Positions 1-64,000 of a stretch of DNA of 64,000 nt are shown in pieces. The stretch lies in contig JAHQIY010000008.1 of assembly GCA_019054805.1 (NCBI GenBank), positions 4,511,501-4,575,500 on the forward strand. Reading direction: 5' to 3'. The stretch is from Brachionus manjavacas. Its lineage: Eukaryota; Rotifera; Eurotatoria; Ploima; Brachionidae. The notes below the pieces were generated by a model, which was not told the origin of the DNA, ran no database searches, and saw only the letters and a list, made by a program, of their open reading frames with translations. The translations under genes were made by a program, and so were the position numbers. Each line of letters opens with the position of its first letter. The first letter of the stretch is position 1.

Positions 1-233
1 TTAAATACCTTTTTGATTATGGTTATTAAAATAAATAAAAATAAAATTCAAAATTCATACTTTTGTTAAAGATTTTAAAATTTTATTTTAGCATTATTAG
101 CTAACATAGTTCGATTTATGAATATCAATTTGAAATGAAATACAATTGAAATTAAAAAGTAATTACTACCTAAAATTAATAATTAAAGTAGTAGTTCAAG
201 AATAAATTTAGTAAATAAATTAAAATTTTGTGT

Positions 234-2051
234 CTAATTTAAATATACTGGTTTGATTAGGATTTCTTTTTTTTTTGATGGAGCTTTTTTTTCTGGAGCA
301 AAAAACATGAAACTACAGACATCCACTGAAATTAATATTAGCCAAAAGCAAACCATTACAATTACAGCTACTATTGATGATATTTTGGATACAGTTTTTC
401 TGACTTTCAGTTCACTAGATTCTATTTCGCATTTTACACCAGAATAAAGATAAAAGCATTTGCATTTTGGTACAAAATTTTTAGCATAGCAGTATCCATG
501 CCTTGAACATGTTTCATTTTTGCAAACATCAACTTCAAATTGGCAAATCGAGCCATAATAGTCTTTACCACACAGACATTCGTATGATTTTTTGGCTCTC
601 ATGACACAAACTCCTTTGTTAAGGCAAAAATTCCACTTACACGGCCTTAAATCTATTTGACATTCTCTACCTGAGTAATTTTTCGCACATAAACATTGGT
701 ACCTGTTTTTATCAAATGAAGCACACTTTCCTTGGGCTGAACAGTTTGTCAAACAATCGATCAAAACTTTTTTCACAGAGAAAATTCTTATAATTCTTTC
801 AACAGGCAAATAATAAAAATCAATTAAGCGATAATTTTTCACTGAAAAATTTGAGTTTAAAGTTTTTGTGGTAGGCAAATGATCAGTTCCGATATTTCCA
901 ACCGATGAAATGTATTTATAGGTACTTTCAGCTGTTGAAATAAAAGTAGAGATAAAAAAAGTTTTTCTGATTGTGGATTTTGAATTGTTTACCAAGATTT
1001 CAGTGATGGTGGATTTTTCTTTTTCTGCTGATGGAAAAACTTCCATGGAATCGGTCCTTTTTTCATTTAGAGTAGTGATTATTTTGGTGCTAGTAAAAAC
1101 TGTATCCCTACTACTTCCAATAGCTGGAATACAAGCTGTTGTAGCAGAAATGGTTTTAGAGTAGTCAATGCAGTTATCATACTTTTTGCAACACTCGTTT
1201 TTGCATTCTTCAGTATATTTTTTACAGTTTTGTTTTTTGCATTTCTCAAAGCATTCTTTTTTGAATTTTTTACAGCATTCTTTTTTGCAGTTTTCTGATC
1301 CACTTTGCGTTCCAAAAAAAAAATCAATTGCGTTCCAAAAAAGATTGCTTTCACAACTTTCATCAGTTTGATAACTCGATCTTTTTATTCTCTTTCTTCC
1401 GAATTGAATACAAGATTTGTTCCATTCATAAATAAAGACAGATTTTATTATAAACTCACATTTTATTTGTTCCTTTTTGAGTACCAAGTAAATTTTTGCT
1501 CTAGATTCGAGCCATATTCCACACCAGTAGTTTTTATGTGAATTTAAATATTTAGATTTACAAGCTATCTTGATTAATATTGATTTAAATTTTCTAATCT
1601 CATACAAATTATGATCATAGTAGCTTATCTTCTTTTCTTCTTTGCTAATTATAAACATTTTTTGGTTCACTTTGATTAAAAATAATTCATTCGAATCACC
1701 AATGGCTACTTGTTTGTTATAAATCATTCCATTTTTATAAAATTTTTTCGTCAATTTATTTTCAACGAGATTCACTCGTAAATTCAAACCCATTGTTTGA
1801 TTGTTGTAAAAATTGTCAAAAAAAAATTTATCATTAACTGATTCAACGGTAGGATAATTCCACGGATTTTCTTTACTAAAATTTTGTTGATATCCAATTT
1901 TTAAATGCTTTGACATTAGCTCCATTGATTTGCGAATGCATTTTAAGCACAAAACCCTAATAATTCCATTTTTTGAACCAGTATCATAAACTATAAGCTT
2001 TAAATATTGAGCATTCATAAATCTGGTAAAAAATAGCCTTGTAAAGATCAT
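234..2051 (-). CDS. EGF-repeat single-pass membrane protein with Cys/Lys-rich segment
   Basis: The ORF is open for 605 codons. Roughly, residues 1-215 are a domain I do not recognise. A furin-like basic site (RKRIKR) lies near residue 220. A Cys/Lys-rich block with repeated CKK and CCKK units spans about 245-300, followed by a Ser/Thr-rich stretch to about 410. Three EGF-like modules then follow at about 436-470, 473-506 and 511-542, each with six cysteines and the C-x-C...G-x-x-C ending. A hydrophobic helix at about 557-580 and a short Lys-rich tail close the protein. This is the layout of a type I surface protein with EGF repeats next to the membrane. No convincing signal peptide is seen at the chosen ATG, so an upstream exon may be missing. 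I infer a cell-surface adhesion or ligand role only from architecture. Confidence 0.75.
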   Translation of the reverse strand: MIFTRLFFTRFMNAQYLKLIVYDTGSKNGIIRVLCLKCIRKSMELMSKHLKIGYQQNFSKENPWNYPTVESVNDKFFFDNFYNNQTMGLNLRVNLVENKLTKKFYKNGMIYNKQVAIGDSNELFLIKVNQKMFIISKEEKKISYYDHNLYEIRKFKSILIKIACKSKYLNSHKNYWCGIWLESRAKIYLVLKKEQIKCEFIIKSVFIYEWNKSCIQFGRKRIKRSSYQTDESCESNLFWNAIDFFFGTQSGSENCKKECCKKFKKECFEKCKKQNCKKYTEECKNECCKKYDNCIDYSKTISATTACIPAIGSSRDTVFTSTKIITTLNEKRTDSMEVFPSAEKEKSTITEILVNNSKSTIRKTFFISTFISTAESTYKYISSVGNIGTDHLPTTKTLNSNFSVKNYRLIDFYYLPVERIIRIFSVKKVLIDCLTNCSAQGKCASFDKNRYQCLCAKNYSGRECQIDLRPCKWNFCLNKGVCVMRAKKSYECLCGKDYYGSICQFEVDVCKNETCSRHGYCYAKNFVPKCKCFYLYSGVKCEIESSELKVRKTVSKISSIVAVIVMVCFWLILISVDVCSFMFFAPEKKAPSKKKEILIKPVYLN

Positions 2052-2354
2052 AGTTAGATTTAATTTTTTATTCTAAAATGTAAAATTTTCCCCAAGATTT
2101 TGACTCATCCATATAGACCAATTGGTTAACCGGGTGAGGGGTTTAAAGGATCAACCAAATTGCCCCATTTTTTAGTAGGATTGCCCCGAAAATTTAAGCT
2201 TTTTATAGAGATTGCTCTTTTTTTATTCAAAAGGAATCGATAATAATCAATATGGATTTTTAACTACTTTACAATTAATTTTTTACAAATTTTTTAAAAT
2301 AAATTTTGAATAAACGAAACTAAGATTTAATTTTTGATAGATTTTTTTAATTTA
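2052..2354. other. AT-rich intergenic, no gene seen
   Basis: This is the upstream flank of the EGF-repeat gene. I see no ORF or obvious repeat in it. Confidence 0.5.
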
Positions 2355-2605
2355 AAAATTAACAAAACTCGAGAACAAGAATATTTCGCATTATAGGTGA
2401 ATTATGGTTCACCTAACTGACTATACCAAGTTTTTCAATTATTGAATTTAAACTAAAAAATCTTAATGAATTATTTAAATTTTTTTTTCATTTTTTTTCA
2501 TATATTTTTATGCTGAAAGAGCATAAGCTCGGTACAGATAAACAATAAATTATTTAAAAGTAAAAAATGAGTTTTCAATAAATTTATAAATAAAAATCAA
2601 ACTCA
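2355..2605 (-). repeat. Fragment of terminal-inverted-repeat family X
   Basis: Read on the minus strand, this segment matches the interior of the copy at 26088-27318. It shares the stem motif GAGCATAAGCTC, the word ACAGATAAACA and the stretch around 'gtgaaccat'. Both terminal repeats are absent, so it is a truncated copy. Confidence 0.55.
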
Positions 2606-2771
2606 TTCAAGATTTCCTTAAGAGTTTTATTTGAGTTTTATGATTTTTTTGATTACAAAATTCCTATACAGTATTGATTTTGATAACTGTTTTTGGTAAC
2701 TTTTACGGGAAATTACGTAAACTAACAAAAAAAGAAGTAATTTATGTAATTTTTCATAAAATAAAATTACC

Positions 2772-3375
2772 TTAATTTCTACTTTTTTAGGCTAGTCGTA
2801 AAAGGTACAAAAATTTTCGTTTTTTTTTTAATTTACGAAGAAATTTGGAATTTTTCATTTTTATGCGATAAAAAGAGTCAGTTTTCTATTAAACAATTTT
2901 ACGTAAAATTCTGTAATTTTTCGTAAATTCACATTTTTTTTCAGTAAAAAATGGTAAAAAAGGGTGAAAATCTGTTGAATTTAAACAAACCTGCAAAATG
3001 CGGATCTTACATAAGTCATCTTAAAAAAAAAAGTATATTTAATTAAATTCTAACTAGGGAATTTCCATAGTAATTGAAAAAAAAAATTGTGATTGTTCAA
3101 AAAATTAAAATAAATTTTTAAAACTTAAATATTTTTTAAAACTTTAATAATTTATACTTTTTTTATAACTTGTTTTCACCCTTTTTTACCATTTTTTACT
3201 GAAAAAAATTTGAATTTACGAAAAATTCCGGAATTTTACGTAAACTTGTTTAATAGAAAAATTGACTCTTTTTATCGAATAAAAATGAAAAAATTCCAAA
3301 AATCTTCGAAAATTAAAAAAAAAAACGATGTTTAATTACATAAATTAATCAGGCTAATCCAAAAATAGAAATGCC
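2772..3375. mobile_element. Foldback/MITE-like element with ~200-bp inverted arms
   Basis: The left arm (about 2772-2985) and right arm (about 3165-3375) are near reverse complements. Shared blocks include CAGTAAAAAATGGTAAAAAA, GATAAAAAGAGTCA and TCTATTAAACAA. The spacer is about 180-200 bp and has no coding potential. No target-site duplication could be fixed by eye. Confidence 0.65.
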
Positions 3376-4148
3376 ATTCTTGTGCAGAACTTGAATTTTC
3401 GGTTATTTTTTAAAGATGGTCTTTGATTAATAATTCGCATTTTTAGACACAACATGATATTAAATTTATTCTTAAAATTTAAAAATTTTCGTAATTTATA
3501 TAATGTTTTCCCCTTGAGCCTACTAAGATTGAATCATTTCATGCTTCTCTCGAAGAATGTAAATATTTTGTCAACTTTTCCTCTTTCGATTTTCTGTTTT
3601 TACCAAAATTTGCGTAAAATTACAAAAATTTTTGCAAAAATTTTAAAAGACCTAATGTCTGTCGTAATTTTTTATTTATTTTTGTGATCAATTTAAATGT
3701 AATTGACATTAATTTAAAAAAAAACTAAAAAGTTTTCTTTTTGTTCCTAATTCAGTATTTTAGTTTTTAAATAATTTTTAATAATAATTGTTATTTAAAA
3801 ATATTTTACGCGATTTTTATTTAGTATTTTGTTAAATTAAATAAGTGCTGTAAGCGAAAAAAAAGACATGATTGGGAATAGCAAAGACAAGGTGGTATGT
3901 TTTTTTTTTATTTTAATTACTTTTTAAAATTTTAAAGAAAACTCAAAAATAGAGCTTTAGCTCGGCACTAATAACCAAATAAATAATAGTAATTGTCTTT
4001 TTTTTCATTTTTTAACTTTTACCTTTTTTATTTTGCGTTTAACTAAATTATGAAAAAAAGCATTAATGATTTTTGGATCAATTTAATAAATCTGATAGAA
4101 ATCTTTGCTTGTTTTTGAAAAATTTAGATGTGATTGTCTTGTCAGATT
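3376..4148. other. AT-rich non-coding stretch with one stem/tail motif copy
   Basis: No gene is seen. Around 3950-3990 there is a stem-loop GAGCTTTAGCTC followed by an A/T tail. It resembles the motif found inside family X and is probably the 3' tail of an old retroelement. Confidence 0.4.
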
Positions 4149-5171
4149 CTGAGTTGTTCAAAAGTCTTAAAGTCAAAGTCAAGTCATTTGAAGATTTGAA
4201 TTAAACTATAATTCTTTTAATTTAAGTTTTTCAAAATACTTGATTTATTTTTAAATGCTTTTTTTGACCAGATTTAATCATATTTCTCAAACAAAATACC
4301 TTGAAAATTAGGACTTGAAATAAATCCAGCAATCAGTATTATTATTTGTATCAACATCATCTTTAATTTTGGTATCTAAAAAAATAATAAAATTAAATTA
4401 ATTATTTATACTTAATGTATTTAATAACTTAATCTGTCTAAAATATGAAGAAAAGGTCCTGAATTTAAATAAAAAAAATTTGAAAAATATTATTGAATCG
4501 AAAAATTAAGAAGATAGTCATTTGTATTTTAAAAGATTTATTACTAATTAATTAATTAAAAATAAATAATTATTGATAAAAAATACAAAGATATTCACTA
4601 ATAAGGAACAAAGATAATATAGTTTTTTAAAAAAAACTAGCTGTAATTATTTTTTTTTTCAGGCTGATATAATAATCGTTATAAAGCATATCTTATTAAA
4701 CTTTACTAACTCTTGTTCTATTGATTTTGCCAAATATTTTCAAAATCTTGAAAATAACATATCGGATTACTTTTTCATAAATTTTTCAGTTTTAGTTTCG
4801 TTTTAATTTTAAGTCTATAATCTGATATCGAAAATAGAAGAGGCTTTTTATCAGCTTTGAAAATTGAGAATATCAAGTTTCTTATTGTTAAAAAGTTCAA
4901 TATTATAACTAATTTTCTGGGTTTATTTTAGTTATTTTCAAAAATGTCTTAAATGTTTTTATATCCCAAAAAAAATGGCTAACTTTATTTAATAGCGCTA
5001 AAGCTTTAGGGTCATAAAATAGTTTTAACAACAGCCAAAATATTTTCAAAACTCAAAAAATTAAATTTAAAACCAATTTTAAAGAAAAAAAAGTCATTTA
5101 TATTGAGTTGAAATTTTTTTTACAATTGACATTTGACTTGACTTTGACTTAATGACTTTTGAACAACTCTG
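4149..5171. mobile_element. hAT-like non-autonomous element
   Basis: The two ends are inverted repeats: CTGAGTTGTTCAAAAGTC at the left, and the reverse complement of CAGAGTTGTTCAAAAGTC at the right. Subterminal AAAGTCAAAGTCAAG words also match in inverted orientation. The ends closely resemble the shorter element at 6311-6691. The interior has no ORF. A target duplication is not evident, so the insertion is probably old. Confidence 0.6.
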
Positions 5172-5235
5172 TTTAAAATTTATTTAAAAATCTATTCAAT
5201 TCATTTATTTAATGTTAATAGAAAATAATTTTATT

Positions 5236-6767
5236 AATATATGGTTTAAATTTTTGTGTTTGATTTACAAAATGTATTCAGTGTTGAAATAAAATTGAAA
5301 AAGTGCGATGTTTCAAATATTTTTTTCAGTTTCAAAAAAAAAATTTAAGTTAATACTGCAAGCATTTTGATATATTAAATCAAACTCTTTAGTGGAATAG
5401 AATGAATTTAATTTTTATTTGGAAATTTGAAAAAGATTGAAGTTGAAAATTCTTTTTTCAACTTTTATATAGTTTATTTCTTTATTTGTCTATCTGGATT
5501 GAGCTTATGCTCCTTCAGAATAAAAATATTAAAAAAAAAATTAAAAATTAAAAATGAATAAAAAAAAAAGATAAATAATTCATTTAGATTAAAATTTATA
5601 TTCAATCGTTGATAAACTCGATAATGTGAATAATTCTGTTCTCAGATTTTTTGAACTATTAGTTCACCCATTTTTTTGTTCATGTTAAGGTGAACCAAAA
5701 TAGAATTAGACGAACAATTTTTAGATTATGTGAACAAATTGAATAAAGCTTTTTAATAGAATGCCTAATTCTCGAAACTGATATAAAAGTAAACGATTAA
5801 AGTTAATAATTTTTTTTGTTTTTTTTTAATTTAAAGGAGCTTAAGAAATAGCATTGCTCTGATCTGGTTGACCTGATATTTTCCTCTCAACAATTTCCTA
5901 CTCTGCCCAACTTTGAATTATTTTTTGAAATGATTTTTTTCTATCTTATTTTTTAATAATTCAATAGCTTTTTTCTAGATAGATGAAAAAATTCCAAAAT
6001 AGGTGAACAACTTTAGAACTAACAGTTCATAAAACCTGAGAACAAGAATTGTTCCAGTAACAGGTGAATTACAGTTTACCTAACCGACTAGACCTGAAAA
6101 ACTTTGTTTTTTCTTTTTAGACTTTCGTTTGATGCATTTCAACAAAAACTCAATTTATAAAAAAGGAAAACAGAGCGTAAATGGTTTCTACAAATATTAT
6201 CTTAAGGATCATCATATCACAAATCTATAGTCAAAATTTAAAAAAAAAAAGTTTTCCGTGCTTGCAAAATTAACTTAAAATTATTTTTTTTTGAAACTGA
6301 AACATCGCACCAGAGTTGGTCAAAAGTCAAACTTTAAAGTCAAAGTCAAAGTAGACTTTGACTTCAAATAATTTTAAAGTAAAAGTCTGACTTTGACTTG
6401 ACTCCACTCAAGTCAACTTAATTATTTTCAGGCTATAACATTAGACCTCATCATTCTATATTAGCACCAAATTACAGAAAATTAACAATGATAAAATTCA
6501 ATTTAAAAAAATTAAAATTCGAGAACTAAATTTTATTTAAAACAAAAATTTTTAAAAAAAAAATTTAGTTTTAGTCAAAGTCCTAACTTGGCTTAAAAAA
6601 ACTTAACAAAAAATAAAAAAAATAAATAAAATTTAAAGTCAAAGTCCAGACTTGACTTTGACTTCATGACTTTGACTTTTTACCAACACTGCATCGCTAC
6701 TTTTTAAATGTCATTTCAACATGGGATACATTTTGTAATTCAAACACAAAAAAATTAACCATTTACA
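5236..6767. mobile_element. Family X terminal-inverted-repeat element, copy 1 (interrupted)
   Basis: The left and right ends are inverted repeats of about 130 bp sharing TTTTTGTGTTTGA, ACAAAATGTAT and AAAAAGTGCGATGTTTCAA. The copy at 26088-27318 has the same ends and the same interior order. No transposase ORF is present, so the element is non-autonomous. The right arm is split by the hAT-type insertion at 6311-6691. Confidence 0.7.
6311..6691. mobile_element. hAT-type MITE nested in family X
   Basis: The ends are CAGAGTTGGTCAAAAGTCAA and the inverse of CAGTGTTGGTAAAAAGTCAA. CAG...CTG termini with an 8-bp duplication are typical of hAT elements. The flanks are CATCGCAC at 6303-6310 and CATCGCTAC at 6692-6700. 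The second fits a duplicated CATCGCAC with one inserted base. The other family X copy shows an uninterrupted site here. Confidence 0.8.
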
Positions 6768-7884
6768 ATTAAAATTTTACATAAATCAATCGAAAAATAT
6801 TTTTTACTTTTTAATTTTTTTACATCGCCTTCAAGGCTTATGCTAAAACACGGACCGGGGTCGAATGGTATTAGGAATTATGAAAAAGCTGCCGACCACC
6901 GACCATATTGTAGAATTGAAACATATATTGCATATCGTTTTGTAGATGACTAAAATATTTACATCCTTAAAATATGATAAATGAAAATTTATTTTAGGGC
7001 TCTCAGTCAAAATTTTCAAAGTCAAACTTAACTTAATTTATTTTATTGACTTAAAAATAAGTAACTTTATAATGGTTTAGTTGGTACTTTTTTGGTGTGT
7101 ACATTTGATTTTTGCTCAAAATACTTTTTCAACTTTACACTGTAAATCAAAAGATTTAGTGTATTTTTCCAATCATAAATTTCATCTCATATATTTTAAA
7201 ATTTTAGCTTCCGGATCACGGAAGATAATTAAATAATACTCAAGTAATTTTGCTTCATTATCGATAGCAAAAAAAATATTTTTTTTCAATTTTTATCTTA
7301 AATAGCATTTTTAAGATAAATAAAATCCTGAAATAATAAGGATTAAATTAATTTTTCTATTAAAGATTGATAAAAAGTTTTGTGAACAAAATATTTACAG
7401 TCTAATCGCTTAAATTTTTCACCAGACTTATCTGTAATAAAAACCATTTTTCAAAAAAAAAACAATGTACAAAAAAACAGAAATATTAAAAAATTTCTTT
7501 TATTATTCTTTTATTATTAAGGTTCAGGCGTTTCAATATTTGAGTGCTGTTTATATTTCAGATTTATGAATAAAAATTCAATGTTAATGCCTGTTGATAC
7601 CAAAAATTTATCAGTTCTTGGAAAAAAAAATGTACCATTGTACCTCAGATAAAATAAAATTTTTTCAAAATCTTTAGTTCATTTTTAATAAATTAAAATC
7701 TCAGAACCAACTCTATCTAAATCAATAGATTTGGGAAAAAATTTTGCTCAATGCTTTTTTTAAATATGATACTTAACTAAATTTAAATATTACCTGTAAA
7801 GGTTATTTCATTTTTTTATTAATAAATAAATAATGGACATAAAATTTTTAAATTATTTTTTTTTTTCATTAAACGAATTAAAAA
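6768..7884. other. AT-rich intergenic with a short retroelement-tail remnant
   Basis: No gene is seen. The segment at about 6818-6905 is richer in G+C and on the minus strand ends with a small stem (GCCTTGAAGGC). It resembles the 3' end of the LINE near 15660-15690, so it is probably a tiny LINE tail. Confidence 0.4.
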
Positions 7885-8214
7885 TTATTCACCGATTTTC
7901 TTATTCTTTTTTCTTAATTGTTCTTGGACTTCTTTTGAATTTTCCCACGGTCGAGGACCACGAATATTATTCCAATGGTCGATATCAATTTCATCCATAA
8001 CTTTTTCATATTCTTTTTTTAAGGAAGTGGCAGTTAACATTTGATAATCTCCTTCATCAAGACCCAAATTACTCAATTGTTCTTTATAAACAACAGCGTC
8101 ATTTCGTTTATATTGATAATTAAGTTTTCGGAATTGAGCAAGACCAACAAATCCACCAACAACCATTAAGCAAAAAGGAAGAAAATGTCTCACAATTTTC
8201 GACTGTCCGTTCAT
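7885..8214 (-). CDS. COX16: Cytochrome c oxidase assembly factor COX16 homologue
   Basis: The protein is 109 residues, normal for this family. A hydrophobic segment at about 11-28 would anchor it in the inner mitochondrial membrane. The family hallmark, a charged region followed by W-x-N-I-R-G-P-R-P-W-E, is at 81-91. COX16 helps assemble cytochrome c oxidase by assisting maturation of COX2. The gene has a single exon. Its ATG lies only 4 bp after the stop codon of the upstream minus-strand PSMG3 gene, which suggests co-transcription. Confidence 0.9.
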   Translation of the reverse strand: MNGQSKIVRHFLPFCLMVVGGFVGLAQFRKLNYQYKRNDAVVYKEQLSNLGLDEGDYQMLTATSLKKEYEKVMDEIDIDHWNNIRGPRPWENSKEVQEQLRKKNKKIGE

Positions 8215-8240
8215 AATTTTATTCTCTAAAAGATACTAAA
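8215..8240 (-). promoter_or_regulatory. 4-bp gene junction with splice-acceptor-like site
   Basis: On the minus strand the last codons of PSMG3 contain a T-rich run ending in CTTTTAG, 11 nt before the COX16 ATG. The site could serve as a trans-splice or alternative cis-splice acceptor for COX16. The sequence is seen; the use is inferred. Confidence 0.4.
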
Positions 8241-8748
8241 ATATTTTTTTCAATGGCTTTCAGCAAACTTAAATTTTCGATTTGATCTTTTTTGACACCA
8301 ATGCTTACCAACAAAGATTTTTGAATCGAAAACTCTTGATTCAATTTTTGAACTAAACTTCTGGTAAAAACTTCCAAAGAAGCTTCTGCTTGACCAAATA
8401 ATTGTCTTATATTATAAATTCTTTCTTCTAAATTGGAAATTTTTTCTGATTTTGCAAAAAACTTTATTAAAATTAAATTAATTATTTTTTAAAAAATAAT
8501 TATGGATATTTATTTACCACTGATCCAAAATTATCGTTTGTTGAAACAGATATAAATAATTTATCTGAATAATCAATGCAAATTAAATCAACTTTTACTG
8601 AATCGATTTCAATTGTTTTCTAAAATGTTTTGAAAATAAATTTTTATTTTAACTAACATAATTTTTTACTCACTTTAAATTTTAGCAGGTCTTTAGTATC
8701 AAAGCTATATTTTTTTAGTTTCGAATCAATTTCATCAACATCAGTCAT
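8219..8748 (-). CDS. PSMG3: Proteasome assembly chaperone 3 homologue (PSMG3/PAC3)
   Basis: There are three exons on the minus strand: 8748-8674, 8619-8518 and 8461-8219, separated by 54- and 56-nt introns with GT...AG ends and all in phase 0. They give a 139-residue protein, close to the small PAC3 family. The fit to PSMG3 rests on a T-x-x-x-x-F-G-S-V strand in exon 2, and in exon 3 on V-F-T-R-S-L-V and L-L-V-S-I-G-V-K-K-D followed by a C-terminal helix. PAC3 pairs with PAC4 to guide assembly of the 20S proteasome alpha ring. The stop codon is 4 bp before the COX16 ATG. Confidence 0.8.
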
Positions 8749-9354
8749 TTGAGTATCAATTTTTTTTTAAATAAAAATGTATTTTTAAATTTTAAAAATG
8801 CATAAGTTTGAAATATTGCATGTTTAAAAAACAAGAATGCATCTATCAAAATTTAATGACAAAACTTTAAGCTATTTTAATCTTGATCTAATAATTTCAT
8901 TTTTTATTTAAGCAAAATAGTAAACTTCTAACTTTACTTCTGAATTGTTGAGTCAAGCATAAGCTCGGTCAAGAATGAGTCATTTGTTCATTTGGTTTTT
9001 TTTAAATAAACTTTTAAGACTACAAAAAATTGTTTTTTTTTTTCGGAATAAATAAATACGAATTTTCTTAGACTAAGAAAATTTTTAAAAGATCTAACTT
9101 TAATTTTAATAAGCACAGTAATGCTTTTAGTTTTTTTAAATTTAGGAATCTAATTATCCTTGAACTGAAGTTTTCTGATGAACAAAATTCGGAAAATTAA
9201 AAAATAAAAAAATCCAAATATTTTAAATTTATTTAAGTATATATGCTTTTAATCAATATTTTATTATCTTGGTTTAAGAATTTTTAAATTCATTAGCCGG
9301 CCATTTTGTCAAAATTTTAAAATTTTAATCCAGCACAGTTTTTTTTAAAGTTAT
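8749..9354. other. AT-rich intergenic, no gene seen
   Basis: Probable upstream region of PSMG3. A copy of the AAGCATAAGCTCGGT stem motif lies near 8955. Nothing else is recognised. Confidence 0.4.
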
Positions 9355-9492
9355 AATTTATTGTAGTTGCATCGGTCCTTAAAAATTATGCCGCATTAGG
9401 ATCGACTCAACTTCAAAATGATCTTTTCGTATTAAGTAACTGGACAACAAAATGGTCTACTGAGCTAAATGTATTAAAGTGTAAAACAATGT
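9355..9492 (+). pseudogene. LINE reverse-transcriptase fragment, 5' part of a split element
   Basis: The translation contains LQNDLFVLSNW followed by NVLKCKTM, the region just after the YADD box in LINE reverse transcriptases. It breaks off where the EnSpm-like element begins. The expected next residues (H-I-G-R-N) resume at 14941, on the other side of that element. Confidence 0.75.
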
Positions 9493-10288
9493 CCCACTTC
9501 TTATTCTCATTTGAGATCTTACTTAGAAATTATGAGAAAATTTCTAATTATTCTCAGTTATATCTCATTAAAGATCTGAATGAGATCTGAATTGGAAAAA
9601 TTACTTGTGGATTTAATTATTGAGATCTTACTTAGAAAAAAGCATAATTTCTAAAATAATTCTCACTTCTTTCTCGCTTTAGATCATCAATTGATCTCAA
9701 TAAGAAAAATTTTGCTGTCAATTTTTTAAAAGAGACTTTAAGAACTAAAAAATATCTATATTTAAATAAAAAGTAAATAAATATATTTATGCAATCTGTT
9801 CACTTTCCAATTAACAAAGAAAATAAAAATAAAATAATATTTATTGGTAAAATATAGCATCATAAATATTAAATAGAAAATAATAATTATTGATTTGTTT
9901 TAGGACTATAGCCGAAAGAGTTATTAAACTAGCCACAGAGGTCAATGATGAGAGTAATATTACTCCAATGTTTCAAAGCGTAAAGCGTCAAACAAACTTA
10001 AAACTCTGGATTAAATTTTCCTAAGAAGATTGCGCATTGATGACTTTTGGATGGCTTGCTTTGTAATTGATCAATTATAGAAAAATACCGCTAATTATGG
10101 TTTTTTCTCATGACTTTTGATTAGTTTTTTAATGTATCTTTTTTTGTCTTAAGAATTGAATTATGAAGAAAAATTACACTATTAATAAGGATTTAATATT
10201 TTTAATAATTTTGAAAAAAAAATTTCAGAAAATAATGTTTCAATACTATTCTAAACCCATTATATTATTTTTTTAGAACAATAAAAAA

Positions 10289-12839
10289 ATGAATAATTTT
10301 ATGACAAATTTAGTCGATTCTCAATATTTAAAATCACGAAATCGAGAACAAACAACTAAATCTCGAAAAAAAATGAAAATGCTTTCTCAAGGTATTAAGT
10401 TAGTGGAAGAAAAAGCAATATTGGATCATTCAAATAACCAAAACGAATATGAAAAAGAGGATGAATTATTTACAGTTCAAGATAATAGCATTTTAAACCT
10501 AGATAATTCGATTAGCAGTAAAAATTCAGAATCCTCATTCTATGACAATAATGAGAGTGATGAAAGCGAAGATGATTACACAACAGGTGAAAGCTTTCTA
10601 TATTCAGGTTCAAATTTAATGGTTAGTGAATTTATGGATCTATTTTTCAATATTAGACAGAAACACAACTTATCTGATTCGGCATCAAATGATTTACTAA
10701 AATTCATTAAAATCATTCTTCCAGAAAAAAATAATTGTCCTAAAACTCATTTAAATCTAGAAAAAAAAATTTTTAATGAACAAAATTCTATTAATTATTT
10801 GGTATGTAATAATTGCGACAAATTATTTGATTCACAAGTTACTTTTTCCGAAAAAAAACAAACTTGTATAGATTGTGACAGTTTTGAAAACTTAATATTT
10901 TTAGGTAAGCTGAAATATTAAATAATGATAAAATTTAATTTATTTTAAAGGCCTGTGGATAAATGATGCTCAGCCTAATTATAAAATTTTTTACACAAAG
11001 TGTATTGAGAAGCTTGATTTTCTAATGAAAAGAGTTCTTGTTTTTGATAGTAAATTTGCATTAAATAAATTTTGAATTTTTATTTCCTATTTCAAATTAA
11101 ACAAGACAAAAAGTTCAAAATTAGAATTCAATCTTTGATTTTTGATTTACCTGCAAAAGCTAGTGCACTAAATATTAAACAATTCAATGGGGAATACGGG
11201 TGTATAGCGTGCTATCACAAAGGCCTTTTTCCTCATATGTTAAGAACTTGAATTTATCCTCCTCAAGACGTATTTTTAATTTTAGCTTAATATAAAATTA
11301 TTAAAATTAACTTTTCGTAGTTAATACTCAAGACAAAAAATGATTATGAAAAATTCAGTCATATTGCTGAGATTTTGAATGAACCGATATTTGGAATTTA
11401 TGGAAAAAGCTGTTTTCATCATTTAATTTCTATACCTGAACAAGTGCCATTTGATTATATGCATCTTGTTCTCTCAGGTCATACAAAATGGCTTTTAAAG
11501 CAGTTTTTTTTCGAAAAAGACAATTATTCTTATATTGGTTGTAAAAAAATTTAAACTTTAAAAATTTTTAATAAATTTTTTATTTCAGGTAATCGTTTAA
11601 CTGAAATTAATCATATTATTTCAAAGCACCCAGTTCCAAATTGTCTGACACGGAAATTTCCTAAAATCCAGAAGAATATTTGCTTTAAATCTTCTGAGTT
11701 AAAGATATTTATTTTTCATTTAGCTCTACCTTTGCTTAGAAACTTTTTACCAGATTCATATTGGTATTTATTATGTCTATATTTTTTTCCATCCGAGTAC
11801 TCTACGAACCAGTAGACACTGCTGAAGAAATTGACAAAGCCAAAAAATTATTTGATATTTATTTCAAACAAATCGAAAATTTTTTTGGAGAAAAAGCATA
11901 CACATACACTTTACACGCACACAAGCATTAATTTGAACAAGTCAAATATCATGGACCCGTAAAGTGTCATTCGCAGTTTGTATATGAAGTATAAATTTTT
12001 TTTTTATCGTTGACAATCATTCTTCAAGTTAAATCAATTATGCTAAGCAATAATCTTTATAATTAATTATTAGATAATTGAATGAAGACAAATAAATTGA
12101 CATTAATTGAATAATATTTAAAAGGACTCTGAACTTTTGAAATGTGAAATAGGTTGGTTAAAAGAAAAAAAGTCTAAAGTTCAAAATAAATGCTTGTTAA
12201 ATTATTAGATTTTTATGTTTATTTTTTGAAATTCAAATTAGTTCTGAGCAGTTTATCAAAAAAAATGGAATATAATTAACTTTATATCTATTAATAAATT
12301 TGATTTAAACAAAAAATTTTTTTAAGGGAGCGCTATTTAATATCAAAAATTTGATCAAAGGAAGCCGTGGCTATCTTCATCAAGTATCAAGAAAAATTTT
12401 TTTAAAAAAAAAACTCCATGATAACAAAAATATTAAAAATTTATCTCTTCAAAATTTTAACGAAAAATTTATCAATTCCAAAGAAGGTTCATCTTTCGAC
12501 ATTGAACTGATAAATCCGTTTCAAAAAGAAAGTTTAGATAATGATATATTTACAAATTTTCAAAAAAGTCATGGAAAAACAATCGATAATAATTTATTTA
12601 TTTGTTCCGATAGATGTTTAATAAAAGGAAGAATTTTCCATGCATTATCTTATAATCGAAAAGGTAATTTGGATAATTATACAGTTTTTTTTGAGACAAA
12701 AAGCTCGGAATTGGTCGGCCAAATAATCAAATTTTTTGAATTTGAGACAAAAATATATGCGATAATGAATTTATTTGAAAAAGTCGAGAGCGTGGATTTA
12801 AAAAATATATTATTTTTCAAAAATAATGAACACTTTTAA
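10289..12839 (+). pseudogene. EnSpm/CACTA (TNP2-like) transposase, decayed
   Basis: The pieces line up with animal EnSpm-type transposases. Residues 1-205 (10289-10904) have an acidic Ser-rich N-terminus and a C-x-x-C...C-x-x-C zinc-binding region. After a 10905-10951 intron comes a GLWINDAQPN block, then a DLPAKASALN...FNGEYGC-x-x-C block near 11140-11215, FDYMHLVLSG near 11450 and a C-terminal H-x-x-R block (12351-12839). Stops interrupt it near 11071 and 11250, and frame shifts occur between blocks. The segment expected between the zinc region and GLW, which should hold part of the catalytic core, is missing. The gene is therefore internally deleted and inactive. Confidence 0.7.
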
Positions 12840-12922
12840 ATTAATTGTTTCTAAGCTTATCTATGAATATGAACATGATTAAAAAAAATTTAAGCTGAAA
12901 TTCAAATTTCAATTTTATTAAG

Positions 12923-14290
12923 ATGTCAGGAAACGATTTCGTTTGTGTTTATTTCAAGAAAGATAATACATTCACTGTTTATCATGATACAAAAAATAAG
13001 CTTCAACAATGCAAATCAGCAAAATTTAAATTTGAAAATAATTGGATAACCGGCGAGAAAGTCACACGAGGTATTAAATTAAATTTTTTAAATTTTTTTG
13101 ATGCTTAATTAAGTTTTTTTTTTTATACTTTATAAAGGTTCTTTTAGACATTGTAATAAATTTGTATCAAAATTAAATGAAGGTACAATTGAAACCGACA
13201 TCGAAGAAACCGATTTTGAATATAGAGAAGATACACAGTTAAAGAGAAGTTTTAGATTATTTTAGATTGTAAACCAAATTATAATTTTTTTTTCTAAAGA
13301 AGGCATGTTAAATAGCAATAACCAAATTCTCAAGGATCTTAGCTATTAAAAAATTTTTCAGAAAAAATCAAAAGCAAGTCAATTAAGGTAGCTGATCTCG
13401 ATAAAACAGTTATTAGTGATTTTGATCCTACGTCATCTGATAATGAATCCTCAAGCGATCAAATTTATCCAAATTCTTCCAAGCAATCCTGTTCAAAGCC
13501 ATTAACTTATCAGTCTACTCCAAATAGCAAAACAACCCATGATACAGAAGCTTCTACAGAATTTTCTGCCTCAGCCAGTTGTCCTAGAAGTAAATCAAGT
13601 CCGAAGAAAGCTAGTCAAAGTGGCACGAATTTCCTAGAAGATAAAATTTTAAAGATTGAAAAAAATGTTTCTGAAATTCTGGAAATTTTGAAAAGAAATA
13701 AAAAAGTCAACAATTATCCTACAGAAATCGTAAGAGTTTTCTTTAAAATTTTCTTAAACAATTTAATTTACTTAACTTATTATTAATATTTTATTTAATT
13801 CATTCTCAAATTTTAAACCAAACTAAGCTGTTCGTGATAAGTCTGGTTAGATATAAATATTAATTTTAAATAAAAATGAGTTAACATATAAACAAACATC
13901 GTTTAATTTTTTTATCCAAATTTTTATCAAATAATGTATTATTTAGATGTTCAATGGGAAAAATCTTTTAAATGTAAGAGCTTCAAATCAAACATCTCTT
14001 GTTTCGATAATTATGGATATTCTTTTTACACATGAATAACAAAATAATGGACTAGTGATTAAAGTTAAATCAACAGCTAAAAGAAGTCAGCTTGAACCGT
14101 CAAGGGTTCAACTTTTAAAAGGTAAGAGAAATTATTTTCTAAATACAAGTGATTTTTTTTTTCTAAAATAGATGCTTTTATGATAAAATATCAAATCCCA
14201 GAAAATAAAATTGAAGACACATGGTATTCAGTGGGAAAAATTGCTAACAGAAGGTGTTATGATGCTGCCAAACGTCAAATCAAAGCATAA
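12923..14290 (+). pseudogene. Second ORF of the EnSpm-like element, BEN-domain-like protein
   Basis: There are five exons by splice logic: from the ATG at 12923 to about 13069, then about 13138-13246, 13363-13729, a piece from 13948 and a last exon from 14172 to the stop at 14290. The middle is Ser-rich and acidic, followed by a short predicted coiled helix (KILKIEKNVSEILEIL). The C-terminus has an L-V-S-I-I-M-D-I-L-F stretch, then R-S-Q-L-E-P-S-R and W-Y-S-V-G-K-I, in the order seen in BEN domains, which bind DNA or chromatin. One in-frame TAA after ILFTHE suggests recent decay. Animal transposons of this class can carry a non-transposase ORF; the BEN assignment is by eye. Confidence 0.5.
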
Positions 14291-14654
14291 TTTTTTTTAT
14301 TTTTTTTTGTTCGATATTGTAAGTTTATCTATTTTTATACGCATTTAGACAATTTGAATAATTTTTATTAGCCAGGTTTAAAAGTTTTGTAAAAATTTAA
14401 ATATTAAATTATGTTAATCTCTTTTTTTTGCTTGTTTTTTAAAATCAAATTATAATACATTAAAGTCTATTTTTTTTATTAGAATTTAATTGAACCAAAA
14501 ATTATATTAAATATTTTAAATAAATTTATATAAAAATGAAATTTTTTAATTAATTTTTTTTATAAAAAGTTTAATTAAAACCATACTCATAATAAAACTC
14601 AAATAATTTTATATCATCAGATTCTATTTTTTTAGATCTTCATTAGAATAAAAT

Positions 14655-14815
14655 GAGAAGCTCTGTAGAAGCTCTGGAGATGCTCTGGAGAAGCTCTGGA
14701 GATGCTCTGGAGATGCTCTGGAGATGCTCTGGAGATGCTCTGGAGAAGCTCTGGAGATGCTCTGGAGATGCTCTGGAGAAGCTCTGGAGATGCTCTTGAG
14801 AAGCTTTGGAAAAGC
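14655..14815 (+). repeat. 12-bp tandem repeat (GCTCTGGAGATG)
   Basis: About 13 units of GCTCTGGAGAWG lie just inside the right end of the EnSpm-like element, degenerating at both edges. Being a multiple of three, the array gives long repetitive ORFs in several frames that are not genes. Confidence 0.9.
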
Positions 14816-14939
14816 TCACGCGAATCTTCATACACTTTTTCTCATGAGATCTCATCTGAATCTCATTTCTTTCGCGATGAATTCGACATTGCATCTCAGT
14901 TAGATCTACTATGAGATATAAATGAGAACAAGACCTGGG

Positions 14940-15740
14940 GTATATTGGTCGAAATAGGAATAAAACTGGATATACAGTTCCAATCTTGGATGAAGCAGTG
15001 ACCCTTAAAGAAACTGTTGAAGAAAAAGACCTTGGTGTTGTTATCTCTAATGACCTTAAATGGAATGAACAATGTTCGTCTGCGGCATTTAAAGCCAACA
15101 GAGTATTAGGTCAAATCAGGAATGCATTCGTATGTTTGGACTAAGAAACTTTTAAACTTTTATACATTTGGGCTTGTCAGACTGCATCTTGAATACGTTG
15201 TAAGTATCTTGAACCCTTCAACGAAAGCAAGCATAAACATAGTCGAAAGAGTCCAAAGAATAGCGACAAAGCTAGTCCAATGTTTGAAGGAAAAGTCGTA
15301 TCAAGAAAGGCTAATGGCGTTGGACTAAATGAGCTTAGAAGACCGTAGAACAAGAGGAGATCTTATTCAAATGTTCAAAATAGTCAACCACCATGGGAAT
15401 ATTAACCTAATGAAAGGTGTGAACCTGCCTACAAGTTTGAATCTGAAACTGAGAAGAAAACATAACATGAAGCTGGAGAAAGAAATATGCAAACAAGCTA
15501 CATCAAGATATAGCTTTCTGATCAACAGAGTGGTTTCAAAGTGGAATGCTCTATCACAAAGTGTTGTCAACTAAGCGACAGTTAATGGCTTTAAAGCGGG
15601 TATCGACAGAGAATTGTTTGATATTGAACAAAGAAAGAAATGAAAGACTGTCACAGCTCTTATAGAGCTAAATGCCTGAAGGCGTTAATATAGATTTCTA
15701 TACTGCAGTCTCATAACTACTTCTCCTACTAATAATAAAA
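14940..15740 (+). pseudogene. LINE fragment, 3' part of the element split at 9492
   Basis: The frames, broken by stops and shifts, give HIGRN, VTLKETVEEKDLGVVI, RLHLEYVVSILNP and RRTRGDLIQMFKIV, then an F-L-I-N-R-V-V-S-K-W-N-A-L block. This is the C-terminal region of a jockey/CR1-like LINE ORF2. The 3' end has a small stem (GCCTGAAGGC) at about 15672-15684. Stops near 15325 and 15570 show that it is dead. Confidence 0.75.
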
Positions 15741-15754
15741 AATAAAAATGAATC

Positions 15755-15807
15755 TTATTGTTACTCTGGCATTAAAGCCTGGAACTTTAATGCCAGAATA
15801 ACAATAA
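15755..15807. repeat. Strong hairpin: 23-bp stem, 7-nt loop
   Basis: The arms TTATTGTTACTCTGGCATTA(AAG) and their reverse complement pair with one mismatch across the loop CCTGGAA. It lies just downstream of the LINE 3' end. Confidence 0.8.
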
Positions 15808-16918
15808 CAGAATAACAATCTATATTTTGAATATCAATTTTCAATCTAAAATTTACATTTTTAGATTTTTGATGCAATACAGTAAATATTTGAAAAACAA
15901 AAATAGTGAAGTTAGGATTATTTTTAATAATCAATTACAAAACTAACTAATAGTGTCAATCATATTTAAAACATACTCATTTTTTATTTATTGGAAACAA
16001 ATTAACTAAATTGAAACAATTCTACTTGAAAATAAAATCATAAAATTATTAATTCAAATAAAACCAATTTTTAAATGTAAAAGTCAAATTTTGTTCCTCA
16101 TTTATCGTTTAGCCTATAAATTTAGATCTCACTTTTTTCCAAATATACCATTTTAAGGAAATATGTCTTTATTAGAAGAAATTCCAAACAATATCTCATT
16201 TGAGCCTCTTCAAGCCAATAACTAGCAATAAAACTAGAAGAAAAGGTAAAATCTATTTGCCTTTTTGTAGTTTTCGAACCCTGTTATTAGGTAAAGATCA
16301 CCTTACGAGTCCTTTTGAGAATAACTTAAAAGCATGCAAGCGTGCAACTGAGAATCTCACTTGGGATCTTATGTGGTATCAATGTGTTAGATGCGAAATT
16401 AGACTTAAAATTGTTCCAAAAATTGAAATATTGTTCTGGTTTGGAACGCCATTGAGTCTATAGCAAAACAAGCGCGGTAGAAATGCCGAATCAAAAAATA
16501 AAATAAATTGCTAATTATTTTTGTATTAAAATATATTTTTTGTTTGTATTATTTTATTTTTGTAACAATTTTAACATATTTACTCTGTATTTAATTAAAT
16601 AAAATATCAGAAAATAAAATTATACCTAACATCAGTATTTTTTTTAAATGCAAGAAAATAACATAACTGATAATTAAATGCCAAATATTTTTGACAGAAA
16701 CATTTTTTTTCTTTAAATGACCACTTTTTCAAATTACTGATGAGAAAAAATTGAATTCTAAAACATTAATAAAAATGCAAAATAAAGAATATTCTTTCAA
16801 AGATTTTTCATTCATAAAATGATTTTTAATTTAAAAATTTCTTAAAAGAAACGTTTAATTTTAATATTTTTGGTATTAAAACAGATTGGCACTTTTTATT
16901 TATTTTTGCCTTTACTGG
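15808..16918 (+). other. Non-coding stretch with one unrecognised open frame (about 16185-16463)
   Basis: Within this AT-rich stretch one plus-strand frame is open for about 90 codons and is less A/T-biased. It includes a C-x-x-C (YQCVRCEIR) and ends with FWFGTPLSL. I do not recognise it. It could be a scrap of a mobile element or an exon. The rest holds nothing I can identify. Confidence 0.25.
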
Positions 16919-17190
16919 TTTTCCTAGGACTCATTGATTTTTTAAGCTCACGGACAGTAATTCTGATTTAGGTAATTTTAAAATTTCGTATAAATTATCA
17001 ATGCTAATGGTTCGAGGTTGTCGAGGAATATAGTGGCTCGTGGTCTGAAAACACAGCTAAAGTATCGGTTACCTCTACTCCGGTAGGAGCATTTTTCTCT
17101 ATAATTCGAATTGCGTATACGTGTACTGTTCTAATTAGTTTGTATTTGATTCTTAGCTTTTTAAAGATCTGAAATGAGAACAGGATTCAA
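16919..17190 (-). pseudogene. Unrecognised coding remnant
   Basis: On the minus strand a TTTCAG acceptor near 17181 is followed by about 50 open codons (VHVYAIRIIEKNAP...DTLAVFSDHEPLY). The reading continues in another frame as PRQPRTISIDNLYEILKLPK. One indel near 17025 would join them. The composition is clearly protein-like compared with its surroundings. I cannot name the family. It may be a dead gene or transposon cargo. Confidence 0.35.
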
Positions 17191-18706
17191 AGACTAATGT
17201 CGTTAGTAAAAATAAAAAAAGAAGTATTTGTGTATTAAAAAAAAAAAAAAAAAATTTATTTTTAATGATGTAATTTAAAATATGTTTGTTTGTTTTTATT
17301 ATTATTGTTTTAACTGGGCAGAAGGAGCTTCACTTCGTTTGTGCAGTATGCACTCTTTTCGAATGTTAGCTCGAAGCCTTTTTGAATAAAAATACCTATT
17401 ATAAAAAAAGTTCAAAATTCTCGAATAAATTTGAGCAAGTTGAAGATTATTTTGATAAAAAATTAAAGACGAAGAAGGATTTGAATAAAAAATTGGTGAA
17501 TTTAAGCAATTTATTAAAGATTCTTAAGATGAAAGATGATTTATTGAAATTTTAATATTAGTTAATTTAGTGTTGAATAGCGGTCTTACTGGTCCCATAT
17601 TCTTGAATTTTTTAATGTCTTTTTAAAGATAAAAAATTTAGGATATTATGAGAAATTTTTTTTTTAATTGAAAATAATGAAATTTAAATATTTTTTTCGA
17701 ATGAACTAAAATTTTTTAATCATTGAATTTCATTAAATTTTACAGACTTTTAACAATTTCGAACGAAAAAATTTTAATATTTTTTAATCTTTTTTAACTA
17801 AAAAGAATATAATATCAGCTAAAAATCCCTAATTTTGTTATTTTAGATAAAAATTCATTTAGTCCAAACCCAAGTGAAATTTGCTTATATTTAAATATAT
17901 TTCCTTTAAACCAAAGCTCACAAAGTCAAAAACAAATGTTTTATTTTATAAGCATGCAAATGATGATTCAAAAAAAGTAGGGTTAATTACCTTTGAATTA
18001 GAAATTTCTAATAATTAATTACTAGCATTAACTTGTAGTTTTGTAATTTAAAAGCAACAACTGTTCAAAAAATACTCAAATTTAATCAGGAAAGATAAGT
18101 ATTTTTGATTTGCATTCAAAGACAATCTTTGGGTACTTAACTTGGAGTTGAATGAATTTGGATGCAAAACTTGTTGAGCCTTGTTTAAATAGCAAATTTT
18201 TCAAAATAATGTGTCTATAAATAAAACTAGTTTTTAAACTAAACTTATCTCTAAGTTTAATCAATCTTACATATTTGGGTCAACTAAAACTATTTTTATC
18301 TGTTTATAAAATTTTATTAATACTCATATTTTAAAAATTCTTTTTTGGCATCATTTGCTTGCAATTTTTTTTCTATTAATATAGTGGCACTTACACGATT
18401 CATTTGAACTGCAAAATCAAATGCAAAATGCAAATCTAAATAAAAAATTAACTAAAGTAAAATTATTCATTTTGTTTTTATTTTATGCTAAAGACACGTT
18501 TTAAACGATATACCAAATAACTTGCTTTTTTTTATTTAAAAAAAAACTCAAATTCTTTCGCCTTATTTCGTAATTATTTCCAAGCTTCTATTGCCAAAAT
18601 TGAACTGCTATTTCAGGAGAAAAAATCATTCATTTAGATGAACTAATTAGCTATCTACTGTAATATTTAAATTCGTAAAAAAATATTTACGAAAAAATCG
18701 AAAATA
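17191..18706. other. AT-rich intergenic upstream of exportin-T
   Basis: There is an 18-A run at about 17238-17255 and a TTATTATTATTG tract near 17300 that may be retroelement tails. Otherwise no gene is seen. Confidence 0.4.
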
Positions 18707-21700
18707 ATGAGACAATTTTTAGAAATAATAAATTTGTTGTCCAACCCGACTGCCATTTTACCAAACAGTGACCAACAAAAAGTAAAACCATTGCAAATCT
18801 TTTGAAATAAATAAAAATTTGGCTATTTTTTTAGTTAATCCACGAATTTGAGCGCTTAAAGGAGTCTGAAAGTGGATGGAAAGAGTGTGTAGAGTTTCTG
18901 CTATCTGATGACGCATTGTAAGTTAAAATTTGAACATATTGATACCAAAATTTTCAATTATTTGAATAATTTATTCTAAGTTTGTTTTAAAATTTTTGAT
19001 TGTTATCTAATTTTAAAATTTAAACATTGAGAAAAAACAAAATTAAAAATATATTATGAATTTTTAGGGAAAATATTAAAATTTTGTTTATTAAAATTTG
19101 AATAAGTTTTTCTTAAACAAAAATTTTGATTTTGATTAGCTTTGATTTATTCTCACTAAATTAAAATTTATGAATTTTTGAATTTTTTTACGTAATTCTA
19201 CAATTAATAAATAAAAATACTCAAAGTTGTTGTTTTTATTTTCCTTATACGTGTTTTTGATTTCTTTTTGATTCGATTATTCCCAAATTCTAAAAATTGA
19301 TTTCTCGAGGCATAGCAAAAAAAATTATCTCAAAATTTTGACTTAAATATTTATTCGTTTTACTATATGGCTAAAATTGAAAATTCTTTTTTCAGATTTT
19401 TCAATTTCGTTTTAATCTCACTGATTTAATATCAGAAACGGTTTACTGTAATCAAGAGAGGAAAATATTTAAAAAAATGCTCATAAATTTTTATTTTTAT
19501 TTATTTCAATTAATTCCAGGTACTTTATAAAATCTTCACATTTATTTACACAATAATTTTTATCACAAAATGTCATCAATTAATGTTTTCAATTAGGAAT
19601 CAATATTATTTAAAGCTCTTTCCAAAAAAGACCCAATTGCTAAATTTTAATGATTTTTATTTTCTGAAAAGATAATTTAAATACGGAAGAACAGCGTAAA
19701 CTTTTTTATGCCTAAGACACGCTAAAAAAAGGGGTTTATTTCGAGTCAGAGAAAAAACTAAAAATTTAGGGATTGTGTTATAAAAAAAAATTAAATATAC
19801 TTTATTAAAGTTTTATTTAAATTAATTTAGATACATTTTTTGAATAAATTCAATTGTTTATTAATTTAAGGAATGATCAAACAAAATTTTTTTGCATGCA
19901 AGTAATAGAAAACTATCTGAAGACTCGCTATAAAAGTAACAATGTACCTCAAACTGATCAAGATTTAGTGAAAAAATTCATGTCATATTGGCTGCACAGT
20001 CAACTCAATCGAAAGGCAAATGAAAAAAATTTTCTTAACAAAAAGGCAGCTCAACTTTTTGCACTTGTGTCCCTAATCGACTTTCCGAATCGATGGCAGA
20101 ACTTTTTCACCGACTTGATGGTAACATGCCAGTGGAGCATCGGAAATGCTGATTTTTATCTCAAATGCTTGATGGCCATACACTCGGAAATAGTTGATCG
20201 CGAAATACCCCATACCCCGGAAGAGCTTAATTTGATCACCTATTACAAAGATTCGATTCGCAAACATTGCGTTAATGAGCTTGTTGAATCCTGGTACCTT
20301 TTGCTCAAAGAGCATTCGACCAAAAATCCTGAGATAACTTGCCAGACTTTGGAGGTAATCGGCGCCTACATTTCTTGGATAGAAATAAATTTGATTGTCA
20401 ACTCTCGTTTTTTGGAATTTTTTTCCTATGCCTTGACCAATTCGGATTTACGCGAAACGGCATGTGGATGCCTTGAGGAAATAATTGACAAAGGCATGGA
20501 TTTTGGTGCTAAATTAAAATTAATTGATTATTTATGGACAAATGTGATACACCAAAATGCCCTTATGCTTGAGCATCAAATCTCGCTACACAATAATGAA
20601 GAGGATAATTGTGACTATCTGCTCCAATTTGGCAAATTGTTGAACACAATTGGTTCGAATTTGTTCATGGGATGGCAAAAAATGTCCAAAAAAGAGCCTG
20701 AATTAGCTTTACAATTTTTTCAAAGTATCGAAAATAAAATTCCGTTTGCTCTTCGACTTCTAAATCACTCGGACGATGATATATCCGAATGTGTTTCCGA
20801 GTTTTGTATGAATTATATAAGCATCTTGAAAATAAACAAAATTCAAACTAGAGAGCAACAATCAAACATTGAGGTAAATAAGATGAATTAAATGTTTTAT
20901 TTATAACAATTTTTTGATTTAGAGTATGCTTGGTATCGTAATTAATAAAACCAAATATGACCCTTCATTTAATTTTGATAATGAAGTAAGAATTTTTTAT
21001 ATATATTAAAATTTCACTTTTTACTATCAAATGGAAAATTTTCTATTTTATTTTGACACAAGATATTGATCAGCCCATTATATCTAAGATTAAATTTATC
21101 TTTCTCAAAAGCTTTTTTCGTTATTCCTTAATACATTTAACATTTAACATTTAAAAATTCATTAATATAATGATAGCTTAATTCTAATGTAGTTAACAAA
21201 ATACTAGATAATTTTGTTTTTTTTTTCTGAAAATTAACAAAATCATAAAATTTTTTTATTTAAGGATCCAAAAGTATGTATAAAAAAATTTTAATTTCAT
21301 TTTTCTGGGAATTTAAATTTAAATTTCGTAAAAACAATAAGGGATAAAAAATTTAAAAAAATTCATTTTTTTCTTTATTTAAATCAATTCGAATTTCTGA
21401 AAGTTAAAAAAATAAAATACTATTTAAATATAAATCTTTTTAAAATAAAAAGAATTCAACTTTTTTTTCAACTTTTGATTAACTCAAATTTTGGGAATCC
21501 AAATAAAGTAATTAAAAAAAAAGCAATATTATATAATTTTCTATTCTAAAATTAAATTTAGGTGCTGCTCTAATTTTCTTACTGTAATTAAAGCCTAAAT
21601 GAAAGGATTAATTTCGTATTCACACTGGTCAACCCTTGTTCTGCCAAATTTTAATTTTTTACTAAAAAACTGAGTAAAATTCTAGCAGTATTTTTATTTT

Positions 21701-24700
21701 TAATAATTTTTTCAAAAATAATGGTTTAATTTACTAAAGAAGAATTATTTAGTCTTTGATTTTTGATATAAAAATTAAAATTAAGAGAAATGAACAACTC
21801 AATAACATACTTTTACCATTCTGGCACATCCATCGAGGTTATTATTATTTTTGTCAATTCTTGAGCTTCTAATAAAGCAACAGATTAATTTATTTATCTA
21901 TCTGTAGAGATATTTAGTCCTTTTGTCATGAAAAGACGATAAAAACAAAACCTAATTGTTAGCAAGTGTTCTTAGGAATTTTATTGGCAAAAAATGCCAA
22001 AATTGGTTATTTAAAATGTATGCCATTTTGGACATAAAGAAAAATATTTATTTTCATTTTTGCTTTGTTTTGTTGTGAAAAAATTCACAATAAAATTAAA
22101 TTATTATAAAAGCCTTGGATAACCGGATGATTTTTTTCAGCTAAATTATTCTATTTTCGGATCGGTTTTTCGATTAGGTTGTTCACTGATATTCTTCTTT
22201 TATTATTCAAAATTTGTTGATTTTGGAACTGATGTCAGGACTGACTTGAGGTGATTAATTAGGGAAGATTTCTCTCTTAAATTTTTGGTTTAGACGATAT
22301 TTCAAATTAAAATAATTAAAAAATTAATTGAAAGAATTTTATTTTAATATTATTTCAAATTAAAATATTAGCTGAATTGGGAATTATTTTATCAGAAAAA
22401 ATAAATATAGGCCCCCAATAATCCCAAAATTAAAAAAAAAATTTTTCCTCAAATAAGCTTAAAGGTCCAATTTGTAGAATTTTCTCACTTTATTAAAAAT
22501 GGACTGGTCAGATGAACCTATTGAATATACCTTACATTTTCTTGAAGGGCGAAGACGAGGCCATGTTTTTAGAATTTCGAAAAAATATAAAACTAGTGTT
22601 TGACAGCATTAGTCAACTGGACAACGATTTTGTTCTGACCACAGTGAAAAACTTGGTATTGGAGTGCGCGAACAACTGGCGAATGCAAACTTTTATAGAC
22701 ATTGAAAACGTTCTTTATCTTTTGTACAATCTAAGCGAAGCAATTCCTTGCTCTCAAGGAAACCACTTTAATCCACGCAGCAGCAAAAGCGACCTTTTGT
22801 GTGAAATGCTCCAGGCTGCAATTACCTCAAATTTAGTCGAAAATCCGCACCGGATTGTTAAGCTCCAGTACTTCGAAATATTGGCTCGCTATCACAGATT
22901 TTTTCATTTATATCCTCACCTGGTAGAAACTGCCATTGACCATTTTATCGGCATGCACGGCCTTCACAGCTCAGACCCTAAGCTCAGGAGTCGCGTTTCC
23001 TATCTGTTCTCACGCTTTACCAAGGACCTGCGCAATTATTTGGGAAATTTTGTTGAAAAAATCTTAAATGCCATCCAAGACTTGATTGTCATTTGGTCTC
23101 CTTTGCAATCTCCACCAAACACACCGATACCAATATTGGAACAGGAACAGAAGCTCAGGTCATCAGACGAACAATTGTTCTTGTACGAAACAGTTAGCTT
23201 GTTGATTGTAACCTCGCAGCTAGAACCAAAAATGAAGGCGCAGCTCATGAAAAATCTACTCTCTCCAATTATAAGCTCATTTATGCTGCTGATAAACAAA
23301 TATGTGGAGACCAATGACGAAAAATTGAAGCTCATATTTGCCAACAGTCTTAACATGGCCATGTCCATCGCTACCAGGGTGTCCAAGGGCTTTTCGAACG
23401 CAATCAAAGTCAAAGACTGCGATTGCACGGACATTTTCCTGGAAATTTTGAGAATTTTCATCCAGGCCATCAGCATAAACAGTCACAAGAACTTGATACA
23501 TGCAGGCGTGAGACAATTTCTGCACAGAATGATAATTTGCATTGACAACGAGGTGTTCGAGTATGTGCCAATAAGTATTGAACACTTTTTAAAGCAGAGC
23601 AATGAGCCCAAAGACTTGCATGACTTGATGCCTTTGCTGAATCAGGTGATGATCAAATACAAGCAGCAGATTGTGCCGTTCATGCAGAGCATATTGATGC
23701 AGTTGACAAATGCGGTGCTGAATTTTGTGAACTCGCTGCCGACTCAGATAGCTACACAAATACTGAGAATTTCCACAAGTCAAATACAGCAGTTTAACTT
23801 GCAGCAGCCATTGAACATTCAGTCGATTCTGCCGCATGCTCAAACATATTTGGTTCAGGATGAAAATAGTGAAATTACGCCGGACACCCAGCTAGTGTTA
23901 GACATTCAGTTAATGTACAAATCTTACTTTCAATTTTTGCTTAATGTTGTTAACAACGACCTGATGGAAATAATTGCCATGCAGCAAACAAACGACATAT
24001 ACAAAGTTTATTTTACTTTGCTACAAGGTGCTCAGCAGGGTCAACCTGATACGTCCAAGTCTTGTTTTCAATGTATCAGAAAATTTATTAATTTTTTCGG
24101 TAAGTTAATTTTATTTATTTTCGGTAAGTTAGTCTTAAATTTTTTTGTCGTCAGCAAAAATTTTAATTTTTAGAAATTTTTTGCTTTTTCCAAAAATTAG
24201 GACAGTTGAATTTTACTGAGTGCCAAAAAACCATTTTTTGACAATATTCAAATCTTTTCTTTTGCAAAGAATTTGATCAAATTAAATTAATTAAAGTTGT
24301 ATTTTCAAGATTGATTATTATTTTTATTTATTCAGTAAAAACCGCGAGGGTAATGTAAAAATAAATAGAATAAAAATAAAAATAAGATAAAGTTAAGTTT
24401 TGTCTTTCTAAATAAAATTATAAATAAAGTAGAAAGTTTTCCATATTGTGTTAGTCACATGATTTAATTTAATTAAAAAATCTGCTAAAAATATTTTTTT
24501 TTGTGTTTTGCTTGGAACGACTTAGTTAAAAGTTGTAGGATTTTTTCTTGTTTTTCTTTGGTCATTGATCCAAGAATACAAAACTTAAATGACTCAACAG
24601 TTCCATCCTTCTTAACGATTGTTTAACAAAATTTCTTCAATTTTATCGTTTATTTTTTCTTCGAGATCTTCTAGGTTTTTATTGCTTTCATTTTCATTTA

Positions 24701-27700
24701 CACCTACTGGTATTTCTTTTTTCATATATTTTGAAGGAGCGTTATCTCGATACAGATAAACATATAAATAAATAAATAAATAATTTATGAGTTAAAAAAG
24801 AATTTTCAATTTTTTTTCTAATTTCCAAAAAAAATTAAACTCATTCTATTTAACTAAAGAATTTAATTTTAAACATGAAAATGCTGGCCAGATTTCTTAC
24901 TAGTATTTTTTTCATTCTGCCTTGATTTTTTTAATAGACATTCCAGAATTTCTCTCGTAAATTTATTTACCATTAGCCTTTTCACAAAATGTAGTTTTCT
25001 TTTTAGTATTATCATTTCAGTTGTTTCCATATCTAGGGCATGCATGAGTTAGGATCTTTTGGCTTTCTTTCGAAGATCCACGATTCTTTTGATTATGGTT
25101 CCCTTAGTTGTTTTTAGCTTTCTTTGGTCTATTTGATTAATTTTTAGTGTATCACATCCGTAGTTTAAGATAGGTCGACAGCATGTTTTGAAAAGCTGAA
25201 CTTTAATCTTGGTTTTGAGAATTCTGTCATTAGTTCCAAGGGCTCCGATTGCATTTAGACTCTTTGTTGTATTTCTCATTCACTGTTGTATATGATCATC
25301 GTTTGTATTTTTCGAATTGATTAATACTCCAAGAAACTTGGTTTTGTCGTGAGTTTCGATCATTTTGGTATTCATAATAAGTGATACTTTATTTTTTCTT
25401 TATTTTTTGTTGACAAATTTAAGCAGTTTAATTTGAATTTTATAAAAAATAAATATTGAAAAATTGTATATACAATGATAAAATTGTTTTTTTGCATAAT
25501 TTTTAGCATTTTTTAAATCTTTTTTATTACATCGCCTGAATTGGCGTTAATTGAATTAAATAAATAAATAAATAATGAGTTTAGTTTTATCAGGATTAAA
25601 CTTTATCTCCTTTTTGGATCCCAATTTTACGCATATTACGCATATTTTACGTCCCTTATTATTATGTCGTCCGCATATAGGATTATACCAATTTGGAGAT
25701 CTTGAATTTTTATTCCAAGGTTTTCTTTTGCTACCAACTCTACCAGTTCTATGCAAAAATTTTGGGTGACAAGGAACCACCTTGCTTTACACCAACTGTT
25801 GTCTTGAAGAATTCCGATATTTCACCTCCTTTATCCACGTATGCCATAATAATTTTTTAGACTTCTCCATATTTGCGGTTTTATTTTTCAATTAGCAAAA
25901 AAAATTAATAAATCAAAACGATTTTTTCCTGAAATCAATTTGTTCAAGTTTATTTAAGTTTGTTTAAGTTGTAGTTTTTGTTTGAATTTTTATATCTTGT
26001 CAATTTTGTGTATATTATCAATTCCAAAAAAAAAAAACGTTGATTAATTTTCCATTTGTCATTTTTTCTTAAAGTAACATTCATTTTAAATTGATTTAAT
26101 TTTCGTGTTTGAATAACAAAATGTATCCAACGTTGAAATATCATTGAAAAGGTGCGATGTTTCAAATTTTTTTCAGTTTCAAGAAAAAAATAATTTTAAG
26201 TAAATATTGCCAGCATTTTCATGTTTAAAAATAAATTCTTTAGTTAAATAGAATGAGTTTAATTTTTTTTTGGAAATTAGAAAAAAATATTGAAAATTCT
26301 TTTTTAACTTTTAAATTATTTATTTATTTATATGTTTATCTGTATCGAGCTAACGCTCTTTCAAAACATATGAAAAAAGAAAATTAAAATTAATAAAAAA
26401 AAATAAATAAACAATTCATTTCGATTAAATTTATATTCACTCGTTTAAAAACTGGGTCTAGTCTGTTAGATCAACCATAGTTATCCTAATATGCGAGAAA
26501 TTCTTGTTCACTCAATATTTTTGTTCACATAAAGGTAAATCAAAATAGAATTATGTGAACGATTTTTATATTATGAGAACAAATTGAATAAAGCTATTTA
26601 ATAAAAAATTGGTTCATAATTTTTTTGTTATTTTTAATTTGAAGGAGCTTTAGAAATAGCATTTGCTCTGATCTGGTCGATCTAGTTGACTATTCCCCTT
26701 TCAATAATTCCAAATACCCAAATGCGCTCTTTTCTTAAAATTTTGCCTTTAAAAATAAATAATAATAAAGAAAATCAAAATGAATTTTTCATCCTTCAAG
26801 TGTTTGACTTTGGGGAAAAAACATTCATCTAATTCGCAAATTTCAACCCAACTTTAAATTTTTTTTCTTTCTTATTTTTTAATAATACATCAGCTTTTTT
26901 TAAATAGATGAAAAAATTTCAAAATAGGTGGACAATTTTAGATTAGGTGAACAAATTGTCCAGTAAAAAGTGAACCATAGCTGACCTAGCCGACTAGACC
27001 CGAAAAACTTTGTTTGCTTCTTTTTAAAGTTTGACTTGAGTGATAATTGAGTTTCGTTTAATGCATTTTTACAAAAACTAAATTTATGAAAAGTGGAAAA
27101 CAGAGTGTAGATAATTTTTTTTAAATAAAAATTTTATCTTAAGGATCATCATATCACAAACCCAAAGTCAAAATTTAAAAATTGCATGCTTGCAATATTA
27201 ACTTAAAATTATTTCTTTCCTTGAAACTGAAAAAAATATTTGAACTATCGCACTTTTTCAATGCTATTTCAGCATTTGATACATTTTATAATTCAAACAC
27301 AAAAAATTAAACCAATTTCTAGGAAGATTATTATATGAAATATTTTTCTAAAAAAAAATTCTACATTTCTGTATTCCATTTTCAAAGGCTACTAATTTTT
27401 CAAAACGGGTAAAAACTGAAACGCTGCTAGAAAGTTAAGTCAATTTCTGGTAAAACTTTGGTTCAATATATTAGAAGACAATTCTAATCGCAAAACTGAC
27501 ATTTAAAAATCCATTTGAAATTAATTATTAATTATTTTTACGAAAAGATTTTTAACATTTATATTTTTTGAATTTTTAATAAAAATTTTGAGTCTATTAA
27601 TGCCATTAATTATTCTGCTTTAAAATATATCGCAAAAAAATTTAATAATTAATAATAATAATAGAATTAATACCTAAAAGTCTTTAAGTTAGTTGTAACT

Positions 27701-28213
27701 CAGATAGCGCTGTAGTTTTGACTTGCTTTTTTTTAAATATTTTTTTAATTCATTTATCAATTTTGAAAATTAACCTAGCCTCAAATCTGAAAAAAATTAA
27801 GCTTTTAAAAATTAAAAATTAAATAATTATTTTAGTTAACAAGCCAGATATGGGAAATTTTGTCAATTATACGATTGAAAACGTGGTACCGTGCTGTATG
27901 GACATGCTTTTTAACCAGACACTTGACTTAAACGATGCCCAGCAAGTTTTAGTTTTGAATGAACTGGCTCAGTGTCTAATTATGCTCTATAATAAGTTTG
28001 GTGACGAATTCATAAAATATCTAGAAATGAGTTGCCTACCGAGTTTTAACCTCAGTTCACAAGTAATTCAAGTAATATAAATTTATTTTTTTTGAGTTTT
28101 ATTTTTTAAGTCTAGTTTTTTATTTTAAGGAATTGTTCCATGTAATCAAGTCAAATAATCCAAAAGGATTGAAAACAGTCAAGGAAATGATTCAACCCAA
28201 AACAAAAAAATGA
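18707..28213 (+). CDS. XPOT: Exportin-T (tRNA nuclear export receptor), seven exons
   Basis: Exons by splice logic are 18707-18781, 18835-18917, 19871-20873, 20923-20985, 22548-24099, 27836-28071 and 28130-28213. All junctions are GT-AG and phases agree throughout, giving about 1031 residues (vertebrate exportin-T is about 960). Family-typical stretches include NKKAAQLFALV and VDREIPHT, then ESWYLLL, TCQTLEVIGAYISWIE and GEDEAMFLEFRK. Further on are RSRVSYLFSRF, the GVRQFLHRMIICI block and LDLNDAQQVL. Exportin-T is a HEAT-repeat karyopherin that carries mature tRNA out of the nucleus with Ran-GTP. Large introns hold transposons (24100-27835), while the first and last introns are short. The fifth exon has two in-frame tandem donors (24100 and 24124). 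An AATAAA signal sits at 28214-28219. Confidence 0.93.
24729..24893 (-). repeat. Inverted partial copy of family X in exportin-T intron 5
   Basis: This segment is nearly the reverse complement of about 26213-26372, sharing 'ccagcattttcatgtttaaa', the ATAGAATGAG block, ATCTGTATCGAG and a run of AAAT units. The pair forms a long inverted repeat about 1.3 kb apart around a LINE remnant, all inside one intron. Confidence 0.75.
24894..25850 (-). pseudogene. LINE reverse-transcriptase fragment in exportin-T intron 5
   Basis: Minus-strand frames give an ELVAKENLGIKIQDLQIG stretch followed by ILYADDIII, the catalytic YADD box. Further on come FNPDKTKL, KTKFLGVLINS and LFKTCCRPILNYGCDTL. The order is that of LINE ORF2, with several shifts. 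About 190 bp of unrelated A/T DNA (about 25388-25573), ending in a small CGCCTGAATTGGCG stem and AAAT repeats, interrupts the frame and looks like a SINE or LINE-tail insertion. Confidence 0.75.
26088..27318. mobile_element. Family X terminal-inverted-repeat element, copy 2
   Basis: The ends (about 26088-26218 and 27184-27318) are inverted repeats sharing AAATTG, TTTAATTTT, GTGTTTGAAT and AAAATGTAT words plus a CAGTTTCAAG block. The interior matches copy 1 (5236-6767) in order, including the CCGACTAGACC words. There is no transposase ORF. It lies in exportin-T intron 5. Confidence 0.75.
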
Positions 28214-28740
28214 AATAAATTTTAGTATCATAAAAGGAATAAAATAAAAAATAAAAAAAAGGATATTTCTTCAAATAGATACAAAAAATTGACCGAAAAC
28301 TGTTCTATTTATTTTTGTGTTGTTAAATTTGAATTTTTCTTTCTCTCTTTCGCAATTCATTCCTAAAAGTTTATCTTTATTTATCGGAAGCAAAAAAATT
28401 GAAATTGTTTATTGAAAAATTGTTATTGATTTTAGCTAAAACAAAAAACAAAACAAAACTAAAGGTTTTATTTAAACTTTTAAAAATACAAGTCCTAAAT
28501 AAATTCCTAAAATTTTATTTGAATAAATTTTAATAAATGATCAATTTTTTCTATTGTATTCTTTTTGCTGTCCCTAAAATTTTGCTAGATAAAAATTAGT
28601 TTGATAATAAGTTTTTTCCATAAAATTTTGTGATTTTTTTAAAGACAAAAAATTTTGTTTCAAAAAATCAAAACTATTATAATTCAGCTTTCAAAATTTT
28701 CAACTACTTTGAAGTATTTTGATCTTTGGAGCCAAAAAAA
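28214..28740. other. Intergenic between exportin-T and DHRS1-like gene A
   Basis: AT-rich with no gene seen. It carries the exportin-T poly(A) signal region and the presumed promoter of the next gene. Confidence 0.5.
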
Positions 28741-30229
28741 ATGCGTTCTTTAACTAACAAAATAGCACTTGTTACTGGTGCTACTCGAGGCATCGGAAAA
28801 GGCATAGCCTTACAATTGGGGGAGAGTGGAGCCAAAGTTTACATAACTGGACGAACTCTGCGATCCAAAAAAGGCTCCGGATCGCTAGAGGAAACTGTTG
28901 ATGAAATAAAAAAACGCGGTGGTGAAGCCATACCTGTTGAATGTGATCATGAGAAATCCGAGCAAGTTGAGGAATTATTCAAAAGAATTTCCAAAGAGCA
29001 AAATGGTCAATTGGATATTTTGGTTAACAACGCGTACAAGGGCGTTGGAACAATTTTGGAAAATATGAGGCTAAAATTTTGGCAATATGACCCGTCTGTG
29101 TGGGATGACATCAACAATGTTGGTCTAAGAAACCATTACATTTGTACAGTGTTTGCATCTAGGCTTATGATACCTCGGCAAAAGGGTCTGATAGTAAATA
29201 TCTCTAGTTTTGGCGGACAGAGATATTTATTTAATGTTCCATATGGAGTGGGAAAAGCAGCTTTAGACCGTATGGCTGTAGATTGCGGAATCGAGCTAAA
29301 AAAACACAAAGTAGCTTGTCTAAGCCTTATGTTAGGTGCAGTCAGAACAGAAACGATGACTGATTTGGTCTCTAAAGGAGGAGAAAAACTTAAGCTGAAG
29401 TCTGATCCCAACAGCAAAACAGTTAGTTTTAATTTTCAAATTTTTATTAAAAATTAATTTTTAAAAAGAATGTTGGCTTAAAAGAAATGTTCGATCAAGG
29501 AGAAACTGTTGAGTTTGGTGGAAAAATTATCACAAATATGGCATTAAATTCGAAGATAATGAAGGTAATTCCTATTTTAAAAATTTTAACAAAATTCTTT
29601 GCCTCAAAGTAATTAAAGACTATTTATTAAGTTTAAAAATTTGTTTTTAATTTAATCTATGGCTTCTATTTTTCGTGCAAGGATTTTTTAATGCACTCTT
29701 CATAAAATGAATTTAATTCACTTTATTAGACTTAACGATTAAGATTATTTTTAATATATAATAATTTATTTTAAATATTTTTATAAATTTCTCAAATTAA
29801 TTTTGGTTATAACTCCCCAACTCTTGGAAGCTTTTAGAATAAAAATCCATTTTTAAATTAATGGTTGATTTAAAGAATATTAAAAATTTTACCTTTAAAA
29901 TTATTTTTTAAAACTGCTTTTAATATCTGCGCTGCTCCATGTAACATTCAAGTTATCAAAATGAACCCAGATTTTATTCAAAATCAATAGATAATTAAAA
30001 TTATTTATTTTTTAAATTTAAGTACTCTGGGAAAATAGTAATTGCATCTGATTATGCAGACAAATATGGTATAAAGGACATTGATGGTCGTAGAGTTCCA
30101 AGCCATAGAGAATTTCGAAATATTGTTCCATTTTTACCAAAGAATCTGAGATTTTTGACATCTGTTTTACCTGGCGGTATCAAGATACCTCAGGCTTTTA
30201 TAGATATTGCTAATAGCAAATACACTTAA
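28741..30229 (+). CDS. DHRS1: DHRS1-like short-chain dehydrogenase A
   Basis: There are three exons: 28741-29421 (donor GTTAGT), 29469-29564 and 30023-30229. All junctions are phase 0 and the product is 327 residues (family about 310). The first ATG is 28741. The cofactor loop TGATRGIG is at 12-19, NNAY at 96-99 (NNAG in most SDRs), the catalytic Ser in NISSFGG near 155 and Y168-G-V-G-K172. The C-terminal half (DIDGRRVPS, LPKNLRFL, a final helix) is the extension seen in DHRS1 proteins. DHRS1 enzymes are NADPH-dependent reductases of carbonyl and steroid substrates, usually bound to the ER. The actual substrate is not known from sequence. Two paralogues lie downstream on the other strand. Confidence 0.88.
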
Positions 30230-30959
30230 TTGGCAAAGACCAGAAGGAGTACTTGGAACTTTTATGATAAATATTTTGCTCTTTGCTAAATAAATCTAAT
30301 TTATTAAATATTTTATTAAATTTTTTTTCCAATTTTTAGAGAGTTTAAATATAAACATAAGCTCAAACAAAAATGTAGAACGGGTTTAAAATGATCAATC
30401 GGATATTAATTATAAGAAATTAAGTTGTTTTTTTTACTGATAAAAGAAAAGGGCGGTAAACAATAAAGATTTCGATTTGCGTAATGACCTGTAGATTTTT
30501 CTATATTAATTTAGATCATAAAAAGATAAATTAAGAAAAAAAAAGCTAACTGTTCCCTTTTAGGATACTATTTAATATTTAGGGTACTTAAATTTACTCT
30601 TATTACAGCTAAGTGAGATGTGTGTAGAAAAAGGTCACATTTTTTTTTGTCTATAAATAATTTGAATTAAGCTAAGATTTTGAGTATATTTTTGATGTTT
30701 TATGGATTCCATTTGGTAACATTATATATATTATCAATTTATTTTTTTTAAAAAGTCGAAATAAGCTTTTGTTACATGAACTAGGTTGCAACCCTTAATT
30801 AAAAATCTTCAATTATTTATCTTCTTGCAGATACTCAATTTTTAGACATATCTTAAACAACTTACTCAAGCAATCTCTTGAAAGAACTTGACACAAAGCC
30901 GAATCCGTGACTTAACAGGCTCATAGCTCTAAAAAAATATTTTAATGTGATTTTTCCAA
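30230..30959. other. Intergenic, no gene seen
   Basis: AT-rich. The right end may be the weakly recognisable 3' tail of the neighbouring LINE. Confidence 0.4.
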
Positions 30960-32240
30960 GGCTTGAATCATTGCTGCTCATCCAGCAATCAATCCCTGCT
31001 TCGGTTTCTCACGTTGATAATTGATAGAATAAGAGAATTCTTTGTTTTTATGACAATAATGCAAAAACACATATTGAGATGTTTTGAAGAGATGAAGTCA
31101 ATCTTGAGTCCACTTGAAGATTAAATCTTAATCTGATTGTAGTTTCACTGCGCTTATTTCTGATATCGTTTGCGAGAATATTTTAGTATCATCTGCATAC
31201 ATTTTGACAACATTCTCTTTTCCTTTTGGTAGATCATTGATATAAAAAATCGAACAATAGTGGAACAATCACTGACCCTTGTGGTACACTGCTAAAAATC
31301 TTAACCCATTTCGACAAAATTTCACTTTGATCAACTCGTTGTCTTCTATTTTTCAAGAAAGCTTCAATCCATTTATTGTCAGACCATCAAAGCCATACGC
31401 TTTTAATTTAGCTATAAGTCGTCAGTGCGGAACAGTATCAAATGATTTTGCAAAATCTAGCAGAATTACAACAGCAGGAATACTTTTGTCTAGATTCATT
31501 GAGATGAAATCTAGAGTTTCCCGAAGATTAGATGTACATGACTTTTTCTTGACAAATCCTTGCTGTTCTTTAGATATAATATTGTTCTTATAAAGATAGT
31601 CTGTCATTTTGGTTTTTATTTTGCTTTCCATAATTTTGCACGGAATTGAAGTTAAAGACACAGGACGATAATTGCTGGCCGTTGATTTATCACCTTTTTT
31701 AAACAAAGGAGTAATATTTGCTGATCTAAATTGTATTGGAAGCTGACTATTAGATAAAGAGTTTCTGAAAATTAAAGTCAAAGGAACAGTAAAGGCTTCT
31801 GCACTGTTTTTTAGCAATAACAGATGAAGCTTGTCTACACCACATGATTTATTTTGATTTAGGTCTTGTAATTTAATATAAACCACTTCATAACTAATAT
31901 CATTTGGTTCAATGTCAATATATTCTGAACAATTTTCATTAAGTTCAGCTACAAAAGGTGGAAGCTCCCCATCTTGTTCAATAACAAACACATCTTGAAA
32001 ACATTTATTTAGTAGATTTGATATCTCTTTCGGTTCTTGCGTTAATTCATTGTTTGACTTCTTTAATGCTTTGATTGATTCTCTGATTACTTGTTGATCA
32101 TTTAGATATTTGTATAATAATTTTGGATTCTTCTTAGCTTTTTCCACTAAATTTTGTTCATAAGTTAGTTTGGCTCTTTTTATTTTTGATGAAACTAATT
32201 TACAGATACGTTGAGAACGAAAATTTCTCAAAAATACCTA
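30960..32240 (-). pseudogene. LINE reverse-transcriptase fragment between DHRS1 genes
   Basis: An open minus-strand frame at 32231-31422 encodes a long RT N-terminal half: LLYKYLNDQQ, NKSCGVDKLHLLLLK, ITPLFKKGDKS, NYRPVSLTSIPCKIME and LLDFAKSFDTVPH. Beyond it, in shifted frames, are a degenerate SVPQGS box near 31280, YADDTKIFS near 31195 and a FLHYCHKNKE block. The order is typical of a jockey/CR1-like LINE. The first 270 codons are uninterrupted, so decay is moderate. Confidence 0.85.
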
Positions 32241-32289
32241 AGTTCTAAATGAAAATTATAAATAACATTTTTGTTCGAATTTGTAAATT

Positions 32290-32580
32290 TGATGCGGTAT
32301 AAAAGCCAAAATTTTTAAAATTTTCCGATGTGTAAGACTTTGCACTTATCTTCATTTAGACTATTAAGCCATTTTTTGGTTCAGTTAAAAATTTAATTTA
32401 GGTCGTTTCTGAGTAGATGAGACTTTTCAAATTCATCAAGCATCGTTTCTTATTTAGCATTGTTGCAAATAATTCATAAAAAACTTTTAACTTTATCAGT
32501 TTAAAAAAATGATAAAAAGTGTAGGTCCTAAGACGGATCCTTGTGGTACACCACTTGAGACTTATAATCAGACTAAATCT
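32290..32580 (-). pseudogene. Second short LINE reverse-transcriptase fragment
   Basis: The minus strand reads SGVPQGSVLGPTLFII at about 32560-32510, the conserved box before YADD. It then reads LNSLNEDKCKVLHIGKF, broken by frame changes, near 32370-32310. It is separate from the neighbouring LINE because it repeats the same RT region. Confidence 0.65.
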
Positions 32581-32698
32581 GTGTTTTATTACTTTTTTAT
32601 TATTTTGATTTAATAAAGGTTTAATTAAAAACAAATGAACTGTTGAGTGTTTAAACTAATTAAAAAAATAAAAATTCTTTTTATTCAAATTTTTTTTT

Positions 32699-33834
32699 CT
32701 AATATTTTGAATATAAAATATCAAAAACAAATTGAGGAATTGTAATAAATCCGGGTACAAAATTAGCTATCCATTTTAGACTATCCGGAAGCGTCATTAA
32801 CAATCCTGATTTTAATTGCTTAAAACTTGAAATTTCTCTGCCGTCAACATCTTTAATTCCGTGCGCGCGAGCATATTCAGCAGCAATCACAACTCTAGAT
32901 GTATACTTATGAAGATTTTTATCTTGTGCCAAAGAAACTATACATTTTCCAGCAAACTCTATCGATTCTCCTTGTTCAAACACTTTTTTCATTGAAATTT
33001 GCTAAATTTTAAAATTTTAAAACAAATTACTAGAGAAGAATACCAAAAAATACCTTTCCGGCAATTCCTGATATCTCAGGATTCTGCTTGGTGATCATAT
33101 CAGTGACTAGTTCTGTTTTAACAGCGCCAGGATATAGACTAAGCATTACTACGTTATGTTTACTTAATTCTTTGCCACAATCAACTGCCATTCGATCTAC
33201 AGCTGCCTTGCCTACACCATAGGCCACATTAAAAATGTACGACATTCCACCAAAACTTGAAATGTTGATTATTAGACCCTGTTTTCTCAGCACCATCATC
33301 CTCGCTTTTTAAAATTATTTTATTTTCTAGGATAAAAATAGGCCTAGATTTCTCACCAGCATAAACAGTGCAAACATAGTGATTTCTCAATCCCACATTA
33401 TTAATTTCATCCCATACTTCGGGCTCCTGTTTCCAAAATTCCAATGAACTTCCCTCGAAAATAGTCTTTAAACAATAAATAAAATAGATGAAATTCAATT
33501 TTTAAGATAAACCAACAGTGACTCCTTTGTAAGCATTGTTAACTAAAATGTCCAAAACGCCATTTTGTTCGGTTTCTATCTTCTGGAATAATTCAGCAAT
33601 TTCATGATCGCTTTCGTGATCTACCTTTACTGGAATGCAGACGCCACCACGGTCTTTAATCTCACTAGCTGTTTGCTCCAGTGAACCAAGGTTATTTGTA
33701 GATTTCAATGTGCGACCAGTTATGTATACCAAAGCGCCGGCTTGACCCAGCTGAAGGGCTATACCCTTACCAATACCTCGAGTTGCGCCTGTCACTAAAG
33801 CAACTTTGCCTGCCAATGGTCTATTTTTTGACAT
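32699..33834 (-). CDS. DHRS1-like short-chain dehydrogenase B
   Basis: There are four exons on the minus strand: 33834-33517 (donor GTTGGT), 33465-33357, 33304-33054 and 33001-32699. Phases agree and the product is 326 residues. It has TGATRGIG, NNAY, NISSFGG, YGVGK, the motif DVDGREIS and a final hydrophobic helix ending in LYSKY, all parallel to gene A. The intron after NNAYKGV(T) recurs at nearly the same place in gene C but is absent from gene A. It is probably active by the same chemistry as DHRS1. Confidence 0.87.
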
Positions 33835-34001
33835 TCTAAATTGAATTTTTTTAGAAAATAAAAATAAAAATAAAATACTGAAATTAAAGCTTTTAAATGC
33901 TTTGGTTTGAATCAGAAAAGTGAAAATCAATTACAAAAATTTATTTTTCCTGTTTAAACTAAATTAAATTAAATCTTAAAATTTGGTGCTGACCACGTCC
34001 A

Positions 34002-35182
34002 TTAAAAATTGGGGAACCTTGACAAAATTAGGAACGAAATAAAATGAAGTTCTTTGGGAAGAACAAGTTTCATGGCGTTATTGATCTGTCTATAGCTAGG
34101 TATGACCCGACCGTCAATATCTTTAATCCCATAGCATTGAGCATATTCAGCAGCATTGACAATTTTGCATGAATACTTCATTAAATTTGGATCAGTGGCC
34201 AGAGCAGAGATTACTTTGCCAGCAAATTCAGGAGTTTCCGAATCAGCGATTACATCTTTAAGTTTGATTTCTTTGAGTAATAAACTTGTAGGGTCCATTT
34301 TGAGCACGGCTTTGTCCCCTTTTTCTCGTAAAATTTGTTCCGAAAATTCAGTTCTGACCCCGTTCAAAAGCAAGCTCAAACAAGCGACATTGTGCTTTTT
34401 TAATTCGAGCCCGCAATCACTTGATATTCGGTCTACGCCAGCCTTACCAATACCATAACAAGCATGACTAAAAATTTAATTTTTAATTTGAAAAATTGAT
34501 TTTTTAAAAATTTAATTATTTAGTGTAAAAAAGTTACAAGGCATATTGTAATCCGCCAAGACTTGATATGTTTACGATTAGGCCCTTTTGTCTAGGAACC
34601 ATGAGTCTTGATGCATGCACTGTGCATAAATAGTTGTTTCTGAGACCGACATTATTTATGTCATCCCAAGTTTTTGCTGGATCTGTTTCCCAAAAATTTA
34701 AGTTTGCAGCTTCGAAAATAAACTTTAATTAAAAAATTTAAAAAAATTTAAATAAAAATTATTTTTCAAAGTATGTTACATCGCCAGCCTTAAAAGCACT
34801 GTTGACCAAAACGTCTAATTGACCATTTTGTTCGTCTTTAATTTGCTGAAATAGTTGTTCAACTTGTTTATCGTCTTCGTGGTCACACTGAACTGGAAAA
34901 CACTGTCCTCCTCTGTTTCTGATCTAAAAAAATCAAAAATCAAAAACATAAGGAAAAAAATTCTTTACTTCTTCGGCAGTTTTTTCAAGGGAAAGGCCAT
35001 CTTTTGATGTTAACTTGCGGCCAGTAATGTAAACCTTGGCTCCATGTTCACCCAGTTGCAAAGCAATGCCTTTACCAATGCCTCGACTTGCACCTAAATT
35101 TTAAATTTTTCAAACTATAAAAATTGTTATTGCCTTAAATACCTGTAACTAGAGCTACTTTATTAAGCAATTTGAGACTCAT
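34002..35182 (-). CDS. DHRS1-like short-chain dehydrogenase C, C-terminus frame-shifted
   Basis: There are five exons on the minus strand: 35182-35143, 35093-34969, 34923-34780, 34722-34538 and 34467-34002, giving 319 residues. It has TGASRGIG and NISSLGG with YGIGK, but the usual NNAY is NSAF. The last about 20 residues (FISFLILSRFPNF) do not match the paralogues. The expected ending (VPNFVKVPQ...DVVSTKF) can be read in another frame of the same strand at 34044-33984. A small deletion has therefore shifted the end. The core enzyme could still fold; the membrane-proximal end may be lost. An assembly error cannot be excluded. Confidence 0.75.
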
Positions 35183-35706
35183 TATTAAATTTGTCAAAAA
35201 CAATGAAAAAAGAGTTAAGATTAGATTCTTAAATTTAGATCTTCTATTTTGAATTTGATTTGATCACGTGATTTATTATAAAGCATTTTTTGAATTACAT
35301 AAGTTCTCAAAAAAATTTGGATGAAAAATGTGAATTGAAATTTGTTTTGCTCTAGCTAAAATTTATTCTAAAGTCTAAATGTTCTAAAGAGAAAAAATAA
35401 TTTAAAAATCAAATAATAAACATTTTACAAGTCTAAAAAATATATAATAGACTTTGATTTTTGAATATTTATTATTTATAATAAACTTAAGACTTCTAGC
35501 ATTTTTATTTTTATCTTGGTCTAAAAAAGATAAAATTTTTTGCAAATTTTCCAGTCAACAAAAATTTTATAATTTGTTAGATAATTTTTGTGAATATTAA
35601 ACTGAGTTTTAGATTAAGTTATATTCCTTTTTTTCTTAAATAAACCAACACTTTAAAATTTAAAATCAAATAGTCTCCTATCAAAAATTCAAAATCATTC
35701 TAAATA
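35183..35706. other. Intergenic upstream of DHRS1-like C
   Basis: AT-rich with no gene seen. It ends with the 10-bp ATTCTAAATA copy that flanks the next LINE. Confidence 0.5.
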
Positions 35707-36648
35707 GTAGTAGTAGTAGTAGTAAGACCGCGTGGCGAGATAACTCGCAGGGATGCCCTTCAAAGCGGTCGTCTTAATTGATAATGGTCGTATTTGATTT
35801 TAAAGGAGTCCACGGTCTCAGTTGCGACTATGTCGTCTGGCAGTTCGTTCCATTCATTAGCTATTCGATTGATGAAGAAGTTGTGTCTTTGCTGACAAGA
35901 TGCCACGATCTCACGCCGTAGTTGACTTCTCTTCGTGTCTCTCGGAGCCGACCAATTTGGCTCGTTGTGCCACGTTATGTCATCTTTGCCTCTGCTGACT
36001 TTGTATAGTTGAATTAAGTCACCACGTTGTCGTCTTGTCTCCAAAGATGTAAGACCCATCCTCTCAAGTCTGTTCTCGTACTCCATGCCTTTCAAGGCAG
36101 TGGGGACTCTCGTTACTCTCCTCTGAACTTTTTCAAGGGTATTTATATCCTTCCTGAGGTACGGGTTCCAAGCCGACACTGAAAACTCCAGATGCGGACG
36201 AATGTAGGTGCGATAGAGTGAGGCCCATAGTTCTACATCCCTAGAAACGAATGTGTTTTTTAACATTCCTAGAATTTGGTTAGCTTTTGATGCGGCATGA
36301 GCGGACTGTGAGCTGAACTTAAAATTAGGCGTGAGAATGATGCCCAGGTCGCGTTCTTCCGATGTGTTTTGAAGCAAAATGCGAGAGCCATCCTTCTTTT
36401 TAGCGTATAAGACCTGGTTTCTGCTACATGCTTGTTGCTACCGATATTCATAACCTTAATTTTAGACTCGTTTGCTTCCATCAACCAAGTCCAACACCAT
36501 TCAGCCACTGTGTCCAAATCAGCTTGAAGACTATTCACCGCCTCCTCGGATTCCACCTGCGCTATTATTTTTAGATCATCGGCAAAAAGCTTGCTTGTGT
36601 GTATCAAGTGGCTTGGTAGGTCATTGATGAAGATTGCGGGATTCCATT
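35707..36648 (-). mobile_element. 5'-truncated LINE with target-site duplication
   Basis: Minus-strand frames read FINDLPSHLIHTSKLFADD, SEERDLGIIL, YRTYIRPHLEFSVSAWNPYL, RRQRGDLIQLYK, FFINRIANEWNELPDD and a final DSFKIKYDHY. Only one frame shift, near 36370, breaks the ORF. The 3' end carries a GTA-type trinucleotide tail (read on plus as TAGTAGTAG at 35706-35723). Flanks ATTCTAAATA at 35697-35706 and 36649-36658 are identical. The copy is visibly richer in G+C than its surroundings and is the youngest LINE here. Confidence 0.9.
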
Positions 36649-36658
36649 ATTCTAAATA

Positions 36659-36954
36659 AAAAATTCTTTATAAATTTCTATTCCGATTCGATTTTTTATA
36701 TTAATGTTAGAAAAATTTGAAAACATAAAACATACAACATCGCAGTTTTGATCAAAGATTATAATTAAAAAAAATGCTCAATTTGGACATTGGGAATTTT
36801 CATAAAAACTTTCAAAAAATTACAAAAATTATTTATAAAATAAAATTATTTTTCATTTATTAAAATTGACAAAGTATAGATTTTTAGTTTTTGATGATAA
36901 AACAGCATGAAATAAAATATGTTTAACAAAATTCAACAAAAAAGATGAACTACT
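36659..36954. other. AT-rich spacer, nothing seen
   Basis: No coding or repeat signal is recognised between two LINE fragments. Confidence 0.4.
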
Positions 36955-37745
36955 ATAAAGCATCAGCAGTCATAGTGATTTTGGGAAATTCGAGATCAGA
37001 GCCGCTCAAAATTACAAAAGGTGTGAAACAGGGTGGAATCCTAAGTCCAACTCTTTTCTTGTTGTAAATTGATTTACTTGGGAAACTTTTAGCTAACTCA
37101 AATCTAGGTATTAAAATTGGTATTTTGATGATGAATATCTTTTACGCTGACGATAGAAAGTCTAAAACAATTCGGAATAACAACTAAAGTGAAACTTTGT
37201 TACTACAAGACATATGTATGTTCCATGCTGTATTATGGTTTTGATACTCTTATCATTAACAAGACTTAAGTCAGGACACTGCAGACCATTGAATCAAGTC
37301 TCATAAAAGGGATGTTTTGAATTCACAAAAAGACTAGAAAGACACAATTCCTCAAGGCTTTAAACAGACTTGTTTTTAAGTCACAAATCTTAAGTCAAGT
37401 AAAGTCAATGACTTAAAATTTTTTTTTTAAGTTAAGTCAATGACTTAAAAAATTAAATGACTTTGACTAAAAAAAAAAAATTTTAAGTCATTGACTTGAC
37501 TTTGACTTAAATTTTTGTGACTTAAAAACAAGTCTGGCTTTAAACATTGATAAAGTTGAAGATCGAAAAACAAAGATCAATAATAATTTTATCAATAGAT
37601 TAATCAAATTGGATACAACTAGAAAAATACTTCTTGAACTTGAGTCTGATGCCGCGGCAAGAAGCGACAACGTTAAAAAAACTGGAGTCAAGTTATTAGT
37701 AGACTACTATAAAAAATCTAACAAAAATTTCCGAATTTTGATGAC
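36955..37745 (+). pseudogene. LINE reverse-transcriptase fragment interrupted by a hAT MITE
   Basis: Plus-strand frames give KGVKQGGILSPTLFLL near 37017, a degraded YADDR box near 37145 and the SMLYYGFDTLIINKT block. After the MITE come KINNNFINRLIKLDTTRKIL and LVDYYKKSNKNF. Several stops are present. It differs from the neighbouring LINEs and matches the [14 protein letters not shown] type at 59,200 more closely. Confidence 0.75.
37365..37536. mobile_element. 172-bp hAT-type hairpin MITE with exact 8-bp duplication
   Basis: It begins CAGACTTGTTTTTAAGTCAC and ends with the perfect inverse. Almost the whole element can fold back through TTAAGTCA words. The flanks GCTTTAAA at 37357-37364 and 37537-37544 are identical. 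The host LINE reading resumes directly after it. Confidence 0.92.
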
Positions 37746-37828
37746 ACTTAAACAAAAATGAGAATAATGATAATAAAAAAAGAAAACTAAATATTTTTTA
37801 AAATCTTTAATCTTTTAAAAGTATTTTT

Positions 37829-38282
37829 TTAATTATTCATTTTTAACTCCTCGATCTGGCGAACTTCACAACCCAACATTTCAATCAAATTCAAGCGGAG
37901 ATAATTCAAGACTCTAAGGTTCTTAATTATTTTTTTATTTCTTTTTCTCTCCAGGTATCTGCCTGATTGGCATTTAAAGCCCTTTAAGGACTGCGCACTG
38001 ATAATTTCCGGGGGGTAACTTGTTCCAATTCTTGACAACTCTTTTCGTAAAGAAATTTTCACGTTGCTTTATCTTCGTAAGCTGTTTAGTAAACCTTTGT
38101 TTGTGTCCCCGTATTACACAAACTGGACTATCGGTTATCAGTGAGTAACATTAGAGTAAGATGATTTTGCCATTTTACTAAGCTAAGCTATATAATTTAA
38201 AAAATTCTATTAGGCTTCCTCTTTCCCATCTCTGCTTTAGGGACGTTAATTCTTTTCCAATCTTTCTTCGTAATTTAAATGC
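37829..38282 (-). pseudogene. LINE ORF2 C-terminal fragment
   Basis: The minus strand reads LKQRWERGSLIEFFKLY, then VIRGHKQRFTKQL and ENFFTKRVVKNWNKLPPEII, and ends AQSLKGFKCQSG. This is the usual C-terminal block of jockey/CR1-like ORF2. Stops separate the pieces. Confidence 0.75.
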
Positions 38283-38288
38283 ATTATA

Positions 38289-39020
38289 TCAGGTGGCGTA
38301 GCTACATGGTGGCGAAGGGGAACGCCCCCCCCCATTTTCAAAAAAAAATTAAATTTACCCCCCTTTTCTGAGGTCAAAAGAAAATTTTAACATATTATTT
38401 AATATTTTTTTGCCTTTTTAGCAATTGAAGTTGCCTAAATAATTGTTTTATACAAAATCTTAATTTGCACAAAATTTGTGTGTCAATTTGTAAAAAAAAA
38501 GTATTCTCAAATTTTTTTATTTAAAGTAAAAGTTGCAACTTAGGTTTCAATTTAAAAAGTCACAAAATTTTATTTTTGATGAGATACCAAAAGAACAAAG
38601 GCTGATGAGATTAGTAGAATTTTTTTTGAGACCGAATGTATGTGACATATTTCTGAATATTTTCGATTTATTTCGAATTTATTTAACCGATTTCGAATGC
38701 GAATTCAGAGAGATCTTTCTCCGTTCTAAAGCGCTTGAAAGATTACTTAAGGAATACTATGACTCAAAAGCGACTTGGGGACATATGCTTGATTAATGTT
38801 GAACCAGAAGAAGCTGATAATAAAGATTTGGCAAAAATAATTGATTGTTTTGCTTTAGAAAAAAACAGAAGATTGAAATTATTTTTAGTTTTTTATTATG
38901 TTAAATTTTGTGTTAAATTAAGTCCGAGTTTAAATAATTGTATAATAAATAATAAAGTTTATTATAATTGAACCTTATATTTTTTCAAAATTTTACCTAA
39001 AAAAAAGTGGAGGCTTGATA
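38289..39020 (+). pseudogene. hAT transposon remnant with transposase C-terminal dimerisation domain
   Basis: The left edge carries CAGGTGGCGTAGCTACATGG, a hAT-type terminus related to the CAGTGGCGTAGC family, followed by a run of C. At 38690-38890, across one frame shift, the reading gives RSFSVLKRL, then LKDYLRNTMTQKRL and FALEKNRRLK. This is the hAT dimerisation domain as in ZMYM1-like transposases. A degraded right end (GTGGAGGCTTGATAGCC) may lie near 39007-39023. The rest of the transposase is gone. Confidence 0.7.
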
Positions 39021-39204
39021 GCCGGAAAAAAAAAATATTAAAATATTTTATAAAAAAATATTTTATTTTTATAGTTCATTTTACAAAAAAACAAGTTTCG
39101 AAAATTCATAAATTCAAATTCATGTTTTGTCAAAAAATTTAAAAAACATTTTAATATTCATTTTATTTAAGGATTAATATCACATTTTTTGAAATTAAAA
39201 AAAT

Positions 39205-39945
39205 TTAATTTTTTTTTAAACTTGTCTTGATTCTATTATCCAAAATAGTGAATTCTCTATTTATTTTGAGGAGAAGCCAGTATGGCATCGAAGTGACCAT
39301 GTCCTTTTCAATTTGATCAAATTTAAAAATCATTCCAAATGACTTCATAAATTTGCCAAAAATTCCAATAATAATATAGCAGTGCTTTTTCGAATCAAAA
39401 GCAGACTTCAAATTGTTAACCTTTTCTAACTTCTTAGTCACATTAAGTCCATTATATATTTCACATTGGCCCTTTTTCGGAACTATTTCTGCATCACCAG
39501 TAAAAATTTTATACTGACATGCTGCATCCGAAGATTCGCTAATTTTCATCTGTATAGTATTATCATTTTTTTTGATAAGTGAAAAACCTTTATCGAGTAC
39601 ATGTGCCCAGTCCCAATAGTTCATCAAAAAATTAGAATTGTCATCTAATTTCGGTTTTGATTCATTTAAATTTAGCAGATTTTCTCCATTTACTTGAATA
39701 GATTCATTTAACCATAGGTCTTGTGCATAGACCAGTTTTGAGTTTTCATAAAACTGAAGACAGCCCCATGAGTTTTGTTTCGGAGTTCTGATTATTTTAC
39801 AATTAGAAATGACTGTGTTTAGTGAAGAATTAAAGTTAATTTCACTCAGAATATCATCGGCCGAAGTTCTAGGCTTTTTTTGAACGGACTCTTCATCCGA
39901 CGAGTCCAATGCACTCTTCGATGTTTTTGCTCTCGAGTCACTCAT
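39205..39945 (-). CDS. Divergent SMAD MH2-like protein (MH2-only), minus partner
   Basis: This is an intronless 246-residue ORF. The N-terminus (1-35) is Ser-rich and acidic with a KKPR stretch. From about residue 58 the order of MH2 features is kept: W-G-C-L-Q-F-Y-E near the start, a central C-E-I-Y-N stretch and a C-terminal VTSMPYWLLLKINREFTILD. The last echoes the family's VTSTPCWIE...LD motif. There is no MH1 DNA-binding domain and no SSxS phosphorylation tail. MH2 domains mediate receptor and SMAD contacts in TGF-beta signalling. Similarity is weak and judged by eye; the head-to-head MH2 gene next door supports it. Confidence 0.55.
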   Translation of the reverse strand: MSDSRAKTSKSALDSSDEESVQKKPRTSADDILSEINFNSSLNTVISNCKIIRTPKQNSWGCLQFYENSKLVYAQDLWLNESIQVNGENLLNLNESKPKLDDNSNFLMNYWDWAHVLDKGFSLIKKNDNTIQMKISESSDAACQYKIFTGDAEIVPKKGQCEIYNGLNVTKKLEKVNNLKSAFDSKKHCYIIIGIFGKFMKSFGMIFKFDQIEKDMVTSMPYWLLLKINREFTILDNRIKTSLKKN

Positions 39946-40073
39946 TAAAACAAAATTAAAAACTAAAATAAAAAAATTTAACTTGCACCAATAGATTCAT
40001 TAACTTCACCAAAGAGATTTTGCCAAATTATAAAATTTATTTTTCAAATTAAATTTTGACAATTTCTCCAAAA
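39946..40073. promoter_or_regulatory. 128-bp bidirectional promoter region between two MH2-like genes
   Basis: The two ATGs face away from each other across this gap. A TATAAAA-type box lies about 40 nt before the plus-strand ATG. On the minus side a T-rich run ending in ATTTTAG lies about 20 nt before the ATG and could be a splice acceptor. Confidence 0.5.
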
Positions 40074-40655
40074 ATGAGCCAACTCAATAAACTGCCCTCT
40101 TTTTTAATTCAGTATTATGAGCATGATAAAAGCATTGATTTTCCTGTTGAGTTGTATCAAACACCGTTGGTCATTGATGGTCTTTTCTCGCCCTTAACCA
40201 ATTCAAAATTCAGCCTCGGCTATTTGGATAATTTTAGCCGAACCAATGAGTCTGAAGAATGCCTTCTGAAAATTGGTCATGGAATTGAATTTGAAAAGAA
40301 TGACAACGATATTTATTTAATTAAAAATTCATGTTTTCAAAAAGTTTACTTATTAGCCAAAAGATCCGATGGACCGGAAGAACTAGAACCAGGTAATTGT
40401 TTCTAAAAAAATCTTTTTTTTTCTATTTTTTAAATTAAAAAAAAAGGTTTCAGAAGACCGATTTTTAATCTAAAGCCTCTATTTGAGCATAAATTCTTTC
40501 CAAAAAAAGTTGGCAAAATATATGATGAATGTTCTTTGCGCATCAGTTTCGGAAAACCTTTCGAAAAATCACAAGATTCTGAGCTCGGATATATTTCACC
40601 ATGTTGGATCGAAATGACGCTAAGTCGAATAGTCGATACATTTGAAAACCCTTAA
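40074..40655 (+). CDS. Divergent SMAD MH2-only protein, plus partner
   Basis: There are two exons, 40074-40392 and 40447-40655, with a 54-nt intron in phase 1, giving 175 residues. MH2 features appear in order: IQYYE near the N-terminus, a V-x-D-G-L-F turn, F-S-L-G-Y-L-D-N-F-S-R (family LGLLSNVNR) and IGHGIEF (family IGRGV). They continue with E-P-G-F then IFNLKPLF, IYDECSLRISFGKPF and SPCWIEMTL (family TPCWIE). The MH1 domain and the SSxS tail are both missing. It could act as an inhibitory or scaffold SMAD or have a new role. Assignment to the fold is strong; function is inferred. Confidence 0.82.
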
Positions 40656-41344
40656 TATTTTATTTTTCTTTATATAAATTTAAAAAAATGTTAACAAATA
40701 AAATATTTTTCCAAAAAAAATTTTATAAAAATGAAAGGAAGAAAAATGAAAAAAATACATTTTTAAATTTGGTTTTGGCCAAATTAGATTTGATTAATTC
40801 AAAAAATAAATTGACTTTACGAATTAATTATTTTATTAGAATCAAGAACCGAAATAAAGAGTGTGAAGCAAAAAGATTGAAAATACATTTTTTTGTTAAT
40901 TTGTATTTCTAAAGAGTTTCTCTTAAATTTTTCATCTGGAGCTGCGACCCAACATTCTGCCAACAAAATTACTATGGGACATTTATCATAAACAGCGCGA
41001 TTAATCCGTGCACCAAAGAGCTAAGAACTATTTGCAGATTTTTAGACTGGATTTGGATTCTTTATGCTAGATCCCAATGCTTTTCAAAAAATTTAATGAA
41101 ATTTTTAAAATTTTAATGTCCATTTTTTCTAAGATTTTCGCAAGACATTATTCTTTAGAGCTCTACTAAATTTTTTGGCTCGAGTCGACCAGAAAATTTT
41201 GAGAGGGCTATTGGAGCTCATCTATTTTTTTTGAAATTTTAAGATAAAACTTCAATAATAAAAAAATTCAAGTTTGGATATTCAAGTATGTTTTAAAATA
41301 ATAAAATTGCGTTTCAACAGAACCATCATATTTTTCATCAATAA
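40656..41344. other. AT-rich intergenic, no gene seen
   Basis: Short Lys/Asn-rich open frames near 40690-40910 look like chance products of base bias. Confidence 0.4.
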
Positions 41345-41790
41345 AAAAGCATGTTTAAAATTTTGACTAGTAAAAAAAATATGCTTTGAATTAAGCGAAT
41401 TTTATACAAATATTTAAGAGACTTTAAGAAATAAGAAAATTAAAAATCTAAATGTCTCATGGTTTAGTAAAAGAACCCTTTACCCGTAAATCACACCTGT
41501 CCTCTAATTTTGATATATTTTTAACAATTAATTCTAAAAAACAATAAAAAAAGATTGAAATTGGCTCTTGATAATTTTTATGTCTTATCGTTCAAAAGTT
41601 CTTGGAAAAATGACTTAAATTTTACTTTTTGGAATTACATGAATTACTTTTTGATGGCCTTTTTATTTAGTTAAACCAAGGAACAATTAGATTTTTATTT
41701 TAAAATTTTAAAGTCTATTTGTATAAAATTTTGGTTAAATTCGCTTAATAAGAAAAAAAAATTATACTCTCTTTTTTGAACACTCTTTAT
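41345..41790. mobile_element. Family Y terminal-inverted-repeat element
   Basis: The ends share AAGCGAATTT followed by TATACAAATA and AGACTTTAA words in inverted orientation. The left part matches about 58105-58215, where TTTTGACAAGTAAAAAAAAT and TACAAATATTTAA recur. The right end reads inward TAAAGAGTGTTCAAAAAAGA, as does the start of the 58,085 copy. There is no ORF inside. Confidence 0.5.
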
Positions 41791-42053
41791 AAAAAAAACT
41801 TTCAATAATACCCGGCGCTAATTTTTTAGACTTGACTGCTATCAGTCTTAATTTTGGATATTTGCTCTTATAAAAAAATTCTGTAGTTTATCTTTTCTTG
41901 TTCAATTTGTTTCTAATTGGCATTAACAATTGGTTTGAAACTTTCAGTTTAATTACATTTTTATAATATCTAAAAGCCAACTAAAATAATAATTATTTTA
42001 TTAAAAATTAACAGTTCTTCATTAGCTGATTAAAATTCTCTAGAGCAAAAAAA
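41791..42053. other. Upstream flank of the GPCR gene
   Basis: AT-rich with no clear promoter element beyond general A/T content. Confidence 0.35.
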
Positions 42054-43277
42054 ATGCTCCCAAGTCCTACATTTTATTCCGTAGCATCAACGGGTTCAAA
42101 TTTGATTATTTTTATCATCGGTTCGATGCTAATTTTTTTCACAGTATGCCTAAATATTTTCATAGTATTTACTGTAATCACGGAAAAATCCATGCGCAAC
42201 TACACAAATATTCAGTATGCGTCAATGTCTTGTGCGGACATTTTGGTCGGCTCAGTAGCCATGCCATTGATGCTGGTATCTACCTTGTACGACAATTGGC
42301 CGTTCAATGAGGATATGTGTATATTGTTTATCTTAGGAGACTTTGTGGGAGGCAACATAAGCATGCTACTCTTGATGGTAATTGCTTTTCATCGTCTTAG
42401 GTGCATCAAAAAGCCTTTTGGTATGATAAAAAAGTCACGTGTTGAATTATTCATTCCTAGTTTAGTCATTTGGCCCACAGTATTTTTATTCTGGACGATA
42501 CCAGCTATGCTAATTGTCAAAAATTCACGGCGCAAGAAATTTATGGACCCAAGAGATTGCTATTTTATGTACTCTTTTGAATATGTCATGGTAGTCGACT
42601 TAATGGCCTATTTGATACCAATTTTTTTGCTTATTTTCTTCCAAGTATCGATCTATGATGCCTTGAAAAAAAGGAAAAAATTTATGAATCCGAAACATTT
42701 CAATAAATTGATCAAAATTGAGCCCATTGAAAATGATCCAACAGCTATTTCCACCTTTTCGACAAATTCACTTCCTGAGTCCAAACCAGAAAAACTTATG
42801 AAAAAAAAAATAGTGTTTAAACGCTCGAATACAGTGAACTCGATCCAAGAGCCGAAGAAAAAACATTCACTTAAAGAATGCAGGATAATAGAAGGAGTTG
42901 TTAGTGCCAGTACTGGTTCAGTGGAACTTTTGTGTTCGGAAATGAGTAGAAGAAAAAATTCAGATAGTTTGCGGGTGCAAAAAGTGGTTCAAAGTCAACA
43001 GCATATGTTGTTCTCAAACAATTATAAAAAGAATAAAAAAGCTTTTAGAACTTTGGTCTTTGTTACAACTTGTTTGACAATTTTATGGTTTCCATGGATG
43101 GTAAGTTGGCCGATTGATGCTTACTGTAATTGTATTCCTCGTAGGTTTTATGCTCTCACCTACTGGATGGAATATCTAAATTCTTTATTCAATTCAGTTA
43201 TTTTAATATTTGGTAATCAGCATTTTAGAAGAAAATTTTTCTTATTATTCAGAAAAGAATCTTTAAATAAAATTTAA
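42054..43277 (+). CDS. Rhodopsin-family GPCR, aminergic-like with altered switch motifs
   Basis: This is an intronless 407-residue gene. Seven hydrophobic segments are visible, with a long basic third intracellular loop (about 205-325). Hallmarks present are N1.50, D2.50 in SCADILVG, C3.25 with D3.32 seven residues later (an amine-binding position), a paired Cys in loop 2 (DCYF), and W6.48 and P6.50 in LWFPW. Unusual are H-R-L in place of D-R-Y at the end of helix 3 (FHRLRCI) and N-S-V-I-L in place of N-P-x-x-Y in helix 7. It most resembles biogenic-amine or muscarinic-type receptors. The changed D-R-Y and N-P-x-x-Y imply atypical G-protein coupling. The ligand cannot be set. Confidence 0.85.
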   Translation: MLPSPTFYSVASTGSNLIIFIIGSMLIFFTVCLNIFIVFTVITEKSMRNYTNIQYASMSCADILVGSVAMPLMLVSTLYDNWPFNEDMCILFILGDFVGGNISMLLLMVIAFHRLRCIKKPFGMIKKSRVELFIPSLVIWPTVFLFWTIPAMLIVKNSRRKKFMDPRDCYFMYSFEYVMVVDLMAYLIPIFLLIFFQVSIYDALKKRKKFMNPKHFNKLIKIEPIENDPTAISTFSTNSLPESKPEKLMKKKIVFKRSNTVNSIQEPKKKHSLKECRIIEGVVSASTGSVELLCSEMSRRKNSDSLRVQKVVQSQQHMLFSNNYKKNKKAFRTLVFVTTCLTILWFPWMVSWPIDAYCNCIPRRFYALTYWMEYLNSLFNSVILIFGNQHFRRKFFLLFRKESLNKI

Positions 43278-46200
43278 ATTTTTTTTAATGCTTGTGTCAT
43301 TTTCACTTAATTAAATTGAAATAGCTTTTTTTCTCCAAGTATTAATATTTTTTTACCAAATGTATCAGTTGATACAAGGATTGTAACACTAAATAGGTGT
43401 CTCTGCAAAATCTCTGCAAGTTTATAACAAAGTATGTGCTGAGACTGATAGAATATGACAGAAAAGATAAGTGACACTTTTTATTTAATTTTTTATTTCT
43501 ATCTAAATTCTCCATGGTCAATACATCAGTTAATTGAGGAGAAAATTTTTTTAGGAAGCTATGGACAACCAAAGAAGACATACCAAAAATGTTGTTTAAT
43601 GCTATTTACCTTTTAGCAGTATAAAATTCAAGGAAAAATACCAAACTTTTTTAAGACACCTGTCATTTTGAAAAAAATCGAAATAAAACTTCTAAACCAA
43701 ACCCCTAAATTTTAAATTAAAAGACTCATGGAGCTTACTTTTAATAAATGCCACGAAATAATGAAATAATAATAAAATTTTAACTATGATTTTATATCAG
43801 AGAATTTTGCTTCTTGAAAATAGAGAATTAATTTTTTTTGTTAATTTAATTTATTTATAAATAAAAAGTTTAAGCGTCAGAGGCATTGATTTTAAAAAAA
43901 TATTTATTTTTTCCTTATTCACTCCTATAATGAAAATATCATTTTCAAATCATATTCCCAAATAAAACATTTAATATATTGTTTAAATAAAACTATCGTT
44001 ATTAAATTTTTTTAATATAAAATTAAAAAATTTTGAGTTTAAATCATTTTATATGCGAAAAATAAATTTGACATAAAATAAATTTGCGTGCAAAGAAAAG
44101 CTGGATTAAGATATACATTGAAAATGTCAGGTGATTCAATTTACAGAACTAATTTGTTAAAATGTATGGCAAATATTTTAATTTCCTTATTTTCTTCTAA
44201 AATATAATTTAATTTTTTTATCAAAGATTTTCAATTTTTATTAAGGAAACATTGATCCATTGCTTTTTTCTTAAAATAAATTAAAAAATTTTAATATTAA
44301 TTGAGAGAGGTGATGACAATTAATTACTTAATAAAAGGAAGTAGAGGATGGTGTTTTGACGATCTGTCTAAACATTTCTAAATTTTTAAAAAATGATTTT
44401 TTTTTTTGTCTTTTTAAATGAGTAAATAAATTTTTACTTATAGTTTTTATTTCTTTTTGATCAAAATAAGAATTTTCAGGAATTTATTATAAAAAATTAA
44501 ATCAAAACGAAAAAGAGCAAAATTTAATAAAATTCCATAAAGGTATATTCTTTCTTGAGTAAACACATTTCGATCAATAATTTATGCATCAAAAAAATTG
44601 GATTCGTTTACAAAATATTTTTTTTCTTATTAAAGGAAACTTTTAGTAAGAAATTTCAAGGAAATCGTACAAAAGAAATTTGTTAAACAACTGAAATAAT
44701 TATAAATTTATTGCAACGAGCATTCTTGAGTATTTTTCAACTGATTACATCTAATTATATATTTAAATTGCGAAAATGATCAAAAATTTATTTAAAAAAT
44801 TTTAAGACCTCACATTTCAAATAACAAGCATAATCGAACAAAATTAGAGCTAAATTAAAAAAAAACTATAAGCATTTATCTAGCTTTTGACTAATTTTCA
44901 CTTTTTCATATCATTTGATTTATTGTTTAATTTGAATTGAATCAATTTATCATTACGACTAGTTATTCAAGTTGAGTTTATCTATAAACAAATTTTCTGA
45001 ATTTTTAAGTAAATTTTTCAAATCTAAAATCGATTTTAAATCATTTGAAATTTTTTTCATCAAATGTTCTTGCAATTCAGATTGTTTTTAATTACAATTA
45101 CTAATGGTTTTTGATATACTATGTTTGTCATTTAAATAAATTTATTTTTTTCCCAATAAATAAAATTTATGTGTGTAAATTCTCTTTTTTTTCCAATGGG
45201 TTTTCAAATTCATCTACAAATTTGATTATCGCAACAGATAATAATAACAAATACCAAGTCACATTTGATTAATCATTCTCCAAATAAGAAAATATTTTAG
45301 CATTAATTTGGAGCCAAACAAATGATCTATTATCTAACAACATGAGCGCGCATTAGCTGCCTGTAAGAAATTTATCTTTTAAATAATTTTTAATTTTTTA
45401 CAGACTCAGATTTTGCCAAAATTAGATAATTCCAAAATATCATATTTTTATTTCAATTAGAAACGTAGCTATAGATTATCAAAAAGCTTTTCAAATGCAG
45501 TTTTCTTTGGGCAAAATTTGTCCATTAAAGATTACACTCTTTGGTTTTATAGAGATAATTTTGGAATAGAATTTCAAATTATGAAGGCTAGATATCGCCC
45601 ATCGAGTTCGAAAACAAATCTAATTAACTTTCTTTTCGAAAATTTAACCTTTACGAAATTTTTCTAAAAGATTACAAATATCAGAAAATTGTTTATTTAG
45701 TTCGATAATAAAAGTTTAAATCGATAACACCATGATCCCAGTACTGATCATAGCCGTCTATCAAAAAGCTATAGAATACTATCTTTTAGCTTGGTATTAA
45801 AATTTTTTTTTCATTTAACATATAAATTAAATTAGAACCATCCGCGGTTTTTGGATCGCACACTACAAGTTAAATTCTGTTATTCTTCCAAAACTCGAGG
45901 GTTAAAAAGCTCAAATTTGTTAGTTTACATAACCAGGAGGGTTTTGTTTTGTTTTGTTTTGTGCGCCGATATTTCAAGGCATGATTCAACAGATTAGATA
46001 AATAAACAGTTTCATTGAGGAAGCATGAGGCTAAAAAGCAACTTAATTTTTTTTTAAATCTAAAATTCGCTCTCTTTTCCAACCATTATGAGCTCTGAAT
46101 TTGCTGAAATCGATTTAAGCCTAATCCATTAGGGCTAATGGATTTTTTAATCTCTGTACAATTGAATGTTTTCATCTTGCTTGTTGACAGGCACCGCGCA

Positions 46201-49200
46201 TCTTCTGATTTTTTCTTTTTCTATTAAGATTTTGAATAAATTTCGATCAGCACCTCTAATGTATTCTTTTTTCATTAGAGCAAATAATTGGCATACATTT
46301 TTAGAGATAAATTAGGAATCAAATAAAAAATTCCATTTCGAAATAGTTAATCCAGCAATTATGTGTGCTTTTAAAAATATGCTAAATTAAATTGTCTAAT
46401 TTAATATTTTACTTTGTTTAAGATTTTATTTAGATTTTATTTTTTTCAAGTGAAAGATTAAAAAAAGGTTGTTCACCAAAGACGTAAAAAAAGTCAAAAA
46501 TTTTTTGTAAAGTTTAAATGCTCAAAATTATTGTTTTGAATTTGAATCCATTTGTGGAAGGTCTTTTTAATTTTATTCTTTATGAACAGAGTTAAATGCA
46601 TTGTTACTTTGAAGGAAAATTTCACTTATCACTTTTTTTCATTAACAATTTGGAGCAAAAATTTGTTGAGTTATCAAAATGATTGATTATGACTCAACTG
46701 TTTAATTTTAAGAGGTTTGATTTAAAAAAAATCATTCGGTGCCATAATTCAAACTTAAAAGAAACTTTAAACTTATTTTTTGAATCTTAGATTTGGAAAC
46801 AAATTCGCTCAATCTTAATGGTGTTGGTCACTGTAACCAATCTGGTCCGATTAATAGAATACCTTGAAAAATTATTTTCCCTCTTTAAAAAGTTCAACTT
46901 ATATTTAATGCTTGTCTGTCATAGATTTTAGAAGTTAAAAATGGAACACAAATTATTTTATTATCATTATGTTTGTATAGAAGAATATTTTTTATTTGAT
47001 CTTTATATTTTTTCCTGTAAAAAAGGTTTTAAATTGTTGTTTAAAAATTAAAAGATAATTTTTAAAAAAAATTATAGTTTTTGCTTTTTTAATTCTTTTT
47101 TAAAAAATATCAAAGAAATTTAGCTTTTTTAACATATGAAGTTAAAAAAGCATTCGAGTAGAACAAGTAAAGCCTGAAAATTATTGATTCTAAGGTATTA
47201 AAAAATTTTGAAGAATTTTTTAACTCAGATCGAAAATAAAAAAGTCAATCAGACTTTAATTTAATTATTGACTACAAATTTTGTAGAACTTTTAAATTCA
47301 AGTATTAAAATGGTAGCTTAAACTTCTTGTCATAATTTTTTAAATGAATCATTAATTTTTTTTTTAGAAAGATAATTTATTTTTGAAATTAAAATTAATT
47401 TTAGTGTTTCAATCAAACATTTTAAATATAAAAAAAGCACTTGGCTTTTATATCTAAAAAATAAAGATTGACTGAATTAATCGATTTTTTCGTAAATTTT
47501 AATATTTATTTATCTTAAAAAAAAAGCTATTTAGTTTAGCTTTAGTAATCAGATTATATTCAACCACTATTAAATGAATTATCTTATTATTTTTTGGTTC
47601 AAATTAGATTTGATCTCAAAAATGAAAATTAATCAATGCTCTAAGAACCTGTCTTGAACAAGTGCTCAAAATTTTTGTTTCCAGGTGATATTTTTCCTAA
47701 ATTAAGTGCAAGTTTTTTCTTAAGTAGTCTCAAGTAACCTAAAACATCTATAAATTAAAATATTTTTTAAATTTTTAATAAATTTAATTGAAAAAAAAAT
47801 ATTGATTTTCGAAAAGAAATAGACTATTTTAATAAATAGCACCTGAGCTTAAAGCTTAACGCCAAATCGTGCACAGCTTTTAATTACTAGCTTGAGATGA
47901 CACGAAAAAAGGCTTTTTAGCATATTTTGACATCTTTGAGGATTTGAAAGGTTAAAAAATCTTTCGAATACGTTCTCTAAGATACATTTGATAATTTAAT
48001 CAAAAAAAATTCCCAAAACTCTAAAGATAGCAATTCAAATTAAGTTTCAAGTCTCTAAGGTATTAAAGAATTTTTTTTGACAATTTTTGAATTTTTGTTT
48101 CTAAAAAATAATGTTGATGAGGTTTTGAAAAAAACTATTTCCTAAGGTCTTAATCTCCTGTTCACAAATTTACCTAAAAGATCAAATCTAGCATTCTATT
48201 GATCTTAAACCTATGAACGATTTGTAATCGATTCTCAAAACTAGAATATATCATTGCATTACTTAGCTTTGATTTTAAAGTTCAAGCTTATGGTAATCAG
48301 ATGGTTGAAGAAAAAGCTGTTTGTTGTTAACATGGTACCAAAAAGGGATTCAACTCTTTGAAACCAAATTTATTTCTTGATTAATAATACTCTTTATTTA
48401 ATTTATAAACAATTACATTTTTCAAATCAGTTGGATTTAAATACGTCAGTTATTAGAATCAAATGAAAAGCTTGAAACTATTTATTTAGATTGTAATTTT
48501 GCATTCATTTAATTAAGCGTCTTTGCTAGATTCAAATGTTAACAATTTTGTGAACAACTCGTGCTTTGGGATTAAGTTTTACCAATAAAACAATTCAGTA
48601 TGCCTTGCTATATTTGTTTTTAGCTGACGATAGAGTATGGCTCACATATACACAGACAAAAAGGAGATTAATCATGTTTAAGCATTAATAATTTAAGATT
48701 AGAAATAAATTTTAGTTTTTTTTTAATTATTAAGATAAACATTAGAAAAAATGGAAATATTCAAACTAGTTTAAAAAAAAATATCAAAAGATTTTTTTTT
48801 CAATAAAATTGGGATTAATTTCAACAATTTAAAATAGAATTTGTTAAATTTTTAAATAGCCAGTCGGTGAATTTTTATCAACGACTAATCTTTTTAGCAT
48901 ATTATGAATTTTCGGCATTATTTTCATTTAGAAATTGGCATAATTATTTCTATCAAAGGTGCTGTGTTCGCTTTTTAGTTGAAAAAAATTTCAAAGCTAA
49001 AATTTTTGGACAAAAAATTTATTTAAAATTAATAATTAGACGAGAAAAGATAAATTTATCGTTTTAGTAAGAAATTTTTTATTTTTATAAAAACTATTGA
49101 AAAAATTTTTTTAGTTTAATAATCAAAACATGTCGTAATTGATTTACTTAATTTATTAAACAAAGCTGGATAATTTTATTTTATAAGAATTTAGTCATAC

Positions 49201-51306
49201 GTAACAAAATCTCTTCAAATTGCATAGTGATTAGGTGAACACTCAAAATTTAATTATTTTATTCTCAAATAAATTATACTTTTTGAAATTTTATGCTTTA
49301 TTCTAAAAAATTATAATTCAAATGCAAGTTATTTGACAAAATTTCCATTACCAAGCTTACTTATCGTTTTCAAACAACTTGAAAAGCATATTCATTATTT
49401 TACCAAGTCTCAATAGACAGAGATTAATTAGTTGCATTCATTTTTTGAACTATTCTCACATTTATCTAATTAGCTACTTATTCCATCAAAATTAAGTTTA
49501 AAACGTTTGGTTATGGTTATATAAAATTAAGGTATACATTTATTTCAATTAAAAACGATCCTTCAGGTTTATGTTGTGTTCCTTAGACTCAATCTAGATT
49601 TTGTCCGACAGAAAATATTGATCTCATGCACCTTTTGTTCTAGTGAAATGTTAAATTGGATAAAAACCATATAATTATGTTGTTTAAGGATAAATTAAAC
49701 GTAAATTAGTTTTGTTTATGTCAGATCTTTTAAGTTTTCATCACGGAATAAATAATATGAGAAACAACAAGAAATGATCATAATTCTGAAAGATTTAAAT
49801 ATTAGTCACAGTTAATCACTTGTTTTTAATTAAAATCAAAGTTTTACAGGTTTAAAAAAAAAGTTTGTAGTCTATTTTAATTTATTTAAAAAAAAACGTA
49901 AAATTTTGCCAGGTTTAAATAATTTATTCAAGCTTTTAGTATGACCGAACGTTTTATACCAAAACCAAATGCTCGATTGACTTTATTAAATTTATAATAA
50001 AATAAATTTTTTTTAAATTGTTTTTTCTTCTATATAGAATATTTTACTTTTTCATAAATAGAAATCATAAAATTTTAGCAGATTCAAGCATTTAAAAAAA
50101 ATGATTTCTTAGGTAACTGAATTTTATCGAGGGAACAACTACAAAAAAAATAACAATTTTCAGTACCTTTAGATCCGATACTGAAAAAATTTAAAATAAA
50201 ATTTTTTAATTTGAATTTTTTAATATTTTAGACCCGGAGTTCTATTACATCTTTGTGAAGGAGAGTCCTAATTTTTTCATCTTTCAATATCATAATAAAT
50301 CATTCTTCAGGCAAAATAATATTACATTTGCATCATTTTTTTATGGTAACTTATAACTAAATTGCTGTCCCGACCATAGGTTTTTACCATAGTTTAAGAA
50401 TATTATTTATTTCTTAATTTTTGTTTCAGTGTTCGTTGCATTTTAGGTTTCTTCCTTTGCAATGTTTCTTCAAAAAATTCTAATATCTTGACTAATTGAA
50501 AAATTCTGTAAAAAATTTAACAGTTGATAATTTTTTAATTCAAACTAATGTCAAAAATTGAATTTAAGTATTTAAGTAAATAAGTATTTTTGTTGAAAAA
50601 TTTGATTATATGGTTGTGAAAAATGGTATGGTAAGTCTAAGCCGAGCTCCCGACTGATTGAATCAGGACTAATTATTTAAAAAAAGAAAATATGCTCAGA
50701 TTAATTTCCGTTCGCATTAAACAGGGGAGAATGAATCAATAAGCTAAGAAAATGTATAAATTATTAAAAGAGCTTTAGGTCTCAATTAAAAAAAACACAA
50801 CGGGTTCATTTTCTCGCTTTCTACATTCAAAGATAACTTTAAATGCTTAATGCTTAATGAGAATTTTGAAATATGGGCCTAAGTTATTTGCCCAAAATCT
50901 ATTACTCACTTCGAATTCAATTTATATCAGCTCATTTATTCTGCCCGAAAACTAGGTCGATGTTCACAAATATTTTTTATTATCTTTTATAATGAATATT
51001 TGAAATTTTTGAATAGAATTTTTAGCCACTTGCATGCTTCAACCTGAGTAAGTATTTATTTTTGAAAGCGATAAGTTTCCGTTTATTAAAGCCATATGCG
51101 AAAAATTATGATTTCAATTTTTATAAAATAATCTTAGAAATGCATCAATCAAACAATTTAAAAGTTAAGCAAATATTCGCCGATTCGTATGACGGCTCAA
51201 TGTTTTGTTTGTATATTTTAATCTTTTTTTTTCAGTGATGCGAAATAAAATTTTTTGATGATGCAAATTTTCATTTTTTTCCAAACTCTTTTTTCTCTTC
51301 ACCCAG
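43278..51306. other. 8-kb AT-rich gene desert
   Basis: Both strands were read without finding a credible exon. All open frames are short and Phe/Lys/Asn-rich. Small features are a 22-bp palindrome AATCCATTAGGGCTAATGGA(TT) at 46123-46144 and a TTTTG repeat near 45940-45962. Confidence 0.45.
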
Positions 51307-51423
51307 AAAGCATTGATGATTAATAATTACTACTTGATGCAGAATCCAAAATTGTTCAATTTTAAAATACCTATTGACGGCCTTGCCTCAGGTCCGGCGA
51401 CTTCCATCCAATTTCCTCTAGAA
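51307..51423 (+). other. Orphan exon-like segment upstream of the IP3 receptor
   Basis: The segment has a TTCACCCAG acceptor, 39 open codons and a GTAAAT donor, in phase 0 at both ends. Its composition is coding-like (NPKLFNFKIPIDGLASGP...IQFPLE) in a desert. If joined to the first IP3-receptor exon it meets a stop before the ATG, so it could be a 5' leader exon. I do not recognise the peptide. Confidence 0.35.
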
Positions 51424-51733
51424 GTAAATATTTTTGTTTTTTTTCCGAATAAAAGGTCATTCAAGTTTTTCTAAATTTAATATTTAAATAAAAATTAGGT
51501 CTACCAAAGCAAATTAAGCTTAAATGAAATTTTTGGACCATAATTTTATGTATCCCATAGCATTTACCTTTTTTGTTGGATTTTAGGTAATTTCCTTTCG
51601 GACGTTTCTTTTAGATTTTTTTATTTTTTGCGACTGATTGAAAAAATTAATTTTTAAAAAAAATAAATTTAAGATAAATAAACATTAAATATAATTGATA
51701 AATAGAGCTGTTTTTTGTCAATTTCTCGATAAA

Positions 51734-54700
51734 ATGGACAATGGTAGTGCCAACGGCAACAGCATTGCCAATTCAAGTTTTTTGCACATGGGCGATGTAA
51801 TATCGCTGTACGCCGAAGGCAAAGTATGCGGTTTTATCAGCACACTTGGCTTGGTAGATAGTCGTTGCGTGGTTCATCCACTAGCCGGTGATCTTAAGCA
51901 TCCGCCGAAAAAGTTTCGAGATTGTTTATTTCGTGTATGCCCGCAGAACAGATATTCAGCTCAGAGACAATATTGGAAGCAGTGCAGACAGAATGCGGCT
52001 AGTACAAACCAAAATTTGACCGTGAACCAGAGCATTACCAATCTAGATGAATCGGTCTTGAAAAAGTTACATGTAAAAAAAAAATAATTTTTATTAAATT
52101 TTATTAAAAAAAAATTTAACTAAAGCACGCTGCCGAATTGGAAAAAAAACAAAACGAGACCGAAACTGCCAAACTGATAAACTCGAGCACTCTCATTCAA
52201 TACGGGAGCATAATCCAATTATTACATTTAAAAAGCAATAAATACTTGACCGTGAACAAAAAACTACCGGCACATGTGGAAAAAAATGCCATGAGGGTGT
52301 ACTTGGACTATGCCGGCTCGGAGAGCTCCTGGTTCATTGTTCAGCCGTTTTACAAGCTTCGTTCTCTTGGTGACAAGGTAGTAGTCGGTGATAAAATTGT
52401 TCTGCAGTCGTTCATAGCTATGCAGCCGCTTCATGTAAGCGAAATGGAGCTCAATGACCATCCTGGATGCAAAGAGGTAAGTTAATTTTTTAATATAAGC
52501 TAAGTCGAACACAGGGTTAATAACTTCCTGCCCGAAACTAAACTGTTAAAATTTCTTAAAGATAAATTGCCGTTGGTTAATAGCGCCCATAAAACGAGAT
52601 TTTAATTTAAACCAAAACGATGACCAAACATCGTACCAGAACGTTACCACAGAGGTTTAAATATAAAAATATTTTGACATATTTTTATGTATAGCTTAAT
52701 TCACCATTCGAATTATATTGGCTTTTTAGCACCTGTTTTTTTATAATTAATTAAATAAAATTGTTAATTGTATTACCCGAGCTGTACCTGTCAGCATGAA
52801 TGGCCAAAAAAATATAGTTTTTTTTCTATCTATTTGATTTTTTTTTAAAGGTTAATTTGCTCAATTCGCAGACAAGTTGGAAGGTTGCTTTATTCATCTG
52901 CCACAAAGAGGACAGAAACGATGTACTCAAAAGTGTAAGTTATAATTTTATCTAGTGATTAAAAACAATTTTTCATTAAATTGGGACAAAATTTGTTGAG
53001 ACCGTAAAACTAAAAAAATTATTTATATTTTAATTTTTGTTTTAGTGTTTAAAAAATAATTATCCCTGATTTTCGGACATTTATGAGAAAATTTTAGCTT
53101 ACATTTATCTTTGATAGAAAAGTAAAAAAATTAAAATACATTTTAAAAAAAAGTTTATTAGCTGTTTTTATTTTTTGATCATTCATTTTGTTCTTTAGTC
53201 ATAGAAATAATTGAGTACAAAATTAGTAGGATTTAAATGAATATATATTTTTAAATACATTATTTTAAAAGTTCACTTTAAATTATAACTTATTATTTTT
53301 TATCAACCTTTTTTTATTGTTTTGTTTTTCTTAAATCAACCTAATTAATGGAAAATAGCAATCGTTTCTTATAATCTTAGTATTGATTCATTTTTTTGGC
53401 TGATGTTCGTCTGTGAAAAAATTTTTAAAAATCCAGGATCAGTAAATGTTGTGATTCGCATAGTATTTTATTAAAAAAATTTTTAAGGTAAATTTTTACA
53501 AAAAAAAAACGTTTTAATATTTGGTTCATAAAATTTACCTTTAAAATTGGTTGAAAATAGACATTATTCTTTTTTCTTTTTTAAGTCGCCTATGAGGTGC
53601 AGTTTATAAATTATAAATATAAAAAAATTATTCTAAATCTTAAAGTAATGTCTAATTTAAATCATGCAGAATTTGGAATCATGAAAGATTTAGGTAATTT
53701 TATTTTTAGTCAGATTAAATTTAATGGTTCGAAATAAATAAGTCTTTATATTTTCAAATTATTAGAAAATTCAATTTTATTTTAAAAATCTTCTAAATAG
53801 AAAAGAACCGAATTTTGATAGTTTTCATTTTAAGCTTCGAAGATAATTTGGGTTGAGTGGTGAAAGCTAATCAGATTAACTTTATCCTCTTAAAAAAAGA
53901 TTAAGATAAAGTTTACTATTTTAAATTACACTAACTTGCTGGATAAACCTTTTGAAGCTTGTTCAATCACGAACCTGATGAGAAAATATCTTCAGAAACA
54001 GTTTCGGTGTTCTAAAGATATTACTAAAATATAGCTTTGTTGATATATTAACTTATCAATAAATTTAAAAAAGAGTTTAAAATTTTTATTCTAATCGATA
54101 CTGAAAAAAATATGAGATTAAATTCATAGCTTTCTATGTACATCTTTTTAATGAGATTAATTTATAAAAATTTCAAATTTAAATTCAATTGAAGTTCAAA
54201 CACAAATACTTTTCTTTCGAACAAATTGAAGACTTTATTCTCTGAAAAAGATTACAAACATGATAACATATAATATAAAATTCTTTAAAAAATTAAAATT
54301 GAATTAACTTTATTTTTTAACTATATTAAAGTCGAATGTTTTTTTTAACATGGGTAAAATTTATTCATTTTTTAAGACACGTCAATGTTTGATTTAGTAA
54401 CATGTCACTAAATTCGGATAATAACGTTAAATCCACACATTGGCGTAGCCAAAAATATCAAAAAGGGCGGCCCAAAGTTAAATAATAAATTTCAGAAATT
54501 CCGTTTATTTCATTAGATGGAAATTACAAAAAAATTTATGATAAATAAAAAAACAAATAAAACAAAAATATCTTTACCTTCTATTTTTTTGAAAATTTAC
54601 AATTTACTATTTAAAATAAATCATTGTAAAATTTTACAAATTTAAATTCTTATTTTTGAAGCATTTTATGTTTAAGTTATTCGATTATTATATATTACAG

Positions 54701-57700
54701 TCGACTCTCTTTAATCCGTAACAGACGGGACCGAAAATAACCATTACGGATTAAGTTTTACGGATTATCTTTAATCCGTAAACGAACAAAAATCTTAAAG
54801 TTTTCGGATTAACAAATGTAAATTTTGATACAAAATTTTATTGATAAGAATTTATAGAAATATAGTTTAATAAACATTTAATTTTAAAGTAAACGGAATA
54901 ATTTTTAAATTAATTTTTTTTTAAAAAAGAAGAAATAAATGTCTGGTAACAATTTGAAGTCACACTCGTTAAAATCTTTAGAAGTTTCAAAAAAAATTTG
55001 AACTTAATCTATTGCCTTCTTTGCTTGTTTATAGCTTGTTAATAGCTTTATCGCTTACAGATAGAGGTTCTTGGTCAATTACCTCAACTTCGTCATCACA
55101 ATTTTGATTGTTTTTTTGAGCAATTTCAATTATATCTTGATTTGTTAGGGCCTCGCCCGTCGATTCGTCAGCATCAACGTCTAATCAACATGATATGAAC
55201 TTAGTGTTTTTAAACATGGTTTCAAAAAAAAATTACGAATAAAAGATTGATAATTATAACATGTAGATTTAGAATTTTAATTTATTTTGTTACGAATGGA
55301 AAAATAAACCGAACTAAAATTACGAATAAAAGTGATGAAATTTGTATTGAAAGTATTGGAAATGGGGTAGGGACCGGTGAAAAACTTCCGAATGCCGAAT
55401 TTTACGAATAAAGGAGTTTCGGATTAAAGCGAGTCGACTGTGGTTATGTTATATTTCTTTTGTGACCAAAAAAAAAAATTAGTTGTTGTTTGGTCAAAAT
55501 GAAATTTGTTAGATAATCTTCTGATATTCTTGATGAAATTTTTGCTGAAGTTTACGTTAAAAAAATTCATTTTTTTAACCCCTTACTGTCAAAAATATTT
55601 TAAAATTTTTTTAAAGATTCTTTATTTGTTTCAGGGCACTTTTTATTTCAAAATTAGTCATCTCTAGAATTTCAGTATTCCTTCAAGTACAATACTTTAA
55701 AACTATAAAATTTCTATGAATAGTATTTATATTTAAAATGAACATAAAAAGAAAAAATGTTTGAAGACTTTTATTGGGATCAATCCTTCCAAGGACTTGG
55801 TGTTAATGTTTATATCAATTGAATCTCGTACATATTTGATTTTTTCCATTTCCAACCAATTTTAAAGACTACAGTTTTTGCGTCTTATTAGTTTTTTTCT
55901 CTTACTTCTTTTCTATTGATAACACTGTGAATTAAAGAAAAAAAACAGCATCAAAATGAAAAACCAAGTAACTTTTTTGTAAAAGCATAAAAATAAAAAC
56001 AGTTCAGGGAATTTTATCACCCAGATTCAGCTTATGCAAAACTTTCTAAAAATAAAAATTGCAGTGTATTTTTAGAAGTTTGATTTAGGTGATATATAAA
56101 ATTTAATTTTAAAATTTAATTTTGTCCCCCAAAAATAAAACTTTTATGGCTCTATGTTTTTCTGTCAATTAATTTTACAAAAATCAATTAATATTTTATT
56201 CAAAACGTCAATTAAAATAAATAAAAATCAATTGATAATTTGAATGTCCATTAAAAAAACAAAAATCAATAAAATAGTTCAAAAATCAATTAATTAAACA
56301 AGAGTCAATTTTAAATAAAAGAAATACATAAAATTGAAGATTTGTCAATAGAATATTCTTATGTCAATTTAATAAATTATTGTCAATTAATTATATTATG
56401 GAATCAATAAAAATAATGTTAATGTAAATAAAATTTACATGGAACTTTTAATCTCATTTTGAATTATATTAAAACCTTTTTTTTTCAACACTCAAAAATC
56501 TAAAAAAAATCTAAAATGAACCTAGTTCCAGATATAATCGAGTTTGAGGATTATCCAGACCAAGCTATAGACGTTCCTTTAAGAAAAACAAGACCTGTCG
56601 GATGACCAAAAAAAATAAACCACAAATAAATAAAAAAATAATAGACCAAGTGCTTTAATGCTCAATTAATTTTTTGTTAAATTTTTCTCTAATAAATGCT
56701 GTTTTTTTTTAATCTGATTAAACTTTTTTTTTATTGATAAATAAAATTTTAATTGATAAAATAAAAATTAATGGACTTTTGTTTTTTTAATTGACGACTT
56801 ATTTATTGACGTTTTTTTTTTAAATTAATTGATTTTTGAAAAATTAATTTACAGAAAATCATAATGCCAACTTTTATCAACATTTTTTCCAATTTTCATA
56901 AAATTTAATAGTTCCAAAAAACTTTTTCAACATTATAAATTTTTTTTTACTAGGGTGATGTAATTCGGTTGTTTCACGCCGAACAAGAAAAATATCTGAC
57001 TTGCGATGAATACAGAGGCAAAAGAGAAGTGTTTATTCGAAGTACAGCAAGATTAGCGGCCACATCCGCTACATCGTCCAAAGCTCTATGGGAAGTTGAA
57101 ATAGTCAAAAAAGATCCGTGTCGCGGAGGTGCTTCTCGGTGGTCTAACTTGTTTCGATTCAAACATTTAGCATCTGGAAACTATTTGGCTGCTGAAGTTG
57201 ACAATGATTCAACAGAGGATCAAATGCGCTCTAAATTGCGTGGCGATGCATCAAACTTGGTTTACTATCTTGTTAGTGTTACCAATGCTTTTGATCACTC
57301 GACCATATTTGAGTTGGATGAAACAACGATCACTATTCATGACTCACCGGTGCCGCGTAATTCCTATGTAAGACTAAAACACTGGGAAACTGGAACATGG
57401 GTGCACAGCACTGCTTTGTTGATAGATAAAGAAGAGGAAAAGCCAGTTATGTGGAAAATAGGCTGTGCTAAAATAAAAGAAGACAAAGAGGCTTTTCAGC
57501 TGATTCCAGTTCCGACAAATGAGGTCAGAGATTTGGACTTTGCCACTGATGCAGCCAAGATGCTCAAAGTGTTCGCGGAAAAAATCCTAATTAATCAACT
57601 TTTAATGAACGATAAACGATCCTTGTGTGCTTTGTTAACTGATCTTATTTTTTTTGTTGCCGAATATGAAAATGGAAACACTAATGACTCCTTGGAGATT

Positions 57701-60700
57701 CAATTGAGTAAACCCAATCGCGAAAGACAAAAATTGATGAGGGAACAAAATATTTTGCAGCAAATTTTTAGAATTCTGAAAGCACCATTTGTCGAATATG
57801 GCAACAAAAAAGGCCTACAAACTCACGAGCTTAAAGATCCAAAGCACGGACTACAGCAAATATTTCGACTTTGCTATAGAATACTTAAACACTCGCAGCA
57901 ATCCTACAGAAAAAATCAAGTAAGTAAAAAATAACTTATTGCCAGAAGAACTTGAAAAATAAATTAGTTTTTAGCATTTTTTTTCAAATATTCCTCCATT
58001 TTATTAAAAAATTGATTAAAAAAAAGAAAAAATTAAGTAAAATTAAACAAAAAACATATTTTTTATTCTTTTCTATTAAAACATAATAAAGGGTGTCCAA
58101 AAAAGAATGTTCAAAATTTTGACAAGTAAAAAAAATATTGACCGAATTAAACAAACGTTGTACAAATATTTAATAGACTTTAAAAATTAGGAAAATTAAA
58201 AAATCTAGAAAACTAATGTTTGGTTTTTAGAAAAATAATAATTTTTTTCAATGAACATGAGTATATGGAAATTTTATTACGAAAAATCGTCTAAAAAATT
58301 CAGAATTCAAGGAAAATTAAAATTTTTTATGAGAAAAAGATTTTTGTAAATGATCTAAATTTTAGTCTTTCACTAAAAAGTGAAAAATGATCCTTAAAAT
58401 CGAATTGTGATTCTAGAAAAAAATAATGATGTTTTGTGAACTTTTATCTAGATGACGGTAAGGTTCGCGCGGCCTAAAACTACAGCTTTATCTAAATTTG
58501 ACTTTTCCGACCAAAAATTCTTATTATAAAAGAAAAATTAATGAACTGATCAAGCAAAAATTTTTAAAAAAATGAGCTCAAAAATATGCTCAGAGATTTT
58601 TAAGATTTCTGATTTTCAAAAAATTCGAGTTAGGGGGTAAATAAAGGATGAGATACAAAAATCGTGAAAAAAATTTTTCATCTCCGGTAAATTTTGATGT
58701 CCAAAACTTTTTTTTAAAAACATATGAGTGCTTCATTTTTTAGCTTTAAGGATCTGTTAAGAAAAATTAAAAATATTTACTTAATCAAAAAATTAAAAAT
58801 ATTTATTTTTGGAAATAAAAGGATACAACTAATAATTTTGGTGCTAATATTTGAAAATGGGTAGACAAAAAAATAATTTTTTTTACTCCCACCTAAAAAA
58901 ATGGCTTTTCTAGGTTTTCATATATGAGCCCCAGTGTAGCGAGGTAATTCTCCCTCAGCGACCACCGGAACAGCGGCGCTGTTTACACTCCAAGTGTCCA
59001 AGACAGTCACCCACCAACCTTTTTTTATTAACACTGTAAAGCTGCTTCCATAGACTACTTCCCTACTTACTTTTTTTTATATTAAGATGTTATGGTCTTC
59101 ACGGTATTTATAGTTAACTTGATAAAATTCTTAATAAAGTTTGAGTGTAGCATGATTCTAGAAAAAGGACAATCTAAGAGCTTCAAAGTGTGTACAGGAA
59201 TCACACAAGGGTGCATTCTCTCCCCGTCACTATTCCTAATACTGATTGACTATGTAATGAAGAAAACAACTTTCAATGTGAGGGGTATGCAATGGAATAA
59301 ACTTAGACTTTGCGGATGATCTGGTGCTAATATCTAATAATGAAAAACTTTTGCATTATTCGTGGTCGAAAAAGTCAAATTCAGATAGTACTGTAGTTTT
59401 GACCAACACGAATTTCACTCAGAAAGTTCCTTCTCCTCTTTTAAATTAAAAATTTGACTTGGAGGCGTATTTGAGATTTTTTCCGGTTTTCAGTAAAAAA
59501 TTTACAAGGCTAAGCAGATTTACCTTTGGATTCTCTGATTATATTTAGAACATGGTGATTTTCTAATTCAAATTCTAATATGTTGAATAGGAACTAAATA
59601 TTAAAGTCTAATAGAATAAATAAAATAATATTCGTGTTTTTTAAATAAAATGAAAAAAATTAATAAAAAATTTTGAAATTAAATATTCAAATACTTTTTT
59701 TCCAAGGAATATATTGCGAAACAATTTGGTTTCATGCAAAATCATATTGGTTTTGACGTTCTAGCTGAGGAGACAATAACAGCCTTGTTGCATAGTAATA
59801 GGCAGCTTTTGGAAAAACACATAACTCGCAAAGAGATAGACACGTTTGTTAATCTGGTCAAATCCAACAAGGACTACAAATTTCTAGAGTATTTGTCTGA
59901 TTTATGCGTGGCCAACAACGAAGCTATTCCTAGCACCCAAGAGCTCATTTGCAATTGTGTCCTCAAAACAAAAGAAAATTCAAGTATTCTCATAGAAACA
60001 AGGTATTCCATTTTTTTACGCTGATTTATTTTACAATTTTTTTAATCAATAAAGATTTGAGAGATGCAATGAAAGAATAGTTTTAATGGAGAGTACAGAC
60101 GATTTTTCCAATCGTCTTAAATCTCAGATTCAATTTTCAGGTAGTAATAGCAGCTTAACAATCTATTCAGCTCCCATAGATGACCGAGAATCAAATTTAA
60201 ATGACTCAATATATCAAGCTATTACTAGTTCAGACGAAAATATTATTCTTTATTGGGATAACTATGCGATTCAGCTCCAAGAACTGGTCAAATCAGAGTC
60301 AATATACGAAAGAAATATGCTTGAGTATTATCGCTATCAGCTTAATTTGTTTTCCAATATGTGCCTGAATCGACAGTACTTGGCCATTGAAGAACTAAGC
60401 ACTAATTTGACAATTGAATTAATTTTAAAGTCAGTTATTTTCAATTTAAAAATTTTATTTTAATTTTACTTCTAGATGTATGCAAGATGATATGCTAAAC
60501 CACGATCTAAGGGCTTCGTTTTGTCGTCTCATGTTACATCTACACGTAAAATTTTTAATTTTTTTTTTACTTTTTTGTTGCTGATTGAAAATTTAATTGA
60601 AGATTTTGTTATTTTTTGGAGATATTTTAAGATTTGGTACTTAAATTTCAAAATTGAATTTTCAATTTTTTTAATTCAAGTATTTAACTGGAAATTTTAG

Positions 60701-63700
60701 TGAAACCCAAATAAAATTTAACAGCTTAAAAAAAGGAAATGTACAATGATTTCCTGCTCAGTAAATTAAGCAAAGTGTAGCAATTTTTAATTAACTTACT
60801 ACTAAAGTCTAATAATTGTAAACGAAATTTAAAAAAGATAAAAATAGAACAAAAATAATATTTGTGTAATTAGTTTATTAAACTCTCACAAAAAAAAAAT
60901 ATTAACAAAAATAAAAAAAATGTATAGATTTTATTTGAATTTGAATTTTATTAAACTAAATCGTAACTTTATTAAATTTAAAAAAAAATTAAAAAAAGAA
61001 TACCGACTAATTTTAATTTACCTTTTTATTGCAATCTTTTGAGGGACAGGTTTCTGGCGTTTGCGAATCGTACATTGGCATTCAAGAGTATAAGTTTTTT
61101 ATATACAGGTCATAGCTATTAAATGAATATTTTAATTACCAAAAAATTATCATGTGTCAAAACTTATTAAAAATAATTATTTCTTACAACTAATGGAATA
61201 GAATGACTCAGTCGTGTCCCAACATATCTCTCACTCAACTCAAAAAGCCGATCCGAGACTGTTAGTAGTTTAAGTTTATTAAAAGCTTCATGATTCACGA
61301 TGTTGGAGGCAGTATCATATTTTAAGGATAGATCTTACTGCTGTATTCTGAATTGCTTGTAATTTTTTGATATTATTTTCTGAAAATAAATTCAAGCAAG
61401 GAAAAGAATAGTCTAAAATTGATCCGACTAAAGATTTATTTAAATTTCCTAGTGTGTTTTGAGTAAGACCCAATATATTATTTTTTTGGAATAAATATTA
61501 TAAATTAGAGAAAGTTTTATTAAAATTTGTGGATAATTTTATTATCGTTCTTTAATTAATTTTCAGAACAAAATTATAAAAAAAATTAATTTTGGATTAT
61601 TTTAAAAAAATATGTTGAATATGAAATTTTCAAATTTTCTGATTTTAACTTTATAAATTTTTTTTTTTGAATTCAAAACACTTTTTTCGAGAAAGATTAC
61701 TGATTTTAAGATTTTTATAAACAACAACAGTTTAGGAAAAAAATTGACTTGAAACATGAAAATGATTAAATTTATATGTTTTAAGTTAATTAAGCAAAAA
61801 ATTTAAGTTTGATTTTAATTCTGAAAAACTAATTCTTAAATGGATTATTAATAACCTGGCACATAATATTAATAATATAGGGGCATATGAAAATTTATTC
61901 AAATCAAATACAAGATTAATAAAAAAATTGAAAGAAAAAAATTAATTTTGAGTTAAATAAAATATTTAGAGCAAAAATATTAAATTACATTTTTATTTGC
62001 TCCAAAAATCAGTATTTTCTCTATTAACGCACAATATATTGAACGATTTAAAATATTATTCCAATATTGAAAACTTGGACGACTGAAACCATTTTGATTC
62101 TATTTGAAATCCCAATTATTTTATTAAATGCCCGGTTAATTAGTAGCCTTTTAAATTTTAATTTGGTGCATCATCAAAAATCAAGATTAAATCATTTTCT
62201 CTGAATTTTTCCAATTGTTGATTTTTGAACAAAAATCAATTCAAATTTTGATCATATCACTATTTTTGTAAAAATTATTTTATCTTTAAAAATTCAATGT
62301 TTTTAGGTTGACAGAGAACCTCAAGAACTTGTGACACCTGTAAATTACGCTCGTTTATGGATCAATATACCACTGGCAATAAATATCGAAAAGTAATTAA
62401 CTTTTAAAATTTTTAAAAAATTCAAATGGTCTTAACTTTACTGTGTTAATTTAAAGATGCAAAAACATTAGATTAAAGTAAGGATTATGAAAAATAATTA
62501 ATATATATTAAACAAGCTGAACTCATTCCTAACCCTGTTTTAAAAATTTAATAAAGTTTTATAATAAAATCCAATGTTGTCATAAAATTCTAAGCTTGTT
62601 TTATTCCATAAATTCGATTTTTGAAGACAAGCTTTAGATATTGCATTTAAATGTAACCTGGATGCACTGTTCCATTATTTTTCACATTAAAATGATACTT
62701 AGATTCTATGGCTTAAATAAAATATTTTAATACAAAGCTATGATGCTGCCAATGAAGAAGAAAGCAACATGGTTTTTTCGGAAAGCCAAGCGAGGATAGA
62801 AGGCGTACGCAAGCGCTTTGTTCGATCATCGCCTTCTAGCCCAGTTAGTTCAAACAATTTATTTCAAAATGATATAAAGTATGAGCCCGAGGACACCAAG
62901 TTTCAGGCTACCATCGACTTTGTTCGGGCCTACTTAGACAACGTGGTCCAGCAAACCTCTCCTTTTGGTGACAAAGAGCAAAATAAATTAACATTTGAAG
63001 TAATGTTGTCAAAAAATTAAAAAAAAAATTTTTATTTTTTTACTAAAAGGTTGTTAATTTGGCCAAAAATTTAATCTATTTTGGCTTCTATAGCTTTAAA
63101 GATTTGCTAAAGTTGACCAAAACTTTATTGGAAATACTTGACCATGACGATAACACAACAAATTCAGGTTCAAGCGAGGACCAAGGTTTGGGACATTTTT
63201 TATTATTTTAAGCATGTTTGATTGTTATATTTTTTTTTTATTTTTATTTGGCACTAAATTTAGCATCAAACATATTCAGCCAAAGTAACAAACCCTTAAA
63301 AAATTCAACTCAACTGAGCCATAAAAACTCTGTTGACCAAAGTGAAAAAACACCAGAAAAAAGGTCTTGCTCACATTTAGGCTTGATGCACTTTGCGAAT
63401 GACTATAGTAATGAGACACATATCAACATTCGCACTCACTCGACAAAGCGCATGAATCGCTATAGCTCGAATTTTCTCACCCATGAAAATATTGTGTATG
63501 AAACCAAGCTTAGGATAATAGACATCCTGCAGGTTTGTTGTGTTATTTGCTGCATTTTCCCAAGGCCGTCTTGTTACTTAAATTAAAAAAAAATTTAATT
63601 TAATTTATTTTATTGATAAATATTTAGCAATTCAAAGCAATTCTATACTCAGTCTGAATAAACTAGAAGACTATTTTTTATACAATGAAGAGGAAGAGAG

Positions 63701-63908
63701 TGTGTCGCGCAATTACTTGATGTTGATCGAAGATCGCTTTATGGCCAAGGTAGCCGAAGAGTCGCAAGCAAGCGAGTCGGCATCAACTTTTGGCAACAAA
63801 ACTCTGATTGTCCAAGGTTCGAGCAGCTCTAACCAATCGGCTAACCTTTTAACTCATGCCGACAATTTAATAATTAAGGCTAAAGTCTATATACTGGAAA
63901 TATTGGAG
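51734..63908 (+). CDS. ITPR: Inositol 1,4,5-trisphosphate receptor, N-terminal half (gene runs off the window)
   Basis: Exons are 51734-52072, 52126-52476, 52851-52934, 56954-57919, 59707-60002, 60055-60429, 60476-60545, 62307-62392, 62738-62999 and 63050-63185, then either 63264-63532 or 63628-63908. All are GT-AG with matching phases. About 1,080 residues are encoded here of a family length near 2,700. The suppressor/MIR region begins [16 protein letters not shown]. The IP3-binding core shows R-S-T-A-R (mammals RTTGR), [11 protein letters not shown] and Y-R-K near residue 577, which supply the basic contacts to IP3. Later come [15 protein letters not shown], [12 protein letters not shown] and [16 protein letters not shown] blocks. 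It forms the ER Ca2+-release channel; pore exons lie outside. Introns 3, 4 and 7 hold transposon remnants. Confidence 0.95.
54420..54490 (-). repeat. hAT terminus remnant in ITPR intron 3
   Basis: The words ATTGGCGTAGCC and GGGCGGCCC resemble the CAGTGGCGTAGC-type end at 38289. No partner end was found. Confidence 0.35.
54698..55440 (-). mobile_element. Pogo/Tigger-like element, internally deleted, in ITPR intron 3
   Basis: The ends CAGTCGACTCTCTTTAATCC and the inverse of CAGTCGACTCGCTTTAATCC form inverted repeats. The left flank is TA, the right flank TG (a mutated TA). On the minus strand, about 55185-55020 encodes [20 protein letters not shown] followed by an acidic stretch and [11 protein letters not shown], like the acidic C-terminus of Tigger transposases. 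The catalytic part is missing. Long A/T tracts fill the rest. Confidence 0.75.
56157..56858 (+). mobile_element. TIR element with AT-hook-encoding remnant, ITPR intron 3
   Basis: The ends TTTTCTGTMAATTAATTTT and their inverse, with following CAAAAATCAATTAAT words, pair over about 60 bp. Inside, from 56516, a short ORF reads [20 protein letters not shown], then LRKTRPVG, a stop, and PKKINHK. Restoring the expected Arg would give an AT-hook (GRPKK), so this looks like a transposase C-terminus killed by CGA to TGA. Confidence 0.6.
58085..58230. repeat. Family Y fragment in ITPR intron 4
   Basis: It starts TAAAGGGTGTCCAAAAAAGA and continues with the left arm also seen at 41345. The other end was not located. 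Confidence 0.45.
58925..59025. repeat. G+C-rich island in ITPR intron 4, probable LINE or SINE piece
   Basis: About 100 bp (around GCGAGGTAATTCTCCC and CAGCGGCGCTGTTTACACTC) stand out in base composition from the surrounding A/T DNA. It lies just before a LINE fragment on the same strand and may belong to it. Confidence 0.4.
59080..59345 (+). pseudogene. LINE reverse-transcriptase fragment in ITPR intron 4
   Basis: The frames read [20 protein letters not shown] followed by LILIDYVM and then LDFADDLVL after one frame shift. These are the Q-G-x-x-L-S-P and (F/Y)ADD boxes. Confidence 0.8.
61180..61475 (-). pseudogene. LINE ORF2 C-terminal fragment in ITPR intron 7
   Basis: The minus strand reads [38 protein letters not shown], then after a shift [20 protein letters not shown] and [10 protein letters not shown]. 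This is the C-terminal end of a LINE ORF2 different from the other fragments. Confidence 0.75.
63264..63532 (+). other. ITPR alternative exon candidate 11a
   Basis: It has a TTTAG acceptor, begins CA, is 269 nt long, and has a GTTTGT donor. It needs one base from exon 10 (63050-63185) and ends in phase 0. The encoded end reads [20 protein letters not shown] then ILQ, the family's TKLKIIEILQ segment. The middle is Ser/Asn/His-rich and variable. Confidence 0.8.
63628..63908 (+). other. ITPR alternative exon candidate 11b
   Basis: It has a TATTTAG acceptor, also begins CA, is 281 nt long, and has a GTATTA donor. The phase pair is the same as for 11a. It ends [20 protein letters not shown] then EILE, clearly related to the end of 11a. 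Read directly after 11a, the frame meets TGA after nine codons. Confidence 0.7.
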
Positions 63909-64000
63909 GTATTAGGCTTAAAATTGCTTTCTGACCCAACCATTATCGGCCTTGCATCCTTTAAATTTGATTTTATATTTTTTATTTTTTTATATTTTTT

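Follow-up and report, generated by a model that had tools for sequence, protein, structure and literature searches.

A probable mutually exclusive exon pair exchanging a regulatory loop in an IP3 receptor gene of the rotifer Brachionus manjavacas

Mutually exclusive exons are well known as a kind, and among calcium-release channels they have been described in the ryanodine receptors (RyRs), the sister family of the IP3 receptors (IP3Rs). In insect RyRs, mutually exclusive exons in the second SPRY domain were found in 21 of 26 insects (PMC6026295), and the RyR of Tribolium carries the exclusive pair 19a/19b (PMC4204029). The exon pair considered here resembles these in being an exclusive pair in a calcium-release channel, but it concerns the other channel and another domain. 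For insect IP3Rs, a 2018 survey of insect channels states that mutually exclusive exons had not been mapped and could not be dismissed (PMC6026295), and for the Tribolium IP3R an optional exon of eight residues (residues 922-929) is described, with conservation in human IP3R1 according to the authors (PMC4204029). The rotifer segment lies in the same loop of the same channel as that optional exon and would likewise be alternatively spliced. This loop is one that we take to be the site named SIII in mammalian IP3R1. In Tribolium and at SIII, a small exon is either in or out, whereas in the rotifer gene two large copies would be swapped, and skipping that keeps the frame, as in the SIII type, was not found here, the joining of exon 10 to exon 12 being out of frame.

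The layout of docking and selector sites in mutually exclusive exons was set out by Ivanov and Pervouchine (PMC6071210). Like Dscam-type systems, the rotifer gene has adjacent exons of one phase class and possible competing intron pairings; it differs from them in having two copies only, which are very diverged. A tandem copy in the same channel, at the neighbouring exon, is seen in the protein record of the IP3R of Lingula anatina (P0002), which has two consecutive FILNVRLDY segments. The repeated exon there is exon 12, unlike the exon 11 of the rotifer gene, a hint that more than one duplication may have occurred in this stretch. Among the open-licence papers listed, covered by their titles and the starts of their abstracts, we found no report of an exclusive exon pair in an IP3R, and such a pair is apparently unreported in this receptor. 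Vertebrates vary the loop through three IP3R genes and a small optional exon, while the rotifer appears to swap a whole exon within one gene. Outside the insects, and in a different phylum, the locus would offer a concrete IP3R case open to testing, and the role of the loop could be studied in it as a natural experiment.

The window, that is, the whole stretch of DNA analysed, comprises 64,000 nucleotides of the B. manjavacas genome (114 Mb in 61 contigs), at positions 4511501-4575500 of contig C8. On its + strand, an IP3R gene, here called gene A, begins at 51734 and runs beyond the window to about 83058; exons 12 onward were read from the DNA downstream of the window. The product of gene A matches an IP3R1 chain in pieces (residues 237 to 1059), with an E value of 4.6e-237 for the whole, versus merely 0.00087 for a ryanodine receptor 2 fragment. 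By these matches, gene A is an IP3 receptor, nearer IP3R than RyR along the IP3-binding and armadillo regions, in agreement with the invertebrate IP3 receptor recognized in an earlier sequence-only reading. The nearest proteins are from Brachionus, and P0121 of B. plicatilis matches gene A at 95 percent identity, with 75 percent of the query covered. Exons 1-10 as modelled (51734-63185) are based on the IP3R1 match, a GT-AG exon model with an open frame, and a B. calyciflorus protein match. Exon 1 is at 51734-52072, and one additional exon is probable at 52559-52657.

All features of the region of interest are on the + strand. Exon 10 (63050-63185), which lies upstream and is common to both forms, ends in phase 1 at the donor AAG followed by GTTTGG, with the donor base G at 63185. 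It is followed by exon 11a (63264-63532; 269 nt), an intron of 95 nt (63533-63627), exon 11b (63628-63908; 281 nt), an intron of 94 nt (63909-64002) of which the last two bases lie past the window end, and exon 12 (64003-64203), which is outside the window, is common to both forms, and begins in phase 0 with FILNVRLDYRLTYLL (FILNVRLDYR...). The introns between exons 10 and 12 are thus 78, 95, and 94 nt long. Both 11a and 11b are 3n+2 long, start with CA, accept in phase 1, and donate in phase 0. The bounds, lengths, CA starts, phases, and 95-nt gap given in the sequence-only reading proved right to the base, and its expectation that both exons fit between exon 10 and one common next exon is borne out by exon 12. 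A further copy, which it had placed tentatively beyond the window, is absent: exon 12 already begins at 64003, and only two copies stand between exons 10 and 12. Elsewhere in the genome, a search for copies of 11b at E values up to 10, in which the best candidates were scored, returned just 11b itself.

The phases of the two exons set strict limits on the messages that can encode a full channel. The frame is open for 10-11a-12 and for 10-11b-12, and both restore the continuity from helix to FILNVRLDYR that is seen in solved IP3Rs; in IP3R1, the segment equivalent to the start of exon 12 directly follows the helix DTKLKIIEILQ. When 11a is joined to 11b, a stop is encountered nine codons into 11b, as had been predicted, and when both are skipped, exon 12 is read out of frame and a stop follows seven residues beyond the junction. 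Because the exons are asymmetric (phase 1 to 0), including both of them or skipping both shifts the frame and brings an early stop, and a full channel can come only from an mRNA with one copy. It follows from the sequence that, given the splice sites as proposed, the inclusion of exactly one of 11a and 11b is the sole choice that keeps the frame.

Both exons have the properties of coding sequence. Windows of 94 codons free of stops do not occur in the joined introns of gene A (0 of 11785 overlapping windows), and 11a runs for 89 codons without a stop. With training exons that excluded 11a and 11b, the codon log-odds are 0.43 bits per codon for 11a and 0.59 for 11b, compared with a mean of 0.53 and a minimum of 0.31 in 85 coding windows, which are the training exons themselves. 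The maximum among 236 intron windows is 0.04, so that both exons stand above all of them, and it is only in the proposed frame that 11a and 11b show coding-like codon use.

Both are also found in related species, where the comparisons are of proteins and cover two other species for 11b and one for 11a. Of the 94 residues of 11b, 89 are identical in B. plicatilis and 75 in B. calyciflorus, the latter including an identical run of 30 residues; this degree of conservation in B. calyciflorus lies within the range of the neighbouring exons (66/88 for exon 9, 42/45 for exon 10, and 60/67 for exon 12). For 11a, the first 77 residues can be compared in P0121 of B. plicatilis, and 70 of them are identical. 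In B. calyciflorus, protein P0154 (2966 aa, from a cluster of 23 sequences) reads 10-11b-12 without 11a, and a search of gene A with this protein gives a match at 63627-63926 and none within 11a. No protein reading 10-11a-12 from a species known to carry 11b was present among the best 120 of 2541 matches.

On this evidence, we consider it highly probable that 11a and 11b are a mutually exclusive pair in one of the two IP3R genes found in this genome, through which a regulatory loop is swapped, and that the animal can probably make two channel forms differing in this loop. Mutual exclusion, which the sequence-only reading had proposed, is well supported by anatomy and conservation, and the frame with the real exon 12, a paralogue with a single copy, and the protein records of two other Brachionus species fit it.

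One alternative is that a copy is dead or dying, in which case 11b works while 11a is a relic no longer in use, or vice versa. The acceptor of 11a scores only -3.7, under all 19 leave-one-out scores of the modelled constitutive acceptors (the lowest being 1.5), and the B. calyciflorus protein without 11a would suit this history. However, a relic would hardly be expected to remain free of stops over its whole length with coding-like codon use, to keep its residues in B. plicatilis together with its three R-x-x-S motifs, or to encode a helix that fits the family better than that of 11b, and we regard decay of either copy as improbable.

Still less probable is that other splice sites bring both exons into one message, either as in P0121 or by joining 11a to the last 30 nt of 11b (63532 to 63879). 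P0121 does hold both exons, joined as HENI-DNRHPAA-TQSNS, and the pair 63532-63879 ranks top of 90 in-frame donor-acceptor pairs (donor 7.1, acceptor 6.4). Yet the P0121 join depends on an "intron" of 20 bases inside 11a: when these are taken out of the gene A DNA, the DNRHPAA join peptide of P0121 is obtained, one residue after it being different. The splice scores of this 20-base piece are -2.1 and -11.2, and its removal deletes the conserved helix start; the modelled introns printed for both genes (n=17) are all at least 38 nt, the 38-nt one having an alternative of 48 nt. With the 30-nt variant, in turn, the helix start would occur twice and the conserved remainder of 11b would go unused, and B. 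calyciflorus has 11b without 11a. The join in P0121, and with it the public record of B. plicatilis at this point, is probably an annotation error, in which a gene predictor forced both exons into one frame.

As to the origin of the exclusive pair, the simplest history would be a tandem duplication, in gene A, of a single ancestral exon 11 of phase 1 to 0. A second IP3R gene of the genome, on contig C20, carries a single exon 11 of 191 nt, which has the same phases (1 to 0) and ends in VYETKLKILDILE, and the C20-type proteins P0022 (B. plicatilis) and P0155 (B. calyciflorus) have one exon-11-type segment each. Protein P0122 has a single 11a-like segment running straight into FILNVRLDYR. A 15-row tree of the region gives support (95/96) to the clade of C20-type proteins, and in it the rows of the window type give no supported grouping.

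The evidence on the duplication that had been read from the aligned ends of the two exons is mixed. The best local alignment of 11a and 11b, which is at their 3' ends and includes a one-residue and a four-residue gap, scores 56, a value reached by 3 of 2000 shuffles, but the family profile scarcely recognizes 11b. This profile, which covers the final 18 residues of exon 11 and draws on 45 distinct sequences without the four named Brachionus proteins, gives 20.0 bits for 11a, 25.7 for the C20 exon, and just 0.8 for 11b, a score reached in 158 of 5000 shuffles, with any score reported for 3115 of the 5000. When compared with exon 11 of C20, the alignment of 11b is reached by 10 of 2000 shuffles and that of 11a by none of 2000. 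Position, phase, and the alignment of 11a with 11b carry the case for duplication more than the family profile does, and 11b would be a copy that has diverged far or, with lower probability, an exon of new origin that has come to occupy this position. Likeness of intron DNA was of no use as a trace of duplication (49 of 1000 shuffles for the middle and last introns, which is AT-rich, and 905 of 1000 for the first and middle), and the best DNA match between 11a and 11b (20 of 1000 shuffles) is out of register.

The sequences and their homology to solved IP3Rs suggest that each version of the exon encodes its own loop, about 80 residues long, and the start of a helix running into exon 12. In ITPR2 numbering, the swapped segment comes after the block matching 859-894 and before the one matching 956 onward; relative to IP3R1, it lies between the block matching 861-901 and the helix at about 966, and this agrees with the place in the protein assigned by the sequence-only reading. 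The 11a segment is basic, with a net charge of +4 and three R-x-x-S motifs, the same three being present in B. plicatilis. The 11b segment is acidic, with a net charge of -7, and R-x-x-S occurs in none of the three 11b sequences (gene A and two other species). Judged against the family, 11a appears to retain the ancestral helix start, and 11b to have a diverged helix start together with a strongly conserved acidic block.

In mammals, PKA sites are reported at Ser937 of IP3R2 and at Ser916 and Ser934 of IP3R3 (PMC5471599). In a check of the numbering on a reptile ITPR2 record, Ser937 came after ILD at 894 and before the helix at 969, and by this count it falls within the loop equivalent to the swapped segment; Ser916 and Ser934 of IP3R3 come after the block ending at 893, and we infer that they also precede the helix. 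The likely effect of the exon choice would be to switch the control of the channel by a kinase or a partner in this PKA-site loop. A switch of the kinase type is a reasonable suggestion, for which motif counts are weak evidence.

The choice between the two exons would be made at the level of splicing. The acceptor of 11b scores 3.2, inside the range of the 19 modelled constitutive acceptors, and since the acceptor of 11a is weak, this suggests that 11b is the default and that 11a is in need of help. It is quite possible, though we put it forward tentatively, that splicing itself is without control and that the out-of-frame mRNAs are removed by NMD alone. Both wrong products carry early stops, and no special device would be required; against this, many transcripts would be wasted, and the weak 11a acceptor and a complementarity between introns hint at control.

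The complementarity in question joins an 8-nt run after 11a, CAAGGCCG (63561-63568), to its exact complement before exon 12, CGGCCTTG (63947-63954), as a candidate selector and a candidate docking site, respectively. A hypothetical weaker selector, AGGCT (63914-63918), follows 11b and pairs with 63948-63952. This arrangement resembles the docking and selector layout of Ivanov and Pervouchine. An 8-nt run with at least five G or C was obtained in 4 of 5000 shuffled pairs and, when random pairs were drawn from 119 intron pieces, in 2 of 4000, this GC-rich threshold having been set after the run was seen, across three intron pairs; of the pairing signals, this exact run is the one that stands out. 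The CAAGGCCG/CGGCCTTG stem has pair probabilities of 0.93-0.99, which drop to 0.10-0.16 once the longer stretch 63050-64203 is folded. The pairing of AGGCT with 63948-63952 has a probability of 0.57-0.63 when the last intron is folded alone, and is absent from the minimum-energy structure of that intron. Hybridisation energies are ordinary for all three intron pairs, with shuffles at least as stable in 644 of 1000 cases for the middle with the last intron, 914 of 1000 for the intron after exon 10 with the middle one, and 258 of 1000 for the intron after exon 10 with the last. The intron complementarity is a lead only.

An RNA-structure switch that decides PKA-like phosphorylation could be built on this lead, although we think it unlikely. 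In such a switch, pairing of 63561-63568 with 63947-63954 would loop out 11b and select 11a, with its three R-x-x-S motifs, and the local competitor at 63914-63918 would free the acidic 11b, which is without them. If true, a rotifer would have a two-exon docking/selector system in the loop where vertebrates put PKA sites in separate genes (IP3R2, IP3R3). Very unlikely, and set aside here, is that 11a and 11b are too close to be joined or use incompatible spliceosomes: the gap is a mere 95 nt, but the sites are plain GT-AG without a U12-type donor, and even shorter introns, of 46-53 nt in gene A and 38-55 nt in the paralogue, appear among the modelled ones.

Sequence matching to the window's IP3 receptor gene placed a second IP3 receptor gene of the same genome on contig C20, from 1110577 to beyond 1120105, the model of this paralogue reaching 1120105 with matching frames that continue downstream. 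Within the matched stretches only, the two genes are 45–77 percent identical, and genes similar to the C20 copy are present in both B. plicatilis and B. calyciflorus.

A 33-residue stretch at 52559-52657, in the interval that separates exon 2 from exon 3 in the window's gene, was absent from the first exon model. Over these 33 residues it shows an 88 percent match to residues 234-266 of the B. calyciflorus IP3 receptor protein P0154, and the model of the C20 paralogue has no intron at the corresponding place. This stretch is probably a further exon of the window's gene, and perhaps an optional one.

Among public protein records, P0121 (B. plicatilis IP3 receptor isoform X6) holds both members of the proposed mutually exclusive pair, 11a (63264-63532) and 11b (63628-63908), joined across a 20-base pseudo-intron, and appears to be mis-joined at this point. 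The Lingula anatina receptor (P0002) carries the start of exon 12 in two consecutive copies, at residues 954 (FILNVRLDYR) and 993 (FILNVRLDYY), possibly a further case of mutually exclusive exons, with the annotation including the two together. The Acipenser sinensis record P0001, flagged UNVERIFIED_CONTAM, has the exon 10-11 stretch twice in nearly identical copies, probably through an assembly or annotation error.

The intron preceding exon 5 of the window's gene contains broken reverse-transcriptase-like pieces (59086-59449), which are probably retroelement remains.
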